Of a DNA stretch of 61,332 bases, positions 1 through 61,332 are shown piece by piece; position 1 is the stretch's first letter, and each line of letters opens with the position of its first letter. The position numbers and the translations under genes are program-made. This DNA comes from a virus: positions 1 through 61,332 of IMG/VR virus record IMGVR_UViG_3300028883_000051. One strand, given 5' to 3'. The notes below the pieces were generated by a model that made no database searches, had not been told where the DNA came from, and was given only the letters and a program-made list of their open reading frames with translations.

Positions 1-126
1 ATACGAATAATATCATCTTTACTCTGTATCATTAAGATTATCCTTTTTATACTGTTTAAGCATAGAACGATAGTGATCGTATTTATCATTAAAATATCGA
101 TGAATTTTCACATCGTCATAACGTAC
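1..126. repeat. Left copy of 126-bp terminal redundancy (contig closure)
   Basis: Bases 1-126 are identical to 61206-61331; the copies diverge at the next base (127 is t, 61332 is a). A gene ends inside this copy (stop at 19-21) and the next minus-strand gene starts at the equivalent of position 32, giving a normal 14-base gene overlap across the junction. This is what a circular assembly with a k-mer-length overlap gives; a real short direct terminal repeat is the alternative. Confidence 0.9.
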
Positions 127-432
127 TACATTAGCATCTATGCCTCCTATATCTTCTAGTTCTAGTGCTATATCTTCTAATAAACCTATTATTTTAAGTA
201 ACAGCTTTTTATAGTCTTGTACCGTATTTGCGGAATTATTTTGTATATTTTCCGCAACATCATATAGATAATCACCACACTCACGTGTTATCTTTGCCAG
301 TTCTTCTACGTCATCACAAAGATCATTATGATCTTCTATGATCTTATTACAGATATGTACTTTACTGTTAAAATCATCGATACATTCTTTATATATGGCT
401 AAGAGTGTATCGATAACAATTAGATATTTCAT
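19..432 (-). CDS. Acidic helical protein, paralogue family A (unknown function)
   Basis: 137 residues, rich in D, E, I and L and predicted almost wholly helical. It shares its layout with the neighbours at 435-953 and 60710-61237: an N-terminal helix ending near an LLxxYK-like segment, a central 'DYLYDV' motif (cf. 'SYDLYDV' in the neighbour), an acidic middle and a charged C-terminus. The start at 432 lies just after the stop of the upstream gene, with a purine-rich but weak ribosome site. Its C-terminal codons overlap the start of the next gene once the genome is circularised. I do not recognise a family. Confidence 0.7.
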   Translation of the reverse strand: MKYLIVIDTLLAIYKECIDDFNSKVHICNKIIEDHNDLCDDVEELAKITRECGDYLYDVAENIQNNSANTVQDYKKLLLKIIGLLEDIALELEDIGGIDANVVRYDDVKIHRYFNDKYDHYRSMLKQYKKDNLNDTE

Positions 433-434
433 AC

Positions 435-953
435 TTATATTTCTTTCTTCTTATCTTCAAGCAACTGCGCGTATTTGTTGTATACACCTTCATAATCAAA
501 AGTAATCGTAGCACGTGGATACCGGGTAGTATCCGCATCGTTATTACTGCAATCCTCTAAGCGGCGGGTAATGTTATCAAGGCTATCGATATAAAACCGC
601 AACTTTTTATCATATTTATCAATTAAGTCTAAGATATGGGGAATAGCGTGTTTATATTCGCCGTCATATTGCTTAAGAATTTTTACAAGTACATACCAGC
701 AATATGAATCATTGGTGCTATTTTCATCACGGCTGTAGTCAAGTAATCCTGAGAATAAATCCCCAAGACCTTCACTTACATCATACAGATCATATGAGCA
801 GTTTTCCGCTTCTTTAGTGACATATTCATATTCATTTACTAAATCGTCAATACTATCGCCAGCAGCATTATAATCTTCTACTAATGCCTCAATATCAACA
901 ATAGCCGCTTTGTATTCCTTAAGCAGTTGTTCTACTACATTCATACATTTCAT
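435..953 (-). CDS. Acidic helical protein, paralogue family A (unknown function)
   Basis: 172 residues, mostly helical and strongly acidic. It resembles the 19-432 product in its N-terminal third (xxLLxxYK, then 'YDLYDV') but is longer in the middle. A good ribosome site (AAGGAAG) sits 5-10 bases before the ATG at 953. It is part of a minus-strand run of tightly packed small genes. No catalytic motif is visible. A coiled-coil scaffold or inhibitor role would be a guess. Confidence 0.75.
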   Translation of the reverse strand: MKCMNVVEQLLKEYKAAIVDIEALVEDYNAAGDSIDDLVNEYEYVTKEAENCSYDLYDVSEGLGDLFSGLLDYSRDENSTNDSYCWYVLVKILKQYDGEYKHAIPHILDLIDKYDKKLRFYIDSLDNITRRLEDCSNNDADTTRYPRATITFDYEGVYNKYAQLLEDKKKEI

Positions 954-966
954 GGTTATCTTCCTT

Positions 967-1452
967 TTAGATGATATTATAGAATTGTACTTCTTTTGTT
1001 TGATTAACGATATAAACGGCTACATGTTTAAGTGTACTGACAAACAGGTCTTGCACATAAAGCGACCAATCACTTACACAACGGTAATTAAGGTCACTCC
1101 CACTAGGCATATACGGATAGATGGTATCCGGTATATTCCATCTCAATAACATATATTTAAAAAATTCAGTATACGCCTCCTTTTCTCTTACATAAGATAT
1201 ATTTTTTGTGAAGATTATATATGGTTGTGGCTTAGGACTAAGCTCACACAAGAAATATGCACCATATCGTGATAACCGAATACCAATGATGTTTGTCAGT
1301 ATATCGTCAAAGATAGCTTTTGGCAAACGTAGAATAAAATCCACGTTATCTTCTGTAATTACGCCATATTTAAGATTATTGGCGCTGTGGATGTATACCA
1401 CATCCACAGCCTTTTTATCGCCAAATACTTGCTTATACGTTAATTTGTTCAT
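967..1452 (-). CDS. Hypothetical protein
   Basis: 161 residues of mixed alpha/beta character, with no signal peptide, membrane segment or motif that I recognise. Its start overlaps the end of the 98-residue gene upstream by 4 bases (ATGA type), so the two are probably translationally coupled. Confidence 0.7.
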   Translation of the reverse strand: MNKLTYKQVFGDKKAVDVVYIHSANNLKYGVITEDNVDFILRLPKAIFDDILTNIIGIRLSRYGAYFLCELSPKPQPYIIFTKNISYVREKEAYTEFFKYMLLRWNIPDTIYPYMPSGSDLNYRCVSDWSLYVQDLFVSTLKHVAVYIVNQTKEVQFYNII

Positions 1453-1745
1453 ACGTGCATATATCCTATCTGGTCACGGGTTGTGACCAAGTAAATAATA
1501 TCCATATCAAAAGAAGCATAACTGAAATATCCAAAATAATTCTGGATAAAGTGCCGTTGTTCGGTGCTCCACGTTTCATATACCTTACATAGAATAGTGG
1601 TTACACCAAGTACCTCACCATAGTTAAGGCGTAGCCACTGGTTTCTACCGTTTTGATCAACATACCAGCAAACAACTTTATCATCTACGGGGTTGATAGC
1701 TTCTTTCTTGTATAGTGCATCTGGTGTATAAGCAAACTTAGGCAT
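1449..1745 (-). CDS. Hypothetical protein
   Basis: 98 residues, aromatic-rich (many Y, W and F), beta-like, no recognised motif. It starts 2 bases from the stop of the upstream gene and overlaps the downstream gene by 4 bases. It lies in the same transcription unit as the array of ~87-residue proteins upstream. Confidence 0.7.
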   Translation of the reverse strand: MPKFAYTPDALYKKEAINPVDDKVVCWYVDQNGRNQWLRLNYGEVLGVTTILCKVYETWSTEQRHFIQNYFGYFSYASFDMDIIYLVTTRDQIGYMHV

Positions 1746-1747
1746 TT

Positions 1748-2020
1748 TTACTTTCCTTTATCCTGATATACTGTCAATATTCTCTTGGCGATAAGAACAA
1801 AATCGGTATCTTGGCCTTTGCTATGATAAGTAAGACGGAACGTATCATATGTAAAAAAAATATCCTGCTCATCATATGTATATTCACTATTGCCATTAGC
1901 AAAGTCTATCATCACTTCAATAGCGGTTTCGATTGAATCTGCTACCGCATGCAGCGTAGTGTATGGCTTTGAGCGCGTACTCTGGATATTTATTGTATAC
2001 CCTGTATTGTATCTTAGCAT
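1748..2020 (-). CDS. Small alpha/beta protein, paralogue family B member 1
   Basis: 90 residues. This is the most diverged of six consecutive small proteins (1748-3324) that share one plan: an N-terminal beta strand, a turn, a second strand ending in an A/V-rich stretch, a helix of the type 'xxAhxxhhxhh', then a long strand pair and a C-terminal strand. Here the helix is the 'ETAIEVMIDFANG' region. Tight spacing (1-2 bases) to both neighbours implies one operon. Function unknown. Confidence 0.7.
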   Translation of the reverse strand: MLRYNTGYTINIQSTRSKPYTTLHAVADSIETAIEVMIDFANGNSEYTYDEQDIFFTYDTFRLTYHSKGQDTDFVLIAKRILTVYQDKGK

Positions 2021-2021
2021 T

Positions 2022-2285
2022 TTATTCTCCTTTTATAAAATCCAACGGTTCTATCCACGCTTGTATTTCGTGTTTTCCTTCTACATAATAGGATACATAA
2101 CCTAATCTACCGTTATAATCATAAGATGCGGGATAATGCCCTTGTTCTTTCTTAATATATTCCATTGTCCAATTAAGGGCATTTTCCCATGTATCCACTG
2201 CAACTAGTATTCTATTCATTTTATAGGTAGGCATATCTGCCTTAAGTGATACTAACCATACTTGATTTTTCTTATTTCGGGACAT
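2022..2285 (-). CDS. Small alpha/beta protein, paralogue family B member 2
   Basis: 87 residues. Visible elements are strand 'VWLVSL', strand 'RILVAVDTW', helix 'ENALNWTMEYIKKEQG', strand 'YVSYYVEG' and a C-terminal strand 'WIEPLDF'. The helix and C-terminal half align well by eye with the product of 2539-2808 (helix 'DVALKWATSYIEKEQG', then 'FTYYVAG' and 'YPFEY'), showing recent duplication. It overlaps the start of its downstream neighbour only at the operon level. Function unknown. Confidence 0.75.
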   Translation of the reverse strand: MSRNKKNQVWLVSLKADMPTYKMNRILVAVDTWENALNWTMEYIKKEQGHYPASYDYNGRLGYVSYYVEGKHEIQAWIEPLDFIKGE

Positions 2286-2535
2286 TTAACGTAAATTCCT
2301 CCACAGTCATAATCTGGCGTATAGACTCTGAAAAATAGGTAATAGTTATTTTATCTTTACCATACGGGTCTTTCTTAGTGGTATCTTCTAGGATTGTTGT
2401 ATTAAAATCCCACTCATACAACTGTCGATATATGTATTGTACCGCATCATTCTGATCATTAAAGATAGCGAAACATATCTGTTCTCTTGGCTTATCCGCC
2501 AAGCACCACTTTATCAGATACAAATTTTTACGCAT
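2272..2535 (-). CDS. Small alpha/beta protein, paralogue family B member 3
   Basis: 87 residues with the family plan: strand 'LYLIKWCL', strand 'ICFAIFNDQ', helix 'NDAVQYIYRQLYEW', strand 'ITITYFSE' and a final strand 'VEEFTLNV'. Its 3' end overlaps the start of the downstream gene by 14 bases. No catalytic residues stand out. Confidence 0.7.
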   Translation of the reverse strand: MRKNLYLIKWCLADKPREQICFAIFNDQNDAVQYIYRQLYEWDFNTTILEDTTKKDPYGKDKITITYFSESIRQIMTVEEFTLNVPK

Positions 2536-2538
2536 GGG

Positions 2539-2808
2539 TTATATTCTCCTAGTGTATTCAAACGGATATACATGGACTTTTGCCGGATACAGCCCGGCTA
2601 CATAATAGGTAAATAGCACTTCATTTCCGATATAATCAATTTGCGTGGGAATAACCGCCGATCCTTGCTCTTTCTCTATATAAGATGTTGCCCATTTAAG
2701 GGCAACATCCTTAGTTTTAGCAATACAGCGCATACTTGGTGACTCATTCCAATTAGTAGAATGACGCATATATTCTACTACTACCCATACTACCGTTTTT
2801 TCAGGCAT
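2539..2808 (-). CDS. Small alpha/beta protein, paralogue family B member 4
   Basis: 89 residues from the ATG at 2808. A longer open frame reaches 2889, but the internal ATG is preferred. It overlaps the stop of the upstream gene (ATGCCTGA) and brings the length and the N-terminal strand ('VVWVVVEYM') into line with its paralogues. It is closest to the product of 2022-2285. Function unknown. Confidence 0.7.
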   Translation of the reverse strand: MPEKTVVWVVVEYMRHSTNWNESPSMRCIAKTKDVALKWATSYIEKEQGSAVIPTQIDYIGNEVLFTYYVAGLYPAKVHVYPFEYTRRI

Positions 2809-3061
2809 ATACCTTTTCCTTTGTAATGTAGCAATAATAGTTGCTACCTGTGATAAACAGTAAGGCAGGCATATTGGAACTATCTTCATAATTAACGTTT
2901 TCGATGGTAGCGCCGTCTTTACCTTTTACTTCTTGAGTAAGATAAAAAGCATATTCTACCGCTTTATCCTTATTGTCATATACGCGCATTAAATGCGGTA
3001 TTCCCCCGTTGGGGGTTGATAGGTTATTCTGCCAAAATACGCAATACACATGTTTTTCCAT
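2801..3061 (-). CDS. Small alpha/beta protein, paralogue family B member 5
   Basis: 86 residues with the family plan: strand 'VYCVFWQNN', strand 'HLMRVYDN', helix 'KDKAVEYAFYLTQEVKG', then strands 'ALLFITG' and 'YYCYITKE'. Its start shares a base with the stop of the upstream member at 3061. Function unknown. Confidence 0.7.
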   Translation of the reverse strand: MEKHVYCVFWQNNLSTPNGGIPHLMRVYDNKDKAVEYAFYLTQEVKGKDGATIENVNYEDSSNMPALLFITGSNYYCYITKEKVYA

Positions 3062-3324
3062 TATTCACGCACCGCCCATGCCTCAACTGCATAACGGATA
3101 TAGGTATGTAACAGGTCACTATACCCGGTTATTTCATAATATCCGGGTTCGTCTTTATACAATTGTGTACGCGTAACACCTACATTACGCATGCTGTCAC
3201 GCACACAATCTATTGCTTGCTCTCGGCTTGTATAGATCGCCCAAAGTACACGGCGATCCATCCCTGATTTACGTATATATACAAGCCAAACATTATCAGC
3301 ATAGCTAAATTCGTGTTTATTCAT
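3061..3324 (-). CDS. Small alpha/beta protein, paralogue family B member 6
   Basis: 87 residues: strand 'VWLVYIRKS', strand 'VLWAIYTS', helix 'REQAIDCVRDSMRNVG', then strands around 'YYEITGY' and 'RYAVEAWAV'. It is the first gene of the array and overlaps the end of the ardC-like gene by 8 bases. Small proteins with this strand-strand-helix start ('W.V......A.F....A.....') are common in phages, but I cannot assign a named family. Confidence 0.7.
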   Translation of the reverse strand: MNKHEFSYADNVWLVYIRKSGMDRRVLWAIYTSREQAIDCVRDSMRNVGVTRTQLYKDEPGYYEITGYSDLLHTYIRYAVEAWAVRE

Positions 3325-4312
3325 TTTCTTTCAACTCCTTTATTGTCCATAAATAGGCCCTATAAGCCATAGACGCAGCTACACTAAACATTAGGCGGTA
3401 TTCTTTTGCATTGAATACACGCCCCCAATTATTGATATAGCGTAAATCATTTTTATGTACGTCCGGATCAATTATTACCCGGATATGCATACGAATGAAA
3501 AACGCCAGTAATTGCGCTACTAGTTCTTCTAGCGCGTATTTCTTACTACCGAATTCACCGGATAGATCGCGATCCATACGTGTAGAATGACCCGTACTAT
3601 GCCCTAATTCATGCAATAGGGCAGTAAGGTAAGCAATTTGACTAGTGAATTGATCCTTCGCCGGAAGCACAATCAAATCCCTAAGTGGCAAATAGGCCGG
3701 ATTTTCATTAGGGATATATTGTATGCTAGGATGTGACGGCATGTTATCATACCATGCCGTAAATGATGCTTTAATATCAGCATCTTCTACAAGTGGGCCA
3801 TTACCATTAATAGCCCACTTATCCAGTAGTTCCTGTTCCTCATCCTTATCGGTGAAATTCAGGTATTCGATTGGATAAGCGTAAAAGTAGCGCATCCAAG
3901 GAACAGGTTTTTTGGCGCTATCGTCGCCATTAGCTATTTGTTCATCATATTCCTTTAGTTTCTCAGCGTCAGGAATATTCCAATATTGCATTAGAACACC
4001 TGACGCACCTTTTTTAATAACATAACGCTGGCGGTATATACCATCAACTTTAATTTTACGGGCGCTTTTGCCCGTGATCTGCCCCTTTGGTATATATGCC
4101 ATGATATTGTATGGCATAATACCTTTTTGTGCCTTAAGGTAATGGCCTACCGCCATAAGGACGTTTAGCCCGCTATAGGCGTGTCCTGTTATGGCATTTA
4201 CGATAGCATCTACTGGAATCCATACGTCGGAACGATTCCAGAAAGACCCTACATTTTCATCTTGTAGATATTGCCAGATAGTATCTGCAAATTTTTCAGG
4301 TACGTATGCCAT
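3317..4312 (-). CDS. ardC: ArdC-like antirestriction protein (ssDNA-binding domain plus zincin metallopeptidase domain)
   Basis: 331 residues. The N-terminal ~150 residues match the ArdC/TraC-type ssDNA-binding domain pattern (NxxxLMAVGHYL, then a basic beta-rich part). The C-terminal half carries the zincin signature HELGH at residues 234-238, followed by 'STGHSTRMDRD' and the 'ALEELVAQ' segment with the expected third ligand near E262-E263. In known ArdC proteins this domain protects incoming DNA against type I and II restriction. The usual EELVAE has a Q at its last position here. The gene lies at the head of a run of small accessory genes, which fits an early anti-defence locus. Confidence 0.88.
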   Translation of the reverse strand: MAYVPEKFADTIWQYLQDENVGSFWNRSDVWIPVDAIVNAITGHAYSGLNVLMAVGHYLKAQKGIMPYNIMAYIPKGQITGKSARKIKVDGIYRQRYVIKKGASGVLMQYWNIPDAEKLKEYDEQIANGDDSAKKPVPWMRYFYAYPIEYLNFTDKDEEQELLDKWAINGNGPLVEDADIKASFTAWYDNMPSHPSIQYIPNENPAYLPLRDLIVLPAKDQFTSQIAYLTALLHELGHSTGHSTRMDRDLSGEFGSKKYALEELVAQLLAFFIRMHIRVIIDPDVHKNDLRYINNWGRVFNAKEYRLMFSVAASMAYRAYLWTIKELKENE

Positions 4313-4314
4313 GA

Positions 4315-4932
4315 TTATACCTTTACAATACCGATAGTGGTTTGAAACTGTAAATTTACATCTTGGCCGATAATGTTTAGCTTTACTACATTGTCGATTG
4401 CATTAGCAGTATATGGGAAATCGTACAATTCCCACATATCGATGCCAAAACGCTCATATAGCATATTGTCCCATTCACGCAAATACATCCATTTAAGGTG
4501 GTATTCACGCTTTTTGTATTCCGTGTCATAAAATACATAATCACCGACACCTACTTCAAGCGTCTTAAGATAGGTTATTGACGAGTTAAATGAAATTACG
4601 TGATCGGGAGGAAATAGCATTACCTCTTGGCAATTATCTGTCATTAGATAATGGGATAAAAAGCGCCGTGGGGCTGTTACCTTTGCCAATACCATCTTTA
4701 AGACAATATCAGCAACATTCTGTGGAATATCATCTTTCAAGACAAAACGGTGTACTGTCAATGTATTGCCATTAGGCGAAATTACGCCTATATGCGCATA
4801 CTCCCTATATAGATCAACATCTAATCTGTAGACCTTATCATAAATATCTACAGATACGCCGATAAAAGTCTTACCCTTACCTAATTCTGCCTTATAATCT
4901 TCTACTGCCTGCTCCACGATATTGTACGGCAT
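4315..4932 (-). CDS. Hypothetical protein
   Basis: 205 residues, mixed alpha/beta, soluble, with no motif I recognise. Its ATG overlaps the stop of the upstream gene by one base (4932) and it ends 2 bases before ardC, so the three genes are likely co-transcribed and coupled. Confidence 0.7.
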   Translation of the reverse strand: MPYNIVEQAVEDYKAELGKGKTFIGVSVDIYDKVYRLDVDLYREYAHIGVISPNGNTLTVHRFVLKDDIPQNVADIVLKMVLAKVTAPRRFLSHYLMTDNCQEVMLFPPDHVISFNSSITYLKTLEVGVGDYVFYDTEYKKREYHLKWMYLREWDNMLYERFGIDMWELYDFPYTANAIDNVVKLNIIGQDVNLQFQTTIGIVKV

Positions 4933-5540
4933 TATGCTATTGTCCTTTCTTTTGACAACTTATCCAGATAGGTTGTATTAAGGTAGTTTGCTACTTCTAC
5001 CTCATCATAATAATTTGACGGTAAACGATCTTCTATTTGCCGTAAGTGGAATACGTCAAATAAATATGTATGACCGCCAATAGTCCCGAAATTTCTATAT
5101 ACCATATCTATGAAAACATCATATATATGGTATCCAGCGGTATACGCCGCATTAAGCGTATCCTCAACGATAGCATAATCAGATGTAAAATCCTGATTAT
5201 GCTGCATAGCGTCAAAACCTACTTTAAGGTCTTTCCTTATGGCAAAAAACTTATCTTCTGACATAAGGTCAATAACTTCACCGCAAAGCATATACGGCAT
5301 GGTAAAGATATGAAGTGCATCTTCCCCATTATAGGTCATAGTGGCAAAATTGCCTACATCGATCCCTAGCTCGCTGTAATACTCATAGCGCAAAGGATCG
5401 TCGGTTATGACCACTACCCGTATTTCATCACTATCAACGGGCATATAGAGATAAGCCTGTACGGTAGCACCAATACCAAGTAGGTGGTATTTGTTACCGT
5501 CTAAGCCATACGATGAATAAGGCAAATGAAAAGACATCAA
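4932..5540 (-). CDS. Hypothetical protein, possibly a degenerate kinase-fold protein
   Basis: 202 residues. By eye the order of features recalls phage kinase-like proteins: a glycine-rich 'LLGIGATVQAY' near residues 21-31, a strand 'RVVVITDD', a hinge-like 'IFTMPYM' and 'RNFGTIGGHTYLFDVF' that could stand for the catalytic-loop N and the DFG-like D. The usual lysine and HxD aspartate are not clear, so any kinase activity is doubtful. Start is at 5540, where a 4-base ATGA overlap with the upstream stop is seen. Confidence 0.6.
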   Translation of the reverse strand: MMSFHLPYSSYGLDGNKYHLLGIGATVQAYLYMPVDSDEIRVVVITDDPLRYEYYSELGIDVGNFATMTYNGEDALHIFTMPYMLCGEVIDLMSEDKFFAIRKDLKVGFDAMQHNQDFTSDYAIVEDTLNAAYTAGYHIYDVFIDMVYRNFGTIGGHTYLFDVFHLRQIEDRLPSNYYDEVEVANYLNTTYLDKLSKERTIA

Positions 5541-5875
5541 CGCAATTCCTTTTCTATGGCCTTAAGAGCTTTAATCATTTCTTTGCGCTTATTGTTAATA
5601 TTGCGCAGTTCTTTCTCTATTTTCTCTTTTTCTATGGACAGGAAAAATAAGTGCAATTCCTGTCCATGCGCTTTTACATATTCAACCGCGGCGGCTACCA
5701 TGTGATTAGCATTATCACCGCTATATTGTTCAATAATACGATTATGCTCTAAATCGTACAATACAAAATATTCCTTGTATTGTACGACTACCGTCATATT
5801 ACGTCTAAACATCATATGGTACTCATTACGGGCAAAACCACTTTTTGCCCTTACATAAGCATAATATTCGGACAT
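5537..5875 (-). CDS. Hypothetical protein with C-terminal coiled coil
   Basis: 112 residues from the ATG at 5875. This start is chosen over 5905 because AAGGAAAA lies at the right distance before it. The N-terminal part is beta-like; the last ~40 residues ('IEKEKIEKELRNINNKR', 'MIKALKAIEKELR') form a highly charged coiled coil. The stop overlaps the start of the next gene by 4 bases. Confidence 0.7.
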   Translation of the reverse strand: MSEYYAYVRAKSGFARNEYHMMFRRNMTVVVQYKEYFVLYDLEHNRIIEQYSGDNANHMVAAAVEYVKAHGQELHLFFLSIEKEKIEKELRNINNKRKEMIKALKAIEKELR

Positions 5876-5899
5876 GGCGTTTTCCTTATTACTATATCC

Positions 5900-5958
5900 G
5901 GGCAATCATAGGGCATAAATAAATTTATGCTCTATGGTTGCCCCCATATAGGGGGCAA
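5900..5958 (-). promoter_or_regulatory. Two overlapping, mutually exclusive hairpins in an intergenic spacer
   Basis: An imperfect ~20-bp stem (5900-5943, arms from GGGCAA to TTGCCC around GCATAAAT/ATTTATGC) shares its right arm with a second hairpin, TTGCCCCC (5938-5945) with GGGGGCAA (5951-5958). Only one can form at a time. The spacer lies between the stop at 5965 and the start at 5875 on the minus strand. There is no following T-run, so a simple intrinsic terminator is unlikely. Confidence 0.6.
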
Positions 5959-5964
5959 AGACTA

Positions 5965-6252
5965 CTAGGCTTTAAGTGCCGCAATTACCGCCTTAATCTT
6001 ATTTTCTACATAAGCCCGATTAACGGGTCTTTCGACAAAAACAATACACTCAAACCTATATCCATATATTCCAATGGTAAGGTTTTTCCGGGTATAATCA
6101 AACACAAGCGAATAAAAATAGCCATCAACGTTATTATCGATAGCTACTTCTATTTGATATGCGTCGGCATTAGTGCTAGTTTCCAGCACGTAATCAAACA
6201 TATCTGATTGTAAAAACGTCTCAACGTTATTGAAGATATACTGTTTATTCAT
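5965..6252 (-). CDS. Hypothetical protein
   Basis: 95 residues, alternating strands and helices ('QIEVAIDNN', 'FYSLVFDY', 'NLTIGIYGYRF', C-terminal helix 'VENKIKAVIAAL'). A CTGAAAGGATAAAGCC-type ribosome site precedes the ATG at 6252. It is not recognised. Confidence 0.7.
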   Translation of the reverse strand: MNKQYIFNNVETFLQSDMFDYVLETSTNADAYQIEVAIDNNVDGYFYSLVFDYTRKNLTIGIYGYRFECIVFVERPVNRAYVENKIKAVIAALKA

Positions 6253-6289
6253 GGCTTTATCCTTTCAGGAAAATATATGGACTATAGAA

Positions 6290-6874
6290 TTACAGTTGGA
6301 TTATCTTATCCTTTACATCTTTTCCTTGCCATAGGAAAGTAAGATTATTACATAATTCAATCGGAATACGATCAATATGCTGCATATTAAATCCGAGAAA
6401 TGTAATGGTTACGCATGACTTACAATCTGGATAGATGTGAATCTGAAATTCCTCTATATCGGGGAAATAGCGGTATACTACTTCTATACCGCCGTATTCC
6501 GTAACTACCCGGTGTAGTGGCATAGCATTACCGTTTGCATATTCCGGGTCAATTATAGTATATAGCGCGTGTTCAAGGATTGTACGGAACAATTGATCAA
6601 GCGCGCCATCCTTGTAGTTATTCCAGAATAACTCTTTTTCTTCCCTATTGGTAGGGAAGCCGTACTCAGCCACTAACGCAAGTAATGCCTCATCAATGGT
6701 AAAGTAAGGCTTATCCTGAATAAATTCCTCATCGGCATAGATATTATCTTCTACCTGCATATCGCCGATTGTTCTATGCAAGTTTCCTTGCACAATACGG
6801 GTTTTAATATAACTACCCGTATCCCGCACCGACAATCTATAAACACGTTTATTTTCGGTATATTTATCAGACAT
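6290..6874 (-). CDS. Hypothetical protein
   Basis: 194 residues, soluble, mixed alpha/beta; no recognised domain. The ribosome site AAGGATAAG precedes the start at 6874. Flanked by hairpin-containing spacers on both sides (6893-6974 upstream). Confidence 0.7.
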   Translation of the reverse strand: MSDKYTENKRVYRLSVRDTGSYIKTRIVQGNLHRTIGDMQVEDNIYADEEFIQDKPYFTIDEALLALVAEYGFPTNREEKELFWNNYKDGALDQLFRTILEHALYTIIDPEYANGNAMPLHRVVTEYGGIEVVYRYFPDIEEFQIHIYPDCKSCVTITFLGFNMQHIDRIPIELCNNLTFLWQGKDVKDKIIQL

Positions 6875-6892
6875 TATCTTATCCTTATCCTT

Positions 6893-6974
6893 TGCTATTT
6901 TGCGATTATAAGCGCATAAGGATTTATGCGCTTATAAAAACAAAATAGCATAGAGCAACTAGTGCCCTATGCTA
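6893..6974 (-). promoter_or_regulatory. Long near-perfect hairpin overlapping a second hairpin
   Basis: TGCTATTTTG (6893-6902) pairs with CAAAATAGCA (6941-6950). Inside it a perfect 13-bp stem (6907-6919 with 6924-6936) closes a 4-base loop, so the whole stem is about 23 bp plus a small internal loop. The outer right arm overlaps TAGCATAG (6946-6953), which can instead pair with CTATGCTA (6967-6974). As at 5900-5958, two exclusive structures sit between minus-strand genes. Confidence 0.7.
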
Positions 6975-6980
6975 TAGATG

Positions 6981-7319
6981 CTACCTTATTTCGCCATTAA
7001 TAACCAAAGAAAACATCCTGTCATATCTTTGGTTTAGTTCAATAGCTTGGCTTTCTGCCTCATCTAACGTATACAGCAACTTCAGCATATTGCTGATATA
7101 TGACACGATTATCTTTTTCGTGTTTCCTGCCGGGATATAGCCGTACACTTGGCTATACAGTCTTACTGCGTCAAATTCTACAATACCGTTTGTGATTATA
7201 AGCCGGACAGCAGCACCAACGTTGTCATGCTTATTGCACATGATAACATATGTTACGGCTTCCTTGGGGGTATCCTTAATCATATTGTACATAGCTTCAA
7301 TTTGCTTTTTCCGTGACAT
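6981..7319 (-). CDS. Hypothetical protein
   Basis: 112 residues, helical N-terminus ('KQIEAMYNMIKDTPKE'), then strands and a helical C-terminus. It is the first well-supported gene of the left minus-strand operon. An AGAAAGG ribosome site lies before the ATG at 7319. Not recognised. Confidence 0.7.
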   Translation of the reverse strand: MSRKKQIEAMYNMIKDTPKEAVTYVIMCNKHDNVGAAVRLIITNGIVEFDAVRLYSQVYGYIPAGNTKKIIVSYISNMLKLLYTLDEAESQAIELNQRYDRMFSLVINGEIR

Positions 7320-7563
7320 AGACTAAAACCTTTCTTATGCCAACTCCCCCACGATATGTGGGGTTTCGGTTATTATGGCGAAATTTGCCTAGTACATATG
7401 TAGTTGTACGGGCGGGATTATCACCATATACATACAATAGTGTATTATATCCTGTTTGCCCTATAATCACAATAATCGTATTGTTTTTATAGTGGGGTGT
7501 TTTCCTTGCGCGTATACGCGTATATAAAGGAAAAGCACCGCCGGAAAAACAGGGGCGGCACAC
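7297..7563 (-). CDS. Doubtful open reading frame in the leader region
   Basis: 88 codons with no internal ATG, a non-ATG start, no ribosome site and GC-rich palindromic DNA beneath its first third. It covers the ribosome site of the following gene. It may be a chance frame in an untranslated leader. Confidence 0.2.
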   Translation of the reverse strand: MCRPCFSGGAFPLYTRIRARKTPHYKNNTIIVIIGQTGYNTLLYVYGDNPARTTTYVLGKFRHNNRNPTYRGGVGIRKVLVYVTEKAN

Positions 7564-7602
7564 GATTTTATGTATATACCGATAATCTAATTTTTAAGGT
7601 TA

Positions 7603-7657
7603 AGCAAGGACACCGGGATAACAGTAAGTATAAAGGATAATTTGTGGTGTCCTTGCT
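7603..7657 (-). promoter_or_regulatory. 12-bp perfect inverted repeat in the left-operon leader
   Basis: AGCAAGGACACC (7603-7614) and GGTGTCCTTGCT (7646-7657) are exact inverted copies around a 31-base loop. They lie downstream of the minus-strand promoter at 7796-7824, so the transcript can form this hairpin. A short U-rich stretch follows, so weak attenuation is possible; protein binding is equally possible. Confidence 0.6.
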
Positions 7658-7672
7658 GTATAACAATAATAA

Positions 7673-7752
7673 TAAGTAAAAAGAATTATCTACTACAAAT
7701 ACTAAGTAAAAAGAATTATCTACCACTAACACTATATACAAAAATTATCTAC
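7673..7752. repeat. Three ~30-bp direct repeats (iteron-like)
   Basis: Copies end at 7693, 7723 and 7752. Copies 1 and 2 share 21 exact bases (7673-7693 and 7703-7723, beginning TAAGTAAAAAG and ending ATTATCTAC); copy 3 keeps the last 12. The less conserved part of each unit reads like TACNACTAACACTA. Spacing is 30 and 29 bp. They lie just downstream of the left minus-strand promoter and could be regulator sites or origin iterons. Confidence 0.75.
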
Positions 7753-7795
7753 TGCTAACGTTATAGTGTTTTGTACGGATTCCCCGTACGCCCGA

Positions 7796-7824
7796 ATCTT
7801 AGCACAATTAACCCGGATTGTCAA
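7796..7824 (-). promoter_or_regulatory. Sigma70-like promoter of the left minus-strand operon
   Basis: Read on the minus strand: TTGACA (7819-7824), 17-bp spacer, TAAGAT (7796-7801), preceded by an extended TGC. It points toward the 7319-19 gene run. The stretch ATTGTGCTAAGAT overlaps half of a sequence also seen as a perfect palindrome at 8191-8206. Confidence 0.75.
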
Positions 7825-8807
7825 TAGCAATAGGCGGTATAAAGACTATTTTGTTATGCAATTTTATAACTCAAAAAACAGGCTTCTATTGAGAAAGTAT
7901 TAAATAATGTTATGCATTATATATACAATAGCCGCCGGAATATAACAGTACAATAACTCTTAGAAAAAACATTTAGCAAATACTTCTACATAACAGTTAA
8001 ATTGATTATGCTATAGATAATACATAGTTTATACCAAAATAATTTATATATACAATAGATTCGAATCGCCAAAACGCGCTAATTACACGCGTGCCTACCG
8101 GGCTATTACCGCCACTAATAGCCCCCAACTCTTAACAGCGTGACTACTGCCTTATTAGCCTGGAACGAACTAACCTATTAATGGTAGTTATAGCACAATT
8201 GTGCTAAAATCAATGCTTGTGGTCAAAACATAAAACATTAACAATAATGCCGTTAATATAGGACAATGGGCGTGGGTTGTATCATGTTAGTATTAGTGCC
8301 ATTATAGGATTTTATTGTCCATGTTTTGAATAGCTATTGTTAGAATAAACCTGATCTTCCTTTATAAGGGTACGCGGGCGTATTTTAGATAATTTTTGTC
8401 ATATTACCAGGCGTATATAATCAGACTAAAATTGTATAAATAAATTAGCGCTTATGGCGTGCTATATCCCTATATGACAAATATCAAGATTCTATGTGAC
8501 AAATGACAGTATACAACCTGGCGGCAATATGAGAAGATTGAGTCAGTTCAGAGACACACCAGCACCTTAACAATCGAATAGTGCGGACGGTTATAGCTAG
8601 ATTGACTCGACAGCCTTGTGCTCGAACACTAAACCGATAAACCGTTACGTGGTCATACGATGGAATAAAGTATTTTTAGACCTTGTCACTAATACTACTG
8701 CCCACACTATGCATAGCATAGTGGGATATTCCGGGGCTATGGTTATAAGCGGCAATAGTTCGCACAACAAACAAACGAAAGCAGCACCACACTATAGGAG
8801 ACCTACA
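7825..8807. other. ~1 kb intergenic region between divergent blocks
   Basis: No convincing gene. AT-rich, with small palindromes, a perfect 16-bp palindrome at 8191-8206 and a hairpin at 8700-8724. An open frame extends back to 8616 from the gene at 8808 but lacks a ribosome site. The region separates the left minus and right plus blocks and is a reasonable place for control elements or an origin. Confidence 0.6.
8191..8206. promoter_or_regulatory. Perfect 16-bp palindrome TAGCACAATTGTGCTA
   Basis: Exactly self-complementary. The half TTAGCACAATT also occurs at 7799-7809, over the -10 region of the left-operon promoter. This suggests a common DNA-binding protein, though with only two sites that is inference. 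Confidence 0.55.
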
Positions 8808-9395
8808 GTGGACGCTAAAATTAAGCGGAATATTCAAGATATACTCAATAGTGACGGCTGGGATAAAGGTGCTTTATTGGTCATTAATAAACGCCTTGTG
8901 TTCGTCACTTTCGCCCCGGATGTGGATGAAAACACAGCCGTGGAAAATGCTTTCGAATCCGGAGAAGTCTTGAATATCAGCGATCATGCTGAAGTACTGA
9001 CAATGATCAATAAGGTCGTTAGCGGTGAAACTCGCAAACGCCAAGTCTACAAGGTAGAAACCCTTGCAACAGCCGCAGGGTTTATGCAAGTGATTTACCG
9101 TAAGACAAAATCAGCATCGATCAAGCTTGTAAAGTATGTTAGTGATTTTCTGGAAGGTCAGGTTGTCGCTCTATACGCTAATATCGGTGGCGTCAACTAC
9201 CGTATGGTTAAGATGGATGACCGGGATACGGTAGCTATTGAGTACGCCAGTACTGAAATTGTGGGCGGAAAACCTGTAGCATCGTGGACGGGGTTGTCCG
9301 AATTTGAATTTACATATAACGGCATGCTGGCCCTGCAGCAATATGTTACGGACGTTCTTGGCCTATCGTCCTTGCGCAAATTGCGCAAGAACTAG
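8808..9395 (+). CDS. Hypothetical protein (GTG start)
   Basis: 195 residues from the GTG at 8808, chosen because TATAGGAG (8794-8801) precedes it at the right distance and the next two genes have nearly the same ribosome-site context. Soluble mixed alpha/beta protein, with a basic middle ('SGETRKRQVYKVETL') and a basic C-terminus. No family recognised. First gene of the plus block, with more GC-rich codons than most of the genome. Confidence 0.65.
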   Translation: MDAKIKRNIQDILNSDGWDKGALLVINKRLVFVTFAPDVDENTAVENAFESGEVLNISDHAEVLTMINKVVSGETRKRQVYKVETLATAAGFMQVIYRKTKSASIKLVKYVSDFLEGQVVALYANIGGVNYRMVKMDDRDTVAIEYASTEIVGGKPVASWTGLSEFEFTYNGMLALQQYVTDVLGLSSLRKLRKN

Positions 9396-9415
9396 CTAAC
9401 ATTGTCGTCAGTAGT

Positions 9416-9466
9416 AGTGCACAAGTAGAAGATCGCTTGTGCACTATATACTGGCAATAATGCCAG
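9416..9466 (+). other. Two hairpins before the next gene
   Basis: A perfect 10-bp stem, AGTGCACAAG (9416-9425) with CTTGTGCACT (9436-9445), is followed by CTGGCA/TGCCAG (9451-9466), then the ATAGGAG ribosome site of the 9489 gene. No T-run follows. Confidence 0.65.
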
Positions 9467-9488
9467 CATAGACAATAGGAGAAATACA

Positions 9489-9986
9489 ATGAAAGCCGTT
9501 AAACTGGGTTTGTGGGCAATCGCTTGTGTAGTGGCTATTTCGATCGGTCTGTTCGTTGGCGGGATTTTCACAGAGTTTACTGTCAGGTATGCTGAAATGA
9601 TGCATACAATCAATACTTTGCAAAACATACATAGGGCTGAGGTAGTCACTATTGCGCAATTGGACGCGCGCAGTACACACTACGAAACGTTGTACAATGA
9701 GACAGTAGCAGAAAATGCCCGGCTCGTACGTGAATCGCTTGATCTTACGAGCAGATATAATCACTTAGTCGATACGTCTAATTCAGCCATGGAAACCATG
9801 GCAACTACTGCACAGGACGCTATCCGGGATATCCTAGACCACAGGGCGGCATTGTCCTACGAAAGCAACAACTATAACACATCCGGTCATATGACCTTTA
9901 GCGCCTACGTCCATTTCGATATCCGGGGCCAGCGGATGATAGCTATATCACATCCTACTTTCCATCATCTTAACCCAGTAGACTGA
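9489..9986 (+). CDS. Single-pass membrane protein with coiled coil
   Basis: 165 residues. Residues ~5-28 form one hydrophobic segment ('GLWAIACVVAISIGLFVGGIF'-like), probably N-in. Residues ~35-110 are a helical coiled coil, followed by a beta-like C-terminus. ATAGGAG precedes the ATG. The topology resembles spanin-like or envelope-associated phage proteins, but its position near early genes argues against lysis; function unknown. Confidence 0.75.
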   Translation: MKAVKLGLWAIACVVAISIGLFVGGIFTEFTVRYAEMMHTINTLQNIHRAEVVTIAQLDARSTHYETLYNETVAENARLVRESLDLTSRYNHLVDTSNSAMETMATTAQDAIRDILDHRAALSYESNNYNTSGHMTFSAYVHFDIRGQRMIAISHPTFHHLNPVD

Positions 9987-10006
9987 CAGCCCGCAAAATA
10001 CCGATA

Positions 10007-10040
10007 TGGTGCGATAGTCTGATCCGGAACTATCGCACCA
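10007..10040 (+). other. Hairpin before the next gene
   Basis: Perfect 12-bp stem, TGGTGCGATAGT with ACTATCGCACCA, 10-base loop, directly before the TATAGGAG site of the gene at 10062. Same layout as 9416-9466. Confidence 0.7.
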
Positions 10041-10061
10041 TTAGCACTATAGGAGCAAATC

Positions 10062-10421
10062 ATGACCTACGCCATAGCAGCAGTACTCATTATCATCTGG
10101 CTGGCTGTTGTCTTACGCGCTCCGGCAAATGACACGGCTAACAAGGGAAACCGCCGCGTATCCCTAGCATGGTATACTGGCACCATGCTAGAAGATGTGC
10201 AATACGTCGAAACACGGACAATGGCGCGAGAAGCCATTAGACGCGCCTACAGGGATCACAAGCAAAAGAATATCCCAGTACAGTATACGCATGACTCACG
10301 TGGTAATTTGTGCGGCATGGTGACTCTATCGCATGAGTATTTCATTGAGTCAATCATGGATGTGAGTGATATCCAAGCGGCGTTGACTACACAATCCCTG
10401 TTAAGGGACAAACACAGTTAG
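10062..10421 (+). CDS. Small membrane-anchored protein
   Basis: 119 residues. An N-terminal hydrophobic segment ('AIAAVLIIIWLAVVL') is followed by a soluble charged domain with helix 'TMAREAIRRAYRDHK'. It could be a signal anchor with a cytoplasmic or external domain. Last gene before a strong terminator; function unknown. Confidence 0.7.
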   Translation: MTYAIAAVLIIIWLAVVLRAPANDTANKGNRRVSLAWYTGTMLEDVQYVETRTMAREAIRRAYRDHKQKNIPVQYTHDSRGNLCGMVTLSHEYFIESIMDVSDIQAALTTQSLLRDKHS

Positions 10422-10441
10422 CCGCCAAAGAGCAGGATCGA

Positions 10442-10489
10442 CAGTATAGGGTAAAATTAGTCTTATTTTACCCTATCCTGTTTTTTTTT
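10442..10489 (+). terminator. Intrinsic terminator
   Basis: Perfect 12-bp stem ATAGGGTAAAAT (10446-10457) with ATTTTACCCTAT (10465-10476), extended by CAG/CTG, followed by nine T (10481-10489). It ends the 8808-10421 unit. Confidence 0.9.
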
Positions 10490-10861
10490 GGCCCGCCGAT
10501 AATAATATTATCATGGTTAATTTTTCCGGCGGCTATCGGTTTTGGTTGGCCTAACAAGGAAAGCATAGAGCACCAAAGATATTTCTTAGGTTAGCCTAAA
10601 ATCCTGGCACTATTAATGATGCTGGCGCTAATACCTGTTAATGGTGGCGGCATTAATAACGATAAATTTTATCGTATTTGCTATTAGTCACGCCGTCATT
10701 AATAGGCCCGTCACCGTCCCACTAACAACCCCGTATTCCGACCTTTAATATCGGTTTTGGCTGGCATGAGCACTTCAGCCAAAACTCAACTTTTCCTTAA
10801 TGTTATGCAACTTTCAAATCAAAACGACAAGATAGCGTCAAAAACAGCTACGAAAGTTATG

Positions 10862-10905
10862 CTTTTTGATAGACTTTTTTATGTAAAAGAAGGGTATCAA
10901 AAAGT
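10862..10905. promoter_or_regulatory. Operator-like inverted repeat CTTTTTGATA / TATCAAAAAG
   Basis: CTTTTTGATA (10862-10871) and TATCAAAAAG (10895-10904) are exact inverted copies. The half-site ACTTTTTNATA recurs in the regulator promoter (11134-11179), at 51486-51505 and at 60680-60713. Confidence 0.55.
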
Positions 10906-10910
10906 ACCTA

Positions 10911-10940
10911 AAAATATCCCAAATTATCCCACATTATCCC
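10911..10940. repeat. Three tandem 10-bp repeats ending in TATCCC
   Basis: AAAATATCCC, AAATTATCCC and ACATTATCCC follow each other without gap; a fourth degenerate unit (AAGTTATGCA) runs into the inverted repeat. The 10-bp period places every copy on one helix face, as in iterons. TTATCCCACA is one base longer than a DnaA box. Confidence 0.65.
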
Positions 10941-10943
10941 AAG

Positions 10944-11010
10944 TTATGCAAGTAATTATTTATTTTTTTCCTATAGAAAAAAGTGTATAAATAAATAATT
11001 ATTTGCATAA
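10944..11010. repeat. 22-bp inverted repeat around a shared CCTATAG core
   Basis: Arms 10944-10965 and 10989-11010 are inverted copies with one mismatch. The loop region TTTTTTCCTATAG...GTATAAATAAATAA is nearly the same as that at 60567-60601, which sits inside different arms. Confidence 0.75.
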
Positions 11011-11133
11011 CTTTACTTTTTTTTACCCATAGCAAAAAGCAGAGCTTTTTTTGCTATGCTCTACGCTTACGCTTGAGCAATAGCAAAAAAAACTTTCTGC
11101 TGTTTTGTATTTGCCACCGACGTATAAGAAAGG

Positions 11134-11179
11134 ACTTTTTGATAGAGTTTTTAATTTGACAAAAACTCTATTAAAAAGT
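11134..11179. promoter_or_regulatory. Autoregulatory operator: 19-bp inverted repeat over the regulator promoter
   Basis: Arms 11134-11152 (ACTTTTTGATAGAGTTTTT) and 11161-11179 are inverted copies with one mismatch, separated by 8 bp. The right arm fills the -35/-10 spacer. Binding would block polymerase. The adjacent gene encodes a ribbon-helix-helix protein, so autoregulation is likely. Confidence 0.75.
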
Positions 11180-11184
11180 ATAAT
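11156..11184 (+). promoter_or_regulatory. Strong sigma70 promoter of the 11.2-15.0 kb operon
   Basis: TTGACA (11156-11161), 17-bp spacer, TATAAT (11179-11184), followed by a GAAAGGAG ribosome site and the ATG at 11207. Confidence 0.9.
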
Positions 11185-11206
11185 GCAAAAAAGAAAGGAG
11201 TAAGTT

Positions 11207-11395
11207 ATGCCAAAATTAGTAAGGGTTTCAATTCCGATGTCAGAAAATAATCGAGAGGATATTGCGGCAATTGCAAAGATTGAACAGAGAAGCGTTGCTG
11301 ATTTTATCCGGAGAGCGGTAGAAGAATACATCAAGGAAAAGCATGAAGTGCAGATTACGTGGGAGTTACGCCGTTGGGAGAAAGCCGACGGATAA
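11207..11395 (+). CDS. Ribbon-helix-helix (CopG/Arc-type) transcription regulator
   Basis: 62 residues: strand 'LVRVSIPM' (residues 3-10), helix 'REDIAAIAKIEQ', turn 'RSV', helix 'ADFIRRAVEEYIKEKH'. This is the full RHH DNA-binding fold that works as a dimer on inverted repeats. Its promoter is covered by a 19-bp inverted repeat, which supports negative autoregulation. Similar half-sites elsewhere suggest it may also control other phage operons. First gene of a long plus-strand operon. Confidence 0.85.
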   Translation: MPKLVRVSIPMSENNREDIAAIAKIEQRSVADFIRRAVEEYIKEKHEVQITWELRRWEKADG

Positions 11396-11399
11396 ATCT

Positions 11400-12293
11400 A
11401 TGTACACCGTTGGAAGTTTGTTTACAGGCGTTGGAGGCATCGATCTTGCTTTTCAATGGGCGGGGTATACTATAAAGTGGCAGGTGGAGGTTGACGATTA
11501 CTGTACAAGAATACTCGAACAACACTGGACGGACGTATTACGCTTCCGTGATATCAGAGGATGCACAGGGCGATATGGTAAAGGATGGCAGCGTTATCAC
11601 AGATTGCCACACGTGGATGTTATCGTCGGCGGCTTTCCTTGCCAAGATATTAGTCAGGCAGGTAGAGGCGCAGGTCTTACAGGCAGACGATCAGGCTTAT
11701 GGTACGAATTTGCCCGTATTATTAGCGAATTACGACCAAGAGTTGTGCTGTTGGAAAATGTCGCCGCCCTTACCTTTAAAAACAGAGGCGGAACAGAAGT
11801 TATTGGAACGCTTACCGAAATGGGGTACAGCACATCATGGGGAATTATTTCAGCATCCGATGCCGGAGCGCCGCACCTTAGAAAACGATGGTTCTGTGTC
11901 GCTGTGGCCTACACCGAGAGCCAGCGAATGGAAAGGCTGTGGGCCACTCGGCAGCAAAAGTCACGTTTACAGAGTAAATCGTCAATATCTGGATGCGACG
12001 GTGCAGGAAGCAGAACAGAAAACAGGGGCGCTCAATCCAGAGTGGATAGAAGCATTGATGGGCTTTCCTGTTGGTTGGACGGAAATCAAATAAATAATTG
12101 GTGGCAGGGATGGCCTATGCCTCTCGGAAAAGAACAATATGATTGGGAAGCGCCAAGAACAAAAGCATCGAAAGAAATGCCTATGCGTAAAAAACGTATA
12201 AAAGCACTTGGTAATGCTGTAGTACCACAGGTGGTATATCCACTTGCTGTAGAAATAAAAAAACTATTAAGTAAATATGAGGTTGATACATGA
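11400..12293 (+). CDS. DNA (cytosine-5) methyltransferase
   Basis: 297 residues from the ATG at 11400 (an upstream frame start at 11343 overlaps the regulator gene). Motif I is 'LFTGVGGIDLAFQWAG', motif IV 'GGFPCQDIS' with the catalytic cysteine, motif VI 'ENVAAL', and motifs IX-X end with 'ALGNAVVPQV'. All core motifs are intact and the target-recognition region is short, so an active enzyme is likely. It would methylate phage DNA against host restriction. No matching endonuclease gene is adjacent. Confidence 0.93.
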   Translation: MYTVGSLFTGVGGIDLAFQWAGYTIKWQVEVDDYCTRILEQHWTDVLRFRDIRGCTGRYGKGWQRYHRLPHVDVIVGGFPCQDISQAGRGAGLTGRRSGLWYEFARIISELRPRVVLLENVAALTFKNRGGTEVIGTLTEMGYSTSWGIISASDAGAPHLRKRWFCVAVAYTESQRMERLWATRQQKSRLQSKSSISGCDGAGSRTENRGAQSRVDRSIDGLSCWLDGNQINNWWQGWPMPLGKEQYDWEAPRTKASKEMPMRKKRIKALGNAVVPQVVYPLAVEIKKLLSKYEVDT

Positions 12294-12541
12294 TAAACGC
12301 ACATATCTCTGGAAGAATACAAAGAGCCAATGAGGCGTGGGATCGGAAGTTTAAACATATGCTGTCAAATGATTTTGGGTCGGCTGTCCGTTTAAGTTAT
12401 AAGGAAGGGCAGATCGTTATCACAGAACTTAATGCACGTACTGCACAGGAAAACCTGAAAACGGCTGTTACTGCATTAAGAGAAATCGTTCCGGATGCTA
12501 TGCCGGAAAATTGCGCAATCGATACGTTTCACTGTTTTTAA
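12290..12541 (+). CDS. Hypothetical protein
   Basis: 83 residues, helical ends around a beta hairpin. ATG overlaps the methyltransferase stop (ATGA), so it is translationally coupled to it. Not recognised. Confidence 0.7.
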   Translation: MINAHISGRIQRANEAWDRKFKHMLSNDFGSAVRLSYKEGQIVITELNARTAQENLKTAVTALREIVPDAMPENCAIDTFHCF

Positions 12542-12557
12542 AAGAAAGGAGAACATT

Positions 12558-12836
12558 GTGTTTGCGCTTACTCGTACAAAGGTTGATCAAATCTGGGCAG
12601 TCGGAGAAGTAAACTCGAATGACAGCGTACTCGAACACGCTGTAATCTATAAAGGGGATTTTTCTTCCGTTAAACGGCACAAAGCCGAGATTGGCTTTGA
12701 TACCGTCTATGTCATCCCACTGAATAACGGGATCGCAGCACAACTTCGTTCTTGTGATGGTCGTCGTGTTATTGTAGGCGGTGAGTATAATCCGTATAAG
12801 CGCGTTTATACGGTGGATACCATCGAAAAAATCTAA
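12558..12836 (+). CDS. Hypothetical protein (GTG start)
   Basis: 92 residues from the GTG at 12558, which follows GAAAGGAG at 6-7 bases. The longer frame from 12495 overlaps the previous gene. Beta-rich, basic; unknown function. Confidence 0.65.
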   Translation: MFALTRTKVDQIWAVGEVNSNDSVLEHAVIYKGDFSSVKRHKAEIGFDTVYVIPLNNGIAAQLRSCDGRRVIVGGEYNPYKRVYTVDTIEKI

Positions 12837-12857
12837 AGGTTGACAAAGGTGCATAAC

Positions 12858-13109
12858 ATGAGGTATAATTTATATGGTGTGATACGTACCACCGATAAAC
12901 GTATTAATCCTGATTGGACGGACGGCGACGGATGTTTTATCGTTGCACAGTCGCCAAAACATGCCAAACGGTATGCCGCTGAAATTATGAACTGGCAGTA
13001 TTATAATATCGGCAGCATTTATCTTTTACAGAAAGATGTAGAAGGGCCGGAAGGTAAATGTGAAGTAGAAGAAGGATTTACTCTGTTGAAAGGACAACTT
13101 GTAGGCTAA
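12858..13109 (+). CDS. Hypothetical protein
   Basis: 83 residues from the ATG at 12858 (AAAGGTG upstream). Its start 'MRYNLYGVIRTT...' and the helix 'SPKHAKRYAAEIMNW' give the strand-turn-helix pattern of the small paralogues at 1748-3324; the relation is a guess. The stop overlaps the next ATG (TAATG). Confidence 0.65.
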   Translation: MRYNLYGVIRTTDKRINPDWTDGDGCFIVAQSPKHAKRYAAEIMNWQYYNIGSIYLLQKDVEGPEGKCEVEEGFTLLKGQLVG

Positions 13110-13306
13110 TGCCCCATTATTTATATGAGTGCCCGGTTTGTAAAACGCGGTTTGTAAAAGAAATGTCGATAAAGGAATACGAGAAATTACAGGAAGGCGA
13201 TATTTCCTGTCCACGTGAAGGCTGTGATGGCGTTCCGGTAAGGAATATCGATACGCCGCTTTTGGTAATTTATAATGCGAAAGGATTTTATAGTACCGAT
13301 GGCTAA
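13109..13306 (+). CDS. FmdB-like zinc-ribbon protein
   Basis: 65 residues with 'YECPVCKTRF' (CxxC) and 'ISCPREGCDG' (CxxxxC), the two knuckles of a small zinc ribbon as in FmdB-family regulators. Coupled to its neighbours by TAATG and an 8-base overlap. Confidence 0.75.
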   Translation: MPHYLYECPVCKTRFVKEMSIKEYEKLQEGDISCPREGCDGVPVRNIDTPLLVIYNAKGFYSTDG

Positions 13307-13538
13307 TCTTGTCGAAGATATATTTTTACCACTTCTTATTGGAATTATTATATTAGCGCTGGTAATGACGGGGGGTTTGTTTATCTATGATGTAGTTCTG
13401 GAAAACAATAATTGTTATCGTATTTCAGAAGAATATACATTTGTCGGCTTTGAAAATGAAAAAGCCGTCTGTACGTACCGTGATACAAATATCTTTTTGT
13501 ACTGTGATTTTACAGAAGTAGCGTGCCCCGATGAATAG
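13299..13538 (+). CDS. Small membrane protein with external cysteine domain (copy 1)
   Basis: 79 residues from the ATG at 13299. One transmembrane segment ('LPLLIGIIILALVMTGGLFIY') is followed by a ~45-residue domain with 'CYRISEEYTFVGFENEKAVC' and 'YCDFTEVACPDE'. The next gene encodes a clear paralogue with the same cysteine positions and the same CPDE ending. Conserved cysteines outside the membrane suggest disulfides or metal binding; function unknown. Confidence 0.75.
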   Translation: MANLVEDIFLPLLIGIIILALVMTGGLFIYDVVLENNNCYRISEEYTFVGFENEKAVCTYRDTNIFLYCDFTEVACPDE

Positions 13539-13773
13539 TATTATTCCAGATGTATTGATTGCAATCGGAATTGTAATGGTTGTCGTTGCTGTTATTGGTT
13601 TTGGTGTAGAAATGATTACTCGTGAAATAATCGGTGAAAATTGTTATTGTGAACCTGCTGGATTTGCTTTTGTCGGTTTTACTAATGACCGGGCTGTATG
13701 TCGCTATATAGATGTAGAAAATAAAGTATTTGTTTATTGTGATTTAGAATTATGTGAGTGCCCCGATGAATAA
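13531..13773 (+). CDS. Small membrane protein with external cysteine domain (copy 2)
   Basis: 80 residues. Transmembrane segment 'VLIAIGIVMVVVAVIGFGV', then 'NCYCEPAGFAFVGFTNDRAVC' split around the same FVGF.N..AVC.Y pattern as copy 1, and 'VYCDLELCECPDE'. A tandem duplicate of the previous gene; overlaps of 8 bases on both sides. Confidence 0.75.
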   Translation: MNSIIPDVLIAIGIVMVVVAVIGFGVEMITREIIGENCYCEPAGFAFVGFTNDRAVCRYIDVENKVFVYCDLELCECPDE

Positions 13774-13990
13774 TCGTTGTTATATGTGCGGGAAGTACCT
13801 GTTATCGTGGTCACAAGATAATCTTGCCTATGTGGATGTGAATAATGCAGCGGTAGATGTTACAGGATATTATGACGCGCATAATCATTCAGCGCATTAT
13901 CGCCTTTGTCTTTCCTGTGCAAAGGAGATACAAAATATGATAGAAACAAGAAATATGATAAAAAAGGAGAATGATGCCGACGGAATGTAA
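13766..13990 (+). CDS. Small zinc-binding protein
   Basis: 74 residues from the ATG at 13766, overlapping the previous stop. 'CYMCGKYL' and 'HYRLCLSCAKEI' give two CxxC pairs separated by ~45 residues, typical of a phage treble-clef or zinc-ribbon protein. Function unknown. Confidence 0.7.
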   Translation: MNNRCYMCGKYLLSWSQDNLAYVDVNNAAVDVTGYYDAHNHSAHYRLCLSCAKEIQNMIETRNMIKKENDADGM

Positions 13991-14195
13991 TATCTGCGGA
14001 AAGAAAACACCAGAAGGAAGTACCCGTATCGTATTCCGAACATATAAATACGAAAGCCCGGAAGGTTTTTGGGAAGAATTTCCGCCTATTGAAAGCTGCT
14101 CCGTAGCCAAAGGGCCGTGTATTTGTAAAGAATGTATGCAGGAACTTTATAAATGGTTTGCCGACCAGAAAGCGAAATATAAAAATGAGCCGTAA
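13974..14195 (+). CDS. Small cysteine-rich (zinc-binding) protein
   Basis: 73 residues; the second of two adjacent ATGs is preferred because AAAAGGAG is too close to the first. 'TECNICGKK' and 'GPCICKECMQEL' form CxxC pairs. Similar in plan to the previous gene. Confidence 0.7.
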   Translation: MPTECNICGKKTPEGSTRIVFRTYKYESPEGFWEEFPPIESCSVAKGPCICKECMQELYKWFADQKAKYKNEP

Positions 14196-14460
14196 TACAG
14201 TAATCTTGCTTGCTCTCACCGTAGTCGTACTTATTATTATCGGCGTTACCGTTACTTATTTTAAAGTAAACGCGGATACGTGTATCGTTATACGGCACTT
14301 TGATCGTGCTGACGCAATATATACAAGAACGGCGTGGGAGATTGTTACCCTGTTTCCGTTTATCAATAAGGGCCTTTGCCGTCATCCGGTAAATAGCATC
14401 TACCGTGTCTGTGATTTGACGTATATCGATTGTGCGGCACTTGAAAGTATGATGGAGTAA
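14185..14460 (+). CDS. Small membrane-anchored protein with cysteines
   Basis: 91 residues from the ATG at 14185. One transmembrane segment ('VILLALTVVVLIIIGVTV') and a C-terminal domain with four cysteines. Same architecture as 13299 and 13531, possibly a distant third copy. Starts 11 bases inside the previous gene. Confidence 0.7.
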   Translation: MSRNTVILLALTVVVLIIIGVTVTYFKVNADTCIVIRHFDRADAIYTRTAWEIVTLFPFINKGLCRHPVNSIYRVCDLTYIDCAALESMME

Positions 14461-14465
14461 AGTAT

Positions 14466-14693
14466 ATGATTACGGTACATGATTTTGTTTTTATGTACAG
14501 CTTACCGGAAAATAAAATTCCATCATACTTCGGGCCGGGTGTACGAGTTATCTATGACGGCATTTGCATTGAAGTAAAAAGATATGACAATGTACAAATG
14601 AATTATGAAATAGTCCTTGCTATTCTGGATAAAATTTATCCAAATGAACTATTCCGTATTTTTAATTTTGAATTTTTTAAGGATATAACGTGA
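14466..14693 (+). CDS. Hypothetical protein
   Basis: 75 residues, soluble, 'YEIVLAILDKIYPNELFRIF' helical tail. Stop overlaps the GTG of the next gene. Not recognised. Confidence 0.6.
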   Translation: MITVHDFVFMYSLPENKIPSYFGPGVRVIYDGICIEVKRYDNVQMNYEIVLAILDKIYPNELFRIFNFEFFKDIT

Positions 14694-14905
14694 TACCAGA
14701 AGAATGGCTTGAAGTCTTTAAAACCGCCGATATAATACATCAAATGAATATCGCCGTTATAATATCCCACGGAAGTATTACTATTTCTTATGCTGGTGAC
14801 GGCACGTGTCTTGATAATTTAAAACACTGTATGGAACTTTGGCGGAAAATAGATAAAGATATACGTTTTGAAGATTGCAGTTTATCGTTGGAGTATATGA
14901 GATAA
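14690..14905 (+). CDS. Hypothetical protein (GTG start)
   Basis: 71 residues, starting with the GTG that overlaps the previous stop (GTGA). Strand 'IAVIISHGSITISYAG' and helices around it. Not recognised. Its stop overlaps a possible 23-codon frame (TAATG). Confidence 0.6.
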   Translation: MIPEEWLEVFKTADIIHQMNIAVIISHGSITISYAGDGTCLDNLKHCMELWRKIDKDIRFEDCSLSLEYMR

Positions 14906-14976
14906 TGTCAATCGTTTTATTTCTTACGTTATGTTTTCTCTGTTATTTGTTTATTAATGGGGATGACAGGATTTAG
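14905..14976 (+). CDS. Possible 23-residue membrane microprotein
   Basis: ATG overlaps the previous stop (TAATG). The product 'MSIVLFLTLCFLCYLFI...' is almost entirely a hydrophobic helix with a charged C-terminus (GDDRI). The last 18 bases overlap the 5' end of the tRNA-like RNA at 14959, which weakens the case. The same TAATG-coupled layout encodes another 23-residue membrane peptide at 59953-60024. Confidence 0.4.
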   Translation: MSIVLFLTLCFLCYLFINGDDRI

Positions 14977-15031
14977 ATTACCGGGCTTACATTTAGACGG
15001 TAACACCCCGGTTCGATTCCGGGCATCTCCA
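14959..15031 (+). tRNA. tRNA-like RNA without D-stem or standard anticodon arm (tmRNA tRNA-like-domain mimic?)
   Basis: A 7-bp acceptor stem (14959-14965 with 15024-15030) ends in an unpaired A (15031). A perfect T-arm (CCCGG, TTCGATT, CCGGG; 15007-15023) is canonical. The third acceptor pair is G:U, the alanine identity element, with A73. The 41-base middle has normal length but no D-stem and no standard anticodon stem. Instead 14978-14982 (TTACC) pairs with 14999-15003 (GGTAA), extended by a few inner pairs. The unpaired ACAGGATTTAGA recalls the D-loop region of tmRNA. CCA is not encoded. A decayed tRNA is the main alternative. Confidence 0.55.
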
Positions 15032-15033
15032 CT

Positions 15034-15096
15034 AACTGCAATGCCCTTACCTTACTTTACTTGGACGTGAAAGCGGGGGGTATTGCAGTTTTTTTT
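15034..15096 (+). terminator. Intrinsic terminator
   Basis: A 13-bp stem, AACTGCAATGCCC (15034-15046) with GGGTATTGCAGTT (15078-15090; one G:T pair), is followed by a run of T. It ends the operon that starts at 11207 and begins only 3 bases after the tRNA-like RNA. Confidence 0.88.
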
Positions 15097-15146
15097 ATTT
15101 ATGCTATAATGAAAATTGAATTATATAACACAAAGGAGTGTTTTCT

Positions 15147-16244
15147 ATGAAGGTTTTTGGGTATCATATGGGGCCGAATTATCACGGAAATAGGCTTTTA
15201 GATTTATATGGACGTGGTAAGACTCCGGCTGTAGCCCTTACATTACTTGATAACAGAGAAGGTATTCCTGAGCTTATTCACCAGCATCCTGAAACGATGA
15301 TTATTGCACGCCGCTGGTGGGCGGGAAATAATCCAAATGGGGATGATAACGCTCAGGATTACATGGAAGGTGATGCTTATATGGATGGGCTTGTTACTTT
15401 CTACGGAAAGAACAAGGATGCTTACTACTACGTAGGCAATGAGCCGACACCTGCGACGTTACAGGATAAATTGCGGCTTGTTGAATTTCTGGAAAAAGCC
15501 GTAAAGTATGCCGTCGATTACGGTTACAAAATTGTTATCGGTAATTTCTCTGTCGGTAATCCGTCAACTGCGGATATTACAGGTGTTCTTTCTCCTATCT
15601 TCCGTCTTGTTGAAAAGTATGATAACGTCTATCTCGGTATGCACGATTATGGCGCATATCGTGGTCGCCGTCCCGACGGTAGCCCGGATGTATTCTTTCC
15701 TAATAAAGCGGCAGAAATCGTACAGCATTTTCCCGGCTGCTTCAATAAAATTATCCTTACAGAGGTTGGGCTTGATCGTCTCGTCCAATTTCCAAACAGC
15801 GGTAGTTGGAAAAAGGTACGGCTTACCGATGAAGAATATGCCGATGTACTACACCGGATGTACGTAGATTACTGGCGTTTTGCTGGCGTAATCGGTGCTT
15901 GTGTGTTCTTTTGGGATACTGATGAACACCGTTGGGGCGATTATAATATGTACCGCGCATCGGCGTTCCAGAATCGCGTATTGCAAACGGATCAGCTTCT
16001 TGTACTTCCGCCTACTACCGGGGATGATGATGACGATGACGATGATACACCGCCATCACTTCCACCGGAAATTGAACTTGATGATATAGAGGATGCGCTT
16101 ACCGAACTGGTTAGCATTATCAATGAAATCAAGGCTGCGCTGTCAAGTATCGATGGAGCTTTTTCGCTGGTAATTAATAACACAACGGAAAGTTATAATC
16201 TGGCGACACAGCTACTTGATAAAATTCAAGAACTAAATGATTAA
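15147..16244 (+). CDS. Clan GH-A-like glycoside hydrolase, candidate cell-wall lysin
   Basis: 365 residues from the ATG at 15147 (AAGGAG 8 bases upstream; the frame also opens at a GTG at 15138). Residues ~1-280 look like a TIM barrel: acid/base in 'YYVGNEPTP' (E99), nucleophile in 'ILTEVGLD' (E206) and an aromatic 'FFWDTDEHRWGDY' near strand 8, the pattern of clan GH-A. Next come a linker with eight Asp (residues 293-300), 'PPSLPPEIE' and a ~55-residue coiled coil. No signal peptide. It stands alone between two terminators. No other endolysin is evident in the window, so a lysin role is inferred. Confidence 0.7.
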   Translation: MKVFGYHMGPNYHGNRLLDLYGRGKTPAVALTLLDNREGIPELIHQHPETMIIARRWWAGNNPNGDDNAQDYMEGDAYMDGLVTFYGKNKDAYYYVGNEPTPATLQDKLRLVEFLEKAVKYAVDYGYKIVIGNFSVGNPSTADITGVLSPIFRLVEKYDNVYLGMHDYGAYRGRRPDGSPDVFFPNKAAEIVQHFPGCFNKIILTEVGLDRLVQFPNSGSWKKVRLTDEEYADVLHRMYVDYWRFAGVIGACVFFWDTDEHRWGDYNMYRASAFQNRVLQTDQLLVLPPTTGDDDDDDDDTPPSLPPEIELDDIEDALTELVSIINEIKAALSSIDGAFSLVINNTTESYNLATQLLDKIQELND

Positions 16245-16249
16245 ATAAA

Positions 16250-16276
16250 AATAAGGCTGCGTTTTGCAGCCTTATT
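16250..16276. terminator. Bidirectional terminator
   Basis: AATAAGGCTGC (16250-16260) pairs with GCAGCCTTATT (16266-16276). The minus side is followed by TTTATTT; the plus side has a shorter T-rich tail. It can end both the 15147 gene and the minus operon that comes down from 18365. Confidence 0.8.
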
Positions 16277-16281
16277 CTATT

Positions 16282-16362
16282 GCCGATGTGGTGGAATGGC
16301 AGACACGGTTGACTTAAAATCAACTGCCTTTGGGCGTGTGGGTTCGACTCCCACCTTCGGCA
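16282..16362 (+). tRNA. tRNA-Leu (anticodon UAA)
   Basis: 81 nt class II tRNA: acceptor GCCGATG/CTTCGGC with one T:T mismatch, anticodon stem GTTGA/TCAAC with loop CTTAAAA (anticodon TAA), extra arm around TGCC..GGGC, T-arm GTGGG-TTCGACT-CCCAC and A73. CCA is not encoded. It overlaps the antisense 3' end of the candidate small terminase gene. Confidence 0.92.
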
Positions 16363-16922
16363 CTTTCTATTTCATTAAAATCTCCCTCTATCGGTTCAAG
16401 CCCGGCTTGTACCTTTTCAACATCGATATTCTGAGGGAGCATTTCAAGCTGTTGTAAGACCAATAAAACATCTTCTACCTGATTAGGATTACTGGCAGAA
16501 GGTGTTTTCTTTTTCTCTGTTCCGGCAGGAAGCGCCCGCATACCATCTTCTGTATACTCGATAGGCTGATCAGCCTGCCACAGCACCTTAAGCTCCTTAA
16601 GGGCCTTCATGGCGGTATCTAGTAGACGGCTATCACCTGATTTTGTAGGATTACCGTCGTCGTCTGGTTGTGTACTGCGTTCCCACGCCTTCATAGCCTG
16701 ATTATAAATGGATGTATATTGTCGTGTTTGCATGATTTTAATTTCTGCAACGGCATTACCCATCTGCTTTAAGTAGTATTCCTGTTCCTCTTTTACCTGT
16801 CGGCGTAACTGCCCGATAGGTACATCAAGCTGTGTCGCAAGCTCCTGTATCGTTTTACCAGAAGCAAGCTGATCAAGAATATATAAACGTTCGGGTAATG
16901 TCTCTGGTTTTGTTACTTTCAT
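16320..16922 (-). CDS. Candidate terminase small subunit
   Basis: 200 residues. Residues ~10-45 form a helix-turn-helix ('GKTIQELATQLDVPIGQLRRQVKEE'-type segment); the middle is helical ('NAVAEIKIMQTRQYTSIYNQAMKAWERS') and the tail low-complexity. DNA-binding HTH plus a helical oligomer region, near terL, fits TerS, although the gene is divergent from terL. The last ~14 residues ('SAEGGSRTHTPKGS') are the antisense translation of the tRNA-Leu, so the native C-terminus was probably replaced when the tRNA arrived. Confidence 0.6.
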   Translation of the reverse strand: MKVTKPETLPERLYILDQLASGKTIQELATQLDVPIGQLRRQVKEEQEYYLKQMGNAVAEIKIMQTRQYTSIYNQAMKAWERSTQPDDDGNPTKSGDSRLLDTAMKALKELKVLWQADQPIEYTEDGMRALPAGTEKKKTPSASNPNQVEDVLLVLQQLEMLPQNIDVEKVQAGLEPIEGDFNEIESAEGGSRTHTPKGS

Positions 16923-17518
16923 ACGCCACGCTCAATCCGATCAATGATAAGATTATATATTTCCATTGCAGTTTCCTGCGGTGTACGATTGGCATCGATG
17001 ACGCGCATACCATCATTATCAAGTGCATAACGTAGATAGCGTGCTCGTTTTACCATAATATCATTGGTACTGCGGTCATAATGATTTACGTGCTCTTTAC
17101 TCTGTATACGTTCTGTTACAAGTGAAGCCGGAATATCCAGAATAAAAGTAATATCTGGTCTCATAAACGTATCACTGATAAGTAAATTAAATAACGTAGG
17201 ATTGGTTTTTTGTACTTTACGCTGATAGACGTAAGAGCTTGGTACATACCTATCCATAAGTACGATGATACCGTTTTCAATACAACTTTCTATTGTTTTA
17301 TTTAATTCACATCTTGTTGCTGAAAAAAGTAAAAGCTGTGAAAGTGGTTCAAGATCATCGTATTTAAAAAGGATATTTCGGATTTCTTCACCAAACATAG
17401 TGCTTCCCGGCTCTCGTACACTTTTTACAGCGTACCCGGCTTCTTTAAGATATTGGTCAAGTAAAGTACAGACGGTAGTTTTGCCGCTACCGTCTATACC
17501 TTCAATTACGAAAAACAT
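16919..17518 (-). CDS. tmk: Thymidylate (dTMP) kinase
   Basis: 199 residues from the ATG at 17518 (CAGGAG upstream). P-loop 'FFVIEGIDGSGKTT' at residues 2-15, the dTMP-binding 'REPGSTMFGEEIRNIL', 'ATRCELNKTI' and the DRY-type 'LMDRYVPSSYVYQ' are all present, then 'LDIPASLVTERI' and a LID-like region. It phosphorylates dTMP to dTDP. It lies downstream of dcd, so the cassette supplies thymidine nucleotides together with ThyX. Its stop overlaps the next start by 4 bases. Confidence 0.93.
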   Translation of the reverse strand: MFFVIEGIDGSGKTTVCTLLDQYLKEAGYAVKSVREPGSTMFGEEIRNILFKYDDLEPLSQLLLFSATRCELNKTIESCIENGIIVLMDRYVPSSYVYQRKVQKTNPTLFNLLISDTFMRPDITFILDIPASLVTERIQSKEHVNHYDRSTNDIMVKRARYLRYALDNDGMRVIDANRTPQETAMEIYNLIIDRIERGV

Positions 17519-17529
17519 GTATGCTCCTG

Positions 17530-18087
17530 TTAGACTTTGGGTAGTGTGACTTCTTTCTTTTGCCCCTGATACTTGCCTTTTGTATCGGCGTATGAAGTTG
17601 TACAAACTTCATCTGCCCTGAAAAAAATAAGCTGCGCAATACCCTGCTTGGGGTAAATACGTAAAGGCTGTGGGGCGGTATTGGATAGTTCGATGGTAAG
17701 ATACCCTTCCCATTCCGGTTCAAGCGGCGTTACGTTTACGATAAGCCCACAGCGCGCATACGTGGATTTACCAAGGCATATGCCAAGAATATCACGTGGA
17801 ATTTTAAATTTCTCGTAGCTGTGTGCCAGTACAAAGCTGTTTGGTGGGATGACGATAGGGTTTTCAGCGATAATTTTCTTAAATTCAATTTCCCTGCTGT
17901 CACGTGGATCGATGATGCCGCCGCGTGCCTGCGAAAAGATAAAGAAGGTATCGCCAAGCCGGATGTCATAACCGTAACTACTTGGCCCGTAGGAAATAAC
18001 GCCATTTTTAAACTTAGTTGTTTCATACGGATAAATCATATTTTCTGTTACACAACGGTGTATAATCTGATGATCTGCAAGAGGCAT
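17530..18087 (-). CDS. dcd: dCTP deaminase
   Basis: 185 residues. '[16 protein letters not shown]' near residue 36, '[12 protein letters not shown]', '[19 protein letters not shown]', '[13 protein letters not shown]' and the C-terminal '[13 protein letters not shown]' that closes the active site match the trimeric dUTPase/dCTP-deaminase fold on the deaminase side. It converts dCTP to dUTP (or dUMP if bifunctional), feeding dTMP synthesis. It lies between an unknown 91-residue gene and tmk in one minus operon. Confidence 0.92.
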
Positions 18088-18089
18088 AA

Positions 18090-18365
18090 TTACACGTTTC
18101 CTTTCAGTGTAAAATCAATAATAATCATACCGATACGGTTTCCTGTTACGTCTTTAATTTCCCAATACTTTTCAAATTCCGGTAATACTTCCTGTTGGTA
18201 GTGCTGCATGTAATGATATTCTTTACCTGTAAAGGTGACACGAATAGTCTTATTTTGCGTCTTAGCTGCTTCAAGTGCCATAATACTTTCGATATAAATG
18301 CGCAGTAGACGGGTATAACGGTCATGCTCTAAGGCTAAATTGTACAAATATGCGGGGTTTTTCAT
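18090..18365 (-). CDS. Hypothetical protein
   Basis: 91 residues, helical N-terminus and a beta C-terminus. First gene of the minus nucleotide cassette, with AGAAAGGA before the ATG and a perfect promoter 37 bp upstream. Not recognised. Confidence 0.75.
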
Positions 18366-18401
18366 AAAAATCCTTTCTAAGTTATGTAAAATGACATAAA
18401 A

Positions 18402-18430
18402 AGTATAACATATTGCTCATTCTTTGTCAA
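18402..18430 (-). promoter_or_regulatory. Sigma70 promoter of the dcd-tmk cassette
   Basis: Minus strand: TTGACA (18425-18430), 17-bp spacer ending in TATGT, TATACT (18402-18407). Back-to-back with the terL promoter; the two -35 boxes are 6 bp apart. Confidence 0.9.
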
Positions 18431-18436
18431 TTTAAT

Positions 18437-18465
18437 TTGACAAATAAAATCTTATATGTTATAAT
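18437..18465 (+). promoter_or_regulatory. Sigma70 promoter of the terminase-portal-capsid operon
   Basis: TTGACA (18437-18442), 17-bp spacer ending in TATGT, TATAAT (18460-18465), 28 bp before the terL ATG. Confidence 0.92.
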
Positions 18466-18493
18466 ATTAAAAGTTAATTTTTCAGAGGTGTTT

Positions 18494-19795
18494 ATGGATG
18501 ATAAATCAATGCTTCTGGAAAAGCTAACGCCGCGTATGACAAACTACATACCTGTAGTTCCTTCCGTAAAACAAACCGCCTTTTTATTATTAAATCATAT
18601 ACAAGAAGTTTTGTACGGAGGCGCAGCAGGTGGTGGTAAAAGTATTGCGTTACTTATGGCGGCTTTACAATATGTAGATCAACCTATGTACAATGCCATA
18701 ATTTTCAGGCGTACATATGCGGACTTGGCTTTACCGGGTGCGCTAATGGATGTAGCTTTTGAATGGCTTTCTAACACAGATGCAAAATGGCAAGATAAAC
18801 AAAAAACATGGCTATTTCCATCTGGCGCATCCTTATCCTTTGGGTACTTAGATACCGAGAATACAAAGTATCGGTATCAGGGTGCGGATTTTCAGTTTAT
18901 CGGATTTGACGAACTTACGCAGTTTTCGGAAAGCCAGTATCTTTATTTGTTTTCCCGTATGCGCAAGAATGAAAATAATCCTATTCCGTTACGTATGCGG
19001 GCGGCAAGTAATCCCGGCGGACGTGGGCATTATTGGGTACGAAAGCGTTTTATTTTACCTAAAGAGCCGACACCGGATCGTTTGTTTATACCCGCTACTC
19101 TTGAAGATAATCCTTATCTAAATAAAACGGAATATAAAAAAGCTCTTGGCAATCTGGATATGACGACAAAGCAACAGCTTCTAATCGGTGATTGGGATAT
19201 TACTGAGAAGGGGCTTATGTTTGATCGGGATTGGATTAATGTTATTGCTCCAATTGATGTTCCGGATGCTCATGAGTTTGACAAGATAGTTAGAGCGTGG
19301 GACTTGGCTGCGACAGAGCCACGTAGAGGTAATTCCGATCCTGACTATACTGTAGGGGTAAAGGTCGGACGGAAGGGGGAGAAGTATTTTATTCTCGATA
19401 TTGTTCGTTTTAGGGGCACGCCAAAGCAGACAGAGGATCAAATACTTACAACGGCGCGGGTTGACGGGCCTTTGATAGAAATATTTATTGAACAAGACCC
19501 CGGCGCTGCGGGGAAAACCGTAATGGAACATTTTCGTACCCTTCTTGTTGGGTATACCCTTACGGCACAGCGTCTTACAGGGGGCAAAGATACCCGCGCT
19601 ATGCCTGCTTCTTCTGCGGCACAAGCAGGACAGGTATTTGCAACAGAACAATTCTGGTTGTGGGATTTTTTGGCAGAGTTAGAAAAATTTCCATACGGTG
19701 ATCATGATGATCAAGTAGACGCTTTTGCAACAGCGGTAAATGCTCTACATCGTCCGTTTGAAGTAGAAGTGTTTAATAACCCATTTTATAAATAA
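18494..19795 (+). CDS. terL: Terminase large subunit
   Basis: 433 residues from the ATG at 18494 with AGAGGTG upstream. ATPase: Walker A 'YGGAAGGGKS' (41-50), Walker B 'FIGFDE' (D139, E140) and a coupling segment 'RMRAASNPGG'. Nuclease (RNase H fold): D270 in 'RAWDLAATE', acidic region 'FIEQDPGAAG', and 'GDHDDQVDAF' near 402-411. It packages DNA through the portal. All catalytic acids are present. Confidence 0.96.
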   Translation: MDDKSMLLEKLTPRMTNYIPVVPSVKQTAFLLLNHIQEVLYGGAAGGGKSIALLMAALQYVDQPMYNAIIFRRTYADLALPGALMDVAFEWLSNTDAKWQDKQKTWLFPSGASLSFGYLDTENTKYRYQGADFQFIGFDELTQFSESQYLYLFSRMRKNENNPIPLRMRAASNPGGRGHYWVRKRFILPKEPTPDRLFIPATLEDNPYLNKTEYKKALGNLDMTTKQQLLIGDWDITEKGLMFDRDWINVIAPIDVPDAHEFDKIVRAWDLAATEPRRGNSDPDYTVGVKVGRKGEKYFILDIVRFRGTPKQTEDQILTTARVDGPLIEIFIEQDPGAAGKTVMEHFRTLLVGYTLTAQRLTGGKDTRAMPASSAAQAGQVFATEQFWLWDFLAELEKFPYGDHDDQVDAFATAVNALHRPFEVEVFNNPFYK

Positions 19796-19806
19796 GAGGA
19801 AAGTAG

Positions 19807-21246
19807 ATGCCACAGATTGAATTTAATGGAAAATACGATCCCTATGATATGGAGATTTTTCAAAAGGGAGATGACGAACGTGTACAGCGTCATTCTTTGT
19901 TATCTCTGTATTGGGATTATTACTACGGAAATCATCGTAAATTCCTGAAAGCTACACCCGGCTCTTACGATGATAATGTTACGATTAACCTGTGCAGTCA
20001 GGCAGTCGATAGAACGGTAGCGTTCTTACTTCCTGAACCGCCAAAGGTAAAATATACAGCTAAGAAACACCAGAAGAAACTTTCTGATTTATGGGAAAAA
20101 CAACCGTACATAAGGACACTGCTTACTGATGTTGCGATTTCCGGTTTAGTTTCAGGGCACGTATTTTTACGGCTCGATAACAGTAATCCAGATTTAACCC
20201 GGTTTGTTAATCTCGATCCACGTCTTATGACTGTTTTTTGGGATACACGAAATGCACACGAACCGCTTTGGTATCGGATGACTTGGGGAGAGCGTGATCA
20301 AATCAGCTATACGGATAATCTCTTTATTGAAGATTATGTGCCCGGAAAATATGTGGACGGCAGTAGTGGTTGGTTTATCTTTACGTATAAATGGAATCCA
20401 ACATCAAAACAGTTTATTACTGTTATTGGGGAAGAATATTGGGATTATCCGTTTGCACCTATTATAGATTGGAAAGCACAACCAGCGCCCTTCACTTATT
20501 ATGGGCCTTCCTTGTTAAAACACTTACATGTAAACGATATTGTAAATTTCCTGTTTTCAAATACAAACCGTATTTTACGTTTCCATGCCCATCCAAAGAC
20601 GATTATTCTTGGGGCGGGTAAACAGGATTTACAGCAAACTTCTATTGATCAGGTATGGGCAATTCCTGTTGTTGGCGCAGAAGTATTTAACCTTGAAATG
20701 CAGTCAGAATTAAATGCTTCTATACAGATGTTTGAACAGGCAAAAGCATCATTCTTTGCTCAAACACATGTTGTTGATACAACGACTAATAAAGACCGTA
20801 TCGGGCAAATCACTAATTTTGGTTTGCATGTACTATTCTCAGATATGTTGGATAATACTCGTGTTATTCAACAGCTATTTGGAATGGGATTAAAGGAAAG
20901 CATTAAGCGGGCAATGGCAATTATGGGAGAATCAACTGCGGAATTTCCAGAAGTAGTTTGGGTTGATCCGTTACCTGTTAACAGGTCGGAACTGGTAAAT
21001 GCCGTTAAGGTTGAACAGAGTGTCGGTGTTACTTCTAATCAGAGTTTGGCGGAAATGCTTAATCGTGACTTTAATAAAGAACAAGAACGTATTAAGACGG
21101 AACAAAAGAAAATGATGTTAAATCTCGGTGAAGAAGGGATGCACGATGTCGCAGATTTACCAATTGCGCAAAAATCAGGCTCTACGTCGGACAAACAAGA
21201 ATATGATGATAACGACAGACTTCAAAGAGCTATTGAGAGCATTTAA
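19807..21246 (+). CDS. Portal protein (SPP1 gp6-like)
   Basis: 479 residues, beginning ~10 bases after terL with AGAGGAAA upstream. The N-terminal 'DDERVQRHSLLSLYWDYYYGNHRKFL' region and 'DDNVTINLCSQAVDRTVAFLL' are typical of phage portals of the SPP1_gp6/DUF1483-type set, and the C-terminus is a charged tail. Forms the dodecameric DNA channel at one capsid vertex. Confidence 0.9.
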   Translation: MPQIEFNGKYDPYDMEIFQKGDDERVQRHSLLSLYWDYYYGNHRKFLKATPGSYDDNVTINLCSQAVDRTVAFLLPEPPKVKYTAKKHQKKLSDLWEKQPYIRTLLTDVAISGLVSGHVFLRLDNSNPDLTRFVNLDPRLMTVFWDTRNAHEPLWYRMTWGERDQISYTDNLFIEDYVPGKYVDGSSGWFIFTYKWNPTSKQFITVIGEEYWDYPFAPIIDWKAQPAPFTYYGPSLLKHLHVNDIVNFLFSNTNRILRFHAHPKTIILGAGKQDLQQTSIDQVWAIPVVGAEVFNLEMQSELNASIQMFEQAKASFFAQTHVVDTTTNKDRIGQITNFGLHVLFSDMLDNTRVIQQLFGMGLKESIKRAMAIMGESTAEFPEVVWVDPLPVNRSELVNAVKVEQSVGVTSNQSLAEMLNRDFNKEQERIKTEQKKMMLNLGEEGMHDVADLPIAQKSGSTSDKQEYDDNDRLQRAIESI

Positions 21247-21484
21247 TGCTTTTGGATTATCGCGTGGAGAGGTCAACGATCTATACGATGTCTGGAAGTT
21301 GGGAGCGCCAACGCCAGATTCTATTATTCGTGATCCAAAACATTTTAATCCTGAGCATGATAATACAGTAAAACGAGTTATTCCAACGGAGTGGTTACGC
21401 CCCGTTTTAAAAAACCTTGCTGATAAGCGGGGAATTAATTTAACTGAAGAATTAGCAGAAGCTATTCTATACGGAGGACGTTAA
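21146..21484 (+). CDS. Hypothetical protein overlapping the portal gene
   Basis: 112 residues if it starts at the ATG at 21146 (GAAGGGA upstream); an ATG at 21203 would give a 44-base overlap instead of 101. Helical, with 'FKELLRAFNAFGLSRGEVNDLYDVW' and 'PTEWLRPVLKNL' segments. It lies between portal and scaffold. A minor head or maturation role is possible from position only. Confidence 0.65.
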   Translation: MSQIYQLRKNQALRRTNKNMMITTDFKELLRAFNAFGLSRGEVNDLYDVWKLGAPTPDSIIRDPKHFNPEHDNTVKRVIPTEWLRPVLKNLADKRGINLTEELAEAILYGGR

Positions 21485-21488
21485 ATAA

Positions 21489-22193
21489 ATGTCAGAAAAA
21501 ACAGTTGTAGTGGAAGGCGTGAAGCAAGAAGCTACAGATACGGCTAGTGTTGAAAGTACACAGCCAGTAGCAGATACACCTGTTGAACAGGACGTTGCAC
21601 TTGAAACTGCTACAGAAGATGAACCGCAAGATGTAAAATCTTTGCCGGATTGGGCACAGGATTATATCAAAAAGCTCAATAAGGAAAGTGCGGGCAGACG
21701 TGTTGAAAATAAAGCTCTATCGAACCAAGTGCAGCAATTTGAAGATATGTTTAAGCAACTAATGGAAACTGTGCAGGCACAGGGAAGCACTAATCCTGCT
21801 GTGGAACAGCCGGAAATACAAGAAGTTACCCCGGATATTTTGGGGCAGGCGGTCACTACTATGCAGGAAACACTGAGTAAATTAAGCCGTGAAAACATTG
21901 TAATGAGAGTTAGTAATGAGTTGGGCTTACCAGTGGAAATTGTGCAAAATCTAAGTGGGCAAACTTATGATGATTTAGCTGTGCAGGCGCAACAAATTGC
22001 ATCATTAGCTGTTCCTGCGAGTGACAAGTCTGCAAAAAAGGTATCCAATTCACCGCCTAAAGCTCCTACCGCTGAAGCTAGTGTCGGAGTAACAGATGCA
22101 CAACGGGCCAATAAGTATTTTAGTGCAGGGGGAGCTGATTCCTCCGGGTTATTTAGTGGACGTGGCGGGGTTGTTAGGTACGATAACGATTAA
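21489..22193 (+). CDS. Scaffolding protein
   Basis: 234 residues: acidic, disordered N-terminus (rich in E, T, V), a helical coiled-coil middle ('NKALSNQVQQFEDMFKQLMETV') and a low-complexity C-terminus. Position immediately before the major capsid gene and composition fit a capsid scaffold. No protease motif is visible in it or nearby. Confidence 0.85.
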   Translation: MSEKTVVVEGVKQEATDTASVESTQPVADTPVEQDVALETATEDEPQDVKSLPDWAQDYIKKLNKESAGRRVENKALSNQVQQFEDMFKQLMETVQAQGSTNPAVEQPEIQEVTPDILGQAVTTMQETLSKLSRENIVMRVSNELGLPVEIVQNLSGQTYDDLAVQAQQIASLAVPASDKSAKKVSNSPPKAPTAEASVGVTDAQRANKYFSAGGADSSGLFSGRGGVVRYDND

Positions 22194-22216
22194 CTATATT
22201 TTTGGAGGCTTTTATA

Positions 22217-23074
22217 ATGACTACAAATATCAGTAAAGTATCAAGCATGAATAGCTTGTTTAACAATATTTATGAAGATACGGTATTTGTGGCACGTGAA
22301 TCTGCTATTATGCCTGCTCTTGTTACCGGGTATACCGGACAGGGTATGGCTGACCGTACTATGGGTATTTATCCGCAGGCGACGGCGGAAACCGTGTCAG
22401 AAGGGGAAGCGTATGCTAATCCTCTTGAATGGACTAAAACGTCCGAAATGAGCATTACCCCCTTTAAGATTAAGGTGCAGACGATCCTAACGGATGAACG
22501 TGTTGCAACTGATCCTGAAGATGCTCAGCGTGCAGCTGCACGTGAAATGGGTATGGCAATTGCTCAGAAAATTGATGAAGATTTATTGGGGCTGTTTGGT
22601 AGTTTTGACAGCGATCTTGGTACGGCTGGTAGTTCGCTTACGATTAAGCGTGTTGCCGCTGGTATGGCTGTTCTTCGGAATAGCGTCGTTTCTAATCCGC
22701 TGAACGTCGTTGTGCATCCTTACGGATGGTTTGACGTTTGGGTAGCTCTTGGTCAGCCGGAAGCTAGTCAGGCTTTGCTTGGTGATGTGGCTAATCAGGC
22801 GCTTCGTGATTTCTATGTTGGTAACTGGATTAATGCGCGCTGGTTTACTAGCTCGAACATTAGTGTCGATTCGTCTGATGATGCTGTTTCTGCGGTGTTC
22901 CACGGTGAGGCGTTGGCTCTCGATAGCCGTAAGCCGATTACTCTTGAACCTGCTCGTGACGCAGATCGTGACGCTTGGAAACTTAATATGTCCGCTTGGT
23001 ATGGTAAGGCTGTGCGGCGCTCGTCTTATGGTGTTGCGCTTACGCATGATGCTACCACTCCAACGGGTACATAA
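22217..23074 (+). CDS. Major capsid protein (HK97 fold)
   Basis: 285 residues from the ATG at 22217, with TTGGAGG upstream (the frame also opens at a TTG inside that site). The pattern 'NNIYEDTVFVARESAIMPALV', an E-loop-like 'YPQATAETVSEGEAYANP', spine helix 'AREMGMAIAQKIDEDLLGLF' and 'VVHPYGWFDVWVAL' in the P domain is that of short HK97-type capsid proteins without a processed N-arm. Codon use is the most GC- and strong-codon-biased of the window, as expected for an abundant protein. Confidence 0.93.
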   Translation: MTTNISKVSSMNSLFNNIYEDTVFVARESAIMPALVTGYTGQGMADRTMGIYPQATAETVSEGEAYANPLEWTKTSEMSITPFKIKVQTILTDERVATDPEDAQRAAAREMGMAIAQKIDEDLLGLFGSFDSDLGTAGSSLTIKRVAAGMAVLRNSVVSNPLNVVVHPYGWFDVWVALGQPEASQALLGDVANQALRDFYVGNWINARWFTSSNISVDSSDDAVSAVFHGEALALDSRKPITLEPARDADRDAWKLNMSAWYGKAVRRSSYGVALTHDATTPTGT

Positions 23075-23085
23075 GGGGGATTTAA

Positions 23086-23499
23086 ATGTCTAACTTTGCT
23101 TATTTTAATGATTATGTATTTGAGGCTACTATCAGTGATCCCGGTGGAGATGACAAGCAAATTCACCTGTTTAAAGCTCCACAGAGTATGACTCTTGTTG
23201 ATGCTTATGTGACTTGCAGTACCGCTATGGGTACTTCAAAGGGTGCGCAGCTTACGCTTCAGAATTGGGGTACTGGTGGAATTGCGGTACAGACTGGTGG
23301 TACGATTACTGATACTATCGGTGGTAGTGCAGCGGCAGATGCTATTGCAGCCGCTACGCCTGCTGCTTTTACTATCGCTGCTGCTAGTAAAAAGCTGGCT
23401 TCAGGAGAATGGCTTGTTCTGGATTATCAGGAACAGGGCGATTTTCAGGGCGGCGTTATGCGCGTTCATGTTCATGCGCGTCCCGGCGTTTCTGGCTAG
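23086..23499 (+). CDS. Capsid decoration or head-accessory protein (candidate)
   Basis: 137 residues of beta-rich, Ala/Gly/Thr-rich sequence ('GGTITDTIGGSAAADAIAAATPAAFTIA' type). It directly follows the capsid gene, is preceded by GGGGGA and followed by a terminator, and shares the high-expression codon style. Function by position only. Confidence 0.7.
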   Translation: MSNFAYFNDYVFEATISDPGGDDKQIHLFKAPQSMTLVDAYVTCSTAMGTSKGAQLTLQNWGTGGIAVQTGGTITDTIGGSAAADAIAAATPAAFTIAAASKKLASGEWLVLDYQEQGDFQGGVMRVHVHARPGVSG

Positions 23500-23526
23500 T
23501 ATGTAGTAAGTAAATAAAGAATAAGA

Positions 23527-23554
23527 GAGAAAAGCATACGCTTTTCTCTTTTTT
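23527..23554 (+). terminator. Intrinsic terminator after the capsid genes
   Basis: GAGAAAAGC (23527-23535), loop ATAC, GCTTTTCTC (23540-23548), six T. Separates the head genes from the glycosylation cassette. Confidence 0.9.
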
Positions 23555-23556
23555 AT

Positions 23557-23585
23557 TTGACATATATTATCGTTTATGTTATTAT
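23557..23585 (+). promoter_or_regulatory. Sigma70 promoter of the glycosylation cassette and tail operon
   Basis: TTGACA (23557-23562), 17-bp spacer ending in TATGT, TATTAT (23580-23585), two bases after the terminator T-run. Confidence 0.88.
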
Positions 23586-23620
23586 TAACTATATTACTTA
23601 CATAATTGAAAGGGTATATT

Positions 23621-24781
23621 ATGTCTAAAAAGAAAGTGCTGTGGCATAGCAATAGTCCTTTAGCCGGGACAGGTTATGGAAATCAGACTTATATATTTTC
23701 AAAGATTTTAAAAGAAGCCGGATATGATGTTACAATTTCGGCTACTTATGGGCTTTCGGGTAGTAGTATTGAGTTTGATGGCATTACTATTTTACCGCGT
23801 GGACTTGATAAAGCAGGAAATGATGTACTAGGCGCACACTATGAAGTGCTTAAGCCGGATATTCTATTTACACTTATTGATAGTTGGATTTTAAATCCGA
23901 ATATTATTAGTAAGCTGCCATTGGCAGTGTGGACTCCGATTGACCACGACCCTGTTCCGCCTAAAGTAACAGAGGTTATGGATGCAATTTCTTTTCCCGT
24001 TGCAATGAGTAAGTTTGGCGAAAGTGCTTTACGAGATGAAGGTGTCGATCCTTATTATATTCCGCATGGTGTCGTTACAAATATCTTTGAGCCAAAAGAT
24101 AAAACTGAGGCACGTAAACGCTTTAAGGTAGAAGATGACGTATTTGTTGCTATTATGAACGCCGCAAATAAAGGTTATCCTTGCCGTAAATCATTTGAAT
24201 CGGTACTTAAAGCATGGAAGGCTTTTACAGATAAACACCCAAGAAGTATTTTATACATGCACACACTTCCTGTTGAAAATTTTGGTGGACTTGATTTTGA
24301 TGCTGCACTAAAGTTTTATCACTTAGATCGTGGACAGGTAAGATTTCCAAATATGTATAAATATGTTATGGGCGAATATAAGTGGGATTTTCTGGTAGAT
24401 ATGTACAATATGGCAGACGTACTTCTTGCCCCGTCTATGGGAGAAGGTTTTGGTATTCCAGTTGTTGAAGCACATGCTTGCGGTTGCCCTACAATTGTTA
24501 CTGATTTTTCTGCACAAGCAGAACTTGGGGCTACGTATAAAATTCCAATTAATCGTTTTGATGATTTACGTATTATGCCACAACGTAGCGAGCAGGCTTT
24601 TGTATTGCCTTCACAAATTCTTGCCGGACTTGAATGGGTGTACAATCATGAACATCCGGAACAGTTACGAGAACAGGCGCGTGAAGCTGCTATGCCTTAT
24701 GATGCACTTGTTGTTTTTGAGCGTTATATGCAACCCGTATTTGAGGCAATAGCTGATATTACGGCAATTCAAAATGCCTAA
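23621..24781 (+). CDS. Glycosyltransferase, GT-B fold (group 1/GT4-like)
   Basis: 386 residues from the ATG at 23621 (GAAAGGG upstream). 'SNSPLAGTGYGNQTYIFSKIL' gives the N-terminal Rossmann start of group 1 enzymes. The donor site 'PSMGEGFGIPVVEAHACGCP' followed by 'TIVTDFSAQAE' (near residues 270-305) is the classic EGFGxPxxEAxxCGxP motif. It would transfer a sugar from a nucleotide sugar. First gene of the inserted cassette; acceptor could be a virion protein or host glycan. Confidence 0.92.
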   Translation: MSKKKVLWHSNSPLAGTGYGNQTYIFSKILKEAGYDVTISATYGLSGSSIEFDGITILPRGLDKAGNDVLGAHYEVLKPDILFTLIDSWILNPNIISKLPLAVWTPIDHDPVPPKVTEVMDAISFPVAMSKFGESALRDEGVDPYYIPHGVVTNIFEPKDKTEARKRFKVEDDVFVAIMNAANKGYPCRKSFESVLKAWKAFTDKHPRSILYMHTLPVENFGGLDFDAALKFYHLDRGQVRFPNMYKYVMGEYKWDFLVDMYNMADVLLAPSMGEGFGIPVVEAHACGCPTIVTDFSAQAELGATYKIPINRFDDLRIMPQRSEQAFVLPSQILAGLEWVYNHEHPEQLREQAREAAMPYDALVVFERYMQPVFEAIADITAIQNA

Positions 24782-25259
24782 TATTTATCAGCAAATAAAA
24801 CCAAAACCTACACGTTACAAGGGAATACGCTATAGGTCAAAACTTGAAGCACAGTGGGCTTATCTGTTTGATTTATATGATCTGCCTTATTTGTATGAGC
24901 CGAATATAAGAGGTATAGCGTATTTACCGGATTTTGAATTACCACAGGGCGTATTGCTTGAGATAAAACCTGAACAGATACCAGAAGAAACACTTCCTAA
25001 ACTTATTAAAGTTGCAAAAGAATTACCGGATTATACAGTATTATTATGCTCTGGATCGTTTTATAAAAAGAGCACAATTTTTATATGGCATGTAAAACCA
25101 AACGGCAATTTAAGTAATGCTTTAGATTTTACATTTTGTGAATATTGTGGTAAGATAACTTTACAGAATAAAATGATTTGTCCGATTTGCGGTAAAATAG
25201 CCTTACCACTAACCATTACAGAAAGGGAACGAATAAGTAAACATGTGTTCAGACGATAG
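24774..25259 (+). CDS. PD-(D/E)XK nuclease-like protein with zinc ribbon
   Basis: 161 residues. 'GIRYRSKLEAQWAYLFD', 'YEPNIRGIAYLPDFELP' and 'LLEIKPEQ' match the E, D and ExK positions of small phage PD-(D/E)XK proteins (DUF1064-like). The C-terminus has 'FCEYCGK' and 'ICPICGK', a zinc ribbon. It overlaps genes on both sides (8 and 17 bases). An endonuclease between glycosyltransferases is odd; it may be a passenger gene. Confidence 0.82.
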   Translation: MPNIYQQIKPKPTRYKGIRYRSKLEAQWAYLFDLYDLPYLYEPNIRGIAYLPDFELPQGVLLEIKPEQIPEETLPKLIKVAKELPDYTVLLCSGSFYKKSTIFIWHVKPNGNLSNALDFTFCEYCGKITLQNKMICPICGKIALPLTITERERISKHVFRR

Positions 25260-25944
25260 GACTTATGATGTGACTGTGCTTATACCTGCTTATAATGAAG
25301 AAGCAGATATTCTTACAGCAATCGAATCTATTTATCATAATGATGGAATTACGATACAAACACTCGTAGTTGATGACGCTTCTACAGATGATACATATTG
25401 GAAAGTCTATAATTCAGAATATGATGTAAAAGTATTTCGTAATAAAGAGAATAAAGGAAAAGGCGCTTCTTTAAATACGCTATTTCCATTTGTAAAAGGT
25501 AGGTATTGGATCGTACTTGATGCTGATGATACTTTTGAGCCACAGGCTCTTGCTATACTTGCACATACTTTTGATTTTTTAGTTGAAGATAGTAATCGTG
25601 ATAATTGGTTTGTTTATGGACGTACTTATTATCACGGTATGATAGAACGTATTCATGTGCCTCCGATATTTAAAGCTGATCAATTTTATAAACATAATCC
25701 CGTTTGTTCTCCTATTATGTGTCCGCGCAGAACTTTTGAAAAAGATAATATTAAATATATTGAAGATTTACGTATTGCAGAAGATTGGGGTTTAATGGTT
25801 AGTTTAGTGGAAGCGGGCTATGAGGGCCACGCTAAAGCTGATACTCTTGTTTATCATTATACATATGATAATACTGGCAAGCAGGAACGTAACGAACGTT
25901 TTACTCGTGACGTTTTACGAGAACATTTTCCAAAGGTAAAATAA
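25243..25944 (+). CDS. Glycosyltransferase family 2 (GT-A fold)
   Basis: 233 residues. 'VTVLIPAYNEEADILTAIES', 'VDDASTDDT' and the metal-binding DxD in 'YWIVLDADDTF' (near residues 84-94) are complete GT2 motifs; 'AEDWGLMVSL' carries the ED..W-like acid. It would use a UDP- or GDP-sugar and a divalent metal. Stop and next start share a base. Confidence 0.93.
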   Translation: MCSDDRTYDVTVLIPAYNEEADILTAIESIYHNDGITIQTLVVDDASTDDTYWKVYNSEYDVKVFRNKENKGKGASLNTLFPFVKGRYWIVLDADDTFEPQALAILAHTFDFLVEDSNRDNWFVYGRTYYHGMIERIHVPPIFKADQFYKHNPVCSPIMCPRRTFEKDNIKYIEDLRIAEDWGLMVSLVEAGYEGHAKADTLVYHYTYDNTGKQERNERFTRDVLREHFPKVK

Positions 25945-26567
25945 TGGTATTTCCAGTCGTAGAGGGGCATCTTTATTATGAAGAAGCTGTAGCTTTATAT
26001 GAGTATGCCGCAAAAATTACACAAGGTAATATCTTAGAAATAGGAAATTATAGGGGTTATTCTACCGTAATGCTTGGTCTTGGTGCTAAAGTTAATAGGA
26101 CAAACCCTATCATATATTCCGTTGATCCACATCTCCCCTACCGTGATAAATCGGGTAATAATCCTAATTTTCAAAGTAAATATGGCAGAGAAGATAACGA
26201 ACATTTTTTACAAAATATTGTAAAACATAATGTTCATGCTGTTGTATTTCCGATTAGCCTTTCCGTTGAAGATGTAAATATTACGTTTGATATAGGAATG
26301 GCTTTTATTGACGGGTCACATTATTTTGAAGATGTGGTAGAACACACGCTATTGGTTTACGAAAATCTTGTTAAAGATGGATTTTTGATTTACCACGATA
26401 GCACCTATGATGGAGTAGCGCCTGTAATTGATAACTTACAACGGACAGGGCTTGCTTCGCTGGTAGAACGAGTCAGAGGTCTTACTATATTACGTCGTCT
26501 GACAGAAAGGGATGATGAAGATTATGACGAACGTATTGACAAATTTACGAGTCGGTGTGGTATCTGA
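25944..26567 (+). CDS. SAM-dependent methyltransferase (Methyltransf_24-like)
   Basis: 207 residues. 'GNILEIGNYRGYSTVML' is the SAM-binding motif I, 'IIYSVDPHLPY' the acidic strand 2 end, and 'IGMAFIDGSHYFEDVVEH' with 'GFLIYHDSTYDGV' match the class I O-methyltransferase type that often sits in glycan-modification clusters. Likely methylates a sugar added by the neighbouring transferases. Confidence 0.88.
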   Translation: MVFPVVEGHLYYEEAVALYEYAAKITQGNILEIGNYRGYSTVMLGLGAKVNRTNPIIYSVDPHLPYRDKSGNNPNFQSKYGREDNEHFLQNIVKHNVHAVVFPISLSVEDVNITFDIGMAFIDGSHYFEDVVEHTLLVYENLVKDGFLIYHDSTYDGVAPVIDNLQRTGLASLVERVRGLTILRRLTERDDEDYDERIDKFTSRCGI

Positions 26568-27435
26568 TACCAGATTACCTACGCATTGGGGCTACCCCGG
26601 TCACGGACTTGGTAAACAGAATTTAATTGTATCAAAGATTTTGAGAAAGAACGGGGCAAAGGTAACATTATTTGCTGCTCCCGGTAGTGCAGATGACGCT
26701 GATCTTGTACATTGTAGAAGTGTTGAAGATTTAAATAAAGCTGTACTCGAAACAGAACTTGATTTAATTATTGATTCCTCACATCAACACGTTCTTTATC
26801 GAATGACAGATGTTCCTGTACTTAACTATTCACACGATAGAGAATCTTACCCCGGTACAAAGGCTCTCGTTCCTTCTCATGCACATGCACAATATCATGG
26901 TTTAACAGAATATGAAGTTATTCCTAATTGTGTAGATTTATCTGAGTTTTCTATGTGCAGTAAACCAAAAAATTACTATGCTTTTTTGGCATCTCCCCAT
27001 CCCAAAAAAGGTGTTAAAAGCGCCATGTATGCCGCTAAAATTATAGGCTTTGAATTTGTTATGGCGGGAAATGGTACAGAAGGATTACCATTCGGTATCG
27101 GCCCGTTAATTGGAAAAGAGAAAGTTAAATTTCTACAAGAGGCAAAGGCTTTATTATTCCCTTCGTCACAGGAAGCCGGGCCAATTACCGTACTTGAAGC
27201 ACAAGCGTGCGGTACGCCTGTACTTACATATAATAAAGGTGGTGCGGCGGAATATATGATTGACGGTAAAACAGGTTTTGCGGCAGAAGATTTAGATCAG
27301 TTTGTGGACGTATGTCAGCAAGTAGATACAATAAATCGGTATGCTTGTAGAGATTTTGTAAAAGAAAATCATACAATAGAACACACAGAAGCAAGCCTGC
27401 TACATGCAATAGAAAGGTTTGCAAAGGAGTTATAA
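26515..27435 (+). CDS. Glycosyltransferase, GT-B fold (group 1)
   Basis: 306 residues; ATGs at 26512, 26515 and 26524 are all possible (AAAGGG lies just upstream). 'VVSDTRLPTHWGYPGHGLGKQN' type start, then 'YYAFLASPHPKKGVKSAMYAAKI' and the donor motif 'FPSSQEAGPITVLEAQACGTP' near the C-terminus. Shorter than usual group 1 enzymes. Overlaps the methyltransferase gene by ~50 bases. Confidence 0.9.
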   Translation: MKIMTNVLTNLRVGVVSDTRLPTHWGYPGHGLGKQNLIVSKILRKNGAKVTLFAAPGSADDADLVHCRSVEDLNKAVLETELDLIIDSSHQHVLYRMTDVPVLNYSHDRESYPGTKALVPSHAHAQYHGLTEYEVIPNCVDLSEFSMCSKPKNYYAFLASPHPKKGVKSAMYAAKIIGFEFVMAGNGTEGLPFGIGPLIGKEKVKFLQEAKALLFPSSQEAGPITVLEAQACGTPVLTYNKGGAAEYMIDGKTGFAAEDLDQFVDVCQQVDTINRYACRDFVKENHTIEHTEASLLHAIERFAKEL

Positions 27436-28023
27436 ATGGCGGCAAGAAATGGGCAAACATACCTTGTTTCCCTGTTACGACGTTTGTGTATGGTAACGGA
27501 TTCTGATTATGTCGTTGCTGGTGGCACGTTCTGGTCAGATGATAATATCGTAGATGCTCTTGAAACACATCAAAAGTTTTTAGCCGGAGTAGTTGCACGA
27601 CCAATTGCGCAGAACTTGGGAGGCACATCTCGGTACTACTATTACCAGTTACCGTATACTTACTTTGAAAGTGAATCATCGGGTACAGCTTATTTTCGGT
27701 TATTTGATGGTTACGGAGATTTAATCGGCACAGCCGATTACACACTTGATCCTGTAAATGGACAAATTTTATTTTCAGACGATCATGGCGGAAGTAGTGT
27801 TTACTGCGATATGCTCCTGTATAACGTTCATGCAGCGGCGGCAGATATTTGGCGGATGAAAGCGGGGCACATTGCGGCCCATTCATACAATATTACTATT
27901 GATGGGCATAAGTTAAATCGTAGGGATGTAATAGATTCATATACGCAGATGGCAGATTATTATGAAGGAAAATCTGGATTTAAATCTGTTCCTGTTGTCC
28001 GTGTAGATATTACGGGAGTATAG
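27436..28023 (+). CDS. Head-tail connector / adaptor (candidate)
   Basis: 195 residues, starting right after the glycosyltransferase stop. It precedes the stopper-like and tail-completion genes, the position of head-completion adaptors. N-terminal helix plus a beta-rich middle ('YYYYQLPYTYFE', 'DYTLDPVNGQILFS') and helical C-terminus. Function from position and plan. Confidence 0.65.
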   Translation: MAARNGQTYLVSLLRRLCMVTDSDYVVAGGTFWSDDNIVDALETHQKFLAGVVARPIAQNLGGTSRYYYYQLPYTYFESESSGTAYFRLFDGYGDLIGTADYTLDPVNGQILFSDDHGGSSVYCDMLLYNVHAAAADIWRMKAGHIAAHSYNITIDGHKLNRRDVIDSYTQMADYYEGKSGFKSVPVVRVDITGV

Positions 28024-28024
28024 C

Positions 28025-28423
28025 ATGTTAAATATAAATAGTAATTTTATGTCATCGGATGAAATTACCAGTATTCGAAATGAACTTGGGTATTACATGG
28101 TAGATTCTTGTGTTGTAAAAACAAAAGGATATACCAAAGATGCTTATGGTAATACGGTTGAAGGTTTTACGGCTTCTGGTACATATGATTGTTTGTTTAC
28201 GCCGCTTGAACGTGTAGAAGGGGTATTTGGCGGGCAGGGCTTTGAACGTGAAATGTCTAAAGTCTGGTATAATCTTACACTCCCCTATGATGCGACAATC
28301 GGTGTCGGTGATATAATTGATAAATCTTCTACAGAATTTGAGGTTGTACGTGTCTTTTCAGAACAGACAAATATTTTCTCTAAACGAGCCGTCATTGTTC
28401 TCGTTGAAGGAGATATTACCTGA
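28025..28423 (+). CDS. Head-closure / stopper protein (candidate)
   Basis: 132 residues, beta-rich; 'GYTKDAYGNTVEGFTASGTYDCLFTPL' and 'YDATIGVGDIIDKSSTEFEVV' resemble the small beta-barrel of head-closure proteins (SPP1 gp16/HK97 gp7 set). Its stop overlaps the next start. Confidence 0.72.
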   Translation: MLNINSNFMSSDEITSIRNELGYYMVDSCVVKTKGYTKDAYGNTVEGFTASGTYDCLFTPLERVEGVFGGQGFEREMSKVWYNLTLPYDATIGVGDIIDKSSTEFEVVRVFSEQTNIFSKRAVIVLVEGDIT

Positions 28424-28866
28424 TGGGTGCAGCAAACTTTGTAAATATTGATGTAGAACTTGATTTAACAGGATTAAATAGAATCAGACGGGTACTTAAT
28501 CCGATTACTGCTGAAGGGCTTACTAAGATTGCAGAAGCTATTAAAAATGAAATCGATGAATCATTTACACGTCCAGAAGGTACGGTATCTGCTCCCGGTG
28601 ATCCTCCGGGTATTCAATCCGGCGAATTACGTAGGGGTTTACAGGTAGAAGAAGCTACGGCTAGGAATATGGTAGCTACAATTAAATCTACTACTGCTTA
28701 TTCTGATTATGTAGAATTTGGGCATAGTGTTAGGGGCGGCTATGTAGCTCCCCGCCCGTTTATGCGCCCTGCGGCAAATAGGGTAAATGAACGTGGCGTA
28801 AAGCGTATTTTCCGGGATGGTTATCTTACAGAAGGATTAGGTGATATTGATCATTTTGATTTCTAA
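28423..28866 (+). CDS. Tail completion protein, HK97 gp10-like
   Basis: 147 residues. 'GDPPGIQSGELRRGLQV', 'YSDYVEFGHSVRGGYVAPRPFMRPA' is the hallmark of the HK97-gp10 family of neck/tail-completion proteins. Start overlaps the previous stop (ATGG/TGATGG). Confidence 0.85.
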   Translation: MGAANFVNIDVELDLTGLNRIRRVLNPITAEGLTKIAEAIKNEIDESFTRPEGTVSAPGDPPGIQSGELRRGLQVEEATARNMVATIKSTTAYSDYVEFGHSVRGGYVAPRPFMRPAANRVNERGVKRIFRDGYLTEGLGDIDHFDF

Positions 28867-28878
28867 AGGTAAAATAAA

Positions 28879-29280
28879 ATGAAACGTGTTTTACAACAAG
28901 CAATATATAATTATTTAACTAATCTTACGGACTTGACAAATGTCTTAGGTAGTGGTAAAATTACGTATAGAATTGCCCCCGCAGATGCACAATTTCCCTA
29001 TCTAGTCTTTTACGAGATAACTGAGCAATCAGAGAATTATGCAAAAATAGATTCTATCAATGCTGTTATTAGTATGCGTGTAGTTAGTACGTCTAATTCG
29101 CAAGTACAACAAGCACTTGATGTAATCTTTGATAATTTACATAATTCTGCCTCATTTTCCGTAACAGGTTGGAATGTTTACCGTGTTAAACACATTAACA
29201 CAACCATGTTTTTAGAACAACAAGAACGAGTACAGGTGTACATGGGTACATCTGATTACCGTTTTACTATGAATAAATAA
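28879..29280 (+). CDS. Tail terminator / DUF3168-like protein
   Basis: 133 residues. 'YRIAPADAQFPYLVFYEITEQ' and the later 'MRVVSTSNSQVQQALDVIFDNLH' fit the alpha/beta tail-terminator family (DUF3168/gpU-like). Located between gp10-like and the tail tube gene as expected. Confidence 0.78.
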   Translation: MKRVLQQAIYNYLTNLTDLTNVLGSGKITYRIAPADAQFPYLVFYEITEQSENYAKIDSINAVISMRVVSTSNSQVQQALDVIFDNLHNSASFSVTGWNVYRVKHINTTMFLEQQERVQVYMGTSDYRFTMNK

Positions 29281-29294
29281 GGAGATATATACAA

Positions 29295-29720
29295 ATGGCT
29301 GTTGCTACTCGTTATACAGGCAAAGACCTATATGTAGAGTTTGGCGGTACTTCACTTACTTCGGATCAGCGTTCGTTTTCTGTTACTCGTGAACAGGAAA
29401 CAGCAGATACTACTGCTGGTGCAGATGGTGCTCGTAGTTACAAGGCTACCGTGAAAAATTTCACGGCGGAATTGGAAATTCTGGCTGATTCTAGCGCAGG
29501 CGGTACGGGTATGCTTGGTGCTGTGCAGGAAGGTACTGAAGGTACACTTATTTGGGGGCCACGTGGTACAACCTCTGGTTATCCTAAAAATTCTATCGCT
29601 GCTATCGTTACCAGTGTTGATGTTTCCCTTAACTTTGATGATGCTGTTGTTTATAGCATTAGTTTTCAGGGTCAGGGCGATATGACAATTGATGAACTTG
29701 ATGGCGGTACGTGGGCATAA
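29295..29720 (+). CDS. Major tail (tube) protein
   Basis: 141 residues, beta-rich, with 'DLYVEFGGTSLTSDQRSFSVTREQETADTTAG' type start and repeated strands. Small tail-tube fold; highly biased codons as in the capsid gene. GGAGATAT precedes it. Confidence 0.85.
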   Translation: MAVATRYTGKDLYVEFGGTSLTSDQRSFSVTREQETADTTAGADGARSYKATVKNFTAELEILADSSAGGTGMLGAVQEGTEGTLIWGPRGTTSGYPKNSIAAIVTSVDVSLNFDDAVVYSISFQGQGDMTIDELDGGTWA

Positions 29721-29755
29721 TATTTAAAAATTTGAAGTAATACGAAAGGGTTTTC

Positions 29756-30058
29756 ATGGCTATTTCAGTAAAATATTCATTACAGAAGATTACCGCTAGG
29801 GAAGTGAGCGAGTTTAATAAGAAGCTCGCTCATGACCCTAACGAATCTATCGACCTTTTTGCAGTTATGCTTTCTAAGTCGGTAGTAGATGCTCCCGATG
29901 AGTTGAAGGCAAAAGGGGCACTTAATAACCCCGATACATATCTTGAATTACCATTCTGGCCTAGTGATGAAGGTAATGCAGAGCTTGCATTTATGGAATT
30001 GGTAGAAGGATTAAATACTGCAATGGAAAAAGTCAACAAGAGTACCAAAAAGCGGTAA
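29756..30058 (+). CDS. Tail assembly chaperone G
   Basis: 100 residues, acidic, helical, between tail tube and tape measure as for lambda gpG-like chaperones. It ends a few codons after a slippery run, where a -1 shift would extend it into the next frame (see 30052-30255). Confidence 0.82.
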   Translation: MAISVKYSLQKITAREVSEFNKKLAHDPNESIDLFAVMLSKSVVDAPDELKAKGALNNPDTYLELPFWPSDEGNAELAFMELVEGLNTAMEKVNKSTKKR

Positions 30059-30255
30059 CACTTTATTTGACTTTTGGCCCGGAACAAGCCCCCCTAAAAG
30101 ATTGGTCGTGGGATTATATGAAATCGGTGATTGCATATAATTACCATTACACTCTTGAATATATAGAGCAATTATCTCAGCATGATGTAAATGCTCTATT
30201 AGGTACAATTTCTGCTATGAATAAAGCTCAAAGCAGAAAATCAAAGAAAAAGTAG
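30052..30255 (+). CDS. Tail assembly chaperone T extension, made by -1 frameshift
   Basis: The -1 frame stays open from upstream of the G stop to 30255. It encodes 'LYLTFGPEQAPLKDWSWDY...' and a basic tail, the usual T extension, without a ribosome site or ATG of its own. The likely slip site is CAAAAAG at 30046-30052 (0-frame ACC AAA AAG). The G-T fusion would have about 166 residues. Confidence 0.72.
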   Translation, partial: AVTLYLTFGPEQAPLKDWSWDYMKSVIAYNYHYTLEYIEQLSQHDVNALLGTISAMNKAQSRKSKKK

Positions 30256-30267
30256 TTTGGGGGTATC

Positions 30268-33200
30268 ATGGCAACTACTGTTGGAACACTAGATATTCTA
30301 ATAAGGGGCGATACCGCTTCCTTATCACGTTCCTTAAATACAGCTAACAATGAAATACAAGGATTTTCCCGAACAGCGGAACGGAACTTAACAAGAACAG
30401 GCGTAGCTCTCACAGCAGGGCTTACTGCTCCTATCTTGGGTAGTGCTGTTGCCGCTGTTCGTGCTGCCACCTCATGGGAATCTGCTTTTACAGGTGTACG
30501 TAAAACGGTTGATGCTTCTGAAAGCGTTCTTCTCCGTTTAAATAGTCAGCTACGTGATCTTGCCACTTCCCCGGATAGTTATGTTGCTGGTCTTGAAAAT
30601 GCACATGTAACATTAGCACAGATTGCCGAACTTGGCGGTCAGCTTGGCGTTGACCCGTCGGCTCTTTCCGAGTTTACAGATGTTATCGGGCAGCTTACGA
30701 TTGCTACCGATTTAACAGCAGAAAGTGCGGCCACGATGTTAGCGCAATATGCTAACATTACGGGTCTTGATATTGAAACAGAACTAAGAGGTTTAGGTGA
30801 TACCATCGTCAATCTCGGTAATAATATGGCGACGACGGAATCACAGATTGTATTATTCATGCAGCGTATGGCAGGTGCAGGCGCTAATATCGGTATGGCT
30901 GATACTGATATTGCAGCCTTTGCTGCTACGGCTGCTAGTGTAGGGCTACGTGCAGAAAGTGCAGGTACATCGTTTACACAGCTTGCTTTTGGTATTGAAG
31001 AAGCGGTAGCTTCTTTTCAGGGTGGAACTGTATCAGCCGATGCTCTTATCGGAAGCCTTACCGGAGTTACAAGTGATTTACAAAGAGAACAAACCGTATT
31101 ACAGCGGGAATTAACAGCGGCACAGGATAGATATAATCGTGCTGTTGAAAGCGGTAGCGCCTCACAGGGCGTATACCTTACCCGTGTTGAAGAACTACAG
31201 GCTGAACTTGCGGAAGTACAGGCGGATATGGCTTCTACAGAAGGCCGTATTGCCGGGATTACTCCCGGTACACTTATTTCATATGAACAAGGTAGTGAAG
31301 CCTTACGCGCCTACGCAGAAACAGCCGCACGCTCATTAGATTATGCAGGTATTTCTATGGAAGAATTTGCTAATCTATATACAGATGATGCGGCTGAAGC
31401 AATGTATGCTTTCCTGTCTGGTTTTGGTCAAATTGAAGATGCGGCTACACAGCTTGATATACTCGATGAAATTGGACTTACGGGTATTCGTGTATCTGAT
31501 CTTATTCGCCGTATGTCAAACGGTTCAGAACTACTTGCAGAGGCTTTTGGATTTGCAGAAGATTCTGCTGGTGCGCTGGCTGAAGAATCAGCCCGTCGCT
31601 TTGCTACGACGGAAGCGCAGATGTTCCGTTTACGTAATGTAATTTATGATCTTGGCATTGTTATGGGTTCGGTTTTGTTACCGCCTCTTAATGCCTTTAT
31701 GTCATTTATTTCTCGAATTATTCTTGGTTTATCAGATTTAAATCCCACAGCCGCAAGGCTTGTTTGGATTTTTGGAGGCATAGCTGCGGCTATTGGCCCA
31801 ATCATTCTATTGGGCAGTCAGTTAAGCGGTATATTTGCAGTTATGGCTGCTGCTCCATTTGCAGTATTTCTTATCGGCGTACTTGGATCACTTGCTGCGC
31901 TTACAGTAGGATTAAGTAGCGTCATTGATAATTCCTCCCTGTTATCAGCGCGGTTTGCGCGTATTAGGGATAGGCTTACCGGGCTTATTGCCCCTATACG
32001 TGAATTTATCGCTAACATCTTTACAATTGGACGTGCGTTTGTCAGAGCACTATTCCCTGCTTTTGATACATTTGATAATATGGGATTTTCTGTTGAGAAT
32101 TTACTGCTTAGTTTTACAAACTTTGCAAATAGAATTTTAAATTTTGTAACGCCAGCTATTAATCTGCTGGCAAGAGCTACGGGAATTGTCGCAGATATAT
32201 TGACTACGGGTACTTTTGATTACACAGGATTACTTGACGTTTTTGCTACGTTTGGAATGTTTGAAGATAGTGCCTTTTTCCGTCTTTTATTTGGAGAAGG
32301 GGCTACGGGTTCTGATGCTATTGAAAGTATTGTTGATGCAACTAGAAATCTCAGAGATTACATGAATAATGTAACGTTTGAAAGTTTTATCGGTGATATT
32401 TATAATGCGTTTCTAGATATAAGCAATCAGCTTAATCAGCTTAATCTTACACAGGTAGGCAAAGATGTTCGTGAAGCCTTCTTACGTATCGTTAGTTCTA
32501 TTACGGATAATGAAGGTGTTAATAGGCTTGCTCAAATTATCGGGGATTGGATTGTCTCGGCTTTCTCGTTCTTAGATAGTTTTGATTTTACAAGCGTTAT
32601 TAACGGAATTGCGCGGGCACTCGGTTTAGGCAATCTTGTTGAAGAAGCATTAAGCAAAGAAGATGCTTCTGCGGTATCGGATGCTGTCGGCGGCTACCTA
32701 TTACGGGGTATAGCAAATACACGAGCTAAGGGTTTTGATTTTCTACAATTTATAGAAGATATTAAACAGCAAGCGAAAGATATGTTTGGTAATGCAAACC
32801 TACTTTCTGTGGCTTCTGTCCTTGTTATCAATTTACGTAATAGTATAAATAACGCATTTGATAATTTTAATCCGGCAGATATACTTACTAGCTTTATAGA
32901 TTTTATCTCCCGAATTAAAACAGCTTTTATGGAATCCATTCCTTCTTTTGGCGAAAATATTTTTACTGGTTTCTTTGATTTCTTAGATCGGCTTAATCTT
33001 ATTGAAAATAAACCAGAATTATCTACGTTTTTGACGAATACAGGTATTGCTATTTCAACTTTTTTAGCGCAAGTAGCTGCTGGTTTTGCTTTAGCTAAAG
33101 GAGTTTTTCAAGAAAATACACTTATAAAAGGTCTTGGAAATATCTTTTCCTTTATCTCTCGTTTAGTATCTACGGGGGGTATTGCTTCTGGTATCGGTGG

Positions 33201-35058
33201 ACTTGTTGGTGCTTCGGGACTTCCAATAGTTATATCTACTGTTGTTCAACTTGTAGAAAAATTACCAAGACTTATTGGCGCTATTCAAGAAATGTTTGCT
33301 AATTTAAGTGAAGGTGATTACACGGGAATAGCTAAAGTTATCGGGTTTATTGCTGGAGTTATAGGAACAATATTTACGTTTCTAGGCGATTTTTTAAGCG
33401 AAGCTATTATAGAAGTATTACCGCATCTTGGTACATTTATCGCAGATTTTGCTACTGGAATTTCTGAATTATTTTTAATTTTTGAAGATTTTGGTAGTGC
33501 AGGTGAACATATCGGTGAAGTAGGAGAAGGAATTACCGGAATGGTACATTCTACATGGTCAGCTACAATAGATGTATTAATAGCATTATTTAATGCATTA
33601 GGCAATGTACTTACGGCTATTGGTGTTACAAGTGAAGATGATGTTGCTAATTTTACAGAAGTTGTAGGCGGATTATTTCATGGAATAATTGACGGTGTGT
33701 TTGATGCTGTTGAAGATTTCTTTAATAATATGGAATCTCGAATGAGAGGATTTATTACAAGAATAAGTAACGGCATACAAGGTATTTTACTTACTATTTT
33801 AAATGCAGTAAATATAAATAACATGTTTGATAATGCTATAAGTGGTATTTTTGAAAATTATGCGAGTGGTCAGGCTGCTTTTTCCTTTGCACAACTTGTA
33901 GCAGAATCTATAGAATCTGGTGATACTTCAGATTTAATTGATGTATTACGTGCGGGTAGAATAACTGTAGTAGATGCACTTACTGGATTAACTTCCGAAA
34001 TACCTTGGTCACAATTCAATATAGGCGCAATTGGTACTGAATTTTTTACACAATTATTACAAGGCGTATCAGAAGGTACTATTCCAGCTAGTACAGTACA
34101 AGGTTTTATTAATAGATTAAATCAAGATTTAACGGGTTATTTAGGTAGAGAAGAATTAGAATTAGCTCTTGAATTAGGTATTAATCTTGTACCTACCTAT
34201 ATGTTACCTGATACAAGTACACGAGAAAATCGAGAAGAACGTAGTATGCTTATGGGTATGGATGGTCTTGAAACTAGTTCTTTATTACCTGATTTAGTTG
34301 TTGCTCAAGAAGCTATTCTCGATCTTAGTATTGTAGGCCCATCTGCGGCACAGTGGTATACTACTGTTACCAATTACATGGAGGACATACAAGAACAATT
34401 TATACCTACTGATAGATATGCGCCAGATACAACTATTGAAGCTAATCCTGATGATTGGTCGTTTATGGGATCGCCCACTTATACAGGACAAATGAGCACT
34501 ATACAAGCTGCCCGTGAATTAGATATGTATGCGGCAGTATCAGTTATACCTACACTAACGGATGAATCAGCTATACGTACTTTTCAACAAGTAGGTATTA
34601 ATATGCAAGATTTTCTTGCTAGAACAGGTTTATGGTTTGAAATAGATGCTCAGAACACATACTTATACCCCTCTCTTGTTAACCAAACAGATATTATCGC
34701 AGATTCAGAACTACAAGCTCAAGCTGCTTTTGATGCTACTACTCTTGGACTTGATGCTGTTGCAGCGTTACATATTACTGTAGGTGAAGTTACTATAGAT
34801 AGCGGTGTTCAGGGATTAGTTGGGCAACTTCAATTGGGTGAAATTGGGGCTTTTACTATGGGCGGTAGGCAGAAAGGTGGCCCTATTCCGTATACAGGTT
34901 TATATCAGTTGCACGCTGGTGAAGAAGTGCTGAACAAACACGATGCTCGTGATTATCGGGGCAATCGTGGTAATGGCGGCAATACAGTAATCATCAATGG
35001 CGTACAGGATGTTGATGGTTTACTGGCAGAATTAAATCGTAGGGGGATTTTCCTATAA
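30268..35058 (+). CDS. Tape measure protein
   Basis: 1596 residues, the longest gene. N-terminus 'LDILIRGDTASLSRSLNTANNEIQGF' and the following TP901-type core ('AAVRAATSWESAFTGVRKTVDAS') are typical, followed by several hydrophobic stretches (e.g. 'LVWIFGGIAAAIGPIILLGS'), and the C-terminal 'GGPIPYTGLYQLHAGEEVLN' motif. By the usual ~0.15 nm per residue the tail would be about 240 nm. No muralytic domain is evident. Confidence 0.95.
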   Translation: MATTVGTLDILIRGDTASLSRSLNTANNEIQGFSRTAERNLTRTGVALTAGLTAPILGSAVAAVRAATSWESAFTGVRKTVDASESVLLRLNSQLRDLATSPDSYVAGLENAHVTLAQIAELGGQLGVDPSALSEFTDVIGQLTIATDLTAESAATMLAQYANITGLDIETELRGLGDTIVNLGNNMATTESQIVLFMQRMAGAGANIGMADTDIAAFAATAASVGLRAESAGTSFTQLAFGIEEAVASFQGGTVSADALIGSLTGVTSDLQREQTVLQRELTAAQDRYNRAVESGSASQGVYLTRVEELQAELAEVQADMASTEGRIAGITPGTLISYEQGSEALRAYAETAARSLDYAGISMEEFANLYTDDAAEAMYAFLSGFGQIEDAATQLDILDEIGLTGIRVSDLIRRMSNGSELLAEAFGFAEDSAGALAEESARRFATTEAQMFRLRNVIYDLGIVMGSVLLPPLNAFMSFISRIILGLSDLNPTAARLVWIFGGIAAAIGPIILLGSQLSGIFAVMAAAPFAVFLIGVLGSLAALTVGLSSVIDNSSLLSARFARIRDRLTGLIAPIREFIANIFTIGRAFVRALFPAFDTFDNMGFSVENLLLSFTNFANRILNFVTPAINLLARATGIVADILTTGTFDYTGLLDVFATFGMFEDSAFFRLLFGEGATGSDAIESIVDATRNLRDYMNNVTFESFIGDIYNAFLDISNQLNQLNLTQVGKDVREAFLRIVSSITDNEGVNRLAQIIGDWIVSAFSFLDSFDFTSVINGIARALGLGNLVEEALSKEDASAVSDAVGGYLLRGIANTRAKGFDFLQFIEDIKQQAKDMFGNANLLSVASVLVINLRNSINNAFDNFNPADILTSFIDFISRIKTAFMESIPSFGENIFTGFFDFLDRLNLIENKPELSTFLTNTGIAISTFLAQVAAGFALAKGVFQENTLIKGLGNIFSFISRLVSTGGIASGIGGLVGASGLPIVISTVVQLVEKLPRLIGAIQEMFANLSEGDYTGIAKVIGFIAGVIGTIFTFLGDFLSEAIIEVLPHLGTFIADFATGISELFLIFEDFGSAGEHIGEVGEGITGMVHSTWSATIDVLIALFNALGNVLTAIGVTSEDDVANFTEVVGGLFHGIIDGVFDAVEDFFNNMESRMRGFITRISNGIQGILLTILNAVNINNMFDNAISGIFENYASGQAAFSFAQLVAESIESGDTSDLIDVLRAGRITVVDALTGLTSEIPWSQFNIGAIGTEFFTQLLQGVSEGTIPASTVQGFINRLNQDLTGYLGREELELALELGINLVPTYMLPDTSTRENREERSMLMGMDGLETSSLLPDLVVAQEAILDLSIVGPSAAQWYTTVTNYMEDIQEQFIPTDRYAPDTTIEANPDDWSFMGSPTYTGQMSTIQAARELDMYAAVSVIPTLTDESAIRTFQQVGINMQDFLARTGLWFEIDAQNTYLYPSLVNQTDIIADSELQAQAAFDATTLGLDAVAALHITVGEVTIDSGVQGLVGQLQLGEIGAFTMGGRQKGGPIPYTGLYQLHAGEEVLNKHDARDYRGNRGNGGNTVIINGVQDVDGLLAELNRRGIFL

Positions 35059-36848
35059 TGACAGATATACGTTTCGGAATTGATTGGAATGATGATAACG
35101 TAATTTTTTGGGGAGCTTCCTCCGTCCTTGATGATGTAGCTGTAGTGCCTTATAATGAATATGGGCTTGCTACAGATCATGGAACAGTTGCAGATGTACC
35201 TGCCCCTGTACTTAATTTAGCAGGTACATTTACTGCCAGTGGATTTGATCTTAGTTGGGAAGCTGGTACGGCTACTGGTGAGCCTGCTACAGGCATTATG
35301 ATTTGGTATGATGATGTTGTCTGTGGTACGGCTTCTGCCAGCGGTACAAGTTATACTAAAACATATGATAGCGTAGAATTACTTGAGAATATTACACCCT
35401 ATGTTATGTCCGTAAACTGGAGTCTTGGACTTACTAAAGAAGATGAAGTAATTCCAAATGAAGGTAATTGTACTATATCACTAGATAACAGTGACCGTAC
35501 TTTTTCTCCGGCAAATACTGCCAGTGATCTTTATGGAGAGATGTTGCCACTTAGAATTATAAAATTAGAGATAGCAGATAGCGGAGGAACGTGGCATAGG
35601 CAGTGGACGGGTGCAGTTAACCAGATACAGCCATATACAACTAATCGTAATCTTGAAACAAAGATTACTGGTGATCAGGGTATTTTCTATTTACGTTATA
35701 GCGATTATCCAAAAGATATTAGGTATAGTAAATATACCGGAGAAAATCTTGATTATATAACACAGTGGTTTAATCCTCCGGGTGTCGGCGCTTGGCGGCT
35801 CGGCAAAGATAGTCTTGGTTATACTACCCGATTAGTAGCTGAAGAATACAGACAAATAGATACAGGTTCACAATTACAAACTTATTTTAATGAAAAATGG
35901 TTTGTAGAAAAAGATCGATTAGAAAATCAAAAAGCATCTAAGCAAGGTTTAGATATTATTGTAGAAAATCTTGCTCTTGTTGAAGATGGCTTAGTATACT
36001 TAGATCAGTATAATCGTTTTTTCTTTAAAACACGGTCATCTCTGCTTACTAATGCTGCTTCCGCTACTTCCTTATCTATCGATGATGCTGCAATTAGAGG
36101 CAATTATATTTATACGGGAATTGATATGCTTAAAAATATTTACCGTATGACGTGGTATAATAAAATACATTCAGATTCCGGAGTAATTGCAACTAATAGT
36201 GATGATAGAACTTGCTTACCCTCAGCAAGTATGACCTATGAAATTGATTTAACAGAAAATAATACTACAGCTATCTCTGTAGATTCATTTGTCTTTAGTA
36301 CAAATCACGGCAATTATACGTATACATATGATGTAGCTGATGATTTTTCTACTGTAAGCATTACCTTTACCTGTGACCCCGGCGGTCTTGGAGATGGGCT
36401 TTCTGTTACTAATATCGATGTAGTAGGCGAATATATTCGTAGTGCTAAGCAACCGCTATATATTGTAACCCGTGAAGATAGCGTAGAACAATATGGGCAG
36501 TTAATTGCAGATTTAGAATTAAAAGAATTAGAATCTGAAAATATGGCCTCTTATATGGCTAATAGACGTTTAGCTATTACCGCACTTCCTAAAGGATTTT
36601 TTACAAGTATAAGCCTTGTCGATAAAAATACAGAGTGGTTAGATGTTATGTTACAGCATAATTTAATGGATGCTTTTAAAATAACAGAACATCAAACAGC
36701 AGAAACAGATCGTATCGGTTTTATACTTGGAGAAAATTGTACATGGCAACCCGGTTTGTTTAAAAAAGATTATATACTGTCTACCTTAGCTTTTGATAGT
36801 TTTTGGATTTTGGGAAGTGCAGCTTTGGGTACAGGAACAATGGTTTAA
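35058..36848 (+). CDS. Tail tip / distal tail-associated protein
   Basis: 596 residues, start overlapping the tape-measure stop. Residues ~45-115 look like an Fn3-type beta sandwich ('APVLNLAGTFTASGFDLSWEAG'); next comes 'TVNEGNCTISLDNSDRTFSP'-like sequence found in tail-tip proteins with LysM/gp27-like folds, then a beta-rich C-terminus. Position after the tape measure supports a tail-tip hub role. Confidence 0.75.
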   Translation: MTDIRFGIDWNDDNVIFWGASSVLDDVAVVPYNEYGLATDHGTVADVPAPVLNLAGTFTASGFDLSWEAGTATGEPATGIMIWYDDVVCGTASASGTSYTKTYDSVELLENITPYVMSVNWSLGLTKEDEVIPNEGNCTISLDNSDRTFSPANTASDLYGEMLPLRIIKLEIADSGGTWHRQWTGAVNQIQPYTTNRNLETKITGDQGIFYLRYSDYPKDIRYSKYTGENLDYITQWFNPPGVGAWRLGKDSLGYTTRLVAEEYRQIDTGSQLQTYFNEKWFVEKDRLENQKASKQGLDIIVENLALVEDGLVYLDQYNRFFFKTRSSLLTNAASATSLSIDDAAIRGNYIYTGIDMLKNIYRMTWYNKIHSDSGVIATNSDDRTCLPSASMTYEIDLTENNTTAISVDSFVFSTNHGNYTYTYDVADDFSTVSITFTCDPGGLGDGLSVTNIDVVGEYIRSAKQPLYIVTREDSVEQYGQLIADLELKELESENMASYMANRRLAITALPKGFFTSISLVDKNTEWLDVMLQHNLMDAFKITEHQTAETDRIGFILGENCTWQPGLFKKDYILSTLAFDSFWILGSAALGTGTMV

Positions 36849-36860
36849 GGAGAAAACAAT

Positions 36861-37340
36861 ATGACGTGGACAACAATGAGAGATTTAGATACTGGTACAA
36901 TTGTAAACGCCAGTGATATGGATGCTATCAGAACGAACATCGAACACCTATATGATTATAGCCATGATATAGATATTATCACATCATCGGCAACTACTTC
37001 GAGTACAAGTATGGCTGACATAAGCGGATATGAGCTTTCTGTAGATACAACTGGTGGGCCTTTGTTTGTATTTTTTCAAGCATTAATTACAGATGTATCA
37101 AATTCTTATGCTACTTATTTTGATTGTACTGTGGATGGTACATCTATTTTAGGCGGTACATACGTTGGTACTCAGAAGTTTACAGCAGGGTATGATACTT
37201 TAGGATGGCAATGGGTAATTGTTCCTTCTGCGGGAACACATACTATTAAAATGAGATGGTCGGTTCAAAATGCTTCTATTTCCCCCGATTTATACGGCTC
37301 AGTATCTTATCCATCTTTATTTGCAGCAATAGGTTATTAA
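36861..37340 (+). CDS. Fibre-like structural protein with C-terminal beta sandwich
   Basis: 159 residues. The N-terminal 'MRDLDTGTIVNASDMDAIRTNIEHLYDY' pattern is common in small phage tail proteins that trimerise through a helix; the rest is beta-rich and C1q/TNF-like in plan ('GGPLFVFFQALITDV', 'TAGYDTLGWQWVIVPSAGTH'). Candidate receptor-binding or adaptor protein. Confidence 0.7.
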   Translation: MTWTTMRDLDTGTIVNASDMDAIRTNIEHLYDYSHDIDIITSSATTSSTSMADISGYELSVDTTGGPLFVFFQALITDVSNSYATYFDCTVDGTSILGGTYVGTQKFTAGYDTLGWQWVIVPSAGTHTIKMRWSVQNASISPDLYGSVSYPSLFAAIGY

Positions 37341-37349
37341 GGAGAAATT

Positions 37350-37811
37350 ATGGCTGAAGTATTAAATTATACATTTCAAGTAGATTCTAGAGTTGATTTT
37401 ACAACCTTAGATAAATATATACGGGCACAGTTAACTGATAAAATCAGTGGATGCAGTATGGTATATGGTTCAGGAGAGATTATTTTACATTTTTATAATG
37501 AGCCTTCTCCTGTATTACAAAATCAAATTCAAAATTATCTATATAATACAATTGATCCGACTATTATTTCTTATTTACGAGAAGGAAGTGTTGTAACTAT
37601 AAACGTATGGCTTCCACTAAATAGAAGTAATCTTACTGAAATTGGTCTTGTTATTGATGGTTTACCATTACCGGAAAATGTACCATTGGCAGAAGATGGA
37701 GAAGGCGGTGTATCCGGTACTGTAGAGATTGTAGATGATGAAGCCTTTACGGTAGTAGCGGATCATACTTTCCGTTTTCCTGTTACAGTAGAAAGGAATA
37801 CAGGAGTATAA
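37350..37811 (+). CDS. Hypothetical tail-region protein
   Basis: 153 residues, alpha/beta N-terminus and Gly/Glu-rich C-terminus. GGAGAAA precedes the ATG. Not recognised; inferred to be structural from its position. Confidence 0.65.
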   Translation: MAEVLNYTFQVDSRVDFTTLDKYIRAQLTDKISGCSMVYGSGEIILHFYNEPSPVLQNQIQNYLYNTIDPTIISYLREGSVVTINVWLPLNRSNLTEIGLVIDGLPLPENVPLAEDGEGGVSGTVEIVDDEAFTVVADHTFRFPVTVERNTGV

Positions 37812-37812
37812 T

Positions 37813-38055
37813 ATGTCATTTATTAAAAATGAATTAGATCAATTTGTAAGAGAAAGAACATATAGCGTTTCACAGGTTCTTTCTGGAATTTCCCAACTAG
37901 AAAGCCTACAGGGGACATGGGAAGATTTGTCGGGGTTACTGGCACTCTCTGAAAATGAGAAATGGCAATTAGTACGTACTACATTACTTTTACTTTTAAA
38001 AGCGGTGCTTTGGTTAATTAGTCGGGAGATTTTGCGATATAGAGAAGATATCTAA
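37813..38055 (+). CDS. Hypothetical protein
   Basis: 80 residues with a C-terminal hydrophobic/helical stretch ('LLLLLKAVLWLISREIL'), possibly membrane-associated. Shares its last base with the next start. Possibly part of the lysis set. Confidence 0.65.
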   Translation: MSFIKNELDQFVRERTYSVSQVLSGISQLESLQGTWEDLSGLLALSENEKWQLVRTTLLLLLKAVLWLISREILRYREDI

Positions 38056-38450
38056 TGGAAGAAATCTTTACAATTATTGCAGAATACGGTGTTGGTGTTG
38101 CAGCAATAATTGTATTGTTGTATAATACCCGACAAATGGTTTCGCTACAGGATAGAACTATTCACTTAGCGGAGCAATTAGTTGAAAGTATCTCGATTAC
38201 CAGTAAATCTATGGAGAATTTACAGGATAGTGTTGTGCGCAATATGGAGCATATTGAATCTATTACTGATGTTCTCAGCGTTACTATTGCCGACGTAGCC
38301 CATAGTCAATCCCATGTTGTAGACCGTTTAAAAACACTAGATGATAGTATTGAACAATGTAAAACTGTGTTAAGCTATGCTTTAGAAGAATTATCAAAAC
38401 AAGTAGACCTAATAAGTGAGGAAATACATGATGAAAGAAAACCTGATTAA
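38055..38450 (+). CDS. Holin-like membrane protein with coiled coil
   Basis: 131 residues: one N-terminal transmembrane segment ('EYGVGVAAIIVLLYN') followed by ~100 residues of coiled coil. Resembles BhlA/UviB-type proteins in layout. Overlaps the next gene by 23 bases. Confidence 0.65.
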   Translation: MEEIFTIIAEYGVGVAAIIVLLYNTRQMVSLQDRTIHLAEQLVESISITSKSMENLQDSVVRNMEHIESITDVLSVTIADVAHSQSHVVDRLKTLDDSIEQCKTVLSYALEELSKQVDLISEEIHDERKPD

Positions 38451-38808
38451 TTTAGTAAAATCATTACGTTTTTGGTTAGGGCTTGCCGTTGTTTTTGCAA
38501 GCTGGCTTGCTGTTGTAGTCTATGGCAATGATTATATTGCCCCGGCTACGATGATTACTGTTTCAATTATTCTGGCTTTGTTCTTAAAGACCAGTTTTCG
38601 CCAGATGCTTGAACAGTATTTTCCAGAAGTAGATTTGGAGCTTATGATTGAAGATGTTGTTAATGTTGTAGGTGAAGAAGTAGAAAAACAGCTAGAGGCT
38701 AAATTAGCTGAAGCAGGCATTGAATATGATGTTAATAATATTATGGAAGGGTTGGAAGATCAGGTGGCAGAAGCCATCTTATCCTTGTTTGAAGAACAAC
38801 CTGAGTAG
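38428..38808 (+). CDS. Holin-like protein with two membrane segments
   Basis: 126 residues from the ATG at 38428 (GAGGAAATAC upstream). Segments 'FWLGLAVVFASWLAVVVYG' and 'ATMITVSIILALFL' form a hairpin; the C-terminal half is acidic and helical. Last gene of the late operon, the usual holin position; the lysin candidate is elsewhere (15147). Confidence 0.68.
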   Translation: MMKENLINLVKSLRFWLGLAVVFASWLAVVVYGNDYIAPATMITVSIILALFLKTSFRQMLEQYFPEVDLELMIEDVVNVVGEEVEKQLEAKLAEAGIEYDVNNIMEGLEDQVAEAILSLFEEQPE

Positions 38809-38812
38809 AAAT

Positions 38813-38847
38813 AAAAAAAGCCTGAGTAGTTGTACTCAGGCTTTTTT
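38813..38847. terminator. Bidirectional terminator between convergent blocks
   Basis: A-run, GCCTGAGTA (38820-38828), GTTG loop, TACTCAGGC (38833-38841), six T. Symmetric, so it serves the late plus operon and the minus block arriving at 38864. Confidence 0.93.
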
Positions 38848-38863
38848 GATTCCTATTTAATTG

Positions 38864-39064
38864 TTAACCGCCGGATTTTACAATAAATTCCTGCCAGTCA
38901 TAGTAGTACGCCTGTGCTTCCTGCGCTGTAATATCGAAAACATCCATCAATTCTTCAATAAAATCAGCAACCATGTAGACACCTGCGGCTTTAAGATCAT
39001 CCAAGTAATCAAAAATAACATAAACATTTACCTGCTTACGGTCATCATTGTTATACTTTGGCAT
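38864..39064 (-). CDS. Hypothetical protein
   Basis: 66 residues: strand 'VNVYVIFDYLDDL' and helices rich in acids and aromatics. Last gene of the minus block. AAAGGAAAA lies before the ATG. Not recognised. Confidence 0.7.
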   Translation of the reverse strand: MPKYNNDDRKQVNVYVIFDYLDDLKAAGVYMVADFIEELMDVFDITAQEAQAYYYDWQEFIVKSGG

Positions 39065-39722
39065 TTTCCTTTTCCTTTATAAATAAGTTTCTTAGAGTAA
39101 AATGTGAGTCAGTAGGTATAACGACACTTTTGCCCTGTTTCCTATATCTGGCGATTGCCCTGTTCATTCCGGCTTCTGATTTATACACCTTCTCCTTTCC
39201 GTCAATAAGCACAGTGTAGTTTCCATTTTCTACTCTCATTTCTGTGTGTTCTGTCTGAATAACGAACACACGACTAATCGTATAAAAGACGGCGATAAGC
39301 GGTAGCATTAGTGCCAATATGAATGGTGATGCTTCTATTAGGGGCTGTAATGCCGCTTGCCAATAAGCTGATACACCCGTACCCACAGTAAGCGTAGGGG
39401 TATGGTAGTAAGCAAAAATCAACTGCGCAAAGAAACTACCAACAGCAATCAGTGTAAAAGTTACAGATAAACCGATAACACCTTTTTTTGTATCTTTTTG
39501 TCGTGCTTGTTTTACATAGTTTACGATATTATGCGATACAACCAGCATACCAACATCGATTGAAATTGCTACAAGAGCACCACGTAACCATATCGGATCA
39601 CTTAATGAAAAGTATGATGTAGCTGGTTGGCCTAAAAATAATGTTCCGGCTGCCCATGCGGTATGTTCAAATGTAGCTATAGCTACCGCTAGGTACAACA
39701 ACTCATAAAAGATAGTGTTCAT
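39051..39722 (-). CDS. Multi-pass membrane protein
   Basis: 223 residues if started at the ATG at 39722 (a TTG at 39740 is the alternative). About five hydrophobic segments ('LLYLAVAIATFEHTAWAAG', 'GALVAISIDVGMLVVSH', 'VIGLSVTFTLIAVGSFF', 'PFILALMLPLIAVFYTISRVF'), then a soluble C-terminal domain of ~70 residues. No transporter family recognised; possibly host membrane or exclusion related. Confidence 0.72.
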   Translation of the reverse strand: MNTIFYELLYLAVAIATFEHTAWAAGTLFLGQPATSYFSLSDPIWLRGALVAISIDVGMLVVSHNIVNYVKQARQKDTKKGVIGLSVTFTLIAVGSFFAQLIFAYYHTPTLTVGTGVSAYWQAALQPLIEASPFILALMLPLIAVFYTISRVFVIQTEHTEMRVENGNYTVLIDGKEKVYKSEAGMNRAIARYRKQGKSVVIPTDSHFTLRNLFIKEKENAKV

Positions 39723-40011
39723 CTTCGTTCGGATTTTCAAGTCTTACTGGCTTATCAAGTAGCCAGATATTAAAATAAGAAGGTACAATATCGGGACACT
39801 TAAGCAATAAGAATTTTAAAATCTCTCTCCTTCGTCTATACGACAATTTATTGAATTTTTTCTCTAAATAAAGAATTAGCTCTGCATCCCAATACATAGC
39901 TATTTCCTGTTGCTCATTTAAAGCTCTTGCAAATTCTTTTCTGTTCATTCTAAGATAAAATCTAAAAAATTCCATATAGGTAGGATAATTATACATCTTC
40001 TTTTTTGTCAT
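39703..40011 (-). CDS. Hypothetical protein
   Basis: 102 residues, helical and basic ('YRRRREILKFLLLK'). Overlaps the polymerase gene end by 23 bases; an internal ATG at 39996 is also possible. Not recognised. Confidence 0.65.
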   Translation of the reverse strand: MTKKKMYNYPTYMEFFRFYLRMNRKEFARALNEQQEIAMYWDAELILYLEKKFNKLSYRRRREILKFLLLKCPDIVPSYFNIWLLDKPVRLENPNEDEHYLL

Positions 40012-42343
40012 ACGGTTCTAATTCTCCCCAATTATCACCTATATCAATATCTATAACAATAGGAACACATTTTGTATCTACTGGTGGATTTGTCATTATC
40101 TCTACGATATCCAGTAAAGCAACTTCCCGTATTTCATCGTTAATAAGTAGTAACAAACTATCGTGGACAGTATTTATGATTTGCACTTTATCTCCGTATT
40201 TGTGGTATAGTTTATCGAATAAAGTAACAAGTGACCATAACGTGAAATCCCCTGCGGTAGACTGGTCAGGCATATTGATAGCTTGGTTCTGAATACGCCA
40301 CCACCACTTGCGCAGGATCAGAGGAAATCTACGTTTACGCCCAAAGAGACTTTCAACATATTGTTCTTTATCTGCTTTAATATGTTGTTTCCGCATATAA
40401 TCAGCAATGCCGGGGTACGCCGTCATGTACCGATTAATAGCCTTTTGAGCTTCATCCTTTGACATAGTACGTTCGCCACGCTGTTCCAATTCCTGCATTT
40501 CTCTACCGTTGGAAATACCGTAGGCGGTTCTACCGTAAATTATACCAAAGTTAAAAATCTTTGCCAATTGTCGTTCTTCTTTTGTTACGTCTTTTATATC
40601 TTTGTGGAAGATAAATGCGGCAGTCTTAGCATGTAAATCTTCACCGTTAACGTAAACCTGTTTAAGATTTTCATCCTCAGATAGAATAGCCATTACTCGC
40701 AATTCTAGCTGTGAATAATCTACTTCTACAAACTTATAACCTTTTGGCGCAATAAATGCTTTCCTGACAAGATAATTATCAGTCTTTGGTATGTTCTGTA
40801 GGTTAGGATTATTTGAGCTAAGCCGTCCTGTTTTTGTGCCGTGTAACAGGAAATTGCCGTGTATTCTTCCGTCAATAGAAGCCATCTTACGTAATGGTTC
40901 AAGATACGTACCTAGAATTTTAGAATACTTACGATATTCAAGTAGACGCTGTGCAAATTGTGCTACTTCATCATCGGGATAATATACAGTAATATGTGAT
41001 AATGTAGCTTCATCTGTTTTTGTAACGTCTACAAAATAGCACTCAGAAAGTATACGTTTAATATCTTTTGGCGTATTTGGATTAAATAAAAAAGCATTAT
41101 CCTTAAGCCATTCGTATAATTCAGGCAACGTTGTTTTTATACTAGCAAATTGTTCTTTGACAATTTGAGTATATTTGTGTATGGCTTTCTCAAGAAAACT
41201 AATATCAACGGGCATACCTGTAAGTGTAACATGCGCAAGCCGTACTGTAGCCGGATATAACAACGTTGTCAGTAAGTTTTGTAACTTGGGATCATCCTGT
41301 AATTGGTTTTCTAGTTCAGTCTTAAGTAGAATAGTACAGTGAGTATCAAACCCCAAATAATAATATAAAGAATCCCAATCTTTCTTGTCGTCTGGTAGTC
41401 CATAAAATTCATTCCAACTAAAACTATAATCCGGAATATTAAAGTATTCCTGACTGAGTACCTTAAGTGAAATACCGCCTATTCTATCAGTAAATGTACG
41501 TTCGTCAAGAGCGTAAGCGGCTAACATGGTATCAACAATTTTAGTTTTTAAGAAATCATAATCAAGAAATTTGATTAAAAATTGAATATCAAACAGCGCA
41601 TTATGTAATACAAATTCACCATCATAAGTATCAATAAAGTGCCGTAATGCCCGTACTGTCTGCTCTTTATACTTAGTAAGCATGGTGTACGGAATAATGA
41701 GACTAAAGGTATGCCCGTATCGTTTTGCAGCCCCAAGACCAATAGCATAAATTTCATCAATAAAAGGTGACGGCGTACTTTTCTCAAAATTACTTGTTTC
41801 AATATCCAATGAAACAGCAGAAGCATTTGAAATATATGCCAATTCATCAATAAGTTTTTGTGGTGTATTTACAATAACACGTTCAATAACAGGTGCAGGG
41901 GGAATATCTTTGGCATTATAAAGTTTAAGGGCATCTGTCGTAAAGTCTCTAAAGACTTCATAATTTTTCTCAAGATTATCTACGCCAACTGTGGTAATAA
42001 AAAGAATATTGTTTTTCTTTACAAGTAACCCACGTACCTTTGAAAGAGCAATAGCCCGGCTATCACCGTGTACATAAGCATGGGTAAACTTGCCACAAAG
42101 TAATACTTTATCCGGGTTATGCTTCTTAATAAGCGCCTCTACGTCTTTGCCCTCTTTATGTAGCTTTGACAGGGAAACTCTTTTGGCATAACCATACAGG
42201 GATTCATATACAATAGGTTCTTTTCCAAATATCTGGCGTAAAACAGTGGATATTACAGTACCAGCACCATCCGAGCCGTCATTAAAAGGATGGTGTTCAT
42301 CAACTACATTAGAGGATAAGTAGTCACGAATAACTAAAAGCAT
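39989..42343 (-). CDS. polA: Family A DNA polymerase with 3'-5' exonuclease
   Basis: 784 residues. Exonuclease motif I 'SLDIETS' (D180, E182), II 'HNALFDIQF' (D252), III 'YYYLGFDTHC' (D333). Polymerase motif A 'VDYSQLELRV' (D542), B 'RQLAKIFNFGIIYG' (591-604; Phe at 598 as in enzymes that discriminate against ddNTPs), C 'TVHDSLL' (D728; the usual following Glu is Ser). Residues 1-145 resemble the alpha/beta core of a uracil-DNA-glycosylase-like domain ('PDKVLLCGKFTHAYV', later 'RGLLVKK'). Main replicase of the phage. Confidence 0.95.
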   Translation of the reverse strand: MLLVIRDYLSSNVVDEHHPFNDGSDGAGTVISTVLRQIFGKEPIVYESLYGYAKRVSLSKLHKEGKDVEALIKKHNPDKVLLCGKFTHAYVHGDSRAIALSKVRGLLVKKNNILFITTVGVDNLEKNYEVFRDFTTDALKLYNAKDIPPAPVIERVIVNTPQKLIDELAYISNASAVSLDIETSNFEKSTPSPFIDEIYAIGLGAAKRYGHTFSLIIPYTMLTKYKEQTVRALRHFIDTYDGEFVLHNALFDIQFLIKFLDYDFLKTKIVDTMLAAYALDERTFTDRIGGISLKVLSQEYFNIPDYSFSWNEFYGLPDDKKDWDSLYYYLGFDTHCTILLKTELENQLQDDPKLQNLLTTLLYPATVRLAHVTLTGMPVDISFLEKAIHKYTQIVKEQFASIKTTLPELYEWLKDNAFLFNPNTPKDIKRILSECYFVDVTKTDEATLSHITVYYPDDEVAQFAQRLLEYRKYSKILGTYLEPLRKMASIDGRIHGNFLLHGTKTGRLSSNNPNLQNIPKTDNYLVRKAFIAPKGYKFVEVDYSQLELRVMAILSEDENLKQVYVNGEDLHAKTAAFIFHKDIKDVTKEERQLAKIFNFGIIYGRTAYGISNGREMQELEQRGERTMSKDEAQKAINRYMTAYPGIADYMRKQHIKADKEQYVESLFGRKRRFPLILRKWWWRIQNQAINMPDQSTAGDFTLWSLVTLFDKLYHKYGDKVQIINTVHDSLLLLINDEIREVALLDIVEIMTNPPVDTKCVPIVIDIDIGDNWGELEPYDKKEDV

Positions 42344-42355
42344 ATTTAACCTTTC

Positions 42356-42380
42356 AGGGGCATACAGTATGTATGCCCCT
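42356..42380 (-). other. Hairpin upstream of the polymerase gene
   Basis: AGGGGCATAC and GTATGCCCCT, exact 10-bp arms, 5-base loop, directly before the GAAAGG ribosome site of the polymerase. No U-run on the minus strand, so RNA processing or control is as likely as termination. Confidence 0.65.
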
Positions 42381-42392
42381 TTACTTTAACAA

Positions 42393-42965
42393 CTACATCA
42401 AGTCAGAACGTTCGCCTGTATTAGCAGATTCTAAATCTGCACCACCTGCTTTACGGCACGTACCTACAATTTCGCCTCTCTTGATCTTATTAACTTTCTT
42501 TTCCTTGTCACGATCATCGGGAATAACGTCAAGCGTTACTTTAACGGTATTACCTGCCATAGCGTATACGTCACCGTTACCAAATTCAAAACCGATAAAT
42601 GGACGGCGACCATCTTCATCGGTAGTATCCGCAAACTTAAAACCCTGTTTAAATACATAAGCACCTGTTTCATCGGTATCGAAATCAACCGTAAAACCAT
42701 GCTCTACCGTCATATCTTTCAAGCCAAGCATATCCAGTGTAGCGGGAATTTTCCACTTCATTACCTGTTCGGTAAGTGTAATGAAATCCCACAATTTACG
42801 TGATACGCCGTTATCATCTTTAATATCGTAAACTACTTCAATCATCGGATTGCCAGCTTTTGACAGCTTAAAATTTGTATCGGAAATTTCTGCAAGATAT
42901 TCGCCGGGGGGCAAAGCATCAAACTGCGATTTAAAAGAATCCTGCTTAAAGGTAATAAGGGTCAT
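42393..42965 (-). CDS. DUF669-like single-strand-binding-type protein
   Basis: 190 residues. 'LPPGEYLAEISDTNFKLSKAGNPMIEVVYDI' type start is the hallmark of phage DUF669 proteins, which accompany Sak4-like ATPases and probably bind ssDNA. Beta-rich with an acidic tail. Start overlaps the previous stop (ATGA type). Confidence 0.82.
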   Translation of the reverse strand: MTLITFKQDSFKSQFDALPPGEYLAEISDTNFKLSKAGNPMIEVVYDIKDDNGVSRKLWDFITLTEQVMKWKIPATLDMLGLKDMTVEHGFTVDFDTDETGAYVFKQGFKFADTTDEDGRRPFIGFEFGNGDVYAMAGNTVKVTLDVIPDDRDKEKKVNKIKRGEIVGTCRKAGGADLESANTGERSDLM

Positions 42966-43780
42966 TATTCATTATCTCCATTTTGGTCTTGGTCTTTTTC
43001 ATATTCTTCTTCAGGAATTTCCCCAATAATTCTTAATGGGGCATCGGAACTATCATACTCACCAACAAGAGCTTTCATAAGTTTAGCAAAAGTAGGTTCA
43101 GCTATTTGATCGGGCACTTCCTTTCTACGTTCTTCTGGCACACGAGTAAGTACATCAAATTTAGGATAATTATTCAAAAGTAACACACGATTATTATCAG
43201 CGTCTACTGCAAGATACAACCGCTGCGTCATCCTGCGGCTGAATAAACCCGGAATAAGTTTCTTAGGCTGTAACAACGGAACATACTTATGACCAAGCAC
43301 TTCATCCAAGATACGGGCAGGATGTACAGTTGCAACAAAGTGCATAGGTAAACTGAGAAGTTTATCAAGTGTTTGTATAACTGACATCTGCGTATAAAGA
43401 TAATCTTGAATTTCGGGTTTATTTGTATCTTTACGACGGGCTACGGTAGCTGTCTCATTAGCTACGATAGCGTTAAAAAGCTGTTGGTTATATTCGGAAA
43501 AACTATCAAAAATAACCATATTATATGAGTGATCGCCGGAAACCAAGTATTCATAAATTTCATTTACTTCTTCATAAAAATCCTTACCAATTACTGCAAT
43601 ATCGATATTCTCTGTTGTCGGAGAAATGATATTATCAGCACTTCCATCAAAATCTACGAGTAAAGCCTTCATATCCGGTACATCTTTTATGGTAGCGATA
43701 AAACTTGTTTTACCACTACCCGTTTGCCCCATAATGCTCATGCGCATATAGGGGACTTTAAGCGGTTTACGTATTTGCAT
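42965..43780 (-). CDS. RecA-like ATPase, Sak4-type (AAA_24)
   Basis: 271 residues. Walker A 'MSIMGQTGSGKTSFI' (residues ~13-27), Walker B-like 'MVIFDSFSEYN', later 'HFVATVHPARIL'. Compact RecA core as in Sak4-like recombination proteins that anneal or exchange DNA strands. The context (DUF669, RecB-like nuclease, RuvC-like resolvase, Pol A) is a recombination-replication module. Confidence 0.87.
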   Translation of the reverse strand: MQIRKPLKVPYMRMSIMGQTGSGKTSFIATIKDVPDMKALLVDFDGSADNIISPTTENIDIAVIGKDFYEEVNEIYEYLVSGDHSYNMVIFDSFSEYNQQLFNAIVANETATVARRKDTNKPEIQDYLYTQMSVIQTLDKLLSLPMHFVATVHPARILDEVLGHKYVPLLQPKKLIPGLFSRRMTQRLYLAVDADNNRVLLLNNYPKFDVLTRVPEERRKEVPDQIAEPTFAKLMKALVGEYDSSDAPLRIIGEIPEEEYEKDQDQNGDNE

Positions 43781-43814
43781 AAAAAGTACCTTTCGGTTTA
43801 TATTCGATGCTTAA

Positions 43815-43843
43815 AGTATACCACACAGGCGGACACTGGTCAA
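43815..43843 (-). promoter_or_regulatory. Promoter of the Sak4-DUF669-polymerase operon with inverted repeat
   Basis: Minus strand: TTGACC (43838-43843), 17-bp spacer, TATACT (43815-43820). ACACAGGCGG and CCGCCTGTGT (10-bp arms, ~43822-43855) bracket the -35 box, so a repressor site is plausible. TTAGAAA repeats lie 10 bp further upstream. Confidence 0.82.
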
Positions 43844-43853
43844 GCCGCCTGTG

Positions 43854-43871
43854 TTAGAAAACTATTAGAAA
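43854..43871. promoter_or_regulatory. TTAGAAA-N4-TTAGAAA motif (11-bp period)
   Basis: Two exact copies one helical turn apart, 10 bp upstream of the -35 box. Related sites occur at 48839-48856, 51455-51472 and 55116-55133. Confidence 0.45.
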
Positions 43872-44908
43872 TGAGAGCGTTCCCTGTACTCAAAAAGTTC
43901 GTCCAGATACCCGGCGGTGTCCGCGCCTGTAGCCTTCATATAACAGTAGGAAAGCATGGGACACCTGTCACAATTATAAGTAGACGGGTTAGCAAAGATG
44001 TATTTTTCAGGTTCTTCTACCATAATTGCTAATTGATCCAAGTGACGAGTTAAATTTTCTAAATGGTGTTGCTGTTGATCATCGTTATGAAAGATAAAGA
44101 TACGGCTAAAGAAATAATCATAGCTTACCTTCCTGACATAAGCTAATTCATCGGCGTAACTGGAAAGGCTTTCACCAGATTCTTTTATTGCTTCCTCATA
44201 ATACTGTGGAATAGTATGTTCTAGTTTTCCCTTTGCTCTCGTTACACCTTTTTTAAGATATAATCCACCTTTTACAGGCGGCTTTGACAGAAGAATATTA
44301 TGACCAAGTTTCCACACTGGTTTATTATACAGTACCGTAGCCGCATAGGCGTACACCTGCATTTGTATATCAATCGATAGCATCATATTCAGGTTAATAT
44401 CAGCGGTAGTTCTACTGCGGGTCTTATGGTCGATGATAACCATATTGCCGTTTGTATCTTCTACTACAAGATCAATGACACCACGCACGTTAAACTTACC
44501 GATAGGCAGTTCAAAAAACTTCTCTACATCAATAACTTTGTGCATCCACTTAGGTACAGGATCACCGTTATAAAGATAGTTTTCGTAAATCAACAACGCC
44601 TTTGTGGTTAATGAATCTACAAGAGCTACATCATCTTGATATTGTTCTGCAAATTTTTGGGCTTCCTTTGCTACAGCAAGCCGACCAACATCAAACAGCT
44701 TTAGCGGCTCGTGTACATTATAAGCACCTCTGCCTTTTTCTTTAATAACAAGATAAAATGCTTCAAGTGCTGCGTGTACAAGTGAGCCTAAAATCATATA
44801 AGATGAAGGCTTTGTCGATTGCCTGCGTTTAAAATCTAATTCATACCAGCGTAAAGGGCACGTTCCCGATTTAGAAATACTCGTGACACTTATATCAAAG
44901 ACACTCAT
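43865..44908 (-). CDS. Cas4/RecB-like PD-(D/E)XK exonuclease
   Basis: 347 residues. 'SKSGTCPLRWYELDF' gives the first cysteine, 'LGSLVHAALEAFY' the GxxxH motif, 'VRGVIDLVVED' and 'MVIIDHKT' the D and DxK motifs, and 'NCDRCPMLSYC' the last three cysteines, so a Cas4-type iron-sulfur cluster is likely. It would resect DNA ends for Sak4-type recombination. Stop overlaps nothing; start shares bases with the resolvase stop. Confidence 0.9.
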   Translation of the reverse strand: MSVFDISVTSISKSGTCPLRWYELDFKRRQSTKPSSYMILGSLVHAALEAFYLVIKEKGRGAYNVHEPLKLFDVGRLAVAKEAQKFAEQYQDDVALVDSLTTKALLIYENYLYNGDPVPKWMHKVIDVEKFFELPIGKFNVRGVIDLVVEDTNGNMVIIDHKTRSRTTADINLNMMLSIDIQMQVYAYAATVLYNKPVWKLGHNILLSKPPVKGGLYLKKGVTRAKGKLEHTIPQYYEEAIKESGESLSSYADELAYVRKVSYDYFFSRIFIFHNDDQQQHHLENLTRHLDQLAIMVEEPEKYIFANPSTYNCDRCPMLSYCYMKATGADTAGYLDELFEYRERSHF

Positions 44909-45318
44909 ACAATCCCTTCCTTTTCTAAATAAAAAATAAGCATTTCGGCAGCGTCCTGTTCATGAACAGATTTAAACGTTTGCATGTGTTTATACCTGTT
45001 GCCTGTAATAGGCTTCCAATCAGCCGGGCGAATTTGTACAATAGCTGACCTGAGATTTTTTTCACGGTTTACAATATTGTAAACAAAAGAAGATAAACGC
45101 TGCATATCTTTTCTAAGGTCGGTACTTACGTGTACAGGTCGTACTGCTGGATTTTCTATTATGATTGTTTCTATGTTATAAGTTTTAAATACTTCATACA
45201 GTACGATATTAAGACGTTCCGGTGTTACAGAATTAAGATATACGAATACATCTTCCTCTGTATCATATACCGCTATTCCCGTTGTAACACCTACGTCAAG
45301 TGCTAGATAATGTGTCAT
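44905..45318 (-). CDS. RuvC-like Holliday junction resolvase
   Basis: 137 residues. 'LALDVGVTTGIAVYD' (catalytic D8), 'TIIIENPAVRP' (E), and 'HEQDAAEMLIFYL' (D) are the RNase H-fold acids of RuvC-type resolvases. Overlaps both neighbours by 1-4 bases. Cuts recombination or replication junctions before packaging. Confidence 0.85.
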   Translation of the reverse strand: MTHYLALDVGVTTGIAVYDTEEDVFVYLNSVTPERLNIVLYEVFKTYNIETIIIENPAVRPVHVSTDLRKDMQRLSSFVYNIVNREKNLRSAIVQIRPADWKPITGNRYKHMQTFKSVHEQDAAEMLIFYLEKEGIV

Positions 45319-45614
45319 TAAAAATCCTCTTTTGTCATGTGTTCAAGATAAGGTACAAAGATTTCATCTACAAAAGCTACAATTGTATCAGATTCACTTT
45401 TATATAATTGTAAAATTCCAAGAGCTAATAGAATGATAACGTTAAGTTTTTTTGTAATTCCGGTAGTAGCAATAGAGCCAAGAGCCTCAACAAGTGCGTA
45501 CTCTGTAAAAACTTTATTAGTATTATAACGGTGATTACAAACAAAGCAGAAATAATTACCCTCACCTACTTCAATATGTTCTGATCCGCAAATAAGACAC
45601 TCAGTTACTTTCAT
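45318..45614 (-). CDS. Zinc-ribbon protein
   Basis: 98 residues from the ATG at 45614 (AAAGGAAA upstream; the frame extends to 45647). 'CLICGSEHIEVGEGNYFCFVC' gives two CxxC knuckles; the rest is helical with a hydrophobic stretch 'LNVIILLALGIL'. Function unknown. Confidence 0.72.
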   Translation of the reverse strand: MKVTECLICGSEHIEVGEGNYFCFVCNHRYNTNKVFTEYALVEALGSIATTGITKKLNVIILLALGILQLYKSESDTIVAFVDEIFVPYLEHMTKEDF

Positions 45615-45777
45615 CAAAAACAGTTTCCTTTCTGTAAACAAGTTCATCTAATTCTTGCCCGTATAGATCATGATACATCATAGCAAGGATATAGAACAAC
45701 TTTGCGAGTAAAAAACGATATGACATATTCTTTAATTCTAAGATTTCCCGCCTCACATCTTCCTGATACTTTCTCAT
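45601..45777 (-). CDS. Small hypothetical protein (58 residues)
   Basis: ATG at 45777 with AAAGGA at good distance. The product 'MRKYQEDVRREILELKN...' is helical, with a hydrophobic middle ('YRFLLAKLFYILAMMYH') and acidic tail. It fills the only gap in this operon and overlaps the next start by 14 bases. Confidence 0.65.
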   Translation of the reverse strand: MRKYQEDVRREILELKNMSYRFLLAKLFYILAMMYHDLYGQELDELVYRKETVFDESN

Positions 45778-45782
45778 AAGAG

Positions 45783-47489
45783 TTATCCTTTCACTGTTGC
45801 AAGAAGATTTATAAGTTCCGCACCCGTTACTTTACTAATATCTAAAAACTTTCCTGATAAATTTTCGGTAAGCACTTCATCAAAAGAATTTTTAACATAT
45901 AACGTTACCCATACCGGACGAAAAGTTAATTTTAAACGCCGTGTACGGTACATAGCCTGATACATAGCATCTGCGCTCCATGTTCTATCATACGAAATAA
46001 TTGTACGGGAATTTGTAAGCGTAAGCCCGTACTTACCTAAGTCTACAGAAAGAATAAGAACATCAAAATCGCCCTGTACGTACCTTTCTACAACTGCGGC
46101 GTTATTAGATTGACCCCCGATTGCTAACCCTATTGTAACATCTTTTTTGAATTTATTTGTTAGAAATTTGTATAAACTTTTTGCAGTTTCCCGTTCATAC
46201 GTCCAGATAAGCATAGGCAAATCATATTGGTGCTCAGAGATTATAGAAGCAATTGCATCATTTTTTATGCTTATATCTTTACCTCCAAAATTTACAGGAT
46301 TACTTGTAGCTTGGCGTAACCGGGTTAACTTTGTAAGCGTTTCAAAAATATTTGAAAAAGAATCATTACCGTGTTCTTCTAATACAGGTAACACTTCTTC
46401 TTTATAAATCATATCATATATTTTACGTTGTTCTGCTTCCATTTCCAACGGCATAAAGACATTAATGTACTCAGGTGGTTTACTGCCTTTATCCCACTTA
46501 TCTAATTCATCCATGTGAACAGAAAACATTAAATCCTTAAACCGCTGGCGTGGATTAATTGAGAATTTAGTACCTACGATTGTACCACCGTAACGCCCTG
46601 CGGTACTCCATACGTTTCTATCTACAATACAATGTGTTTCCGCAAACTTCCAATAAGATGTATATACTTTCGGCAGCATCATCCGCAACTGCCCAAACAG
46701 ATCATCTATATAACGCGAAACAGGTGAGCCTGAAATAAGAAACGTGTACTTTACCGTCTTACGCACTTCACCGATATTATAAGCACGTTTTGAAGTCTTT
46801 GGGCTGTTACGCCTGTAGTTCTTTACCATAAGACTTTCGTCAAGTACGAGTACGTTATACTTTTCTTTGGCATAAAGTTTCCATTTTGTTGATGCAGAAA
46901 ACGTAGCATAATTGATAATGTTTATATCGTATGATGTATCAGGCTTTTTACTGTGACAGGATACAGCCGTAAAATCCGTCCACTTTTTTATTTCCCGTTC
47001 CCACGTGGGAATTAGGATTTTAGGACAAACAACTAGAATACGTTTTTGTTGCAGTAAAGCAAGTGTGATTAGCGTCGTCACCGTTTTACCCAAGCCGGGC
47101 GATAGCGAAAGTAAGCCTACTTTGTACGGATTGTTATATAGAAATTCTACAGCTTTCTTTTGAAAAGAATACAGCTTATTCCAACTTTCCTGTTCTTTTG
47201 GTGTAAGAGCATTTATCGGTAAATCAGACGTAGTATATCCAAATTCCTCTTTAATAATTTCTAAGGCTAATGGGCTGGTTATATTGAGTGTTGTATTACT
47301 ATCACGCGCCCATATTTGAATATCCTCAATACACGAATACAGCGGCGGAAACACCCATGTACTATTTACCGCATCCCACTTACCAAGGTTATCTTCAAAG
47401 TTTACAACCTTATTGAACGCCATATCAAGGTTACTGGTAAGTACGAGTTTACCTTTATTATCTAGTAAGGTACAGGTGATCTGTGCCAT
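45783..47489 (-). CDS. SNF2/DEAD-type helicase
   Basis: 568 residues. Q/motif I region 'LYSFQKKAVEFLY' then Walker A 'SLSPGLGKTVTT' (~residues 134-145), Ia 'ILVVCPKILIPTWEREI', motif II 'VLVLDESLMVKN' (DESx instead of DEAH), III 'FLISGSPVSR', and C-terminal motifs with 'LSVDLGKYGLTLTNSRTII' and 'DAMYQAMYRTRR'. All helicase motifs are present. Likely a replication or recombination remodeller. GGAGAGAA precedes the start; overlaps thyX by 32 bases. Confidence 0.92.
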   Translation of the reverse strand: MAQITCTLLDNKGKLVLTSNLDMAFNKVVNFEDNLGKWDAVNSTWVFPPLYSCIEDIQIWARDSNTTLNITSPLALEIIKEEFGYTTSDLPINALTPKEQESWNKLYSFQKKAVEFLYNNPYKVGLLSLSPGLGKTVTTLITLALLQQKRILVVCPKILIPTWEREIKKWTDFTAVSCHSKKPDTSYDINIINYATFSASTKWKLYAKEKYNVLVLDESLMVKNYRRNSPKTSKRAYNIGEVRKTVKYTFLISGSPVSRYIDDLFGQLRMMLPKVYTSYWKFAETHCIVDRNVWSTAGRYGGTIVGTKFSINPRQRFKDLMFSVHMDELDKWDKGSKPPEYINVFMPLEMEAEQRKIYDMIYKEEVLPVLEEHGNDSFSNIFETLTKLTRLRQATSNPVNFGGKDISIKNDAIASIISEHQYDLPMLIWTYERETAKSLYKFLTNKFKKDVTIGLAIGGQSNNAAVVERYVQGDFDVLILSVDLGKYGLTLTNSRTIISYDRTWSADAMYQAMYRTRRLKLTFRPVWVTLYVKNSFDEVLTENLSGKFLDISKVTGAELINLLATVKG

Positions 47490-48090
47490 AATGTTCTCTC
47501 CATATCGGTAATTCTTTACTTACAATATCAAACATCGATTGTACTGTAAAATGAGTTTCATACTGTACATCTTTTTGTAAACGCTGTTCAAACAGATGCA
47601 TCAAATTACGTAAGTTAATTGTGGCTATAAACTGTGTGTAAACACAAACGGGAAGTACCATTCTAGCCGTTTCTTTTTTAATAGAATTTTGCCGTAGTTT
47701 TTCATAAATTTCAAAGGCTTTATCTACAGCATCGGCATAATCAAACGTATCCTGTAAAGAAATAGCTTCTGGTATATAGTATTCCGCATTAGTTACATCG
47801 GTATAACGCATCGATTGCTCACTGCGCGACCATGTGCGGTAGGTATAAAGATGACGTGCTACAAATAGGGGGCATGTGATATGAAAAGTAAACATAATGT
47901 GTTCAAACGGAACAAGATGCTTATGTACGAGTAGATATTTAATTAGCTTACTTGCGTGTTCTGGATTATAATCCGCTAGTAAATCTACATCTACGCCGTA
48001 ACTGAGGCGGGCTGCTTTATAAATAATAGACTCATTATTGCTTACGTTTTCTAGTGTTACGATTGCAGGATGATTATATCCGTTTGCCAT
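47458..48090 (-). CDS. thyX: Flavin-dependent thymidylate synthase ThyX
   Basis: 210 residues from the ATG at 48090 (AAAGGAAATAAA upstream). The signature region is 'ARHLYTYRTWSRSEQSMRYT' (residues 79-97), matching the ThyX loop, but the canonical RHRxxS reads TYRTWS here; the following S, E, S and RY are kept. The helix 'LRNLMHLFEQRLQKDVQYE' carries the usual R and QxE residues near the C-terminus. Methylates dUMP with FADH2, completing the route from Dcd to Tmk. Confidence 0.92.
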   Translation of the reverse strand: MANGYNHPAIVTLENVSNNESIIYKAARLSYGVDVDLLADYNPEHASKLIKYLLVHKHLVPFEHIMFTFHITCPLFVARHLYTYRTWSRSEQSMRYTDVTNAEYYIPEAISLQDTFDYADAVDKAFEIYEKLRQNSIKKETARMVLPVCVYTQFIATINLRNLMHLFEQRLQKDVQYETHFTVQSMFDIVSKELPIWREHYGTDHLYLTR

Positions 48091-48091
48091 T

Positions 48092-48796
48092 TTATTTCCT
48101 TTCATACAGATAAATATAATCGGCGTTATAGACGGTATCAAGATACCAGTATTTAGAAGGCTTTGGAATATGACGCAGGTTATACGGTAGCGTTACAAAG
48201 ACGTTGTGCTTTTTACGTGCATACTCTACCCAATCAAAAAATTCATCTATGCCAAAATCCCCATAGCCATCGGGAGGATCAGCGTATACGATACTATCAT
48301 CGGGTACATCTATTACGTCAAGCGTATGCCTGAAATCAGATACCATAAAAGTAAATTCTTTTGTATTGCTGCGCAGTGTGCGTATATCGCGTATCAATCC
48401 TTTATAAGAGCGTATGCCTGTATTCACTTTCTTATCTGTATAAGGGGAGTACGACCCGAACGCCCCTTTTGGTGATATACGTAATTTTGTATAAGCGTTT
48501 CCGAGAAATGCAGCATAATGTGGTTTAAGCATTTCCGGATACGTTCTAATATATTTGTAAACTTCATACGTCATCGTCATCGGCGGAATAAAATCTTCAT
48601 ATATCATTTTTTGCCATAAAGAAATTATACCTATATCCGTATCAGCAAAATATTTAACGGGCATCTTTACAGTAAATTCTACATGACAGCGACCACAGAA
48701 GGGCGATATAAGTACACCGCTTGAATCTGGTACGTATTTATTGAGTAATTTTACTACACCCATTTTATACTTACGTTGTGACTCAGGGTATTGCAA
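48092..48796 (-). CDS. D12-class adenine-N6 methyltransferase-like protein
   Basis: 234 residues from a TTG at 48796, chosen because GGGAGG precedes it at 7 bases; an ATG at 48811 lies within the -10 box and has no ribosome site. 'LISPFCGRCHVEF' is motif X/I-like, 'YFADTDIGIISLWQ' the acidic strand, and 'IVYADPPDGYGDFG' motif IV (DPPY with D for Y). This last change could reduce adenine binding. Likely modifies phage DNA. Confidence 0.75.
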   Translation of the reverse strand: MQYPESQRKYKMGVVKLLNKYVPDSSGVLISPFCGRCHVEFTVKMPVKYFADTDIGIISLWQKMIYEDFIPPMTMTYEVYKYIRTYPEMLKPHYAAFLGNAYTKLRISPKGAFGSYSPYTDKKVNTGIRSYKGLIRDIRTLRSNTKEFTFMVSDFRHTLDVIDVPDDSIVYADPPDGYGDFGIDEFFDWVEYARKKHNVFVTLPYNLRHIPKPSKYWYLDTVYNADYIYLYERK

Positions 48797-48809
48797 TTTT
48801 CTACCTCCC

Positions 48810-48815
48810 ATTATA
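48810..48815 (-). promoter_or_regulatory. Extended -10 element upstream of the methyltransferase
   Basis: Minus strand CATGTTATAATGGGAGG: extended -10 TATGT-like plus TATAAT at 48810-48815. The -35 position (TAGAGC) is poor. TTAGAAA repeats (48839-48856) abut it, and a hairpin TGCCCCGG/CCGGGGCA surrounds the -35 region, so an activator-dependent promoter is possible. Confidence 0.5.
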
Positions 48816-48838
48816 ACATGCCATGCCCCGGCGCTCTA

Positions 48839-48856
48839 TTAGAAACGTGTTAGATT
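48839..48856. promoter_or_regulatory. TTAGAAA-N4-TTAGATT motif
   Basis: Same 11-bp period as at 43854. Lies between the hairpin arms upstream of the -10 box at 48810. Confidence 0.4.
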
Positions 48857-48892
48857 TTCACCGGGGCACGACAGAGACGGACTTTCTTTTTT

Positions 48893-48935
48893 ATACTATG
48901 ATTCTATAGTATAAAAAAGAAATAAGTCAGGCGAA
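48893..48935. promoter_or_regulatory. 17-bp perfect inverted repeat
   Basis: TTTCTTTTTTATACTAT and ATAGTATAAAAAAGAAA around a short loop, with further GACTT/AAGTC ends. Contains the CTTTTTTATA half-site seen at 51486-51505. Between the 58-residue gene (48962) and the methyltransferase. Confidence 0.65.
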
Positions 48936-48961
48936 AAAGAACTACTTTTTTATACTACTTT

Positions 48962-49138
48962 TTACATTAAAAAAAGTACCGGATAACTTAAAAAATTTGT
49001 TTCAGGCATAGAGTTTATCGTATACAACACTACCCAAATTGTAAGTACGATAAACAGGATGGCAAAACAAAAGCCTACGATAACAGCAAGTAAAATCAAT
49101 AACCAATAAGCTACCTTTTTTGTATCAGTTGATGGCAT
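48962..49138 (-). CDS. Small membrane protein (58 residues)
   Basis: ATG at 49138 lies 14 bases inside the previous gene. 'VAYWLLILLAVIVGFCFAI' and 'LFIVLTIWVVLYTI' form one long or two short membrane helices, with a polar N-terminus 'MPSTDTKK'. Fills an otherwise empty gap; function unknown. Confidence 0.62.
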   Translation of the reverse strand: MPSTDTKKVAYWLLILLAVIVGFCFAILFIVLTIWVVLYTINSMPETNFLSYPVLFLM

Positions 49139-49463
49139 CTGTAATATTTCCTATTCCTATATTTTTTTGACTCAGATAATTATCAAGATGAAGCGCAATT
49201 AATTCATCATTAGGAAAAATTGTAGTTCCCATTGTAGCGGCTGTGAAGTACGGGTAAGTACACCATACCTCAAGATCAGCGTGTATATTTACCTCTGTAA
49301 GTGTACCGCTTGTAACAACAATAGGTCGATACCACAATTTTTCAAAGCGTTTTGTATACAGATAACAAAAATCATCGGTATCTATTTCTTGATCAACTGC
49401 TAAAAAATGCGCTTCCTTTGGGGACGTAAAGATAACTTTTGAATGTATAAAGAAGGTTTTCAT
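49125..49463 (-). CDS. Hypothetical protein
   Basis: 112 residues from the ATG that overlaps the primase stop (ATGA). Mixed alpha/beta, aromatic. Not recognised. Confidence 0.7.
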   Translation of the reverse strand: MKTFFIHSKVIFTSPKEAHFLAVDQEIDTDDFCYLYTKRFEKLWYRPIVVTSGTLTEVNIHADLEVWCTYPYFTAATMGTTIFPNDELIALHLDNYLSQKNIGIGNITDAIN

Positions 49464-51445
49464 GCCCAATACACTGTAGGCGGTCTACCCGCCGTACTTT
49501 CACCCTTTCCTTTTTGTAGTTTATTATCGGTAAGTAATGGCTTAACGGCAGCACGTACCTGTGCTTCTGTTAGCTGTGTTTCATCGGCTAATTCCGTAAT
49601 TGTTAGACGCTTTCCTGTCTTAGTAAGGTAAGAAAATATCGTTTCTGTATTAAATTCTTTCTGTTTTTGCGGTGTTAGCTTAGATTTAAAGCCGTCAATT
49701 TTAGCACGAAAGCTAATGTTATCTATTTTGATAATCATTTCGCCTGAAATTCCAGCAATTTCACGGCCTTCTATTGCAGCGAGTACAGCTATTTCATCGG
49801 GATCATCCTTTTCAAAATCCGCTTGCCTTATGCCGATGAAACTATCGATAAACGCACCTGTAGCACTTGCGCCACGTAATGAAGCAATAGATAGCTTCTT
49901 ACCTTTTTCTGCTTTAGGGATGTGATGAATATACAGATGTGCCGCCTGTGGAAAACGGGCAATAAGTTCTTCACTGATAGTTGCCCATACTTTACCCATA
50001 GCGGTGTTATCGTTTTCATCGGCATTGTGCAAAGATTTAAACGGATCGAATACGATAATATCCGGAATAAAATCCTCAATTGTTTCTTGTAACTTCTTAA
50101 GGCTATGTTCACTATCTACACGTACATTCTGCTTATGTATCCACCGAATATTCTCCCAACCTTCAGAAGTACCATTAAAGTTACGCTTAATCCTGCGTGC
50201 AAAAAGTACCGGATTACCTTCTTCTTCTACAAAGAGCACCTTCTTAGGCGCTGTCGGTGTCCACGCCTCATTACCCCACACGGGCTTACCCTGTGCTATT
50301 GCCCGCATCATATCGATAGTGAGAATAGTCTTATAACTTTTTGGTGCTCCACCAATCATAACAACTTCACTGGCAGCGATAAACCCCGGAATAATCCAAT
50401 TGATTTCATTATCTGCCATACTAATAAAATCTTCCGTCGTCATAACAAATGGACGTGGTTTTACAAACGGCGGTAGTAATTCTACAAATTCTTTTTCACT
50501 ATGCTGGCTTATCCAATCAGAAATATCTTTACCTATATCTGTGAAAGACCATGACAATTCTATAATTTTAGTACGGTCATGGCCTAATACGTGCCTCACC
50601 TGATTTATCATAGATTCTGAGGCTTCATCCGCTTGCGGAATTATATAGATTTGTTGGATATGCTGGAAAAATCTTTTCCATTCCTTCTTAAAGTTATTCG
50701 CACCGGGAACGCCGATAACGGCTACCCCGTCTAATTTGTTATGTGTTTTAAGCGCCTGATACGTACAAAGCGTATCAGTTTCACCTTCACACACAATAGC
50801 ATAAGTAGCTTTCTTTAGGAATTGCAACCCGAATGGTACGAGTTTACTTTGTTTTGGCGCACCTTTTCTACCGTCAATAGTACGTCCTTTTATTGTTGCA
50901 ATTTCTCCATCAAAGTAATACGGAAAGATAAGACATTCTTCTTGCCCTGTCTCTTTATCTTCCGCCAGATAACCAATTTCCCAATCCTGTAGAGTATTAA
51001 ACGATAAACCTCTACTCTCCATATATGCTTCTGTAATACTCTGGTGTAATTCAATTTCAGCGGCAGCTTTCCTTACGATAGGCGTAAGCCCGACCATAGG
51101 TGCTTGTAAGGCTTTACCTACATCTAAGTGATATTTCCCCTGTGCCACTTTACCCATTGTCTCTTTATACGCTGATAACTTAGCGCGGGCTTTAGGGATT
51201 TCTTCTCCGATAATATCAACAAGGAAGCGGTAAGGCGTAAACGTACCACATACACTACAAAAGTATACACCTGTTTTTAAATCTATAAACGCAGAAGGGT
51301 TTGTATCGTCATGATGAATACATTTAAGTTTAACTTTGTGCCCTTCTTCTGGTTTTTCTAATTCATCAATATACTCATGATAAAACGCAAACCAGCTATC
51401 ATTACTTGGGGGATTAAAATCTACATTTAGTGGAGAAAATTCCAT
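49460..51445 (-). CDS. Primase-helicase fusion (CHC2/TOPRIM plus RepA-like ATPase)
   Basis: 661 residues. Zinc finger 'CIHHDDTNPSAF' and 'YFCSVCG' (C42..C66), TOPRIM 'YAIVCEGETDTL' (E220), RecA-like ATPase with Walker A 'IGGAPKSYKT' (364-373) and Walker B 'IIVFDPF' (D467), and a C-terminal winged-helix ('TITELADETQLTEAQVRAAV'). The second TOPRIM acidic pair is weak ('IIPQADEAS'). It combines priming and unwinding in one chain like T7 gp4, but with an AAA_25/RepA-type motor. Confidence 0.92.
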   Translation of the reverse strand: MEFSPLNVDFNPPSNDSWFAFYHEYIDELEKPEEGHKVKLKCIHHDDTNPSAFIDLKTGVYFCSVCGTFTPYRFLVDIIGEEIPKARAKLSAYKETMGKVAQGKYHLDVGKALQAPMVGLTPIVRKAAAEIELHQSITEAYMESRGLSFNTLQDWEIGYLAEDKETGQEECLIFPYYFDGEIATIKGRTIDGRKGAPKQSKLVPFGLQFLKKATYAIVCEGETDTLCTYQALKTHNKLDGVAVIGVPGANNFKKEWKRFFQHIQQIYIIPQADEASESMINQVRHVLGHDRTKIIELSWSFTDIGKDISDWISQHSEKEFVELLPPFVKPRPFVMTTEDFISMADNEINWIIPGFIAASEVVMIGGAPKSYKTILTIDMMRAIAQGKPVWGNEAWTPTAPKKVLFVEEEGNPVLFARRIKRNFNGTSEGWENIRWIHKQNVRVDSEHSLKKLQETIEDFIPDIIVFDPFKSLHNADENDNTAMGKVWATISEELIARFPQAAHLYIHHIPKAEKGKKLSIASLRGASATGAFIDSFIGIRQADFEKDDPDEIAVLAAIEGREIAGISGEMIIKIDNISFRAKIDGFKSKLTPQKQKEFNTETIFSYLTKTGKRLTITELADETQLTEAQVRAAVKPLLTDNKLQKGKGESTAGRPPTVYWA

Positions 51446-51454
51446 AATTTTACC

Positions 51455-51472
51455 TTTCTAACGATTTTCTAA
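51455..51472. promoter_or_regulatory. TTAGAAA-N4-TTAGAAA motif (minus orientation)
   Basis: Exact repeat with 11-bp period in the leader of the primase-helicase; the second copy abuts the AAAGG ribosome site. Confidence 0.4.
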
Positions 51473-51485
51473 TACTTTTTGCGAT

Positions 51486-51505
51486 ACTTTTTTATATAAA
51501 AAAGT
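51486..51505. promoter_or_regulatory. Perfect 20-bp palindrome ACTTTTTTATATAAAAAAGT
   Basis: Just downstream of the primase-helicase promoter -10 box. Shares the ACTTTTTNATA half-site with the RHH-regulator operator at 11134-11179. Confidence 0.65.
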
Positions 51506-51518
51506 CTATTAAAAAGTA

Positions 51519-51547
51519 AGTATAACATAAGGCTGACGCTTTGTCAA
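51519..51547 (-). promoter_or_regulatory. Sigma70 promoter of the primase-helicase operon
   Basis: Minus strand: TTGACA (51542-51547), 17-bp spacer ending TTATGT, TATACT (51519-51524). Confidence 0.9.
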
Positions 51548-51561
51548 CCTTATGCCTTAAC

Positions 51562-51954
51562 TTAATCTTTATTTATGATATTATGCGCGATAAAATCAAC
51601 AGCACGTGTTGTATTCGGATGTGGCAACAGAAGTAAAGTAAAGGTAACAAGCTCAATGCCGACGATAAGAAAAATACTTACAATTACTTTTTCCGCTGGA
51701 AGTAGTTTTACACAGGCGGTGACAACGAGAATGATGTGGATAATCATTACTACTCCTGCGACCTGTCCGTCCGCTGCATGATACATGATAAACGTACTGA
51801 GGATCAATGCCGCAAATAATCCGGTACTAAAACTAGAAAACAACAGAGAAAACAGTATTGTAAACAGGAAGTACCCGATGACATTTGTCGCCCAATACCC
51901 TGTTTTATATCCGGTAACGATTTCCTGTAGTTCCTCAATCGATTTTTTTGACAC
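51562..51954 (-). CDS. Multi-pass membrane protein (GTG start)
   Basis: 130 residues from the GTG at 51954 (TTGGAG 8 bases upstream), reducing the overlap with the previous gene from 116 to 20 bases. Four hydrophobic segments ('ATNVIGYFLFTILFSLLF', 'TGLFAALILSTFIMYHA', 'VAGVVMIIHIILVVTA', 'VIVSIFLIVGIELVTFTLLLL'). Function unknown. Confidence 0.68.
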   Translation of the reverse strand: MSKKSIEELQEIVTGYKTGYWATNVIGYFLFTILFSLLFSSFSTGLFAALILSTFIMYHAADGQVAGVVMIIHIILVVTACVKLLPAEKVIVSIFLIVGIELVTFTLLLLPHPNTTRAVDFIAHNIINKD

Positions 51955-52657
51955 TTGTATCACTCCAATACTCTGTGTATGCTTTATAATGGTTGTGGCG
52001 TTCTCCTTTTCTCCATAGGAAAACGCTGTATTCGGTTGGATAACTTCCACCTTTCCCTGTTTCCGTATAAAAGTTTATACGGTTTGCCAGATTAATCACG
52101 GCATACGGGCTTTGTTTTTCCTGTGAAAAAAACTTTCTATAGCGGTCTATGCCGTGACTGAAACGGCTATCGAGTAGTAAGACCATTGTGCCTTTATCAG
52201 CCAGAAGATGCCTGAAAGCATATTGTACTATTTCAGCGGTACTAGGATTACCATTCCGTTTACGCTGATAGGGCGGGTTTCCCATAACAAACGTGTACTG
52301 GTCATACGGCTTTAAACGAACATCCATGATATTTTGTTTATATATCTTATCATATAGATCATGGTAATTAGGCATTTGCATATACCTGCCCATGTTGTAT
52401 TCAATGCCGTGTATGTACCGTTTTTGCTTTATCTTAGAAATAGGTACAGCCCAATGACCTGTGCCTACTCCCAAGTCTAAAGTACGGCATAAGCCAGTAC
52501 AAAGATGTGTACACCTATAATCTTTATTTGTTTGTAAGCGCCAGAACAACCAGTTCAAAAACGGCAATGGTGTAGGGTAGAAATTATCTTTATCTGGTTG
52601 TCCGTCAACATTATTAAGGTCTACCATTGTACGGCCTAATACCTTTTTATCGGTCAT
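51935..52657 (-). CDS. Adenine-specific DNA methyltransferase-like protein (NPPY)
   Basis: 240 residues. 'RTLDLGVGTGHWAVPI' is SAM motif I, 'YIHGIEYNMGRYM' the acidic strand, 'FVMGNPPYQRKRNG' the catalytic NPPY motif IV. Gamma-type order, no obvious target-recognition domain. With the C5 enzyme (11400) and the D12-like enzyme (48092) it gives the phage three potential DNA methyltransferases. Confidence 0.87.
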   Translation of the reverse strand: MTDKKVLGRTMVDLNNVDGQPDKDNFYPTPLPFLNWLFWRLQTNKDYRCTHLCTGLCRTLDLGVGTGHWAVPISKIKQKRYIHGIEYNMGRYMQMPNYHDLYDKIYKQNIMDVRLKPYDQYTFVMGNPPYQRKRNGNPSTAEIVQYAFRHLLADKGTMVLLLDSRFSHGIDRYRKFFSQEKQSPYAVINLANRINFYTETGKGGSYPTEYSVFLWRKGERHNHYKAYTEYWSDTSVKKID

Positions 52658-53024
52658 GCAAAGACTTCTTCATAATTGCCAGCATACTTTCGTGACTGGT
52701 GAATTTGTACCATCCGTTGATATTATCAAACATACAATATTCTAGCTTATAACCGTGATCCGTCGGCAATACATCGATTTGAAACTTCCAACCATCAATC
52801 AACAAGGTATAAATAACTACCTCATGATTTACCTGCTTCTCAATAATGTAAATAGTTCCTTCTTTAAAACGTGACGGTTGAGTCGTCAAAGCATTTACAA
52901 TCGTATAATCCTCTAGGTTAAAACGCTTTTGGAATTTTTCTACTACAAATTCAGGTGACTTAAAATAAACCTTATCAGGGCGCTGCCTCTTTGTCATACG
53001 GTTATACAGCAATTCGAGATTCAT
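52647..53024 (-). CDS. Hypothetical protein
   Basis: 125 residues, beta-rich middle ('GTIYIIEKQVNHEVVIYTLLI'). Overlaps the methyltransferase start by 11 bases. AAAGGATAA ribosome site. Not recognised. Confidence 0.7.
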   Translation of the reverse strand: MNLELLYNRMTKRQRPDKVYFKSPEFVVEKFQKRFNLEDYTIVNALTTQPSRFKEGTIYIIEKQVNHEVVIYTLLIDGWKFQIDVLPTDHGYKLEYCMFDNINGWYKFTSHESMLAIMKKSLHDR

Positions 53025-53035
53025 CAGTTATCCTT

Positions 53036-54823
53036 TCAGATTGAACAAACACTATATCCACACGAGTAACATTTTTTACAACCATCTTCAAAGATTAAGC
53101 CATTACCACAAATAGGACATGCTTCCTTCTTTTCTAATACCTGTTCGTTACGGCTCTTATCACGATATACCGTAGCTCCTTTCACCTGCTTTGACCATAG
53201 CTCAAAATAAACTTTACTGACATCCTGAATAGTTGCTTCAGCGGGTAAGTTAATCGTCTTGGATACGGCGCTGTCAATATAATACGCTACCGTAGCCAGC
53301 ATAGCAATATGATCATCTACAGAAATATCATCCATAGCAGATACCATAGCTTTTTTACGGCCTTCTGTAGGATACTCATTTACAAAATCTACGATTTCAG
53401 GTGTGATCGTATACGTACCGATACGGCTGTTTCGCTGATACGAATACATAAAGTGCGGCTCAATACCTGTAGATACGTTATACATAGTTCCTACCGTACC
53501 CGTTGGCGCAATAGATAGAACAGTAGCATTACGTAAGCCGAATTGCTTAATCATAGCAATAGTAGATGAATCAAGTTTATCCATAAAAGCGCCGTCAAGA
53601 TGTAGCTCGCTGTAATTGGGAAACGTACCATATTCCTGTGCAAGTCTTGCACTTTCCATATATGCGATATTCATGATGTTATCAAACAACGTGGCAGTAA
53701 ATACGACGGCTTCAGGACTACCGTATACGAGTGCATTTTTAATCAGTAAATCATGTAAACCGAGTACGCCTAAGCCAATACGCCTATCTTTCTTTTGCCG
53801 ATCATCTACTTCTGGTAATACGGAATCTGCTCTATCAATAATAGCGTCTAAGAAACGGACACCTTCTCTTACCGTTGTTTCCAGCAATTCCCAATTTACA
53901 CCTTCATAACTATCATACATTTCTGATAGGTTAATATGCCCTAAATTGCAGACACCATAAGCAGGAAGCGGTTGTTCACCACAAGGATTAGTCGAAAGCA
54001 AGTGGCCTTTATACCACACAGGGTTGTAATAATTTGCTGTATCCCAAAACAGAACGCCCGGTTCTCCACTTTCCCATGCCGATGTAACGATAATTTTCCA
54101 TAAATCACGTGCTTTTACCGTCTTATAATCAATAACGGGAAAGCCTTTACGTTTCCATATATCAAGATCACCATTCCACTCTGTATCATAAAGATAATGT
54201 GACGTATCAGGAAAACTTAGCGTCCAATCATGGTTATATTTTACGGCTTCCATAAAAGCATCGGTTATAAGTACGGAAAGATTAGCGTTTGTAAAGACGC
54301 TGTTATTCTTTTTCACGGTGATAAATTCAATAATATCAGGATGCCATATACCCATTGTAAGCATAAGAGCGCCCCGTCGTGTACCGCCCTGCATTATAAG
54401 ACCTGTAACGTTACTGTACAACTCCGCCCATGATACCGCGCCGCTGGACTTACCGACAACCTTTTTAATTTCAGCGTCTTTAGGACGTAAAATAGATATG
54501 TTAATACCGACACCGCCGCCATGAGCCATAATCTCTGTCTGGTCGGCTAAGGCTTTCATGATACCTTTTCTGCTATCTTCTTTAATAGGTATAACAAAAC
54601 AATTATACGGTGTATTAGATTTAGTTCCTTCTGTTACCTGTGCTGTTCGCCATATTCGCCCGGCGGGTACAAATAACTTTTCTTCCAATAACCACATAAT
54701 TGTATCCCATGCTTCATTATCTCGTGGATATACATAATCAGCTATTTGCATCATAGCTTCTTTAACTGTATGCCCGTTTGCATAACGATCTTCAAATATC
54801 TCTTTTCCTACGGTATTAAACAT
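53036..54823 (-). CDS. nrdJ: Class II (adenosylcobalamin-dependent) ribonucleotide reductase
   Basis: 595 residues. 'TPYNCFVIPI' has the first active-site Cys; 'NPCGEQPLPAYGVCNLGHINL' (near residue 283) has the radical Cys and Glu; 'GLGVLGLHDLL' and 'SIAPTGTVGTMYNVSTGIEP' are class II features. 'NLPAEATIQDV' and 'ATVYRDKSRNEQVL' precede a C-terminal 'CPICG...CKKCYSCGYSVC' redox and zinc tail. No ATP-cone and no separate small subunit, as for class II. Makes dNTPs with B12 in aerobic or anaerobic hosts. Strong ribosome site AAAGGAGC. Confidence 0.94.
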   Translation of the reverse strand: MFNTVGKEIFEDRYANGHTVKEAMMQIADYVYPRDNEAWDTIMWLLEEKLFVPAGRIWRTAQVTEGTKSNTPYNCFVIPIKEDSRKGIMKALADQTEIMAHGGGVGINISILRPKDAEIKKVVGKSSGAVSWAELYSNVTGLIMQGGTRRGALMLTMGIWHPDIIEFITVKKNNSVFTNANLSVLITDAFMEAVKYNHDWTLSFPDTSHYLYDTEWNGDLDIWKRKGFPVIDYKTVKARDLWKIIVTSAWESGEPGVLFWDTANYYNPVWYKGHLLSTNPCGEQPLPAYGVCNLGHINLSEMYDSYEGVNWELLETTVREGVRFLDAIIDRADSVLPEVDDRQKKDRRIGLGVLGLHDLLIKNALVYGSPEAVVFTATLFDNIMNIAYMESARLAQEYGTFPNYSELHLDGAFMDKLDSSTIAMIKQFGLRNATVLSIAPTGTVGTMYNVSTGIEPHFMYSYQRNSRIGTYTITPEIVDFVNEYPTEGRKKAMVSAMDDISVDDHIAMLATVAYYIDSAVSKTINLPAEATIQDVSKVYFELWSKQVKGATVYRDKSRNEQVLEKKEACPICGNGLIFEDGCKKCYSCGYSVCSI

Positions 54824-54844
54824 ATAAGCTCCTTTATGATAGAT

Positions 54845-54881
54845 AAAAAGAGACAGGGAAAATTTGATAAATTCCCTGTCT
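54845..54881 (-). terminator. Terminator 22-28 bases before nrdJ
   Basis: Minus strand: AGACAGGGAA (from 54881) pairs with TTCCCTGTCT (to 54851) and CTTTTTATC follows. Standing between promoter and gene, it must be bypassed for nrdJ expression. Confidence 0.85.
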
Positions 54882-55070
54882 AATTGTACTGTATTAAAAA
54901 AATTACAGGTGGAAAAACTTTAGTGAGGACAAAAGAGATAAACCAATATTCTTACTCTATTTAAGGGTAGGTAAGGTTTATCTGAGTTCCTTACTGATTT
55001 TATATATTTAAGTGACAAAATAACAAAACAAGGCTAATCCAATATTAGGTAACGTTTTGTAGAGTTCACT
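54845..55070 (-). ncRNA. Structured leader or small RNA between Ro60 and nrdJ
   Basis: About 225 nt from a perfect promoter (55077-55105) to an intrinsic terminator (54851-54881). Long imperfect stem: AGTGA (55066-55070) with TCACT (55011-55015), ACAAAAC (55054-55060) with GTTTTGT (55023-55029), CTAAT (55044-55048) with ATTAG (55034-55038). Downstream, AGATAAACC (54975-54983) can pair with GGTTTATCT (54936-54944), or its CCTTAC part can pair with GTAAGG just upstream. Alternative pairings plus a terminator suggest a riboswitch for nrdJ; closeness to Ro60 also allows a Y-RNA-like partner. Sequences are given for the minus-strand RNA. Confidence 0.6.
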
Positions 55071-55076
55071 GTAAAT

Positions 55077-55105
55077 AGGATACCACAAAAAAAGTTACTT
55101 GTCAA
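55077..55105 (-). promoter_or_regulatory. Sigma70 promoter of the nrdJ leader
   Basis: Minus strand: TTGACA (55100-55105), 17-bp spacer, TATCCT (55077-55082). Confidence 0.85.
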
Positions 55106-55115
55106 CATCCCTGTA

Positions 55116-55133
55116 TTAGAAATTCAATAGAAT
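55116..55133. promoter_or_regulatory. TTAGAAA-N4-ATAGAAT motif
   Basis: 11-bp period; exactly 10 bp upstream of the -35 box, the same geometry as 43854-43871. Confidence 0.4.
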
Positions 55134-56684
55134 TGTTTCCAGTACAACCGGATCGTCAATGCCGGGCAAAACAAATACTGCCGGATCACGTATATCCGCT
55201 AGATTATATTCATTCGGGGCCATAGCCATGATAATCAGTTTAGCGTCAGGATTGATCATCTGACGATACGTATCAAATAACTGCATAACATGGTGTCCGG
55301 TATTGACTTCACTATCGGTAAACACAACAAAAGCATCGTAATACGTATTATATTCTATTGCTTTTTCAAACAGTAAACCCGGATTAGTTGCCCCGTGTAA
55401 CTGATTCTGTAAATACGTAGCAAAGTTATAATAGGAAAAATTATATACATCTTCTTCTACAGGCATAAGATAATGGGAAAACATATAAGCCGTTGTTTTC
55501 TCTTTTTCAAGCAATAACTTTCCGATAAAGGCTTCCATCTCATAACAGGTAAGTGGGCCATTATTCCATCCCATAGATGCGCTAATATCAAAGCCTACGC
55601 ATAGCCGCTTTCCTGTTGGCTTATAATGCTGCTGGCTTATACCGACAGCTTCATTTAATGCCCTGACAATTTTAGGATACACGTGCCATGTACTATGCCT
55701 GCCTTTTGCACTCTTATATACCATAAGTGCTTTAAAGATATGATAAGGGTGCATGTGTACATTTTTAATTCTTTTGGTATTCGTAATATGATCAATCATT
55801 ATTTCTAGAAAATCTTTATTCTCAAAACAGCCTACACGTGACATTGTAGATAAATTACGGATAAGAGCACCATAAGGCATACTGTGCGCAAGCGTCATCC
55901 ATACACGCGGATACTTCTTCTGTTCCGGTGTAAGCATATCGTGCGTAACGGTAAAATCAAATACATTATACAGAGTATCAATTAAATCTATAAGTTCTGC
56001 TTCTGTTAGACTTGCATCTTTAAGTGCAAAGATATGTTCAAGTAAATCATTATTGCCTGTATCGGTGTACATATGATACCGTACAATATCTTGGTGTTCA
56101 TCTTTAAGTTTTGGATGATATGTTGTAAACACAAGTTTATGGCTTACATCATTTCGTTCCGGGTATTTTACCATTTGATATGTAAGCTGCGCTGTAGAAC
56201 GAGTATTGTACCAATCTGCTACGGCACGTTTTACTGCCTGTCCTGTGCCTCTTATTTGCTTAAGATAAAAAATAAACATTAAGAAATGTGACGCAGTACG
56301 AATTTCCGGAATATAAGCAATAGCTTCTTTCCGAATATCAGGAATAGAACTATTACATGCTACGGCAAGAGCAAACAGCGTATAGTCCGGCTTAATAAAA
56401 ATACTATGTTTATAGGCGTTCTTAATCATAAACAGAAACAAAGATGCTTGTTCCTTATGATTAAGACCACCTTCTGTTAGGCGTATAAATCGTGAAGCCT
56501 GCCGGGCTTCTAGGCTATAATACGTAGATACAGCACCTAGTACCAGATATTTCTTGAACGTCAGCAATTCGCTCTCTGGAAATACATAGGCACCTTCTGC
56601 GTTCAGTACCATATTTTCTTTGTAGGGTTGGTATACTGAATCGTCATTACTATAACGCTTGCGGACAATATCTTTAAACATCAT
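55116..56684 (-). CDS. rsr: Ro60-like RNA-binding protein (TROVE plus VWA domains)
   Basis: 522 residues; two adjacent ATGs (56684, 56681) follow GAAAGGAAC. Residues ~30-350 form HEAT-like helical repeats with Ro60 hallmarks: 'SLFLFMIKNAYKH', 'RGTGQAVKRAV', 'RNDVSHKLVFTTYHPK', 'YGALIRNLSTMSRVG'. The C-terminal VWA domain has the MIDAS start 'GFDISASMG' (366-370). Ro60 proteins bind Y RNAs and misfolded RNAs and can guide nucleases. A phage copy is uncommon. It is the first gene of its own promoter unit, upstream of the nrdJ leader. Confidence 0.9.
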   Translation of the reverse strand: MMFKDIVRKRYSNDDSVYQPYKENMVLNAEGAYVFPESELLTFKKYLVLGAVSTYYSLEARQASRFIRLTEGGLNHKEQASLFLFMIKNAYKHSIFIKPDYTLFALAVACNSSIPDIRKEAIAYIPEIRTASHFLMFIFYLKQIRGTGQAVKRAVADWYNTRSTAQLTYQMVKYPERNDVSHKLVFTTYHPKLKDEHQDIVRYHMYTDTGNNDLLEHIFALKDASLTEAELIDLIDTLYNVFDFTVTHDMLTPEQKKYPRVWMTLAHSMPYGALIRNLSTMSRVGCFENKDFLEIMIDHITNTKRIKNVHMHPYHIFKALMVYKSAKGRHSTWHVYPKIVRALNEAVGISQQHYKPTGKRLCVGFDISASMGWNNGPLTCYEMEAFIGKLLLEKEKTTAYMFSHYLMPVEEDVYNFSYYNFATYLQNQLHGATNPGLLFEKAIEYNTYYDAFVVFTDSEVNTGHHVMQLFDTYRQMINPDAKLIIMAMAPNEYNLADIRDPAVFVLPGIDDPVVLETILLNF

Positions 56685-56716
56685 ATGTTCCTTTCGTCAC
56701 ACTATAGAGTAAATAA

Positions 56717-56745
56717 AATATAACATAATACATAACTTTTGTCAA
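56717..56745 (-). promoter_or_regulatory. Sigma70 promoter of the Ro60 gene
   Basis: Minus strand: TTGACA (56740-56745), 17-bp spacer ending TTATGT, TATATT (56717-56722). Confidence 0.88.
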
Positions 56746-57308
56746 TCAGATCGTATATTAATCAGCGGGGCTGCGACTACTACATCATTTGATACATGAT
56801 ATTTTCTGTTAAAAATTGCTTGGTGTTTTCTGTAATAAGCACCATGCCCGTACTCTATTTGTAAACTACCCCTATCATTTACATAAAAATGATCGTCAAA
56901 GGTATCATTATGTTCATGTATTTGTGGGCCGATATAGATTTGATTTGTTACTAATTTTTCTGTATCTACGTCAAAGCCTTCTGGAAAGTAACCTTTCACA
57001 TAATGTAATACAATGTGTTTTTTATAAAAGATATAACGATCCGGTTCATTATCCCAAAATCTTTTACTGTACCAGTGAATACATGCCATCCTATGTAAAT
57101 ATACCATATACGTACTGATATATTTTAAATTAGGTAAAATATGGAAACCAGATTTACAAAGAATAAGTTCCCCATTATAGTTATAACGTTTACCTTCTTC
57201 TACTGGCACATTAAGTAAATCATAAGAAAATCGTGGAAAATCATTTATATTTGGTTTAAAAAAAAGTTTAAACCCGGTATACCACGCATCAGGATTTGTT
57301 TTATACAT
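56742..57308 (-). CDS. DUF7666-like protein, paralogue family C member 1
   Basis: 188 residues. N-terminal pattern 'WYTGFKLFFKPNINDFPRFSYDL' then 'GELILCKSGFHILPNLKYISTYM' matches the K-hF......C..GFH.....-l..Y plan of DUF7666-type phage and bacterial proteins. Rest of the protein unique. One of four tandem paralogues (56742-58975). Function unknown. Confidence 0.72.
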   Translation of the reverse strand: MYKTNPDAWYTGFKLFFKPNINDFPRFSYDLLNVPVEEGKRYNYNGELILCKSGFHILPNLKYISTYMVYLHRMACIHWYSKRFWDNEPDRYIFYKKHIVLHYVKGYFPEGFDVDTEKLVTNQIYIGPQIHEHNDTFDDHFYVNDRGSLQIEYGHGAYYRKHQAIFNRKYHVSNDVVVAAPLINIRSD

Positions 57309-57314
57309 ATCAAT

Positions 57315-57860
57315 TTACCCTTTCTTTGGATCACAATAGACGGTAGTCCATAGCATCTTTTCTGCGGCATTACTCACAATAGCTTTTTCTTCTTTTGTCC
57401 ATTGTAAATAATCTAACATATCTCTATCGGTAATTATACTTATATCAAGACGGGCCATAAGCCTGCGTCTAAACCGATCACCGATAAAATCCCATAATGA
57501 TGTAAGTTCTATCTTGTCGTATACAAACAGATAATCGGTAGCAAATATTTCCGGGTAATGGCTATTATAAGATAAGTTATTCCACGCTATACCACCTACA
57601 AGATACAATTGTACGTTACCTTTATGTAGGTTATACAAGGCATATTGTGTATGCTCCCGGCGTGTATCCTGTGAAAACATAATATATGCTAAATTTGCAA
57701 GCGTATCTCTTGGATTTGTATACAGATGAAAACCGCACGTACCAAAACGTACTTGTTGTAAGTGTATATACGTCGTTTCCAGTGTCACAGGCGTATCACG
57801 CATATCAAAGTTAAAATGATTATTGTAAAACCACTTGTACCCATACCATAGCTTTGCCAT
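57315..57860 (-). CDS. DUF7666-like protein, paralogue family C member 2
   Basis: 181 residues: 'WYGYKWFYNNHFNFDMRDTPVTL' then 'RFGTCGFHLYTNPRDTLANLAY'. AAAGGATATAAG precedes the ATG. Same N-terminal module as its neighbours with a different C-terminal half. Confidence 0.72.
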   Translation of the reverse strand: MAKLWYGYKWFYNNHFNFDMRDTPVTLETTYIHLQQVRFGTCGFHLYTNPRDTLANLAYIMFSQDTRREHTQYALYNLHKGNVQLYLVGGIAWNNLSYNSHYPEIFATDYLFVYDKIELTSLWDFIGDRFRRRLMARLDISIITDRDMLDYLQWTKEEKAIVSNAAEKMLWTTVYCDPKKG

Positions 57861-57861
57861 C

Positions 57862-58479
57862 TTATATCCTTTTGTCTGTTAAATCAATCAGCGGGTAGTA
57901 TTCTTTATCACGATAAATATCAAGCATACCTTTCATTTCCGGACGTGTCCACATATACGGCTTATATGAAAAATAAGGCGTACATTTAAACGTAAAATCC
58001 TTTGCCGTCGTACCGGGCATATAAGGGTTTTTGTACCCCTGTGCAATACTATGTATAAACGTATGGTTATCTACAATCGGTTCGTGTACCCACAATAGAT
58101 TTGATACAACTATTTTTCCACTGGAGTCATAACCCACATGCTCATATAATCCTGTATAATTTACAAAAACTTTATATACGGTTAATCTATCAAGAAACTT
58201 AAAAGAAGAATACTTATTACGATGACTACTAGGGTAGAAATGACCACTGTGGTATAAATACCGTATAGCATATTTAATATCTTCCAAAGCAGTATAGATA
58301 TGAAATCCAGTATTACATAAACGTGGTCTGATATTAAGAAAATACGCTGTTTGCCGTCTTACGGGTACATATTTAAGATCATAATTAAAATAACTAGTAC
58401 CATCTTCATTGGTAAAAAATAACTTATAACCAAAAGAACAACTTGTACTAAAACCACCTAATATCTGTTTGTATTCCAT
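57862..58479 (-). CDS. DUF7666-like protein, paralogue family C member 3
   Basis: 205 residues from the ATG at 58479 (GGGAGATTAAA upstream; the frame extends to 58503). 'SFGYKLFFTNEDGTSYFNYDL', 'KYVPVRRQTAYFL', 'RLCNTGFHIYTALEDIKYAI' is the clearest copy of the shared module. Confidence 0.72.
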   Translation of the reverse strand: MEYKQILGGFSTSCSFGYKLFFTNEDGTSYFNYDLKYVPVRRQTAYFLNIRPRLCNTGFHIYTALEDIKYAIRYLYHSGHFYPSSHRNKYSSFKFLDRLTVYKVFVNYTGLYEHVGYDSSGKIVVSNLLWVHEPIVDNHTFIHSIAQGYKNPYMPGTTAKDFTFKCTPYFSYKPYMWTRPEMKGMLDIYRDKEYYPLIDLTDKRI

Positions 58480-58489
58480 TTTAATCTCC

Positions 58490-58975
58490 CTAAAGATTAA
58501 CAAACTCTACTGAACGTGTATTAAGATAATACTCCCATGCCGCTTTATTTTTATCCGTCCACATGTAATCGCTATAATGCTTAAGTAGTTGTTCATAAGA
58601 GTGTAGTCTACAAACATCTATAAGAAGTGCATCCGGTAATCTATCAACAACAAAGAGTTTATTTGTTACCGCTTTACTACGATAAGATGAATAAATCTTA
58701 TGTTGCAGATTACAGATAATATCCTTTCCCGTAGCAATTACCCGATATAAATTTACCGTTTTATTTGGGTCATACTTTTGAAACATCTCATATAACACCA
58801 TAGAATATATACTTAAATCTGAAATATTTTCATAAAAATGTAAACCCTGTTTACATAAAACAGGATACTTATCCAGAATATAACCTGTTCTTTCTTTTAC
58901 AAGCACGTGTTCAAGATTAAATGAAAAATGCGCAGGCGTACCCATAAACACTTTATAACCAAATACACTATCCAT
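58490..58975 (-). CDS. DUF7666-like protein, paralogue family C member 4
   Basis: 161 residues: 'VFGYKVFMGTPAHFSFNLEHV' and 'VLCKQGLHFYENISDLSIYSM'; GLH replaces GFH. ATG overlaps the previous stop (TAATG) so it is coupled to the 157-residue gene upstream. Confidence 0.72.
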   Translation of the reverse strand: MDSVFGYKVFMGTPAHFSFNLEHVLVKERTGYILDKYPVLCKQGLHFYENISDLSIYSMVLYEMFQKYDPNKTVNLYRVIATGKDIICNLQHKIYSSYRSKAVTNKLFVVDRLPDALLIDVCRLHSYEQLLKHYSDYMWTDKNKAAWEYYLNTRSVEFVNL

Positions 58976-59448
58976 TATAGTTCCTCATGATAGAACGCAA
59001 GCGTATCGTTTAAGTTATCAACATCTTCTTCTGTAAAAAAGCACGTTATCCACTTCATAAGGATATTTTCCCAAAAGCCCGTCGAATTTCCCTCACAAAT
59101 GGTCACACTAATAAACCTACTCCATTCATTCTGCGATATAAACTGATTAGGGTATCCTATTTCATAAGCGGCATAGGCGATTGTTTCTATGATAAGCATA
59201 TACAATACATATTCCTTTTCATATTTGCTTTCATAAATTTTATTCTTACGCCACTTAGTAATTGCGGTATAGAGCATAGTATGCGCTAAACCCTTCTGTG
59301 TAAATTCCTTGCTGTATTTATTCCTTGTACCATAGGTAAGTGTAGCAACCGTAATATCGATTATATCGGGCGTAGAAAAACGTGACCATTCAGGCTCAAA
59401 AAACGCAAACAATTCCTTATATACAAGATCAATCAGTTTGTTATTCAT
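58975..59448 (-). CDS. Hypothetical helical protein, paralogue family D
   Basis: 157 residues, helical. Its C-terminal third ('NEWSRFISVTI...ILMKWITCFFTEEDVDNLND') resembles that of the next upstream gene ('DEWERAITSI...ILGIWLDYGVSDVDAVLLNN'), suggesting an old duplication. Function unknown. Confidence 0.7.
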   Translation of the reverse strand: MNNKLIDLVYKELFAFFEPEWSRFSTPDIIDITVATLTYGTRNKYSKEFTQKGLAHTMLYTAITKWRKNKIYESKYEKEYVLYMLIIETIAYAAYEIGYPNQFISQNEWSRFISVTICEGNSTGFWENILMKWITCFFTEEDVDNLNDTLAFYHEEL

Positions 59449-59953
59449 TATCTTCTTCTTTCTGTAAACTCTGAATATGATGATACATGATATTATTTAA
59501 AAGAACAGCATCTACATCGGATACGCCGTAATCAAGCCATATACCAAGAATATCTTTTACAAGCGGTGACGTAATTTGCTGCCGAATACTTGTAATAGCT
59601 CTTTCCCATTCATCGGATGCAAAACTACCATCCATAAGATAGTAATGATTAAAGTACATACACGTAATTATAGCGTGTAGTAGATTTACCTTAAAATAAT
59701 AAACAATATCCGTATATAAATATTGTTCCGGGGCATCATATTCTTTAATGAAATCGTCAATAGGTACACTATGTAAGATATATGGAAGTAGTATACGGGA
59801 AAAATTATCTTTAACAGGCGTACTTAAAAGACGTTCTATTCTATATTGTAATTCTTTTACAGTTAAATTCGGATAATGATGTTTTTTATAAATATCTAAA
59901 ACATGTTCTTTTACTTTTAGATACATATCCGAATATTTATTTCGATCTTCCAT
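59441..59953 (-). CDS. Hypothetical helical protein, paralogue family D
   Basis: 170 residues from the ATG at 59953 (GGGAG upstream; a GTG start at 59968 lies inside that site). Helical; resembles the 58975-59448 product at its C-terminus. ATG overlaps the stop of a 23-codon gene (TAATG). Confidence 0.7.
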   Translation of the reverse strand: MEDRNKYSDMYLKVKEHVLDIYKKHHYPNLTVKELQYRIERLLSTPVKDNFSRILLPYILHSVPIDDFIKEYDAPEQYLYTDIVYYFKVNLLHAIITCMYFNHYYLMDGSFASDEWERAITSIRQQITSPLVKDILGIWLDYGVSDVDAVLLNNIMYHHIQSLQKEEDNE

Positions 59954-60024
59954 TAGTTTTTCTCCCACGCTATAAGCGAAATAATCAACCAGATACCTAC
60001 AAAAGCAATCAGCATGTTAATCAT
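59953..60024 (-). CDS. 23-residue membrane microprotein
   Basis: ATG at 60022-60024 overlaps the nuclease stop (ATGA), preceded by AAAGGG; its TAA overlaps the next ATG (TAATG). Product 'MINMLIAFVGIWLIISLIAW' plus EKN is a single membrane helix. Coupling on both sides argues that it is real rather than a spacer. Confidence 0.6.
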   Translation of the reverse strand: MINMLIAFVGIWLIISLIAWEKN

Positions 60025-60488
60025 TGTAAAATTACCCTTTCTATATCTTTTAATTGGTCAAGATTATCAATAAACAGGACGGGTAAATTAGATGCAAGCA
60101 CTTCATCGTGTACTTGCCTGCGTGGATGGTTTAAGTGCCAGTAACCTCTTACCTCAATAAACCAGTTATAGTCAGGTAAGAAGAAATCAACATTACTACC
60201 TAGTTCGAGAATAGGATAGTGCTGTTCGTAGCTAATGCCCTTACTACGTAAATAAGCACTAACTTCATCTTCCCATGTACTTGTAATTTTTGAAGCAAGT
60301 ACGCTTGCACACGTCCGACAGAAGGTATCTTTCTTAAGGTCGCTTAACGATAATAGCCGCAATTTTTTACATCCACAGCACATGACGACATAACGTGTTT
60401 CTTTTTTATCAGGTCTATTTCTCCGGGGAGCGGGTACGATACATTTATCTATAACCTTATTATTTTGCAAATAGACGTGATCTAGCAT
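60021..60488 (-). CDS. Zinc-finger plus PD-(D/E)XK/VSR-like nuclease
   Basis: 155 residues. 'VMCCGCKKLRLL' and 'TFCRTCASV' form a zinc knuckle; then 'TSTWEDEVSAYLRSKGISYEQHYPI' and 'VDFFLPDYNWFIEVRGYWH' supply the E, D and ExR/K positions of the VSR/EDxHD-type nuclease fold. Probably an endonuclease that travels with phages or resolves DNA. The start at 60488 has no clear ribosome site; a TATACT box lies 8 bp upstream of the ATG, so the transcript may be nearly leaderless. Confidence 0.75.
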   Translation of the reverse strand: MLDHVYLQNNKVIDKCIVPAPRRNRPDKKETRYVVMCCGCKKLRLLSLSDLKKDTFCRTCASVLASKITSTWEDEVSAYLRSKGISYEQHYPILELGSNVDFFLPDYNWFIEVRGYWHLNHPRRQVHDEVLASNLPVLFIDNLDQLKDIERVILQ

Positions 60489-60709
60489 GAGTCGAGTATA
60501 CCCCGCTTTCGTTAGAATTATATAAGATTTGTATAAGATGGGTGTTAGAAAGTAGCAGACTTATTTCTTTTTTCCTATAGGAAAAACGTATAAATAAATA
60601 AGTCTGATACGGTATGGCGGTAAGGTAGGGGGTACTACGTACACCCCATACCTTACCTATACCGTTTACCTTTTTAGACTTTTTAATGCCTTTTTATAGT
60701 ATCAAAAAG
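60489..60709. other. Intergenic region with inverted repeats and RHH-like half-sites
   Basis: Contains the inverted repeat 60556-60606, a GC-rich hairpin (60610-60664: CGGTAT, GGTAAGGTA and GGGG arms with their complements) and repeats of ACTTTTTAAT / TATCAAAAAGT (60680-60713). Confidence 0.6.
60556..60606. repeat. Inverted repeat with an 18-bp perfect palindrome core
   Basis: Arms CAGACTTATTT and AAATAAGTCTG; core TTTTTCCTATAGGAAAAA (60569-60586). The inner ~36 bp is nearly identical to that of 10964-11000. Confidence 0.75.
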
Positions 60710-61237
60710 TCAATCAAAAAGTTCTGGCATATCATCCTTATCACGTAATTGCCGCCATGTTTGCTTAATTTCAGTGATAAGTTGATCATAATCGAAAGCA
60801 TCTAATTCGCCTAATTCTTTCTGTTCGTAAATAGACGCATATTCGATTATATCATTCAGACGATCTTCTTGTGTTACAAGATGATCATGTGTGGTATGTG
60901 CAATATTTTCGAGACTATCGATATATTCCTTTACATTAGCGTATTCTGGCAATGGCACATATCGCTTCAATACAGCAAGTACGTAGTCTATTGTAAGTAC
61001 GTGGTCAGTAGTGTGACTATTCATACTTACAATGCCATCGAAAAATTCATTCCTTATTTCGGTAAGTGATTCTTCTATTTCTTTAATAGTACCATAATCG
61101 CCGTCATTGTTTACAATATCATTATTGTAATCAGTGACAGCATTTTTGTAATAACTGTAAAGATCAGCAATAGCATCTTGCTGTTCTTCTACAATATCCA
61201 GCAGCATACGAATAATATCATCTTTACTCTGTATCAT
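60710..61237 (-). CDS. Acidic helical protein, paralogue family A (unknown function)
   Basis: 175 residues from the ATG at 61237 (the frame extends to 61294). AAGGATAA lies upstream. Helical, acidic; shares layout ('YIDSLENI' versus 'YIDSLDNI' in the 435-953 product) with two genes at 19-953, which follow it in the circle. Overlaps the 19-432 gene by 14 bases across the junction. Confidence 0.72.
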   Translation of the reverse strand: MIQSKDDIIRMLLDIVEEQQDAIADLYSYYKNAVTDYNNDIVNNDGDYGTIKEIEESLTEIRNEFFDGIVSMNSHTTDHVLTIDYVLAVLKRYVPLPEYANVKEYIDSLENIAHTTHDHLVTQEDRLNDIIEYASIYEQKELGELDAFDYDQLITEIKQTWRQLRDKDDMPELFD

Positions 61238-61331
61238 TAAGATTATCCTTTTTATACTGTTTAAGCATAGAACGATAGTGATCGTATTTATCATTAAAAT
61301 ATCGATGAATTTTCACATCGTCATAACGTAC
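61206..61331. repeat. Right copy of the 126-bp terminal redundancy
   Basis: Identical to 1-126. See the entry for 1-126. Confidence 0.9.
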
Positions 61332-61332
61332 A

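Follow-up and report, generated by a model that had tools for sequence, protein, structure and literature searches.

Bacteria rescue stalled ribosomes with tmRNA; trans-translation is the tagging and proteolysis of unfinished proteins. Message-less forms of tmRNA are treated by Hudson et al. and in a 2025 tmRNA database paper, both of which cite an earlier study by Mao et al. from 2009. Mycobacteriophage DS6A carries a 'TLD only' tmRNA (tmRNA Website tmID 11587; PMC4131195, PMC11915505). According to Hudson et al., a molecule similar to TLD-only tmRNA strongly inhibits tmRNA, perhaps by titration of SmpB, and alanine charging is not needed (PMC4131195); the 2025 paper describes a search of RefSeq viruses, names DS6A as the phage example, and states that this form inhibits endogenous tmRNA in E. 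coli (PMC11915505). No wider description of phage message-less tmRNAs was found in the open-access literature. The kind of RNA considered here is already known from DS6A; its breadth is new, the papers naming one phage example.

The window analysed is the whole 61,332-nucleotide stretch of virus record IMGVR_UViG_3300028883_000051, and on its plus strand, at 14959-15031, is a 73-base RNA gene in which a tag message is absent. It is like the DS6A RNA, as that RNA is described, in being phage-encoded and in having little beyond the tRNA-like domain and no tag message; whereas DS6A is the single named phage example, the window RNA belongs, as a divergent member, to a much larger set. With canonical tmRNA (ssrA, RF00023) it shares the GGGG start, G3:U70, A73, a stemless D-loop like GGAUUCGA, a linker like GAC, the T-arm, and a helix that replaces the anticodon arm; in contrast to canonical tmRNA it has 73 nt rather than ~350 and lacks a tag reading frame, resume codon and pseudoknots. 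The message-less mitochondrial tmRNAs of jakobids and the ~65-bp plastid tmRNAs of Mallomonadaceae likewise have a tRNA-like domain without tag or pseudoknots (PMC3985003, PMC11915505), but these are organellar, the mitochondrial ones are usually permuted, and they are thought to serve the organelle and not infection. The tRNA-like domain fragment of PDB 2CZJ (co-structure with SmpB), made of the 5' 25 and 3' 34 residues of tmRNA and a UUCG loop, approximates the design of the short members described below (PMC3985003) but is artificial and without a CCA end. Phages Bxz1, Wildcat, G and Melnitz also have tmRNA genes, some in tRNA clusters (PMC4131195, PMC9004378); these differ in being full tmRNAs, in two pieces in Melnitz, and since they carry the tag message they would add tagging capacity rather than withhold it.

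The gene is housed in a 232-nt gap between an ORF ending at 14905 and an ORF starting at 15138, and reads GGGGATG ACAGGATTTAGA TTACCG GGCTTACATTTAGA CGGTAA CAC CCCGG TTCGATT CCGGG CATCTCC A. Its parts and 3' flank are as follows.

14959..15031, plus strand: TLD-only (message-less) tmRNA, 73 nt

14959..14965, plus strand: 5' strand of the acceptor stem, GGGGATG, including G3; 7/7 pairs with 15024-15030

14966..14977, plus strand: stemless tmRNA-type D-loop ACAGGATTTAGA, 12 nt, with equivalents of E. coli A15, U17 and G19 in the model alignments (SmpB contacts, PMC8363625)

14978..15003, plus strand: central helix (stump of tmRNA H2), TTACCG/CGGTAA, 6 bp, with a plain 14-nt loop

15004..15006, plus strand: 3-nt linker CAC, its A equivalent to A334 of E. 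coli tmRNA (SmpB Trp122 pocket)

15007..15023, plus strand: T-arm CCCGG-TTCGATT-CCGGG

15024..15031, plus strand: 3' strand of the acceptor stem, CATCTCC, with U70, then the unpaired discriminator A73

15032..15034, plus strand: CTA in place of CCA

15034..15096, plus strand: probable intrinsic terminator, hairpin 15034-15090 plus T run (fold of 15032-15100, -25.1 kcal/mol)

An earlier note on this DNA had described seven acceptor pairs including G3:U70, an unpaired A73 and a textbook T-arm, all of which are present. It gave the central helix as TTACC/GGTAA; the helix exists but is one pair longer. What it read as an unpaired linker does lack a stem of its own, but its identity is that of a tmRNA-type D-loop, the element that contacts SmpB. 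The note also placed the gene right before a terminator, and a probable one is there: a long hairpin and then eight T come immediately 3' of the mini-tmRNA, a feature missed by a simple terminator scan because that scan takes loops of 3-8 nt only. With CTA and not CCA after the discriminator, a CCA tail would need to be added after processing; encoded CCA is absent in many relatives too. In unconstrained folding a different shape is slightly better than the tmRNA-like one (-27.4 vs -23.6 kcal/mol).

The tmRNA model RF00023 aligns with 14959-15031 end to end (model positions 1-374; 43.2 bits, E 1.6e-17), a match well outside chance although its score is below the gathering cut-off of 47 bits. 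Between the two halves the window RNA has ~31 nt where the model has 328 positions, which leaves no room for a message or pseudoknots. In 13 bacterial genomes, no RF00023 match that is as short as a tRNA and otherwise lacks tmRNA features scores above 38.6 bits, leaving aside mini-tmRNAs, a 71-nt match of 47.8 bits (G001) and a 41-nt match of 39.3 bits (G013). Covariance model R1, trained on 22 other copies with the window copy left out, matches the gene over its full length in a search of the window (51.4 bits, E 7.8e-11). In a joint R1 search of 44 sources, clear mini-tmRNAs score 40-89 bits, twilight cases 31-35, and the best true tRNA, the annotated tRNA-Ala of phage pSt2308, 30.8; the window copy thus clearly belongs to the class, though it is divergent. 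Its divergence consists, in the R1 alignment, of GGATTTAGA with one inserted D-loop base and C18 changed to A, and of the CAC linker. No close ortholog of the window copy was found, and the covariation described below is that of the class. ARAGORN, named as a check in the earlier note, calls no tRNA at 14959-15031, nor does Rfam at its gathering threshold, the only call in the window being a tRNA-Leu at 16282; the RNA has no D-stem and no 7-nt anticodon loop, that is, no cloverleaf. As judged from its sequence, the window RNA is a message-less tmRNA, consisting of the tRNA-like domain of tmRNA only, closed by a short central helix.

Relatives were sought with pattern scans, three in viral contigs and one in bacterial genomes, covering chosen spellings of the D-loop and T-arm; full tmRNAs were barred from matching because gaps were limited. 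The pattern of scan 1, drawn from the architecture (GGGG, D-loop GGATT, T-arm, CTCCA), matched 76 stretches in viral contigs and 28 in bacteria and archaea (one genome per species, 84,980), the latter including tRNA false positives and ten Poribacteria. Scan 2 left the entire 5' acceptor strand and positions 63-70 unspecified, and its distinct matches form two well-separated sets, 41 having at least 6/7 acceptor pairs and 12 at most 5; G3:U70 is found in 41/41 of the former. Scan 3, with D-loop GGTTTCGAC, gave at least 120 stretches; among the matches listed, 93/94 distinct sequences have 7/7 acceptor and 5/5 T-stem pairs, and 93/93 have G3:U70. Thus G3:U70 occurs in 134/134 listed sequences (41 + 93) for which positions 3, 69 and 70 were unspecified. 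The union comprises at least 157 distinct relatives of 60-88 nt, which fall into at least 65 clusters (75% identity) and come from phages and a single bacterial clade, although sequence counts across the class are not independent events. The class consensus for the D-loop is GGATTYGA or GGTTTCGA. Plasmids gave no match; neither the 365-aa protein encoded next to the element nor an exact 24-base pattern retrieved relatives from viral contigs, and the relatives of the window terminase are short contigs (~50% identity) among which there is no ortholog of the element. BLAST matches in mycobacteriophages were set aside, since they covered the T-arm and lay either close to an integrase gene, at a probable attP, or within full tmRNAs.

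Two shapes are found: short members (~60-70 nt) close the central helix with a simple loop, and long members (at least 75 nt), which are commoner, have an inner hairpin. In the long sub-class this hairpin is often AAA-GCCGCAYGCGG-A and strongly conserved (e.g., L141:8001-8078). Some of the six twilight cases (L018, L039, L032, L067, L071, L078) may be odd alanine tRNAs. Two of them, L018:451-517 and L039:6719-6785, have G3:U70 and a central helix with the 7-nt loop TATGCAA (TGC at the anticodon position), and are possibly D-armless alanine tRNAs.

Carriers have no conserved gene neighbourhood in common: mini-tmRNAs lie in tRNA clusters, between protease and capsid genes, and near helicase, terminase, portal and kinase genes. 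Among isolated phages, Streptomyces phages pSt2308, BRock, LuckySocke (17977-18054 of OR725497.1), GiJojo and Alone3 have syntenic copies that are not annotated, each within a tRNA cluster, preceded by tRNA-Val and followed by tRNA-Ser genes; in GiJojo a hypothetical protein is predicted over the copy. Compensated changes distinguish their acceptor stems (GGGGCTG/CAGCTCC, GGGTTTG/CAAATCC, GGGTCTG/CAGATCC), all of which keep G3:U70; the T-stem of the Alone3 copy is damaged. In two related large phage records (L014 and L080, from G015 and G048; 99 and 211 kb), a mini-tmRNA accompanies a full-length tmRNA (128 bits). Ten Poribacteria genomes (loci L088, L090, L097, L098, L101-L104, L108, L109) have one mini-tmRNA each (64-70 bits), and seven of them a full tmRNA as well; in a sample of 59 Poribacteria genomes, made up mostly of the same carriers plus others, the mini-tmRNA is present in 10 or 11. 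The Poribacteria gene adjoins a pyridoxal-dependent decarboxylase gene and, in several genomes, a sodium/calcium exchanger gene too, a position which marks it as chromosomal. Standard annotation misses these RNAs: ARAGORN finds no gene in nearly all distinct copies run alone, and the public annotation of the Streptomyces phages is without them.

Pairing was counted in the 31 distinct clusters whose D-loop motif could be recognised. With the register fixed by the GA of the D-loop on one side and the 3-nt linker on the other, the central helix forms its first five pairs in 146/155 cases, compared with 76 +/- 6 expected under exchange of partners between sequences (maximum 97 in 2000 shuffles). 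In the same clusters 151/152 of acceptor pairs 4-7 (103 expected) and 113/114 of T-stem pairs 1-3 (52 expected) are formed, figures that partly mirror the filters used in picking sequences, whereas the central-helix figure does not. Counts were made on alignment A3, of equal D-loop length, because in the MAFFT alignment A1 D-loops of differing length push the acceptor strand out of place. In an alignment of 22 copies without that of the window, 99.5% of cells pair, and the covariation score is 0.738 vs 0.143 when shuffled and at most 0.144 when slid; in 11/17 pairs both partners change (104 such doubly changed cells vs 28 shuffled). Pair 3:70 of this alignment is always G:U, while acceptor pairs 4-6 take all Watson-Crick types across the class; that G3:U70 stays fixed where the pairs beside it vary freely indicates selection for alanine charging. 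The earlier note had held that a lack of compensatory changes, or a full-length tRNA of which this is a decayed copy, would speak against its reading; both were looked for and neither was found, the relatives compensating in the acceptor and central helices and being equally short. RF00023, the model from other copies and class-wide covariation all support its proposal of a minimal tmRNA-like RNA made by the phage.

We take A15, U17 and G19 of E. coli tmRNA to be the A, the second U and the G of its D-loop GGAUUCGA, and A334 to be the A of its 3-nt GAC linker. In cryo-EM structures of the E. coli tmRNA-SmpB complex, A15, U17 and A334 form a pocket that holds SmpB Trp122, and G19 stacks on SmpB; changing G19 to C prevents binding (PMC8363625). 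The linker A, which no scan specified, is A in 151/157 relatives listed, and in scan 1, which specified only GGATT of the D-loop, GA follows within the next two bases in 49/56. The window copy keeps all four equivalents, in GGATTTAGA and CAC. We infer SmpB to be the partner of the mini-tmRNAs, the conserved contact bases being the best evidence. No SmpB gene was found in 49 carrier records, so that host SmpB would be used.

With moderate confidence, we read the mini-tmRNA as an RNA that, charged by the host and bound to SmpB, competes with host tmRNA on stalled ribosomes; we infer its expression, charging, SmpB binding, ribosome entry and net inhibitory effect from sequence comparison. The phage transcript would be trimmed by host enzymes and receive CCA, and host alanyl-tRNA synthetase would charge it via G3:U70 and A73. 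Host SmpB would bind the D-loop and linker, standing in for the missing anticodon arm, and EF-Tu would bring the charged RNA to stalled ribosomes in rivalry with host tmRNA; as there is no tag message, the outcome would be less host trans-translation during infection. The RF00023 and R1 matches, covariation, alanine identity, the kept SmpB-contact bases, the lack of a phage SmpB and the published inhibition agree with this model. Against it, the L014 and L080 phages and the Poribacteria hold both a mini-tmRNA and a full tmRNA, for which permanent self-inhibition would be odd, and the window copy is divergent, with no close ortholog found. The published inhibition also had no need of charging (PMC4131195), yet the charging identity is invariant, which a pure sponge would not require; the RNA therefore probably acts on the ribosome and is not merely a sponge for SmpB. 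The suggestion in the earlier note of a decoy thus fits the published inhibition of tmRNA by a similar molecule, but the strict alanine identity suggests a charged, ribosome-entering RNA in place of a passive one. A large and almost unnoticed group of phage RNAs probably interferes with the rescue of stuck ribosomes in infected cells, and the number of distinct message-less tmRNAs, at least 157, suggests that such interference with host ribosome rescue is a common phage strategy. Its function is directly testable, since a copy is carried by several isolated phages that infect laboratory Streptomyces.

A more tentative reading, to which we give clearly less weight, is rescue without tagging: the charged, SmpB-bound RNA would receive the nascent chain, with repeated entry possibly adding alanines that no template encodes, and would free or reset the stalled ribosome, leaving the protein unmarked for destruction. 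Such a role has been suggested for message-less mitochondrial tmRNAs, those of jakobids, without tag or pseudoknots, being conserved together with SmpB (PMC11915505, PMC3985003). The invariant alanine identity, which a titrating decoy would not need, and the chromosomal mini-tmRNA kept by the Poribacteria clade also point this way. Nevertheless, no known step frees the peptide from a message-less tmRNA in the P site, and the published effect of a similar molecule is inhibition. If this reading were true, a branch of trans-translation that needs no message would operate in phages and in one bacterial clade.

An RNA that engages alanyl-tRNA synthetase or EF-Tu as a decoy, SmpB not being involved, is unlikely: conservation of G3:U70 and A73 is compatible with it, but it leaves unexplained the conserved tmRNA-specific D-loop and linker A, which are SmpB contacts and not determinants for the synthetase. 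Still more doubtful is a Y-RNA-like partner of Ro60, an idea raised by a Ro60/TROVE protein encoded by the window phage (55116-56684, minus strand, 40 kb from the mini-tmRNA; vWA_Ro60 and TROVE domains, ~27-29% identical to actinobacteriophage Ro-like proteins) and by the tRNA mimicry of bacterial YrlA RNAs. TROVE occurs in 5/32 and 2/28 carrier records (7/60) vs 0/22 non-carriers, but most carriers lack it and the association is too weak to build on; moreover, a charging-competent acceptor stem is not a Y-RNA trait, and no Rfam Y RNA was found at the element or near the Ro gene. Equally doubtful is a decayed or aberrant alanine tRNA, as its tRNA-like length and outer stems and the TGC loop triplet of the fringe cases L018 and L039 might suggest, given that ARAGORN and Rfam tRNA searches are negative, a 7-nt anticodon loop is absent, and the relatives have tmRNA architecture and not a cloverleaf. 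Least probable is a piece of host tmRNA that integration (attP) or decay has left behind: phages commonly attach at tmRNA 3' ends, and such fragments turned up in the scans (L129, L132, L134), but attP copies hold the 3' half only, while the element also retains a D-loop and the 5' strand of the acceptor stem, and covariation links its two halves in relatives over at least 65 clusters.

The protein encoded right 3' of the mini-tmRNA (15138-16244, plus strand, 365 aa) contains an aspartate-rich stretch and has no Pfam or PHROGs match. The tRNA-Leu (TAA; 16282-16363, plus strand), ~1.3 kb downstream of the mini-tmRNA, overlaps the 3' end of a 200-aa ORF on the opposite strand. The terminase large subunit (18413-19795, plus strand) has its best phage matches in the Methanothermobacter archaeal viruses psiM100 and psiM2 (50% identity).

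Follow-up and report, generated by a model that had tools for sequence, protein, structure and literature searches.

A phage nrdJ gene preceded by a promoter, two tandem copies of a structured RNA element and a terminator: a candidate transcription attenuator

The described systems that come closest to the locus reported here are of several kinds. Riboswitches with tandem homologous aptamers and one expression platform are described in PMC9481103. According to the account in PMC9378689, the put RNA of phage HK022 opens a phage transcript with two stem-loops and brings about antitermination via the zinc-binding domain of RNA polymerase. The nrdJ motif is presented in PMC8388888 as found by Rfam search, and YrlA RNAs are defined in PMC8394870 as molecules of 90-150 nt with an end-joining stem and a tRNA-like domain. 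The classes of ribonucleotide reductase in phages are treated in PMC3653736.

The window analysed here is the whole of IMG/VR virus record IMGVR_UViG_3300028883_000051, a stretch of 61,332 bases that carries terminase, portal, tape measure, DNA polymerase, helicase and further phage genes. Between a Ro60-like gene and nrdJ, the gene for a B12-dependent ribonucleotide reductase, lies a leader that measures about 228 nt between its promoter and the end of its terminator. A first-pass annotation had placed a sigma70 promoter, a leader and an intrinsic terminator before nrdJ; these parts are real, and all of them, together with both genes, lie on the minus strand, which that annotation had left unstated. 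The features are as follows.

55116..56684, minus strand: gene for a Ro60/Rsr-like RNA-binding protein, 522 aa, the upstream neighbour, with its own promoter at 56745-56717
55077..55105, minus strand: sigma70-type promoter, TTGACA-17-TATCCT with extended -10; predicted +1 near 55070, placed from the spacing
55011..55070, minus strand: hairpin domain H1, +1 to +60; 5-bp lower stem, ACUCU/UAUUUUG internal loop, 8-bp upper stem, UUACCUA, small apical stem
54922..54995, minus strand: hairpin domain H2, +76 to +149; lower stem with an A.C mismatch, ACUC/CUUUUG internal loop, 9-bp upper stem, UUACCUA
54905..54909, minus strand: CCUGU, +162-166, candidate antiterminator strand (predicted pairing)
54875..54879, minus strand: ACAGG, +192-196, in the 5' arm of the terminator, partner of CCUGU (predicted pairing)
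54842..54881, minus strand: intrinsic terminator from a stem scan; perfect 10-bp stem (54881-54851), then CTTTTTATC (U-run)
54829..54835, minus strand: Shine-Dalgarno sequence AAAGGAG of nrdJ, directly after the terminator
53036..54823, minus strand: nrdJ, adenosylcobalamin-dependent class II ribonucleotide reductase, 595 aa, ATG at 54823

The B12 dependence that had been assigned to the reductase is borne out: the protein scores 524.7 bits against TIGR02504 (adenosylcobalamin-dependent reductase; cut-off 399.95) and does not reach the cut-off for TIGR02506, the class I model, so that, judged by its sequence, it is a true adenosylcobalamin-dependent class II enzyme. The Ro60-like protein lies above the Pfam cut-offs for TROVE and vWA_Ro60, and scores 150.5 against the NCBIfam Rsr model, far under that model's cut-off of 900. 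Terminase matches occur in 24 of 398 genomes of the phylum to which a Clostridioides mangenotii locus belongs, the eight best at 38-45%, and suggest, without showing it, a Bacillota host. Elsewhere on the minus strand, four adjoining genes of 161-213 aa (56742-58975) appear by eye to be diverged copies of each other, with a GFH-type motif in common, and the gene at 15147 begins in a similar way. Two members of the group (56742 and 57315) were scanned and gave no Pfam match.

About 7 nt separate the end of the terminator from the Shine-Dalgarno sequence, and only that sequence and its spacers lie between the terminator and the ATG; there is no room for a second promoter, and therefore nrdJ can be transcribed only by readthrough of the terminator. 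Since the terminator adjoins the Shine-Dalgarno sequence, a transcript of nrdJ must pass it whether it begins at the leader promoter or at that of Ro60. The usual insulating order, terminator (23526-23549) and then promoter (23557), is found elsewhere in the same phage and is reversed at nrdJ. Ten TTGACA-N16-18-TANNNT sites, the leader promoter included, are present in the window, against 3.1 expected and a count reached by none of 100 shuffles. The promoter type TTGACA...TATGTTATANT with extended -10 is common to sites at 18402, 18437, 23557, 51519 and 56717, and drives several genes. Perfect stems of at least 9 bp followed by a T5 run occur at six places in the window (one bidirectional structure being listed repeatedly) and at none in 20 shuffles; the terminator of the leader, with a segment fold energy of about -15.9 kcal/mol, was missed by a simple terminator scan because its loop is 11 nt long. 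On the plus strand, at 1384-1410, a perfect terminator-like stem of 11 bp with a T5 run falls within a reading frame that is open on the other strand (967-1452).

Upstream of the terminator, the leader holds what comparison of its sequence and predicted pairing identifies as two tandem copies of one structured element, which the first-pass annotation had omitted. H1 and H2 (60 and 74 nt, separated by a 15-nt linker) share one layout, in which a lower stem leads to an internal loop (5' side ACUC, 3' side UUUUG) and this to an upper stem with 8 or 9 pairs, followed by UUACCUA. Their 5' halves are identical at 17 of 22 nt, the 3' block UUUUGUC is present in both, and the unpaired blocks are identical, while the apical parts differ. 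When pairs were counted by script on a hand alignment (MAFFT misplaced the 3' halves), none of the 13 comparable pairs was broken, and four of the eight pairs of the upper helix were changed on both sides with pairing kept, that is, by compensatory change. All five compared pairs of the lower stem are identical in the two copies and thus show no compensatory change; the lower stem of H2 has three extra positions per strand, one of them the A.C mismatch. The direct repeat by itself is equalled in 22 of 1000 shuffles and is for that reason not decisive. A structural descriptor (at least four lower and at least eight upper pairs around ACUC/UUUUG) matched twice in the leader, 78 nt apart and within 150 nt, and once in 2,705,694 bases of other DNA searched on both strands, figures that serve as a guide and carry no p-value because the descriptor was derived from the two copies themselves.

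Two internally looped stem-loops that begin at +1 of a phage transcript also invite comparison with HK022, whose putL, in the description given in PMC9378689, follows closely on its promoter and forms two stem-loops. By this analogy H1 and H2 would act on RNA polymerase as put RNA does and make it resistant to terminators, with nrdJ constitutive or under host control. We regard this as very improbable: put measures about 70 nt in total according to the same source, whereas the two domains here are similar copies of 60 and 74 nt joined by a linker, and only one terminator lies closely downstream.

The leader as a whole folds better than shuffled sequence (z -3.7; in a repeat estimate z -3.6, with 2 of 300 shuffles as good), which agrees with its earlier description as structured; without the terminator the value is z -1.95, with 13 of 300 shuffles as good. 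Much of the folding signal of the whole leader is the terminator. Competing helices had also been proposed, and one such pair can be named: the 5-bp helix CCUGU/ACAGG has a predicted pair probability of 0.66-0.83 in the nascent prefix, before the 3' arm of the terminator is made. This candidate antiterminator is short and is predicted to be much less stable than the terminator: once the leader is complete, the best fold that keeps the CCUGU/ACAGG helix lies about 12 kcal/mol above the terminator fold, which is consistent with a default OFF. A further, transient hairpin, GUAAGG/CCUUAC, is predicted to involve the 5' arm of H2 and to use the conserved UUAC; at 150 nt the state that contains it is 9.1 kcal/mol worse than H2. 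Ribosome-mediated attenuation by a leader peptide was rejected, as the leader contains no start codon with a ribosome-binding site: there is no ATG, and the GTG at +2 (11 codons) and the TTG at +53 (32 codons) both lack one.

A simpler account of the terminator is that it merely ends transcription of Ro60, with partial readthrough feeding nrdJ and no sensor role for the leader. The terminator does lie downstream of Ro60 on the same strand, and a terminator-like stem stands within 130 nt of nrdJ in 5 of 77 other phage nrdJ loci; in the two of these five that were inspected (L102 and L119) it looks like the terminator of the upstream gene. That account, however, leaves unexplained why a separate promoter should stand about 225 nt ahead of the terminator and why there are two covarying tandem copies, and the other phage nrdJ loci examined, for 75 of which the gap before the gene was compared, showed nothing comparable to this leader. 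Here the gap is 292 nt, against a median of 22 nt in those 75; it reached 150 nt or more in seven of them, most of which, by eye, represent missed coding sequence. We therefore consider a mere Ro60 terminator unlikely.

None of the 4227 families of Rfam matched the leader at its gathering threshold. At E<=2 over the window nothing appeared at the leader, and at E<=10 the region 54750-55200 gave only weak matches (E 0.9-7), far under gathering scores, which were taken as chance. A cobalamin riboswitch was rejected on this ground and on a best match to the core of the B12 box with two of seven positions mismatched against the consensus, in keeping with the first-pass view that the leader is not an obvious member of that class. 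T-box RNA was likewise rejected, with no Rfam match and a best match in which 6 of 13 specified bases were mismatched. The nrdJ motif, which had been put forward as a candidate, found no support: the Rfam search gave no match to it at E<=10 in 54750-55200.

The second candidate put forward earlier, a Y-RNA-like transcript, leads to another explanation of the locus, in which it is a small-RNA gene: a stable RNA of about 228 nt would end at the terminator, perhaps as a ligand of Ro60, and nrdJ would be expressed by leaky readthrough. The promoter, RNA and terminator form a complete unit that adjoins the Ro60 gene, Y RNA can sit near Ro60, and sub-threshold YrlA matches occur in four of six phage loci with Ro60 searched with the same library. 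The leader itself, though, does not look like an RNA of this type: YrlA (RF02553) gave no match at E<=10 in the record and no other Y RNA family matched, and in the predicted fold the 5' and 3' ends are unpaired, with no end-to-end stem and no tRNA-like domain, so that it falls outside the YrlA definition. Linkage of Ro60 and nrdJ was seen in one of 80 Ro60 loci (the best 80 of 212), by a partial match at 28%, and a better tRNA-like RNA exists elsewhere in the record, at 14959-15034. Taken together, these points make a small-RNA gene improbable, and the Y RNA proposal found no support.

The RNA at 14959-15034 (plus strand) is tmRNA-like, about 72 nt long and without an mRNA-like part, with an acceptor stem GGGGATG/CATCTCC that includes a G.U wobble, a T-arm, the tail CACTA and, 3' of it, a strong terminator-like hairpin with a T run. 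It scores 43.2 bits against the Rfam tmRNA model (gathering score 47; E 7e-14 over the window) and folds with z -4.5; ARAGORN calls nothing there, and 39 nt match annotated mycobacteriophage tmRNA features at 87%. Possible explanations are a decoy, a relic or an unusual tRNA mimic that partners Ro60. Near Ro60 in the Gordonia phages GMA2 (L017, 6776-7321) and Sixama (L019, 6941-7945), a tmRNA accompanies a sub-threshold YrlA match, of 43.1 and 46.8 bits respectively (gathering score 69); weaker matches were present in L018 and L015. The GMA2 locus also contains a Pistol ribozyme above its gathering score between tRNA genes (L017, 7497-7553).

Conservation between phages is the usual proof of such a leader. 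No relatives of it were found in the viral contigs, genomes, phages and plasmids searched, and Ro60 and NrdJ as single-protein queries gave no match in the viral contigs. The closest phage relatives came from a terminase search, which returned five loci at 48-55% on contigs of 4.8-11.9 kb. The tandem element was absent from the loci retrieved by alignment searches, namely the best 80 of 212 Ro60 loci and the best 80 of at least 596 NrdJ loci. Ro60 was found in none of those 80 NrdJ loci, and because its linkage to nrdJ is not conserved among the loci compared, the adjacency of Ro60 to the leader is probably incidental.

Searches by motif pattern led to the same result. In viral DNA they gave two and three matches, read as chance; four of these five look coding from their sequence and open reading frame lists, and the fifth (L010) was judged on sequence alone. 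The same three sequence blocks were present in 26 bacterial or archaeal contigs, with about 43 matches to the blocks expected by chance (a hand estimate with equal base frequencies), and both helices in none of them. A relaxed pattern matched at least 119 stretches in viral contigs and, in all DNA together, gave 147 matches in 146 records; two near-identical stretches (L296 and L305) have four lower and six upper pairs and lie, by eye, inside an open reading frame. A single pattern match among the 398 genomes mentioned above was the already known Clostridioides mangenotii locus itself, and a 54-nt match to the leader in an Acinetobacter plasmid (E 0.7) was taken as chance. In the open-access papers searched we found no phage riboswitch with a link to a reductase and nothing like this leader among phage or viral riboswitches. 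So far the leader stands alone.

We prefer to read the leader as a cis-acting attenuator that controls transcription of the phage's nrdJ through a doubled sensor, OFF by default and relieved by an effector. We put the probability of this reading at roughly 0.55, a moderate confidence, since a single sequence carries the whole argument. The architecture of a transcription-attenuating riboswitch, as the first-pass annotation had it, is supported and is strengthened by the tandem element; of that interpretation as a whole, the attenuator and its non-cobalamin character are supported, and the nrdJ motif and the Y RNA are not. The sequence itself shows a strong promoter, then the two structured copies and, ahead of nrdJ, the terminator; in the attenuator as we picture it, termination would be the default. 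The two copies would form a doubled sensor for one effector, whose binding during transcription would favour the CCUGU/ACAGG helix over the terminator and so switch nrdJ on. The effector might be a small molecule tied to the function of the class II reductase, or an RNA-binding protein; which ligand binds, and which way the switch works, is guesswork. A more specific version, that of an undescribed tandem-domain riboswitch class in which two cooperating ACUC/UUUUG-loop copies sense a small molecule linked to class II reduction (such as a nucleotide or, despite the missing classical B12 box, adenosylcobalamin) and open nrdJ by antitermination, is tentative and in our judgement doubtful.

Ribonucleotide reductases of their own are common in phages, and to our knowledge little is known of how phages time these enzymes or tune them to the cofactor supply of the host. 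If a doubled sensor does control this B12-dependent enzyme, it would offer a direct handle on whether a phage measures the B12 or nucleotide state of its host, and would add a sensor RNA that lies outside every Rfam family. The kind of system is already known; that its sensor matches no known RNA family suggests, as far as sequence comparison reaches, an undescribed RNA switch.

Set beside the known systems, the leader resembles each in part. It stands upstream of nrdJ, as the nrdJ RNA motif does by its name, and differs from it in having no Rfam match, the comparison being by Rfam search alone. A cobalamin (AdoCbl) riboswitch would suit a B12-dependent reductase, but the leader has neither the B12 box nor the Rfam match. 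With YrlA and Y RNA it shares the neighbouring Ro60 gene, and it differs from them in family match, end-to-end stem and tRNA-like domain, none of which it has. Its likeness to HK022 put, as far as the published description of that RNA goes, lies in two internally looped stem-loops that open a phage transcript, and the difference in domains that are larger, duplicated and separated by a linker. Unlike the tandem-aptamer riboswitches of the glycine and NAD+-I type, it has no Rfam match to such a class, is phage-borne and has no relatives found; like them, as they are presented in the source cited at the outset, it has two similar domains and one terminator before the gene that would be controlled.
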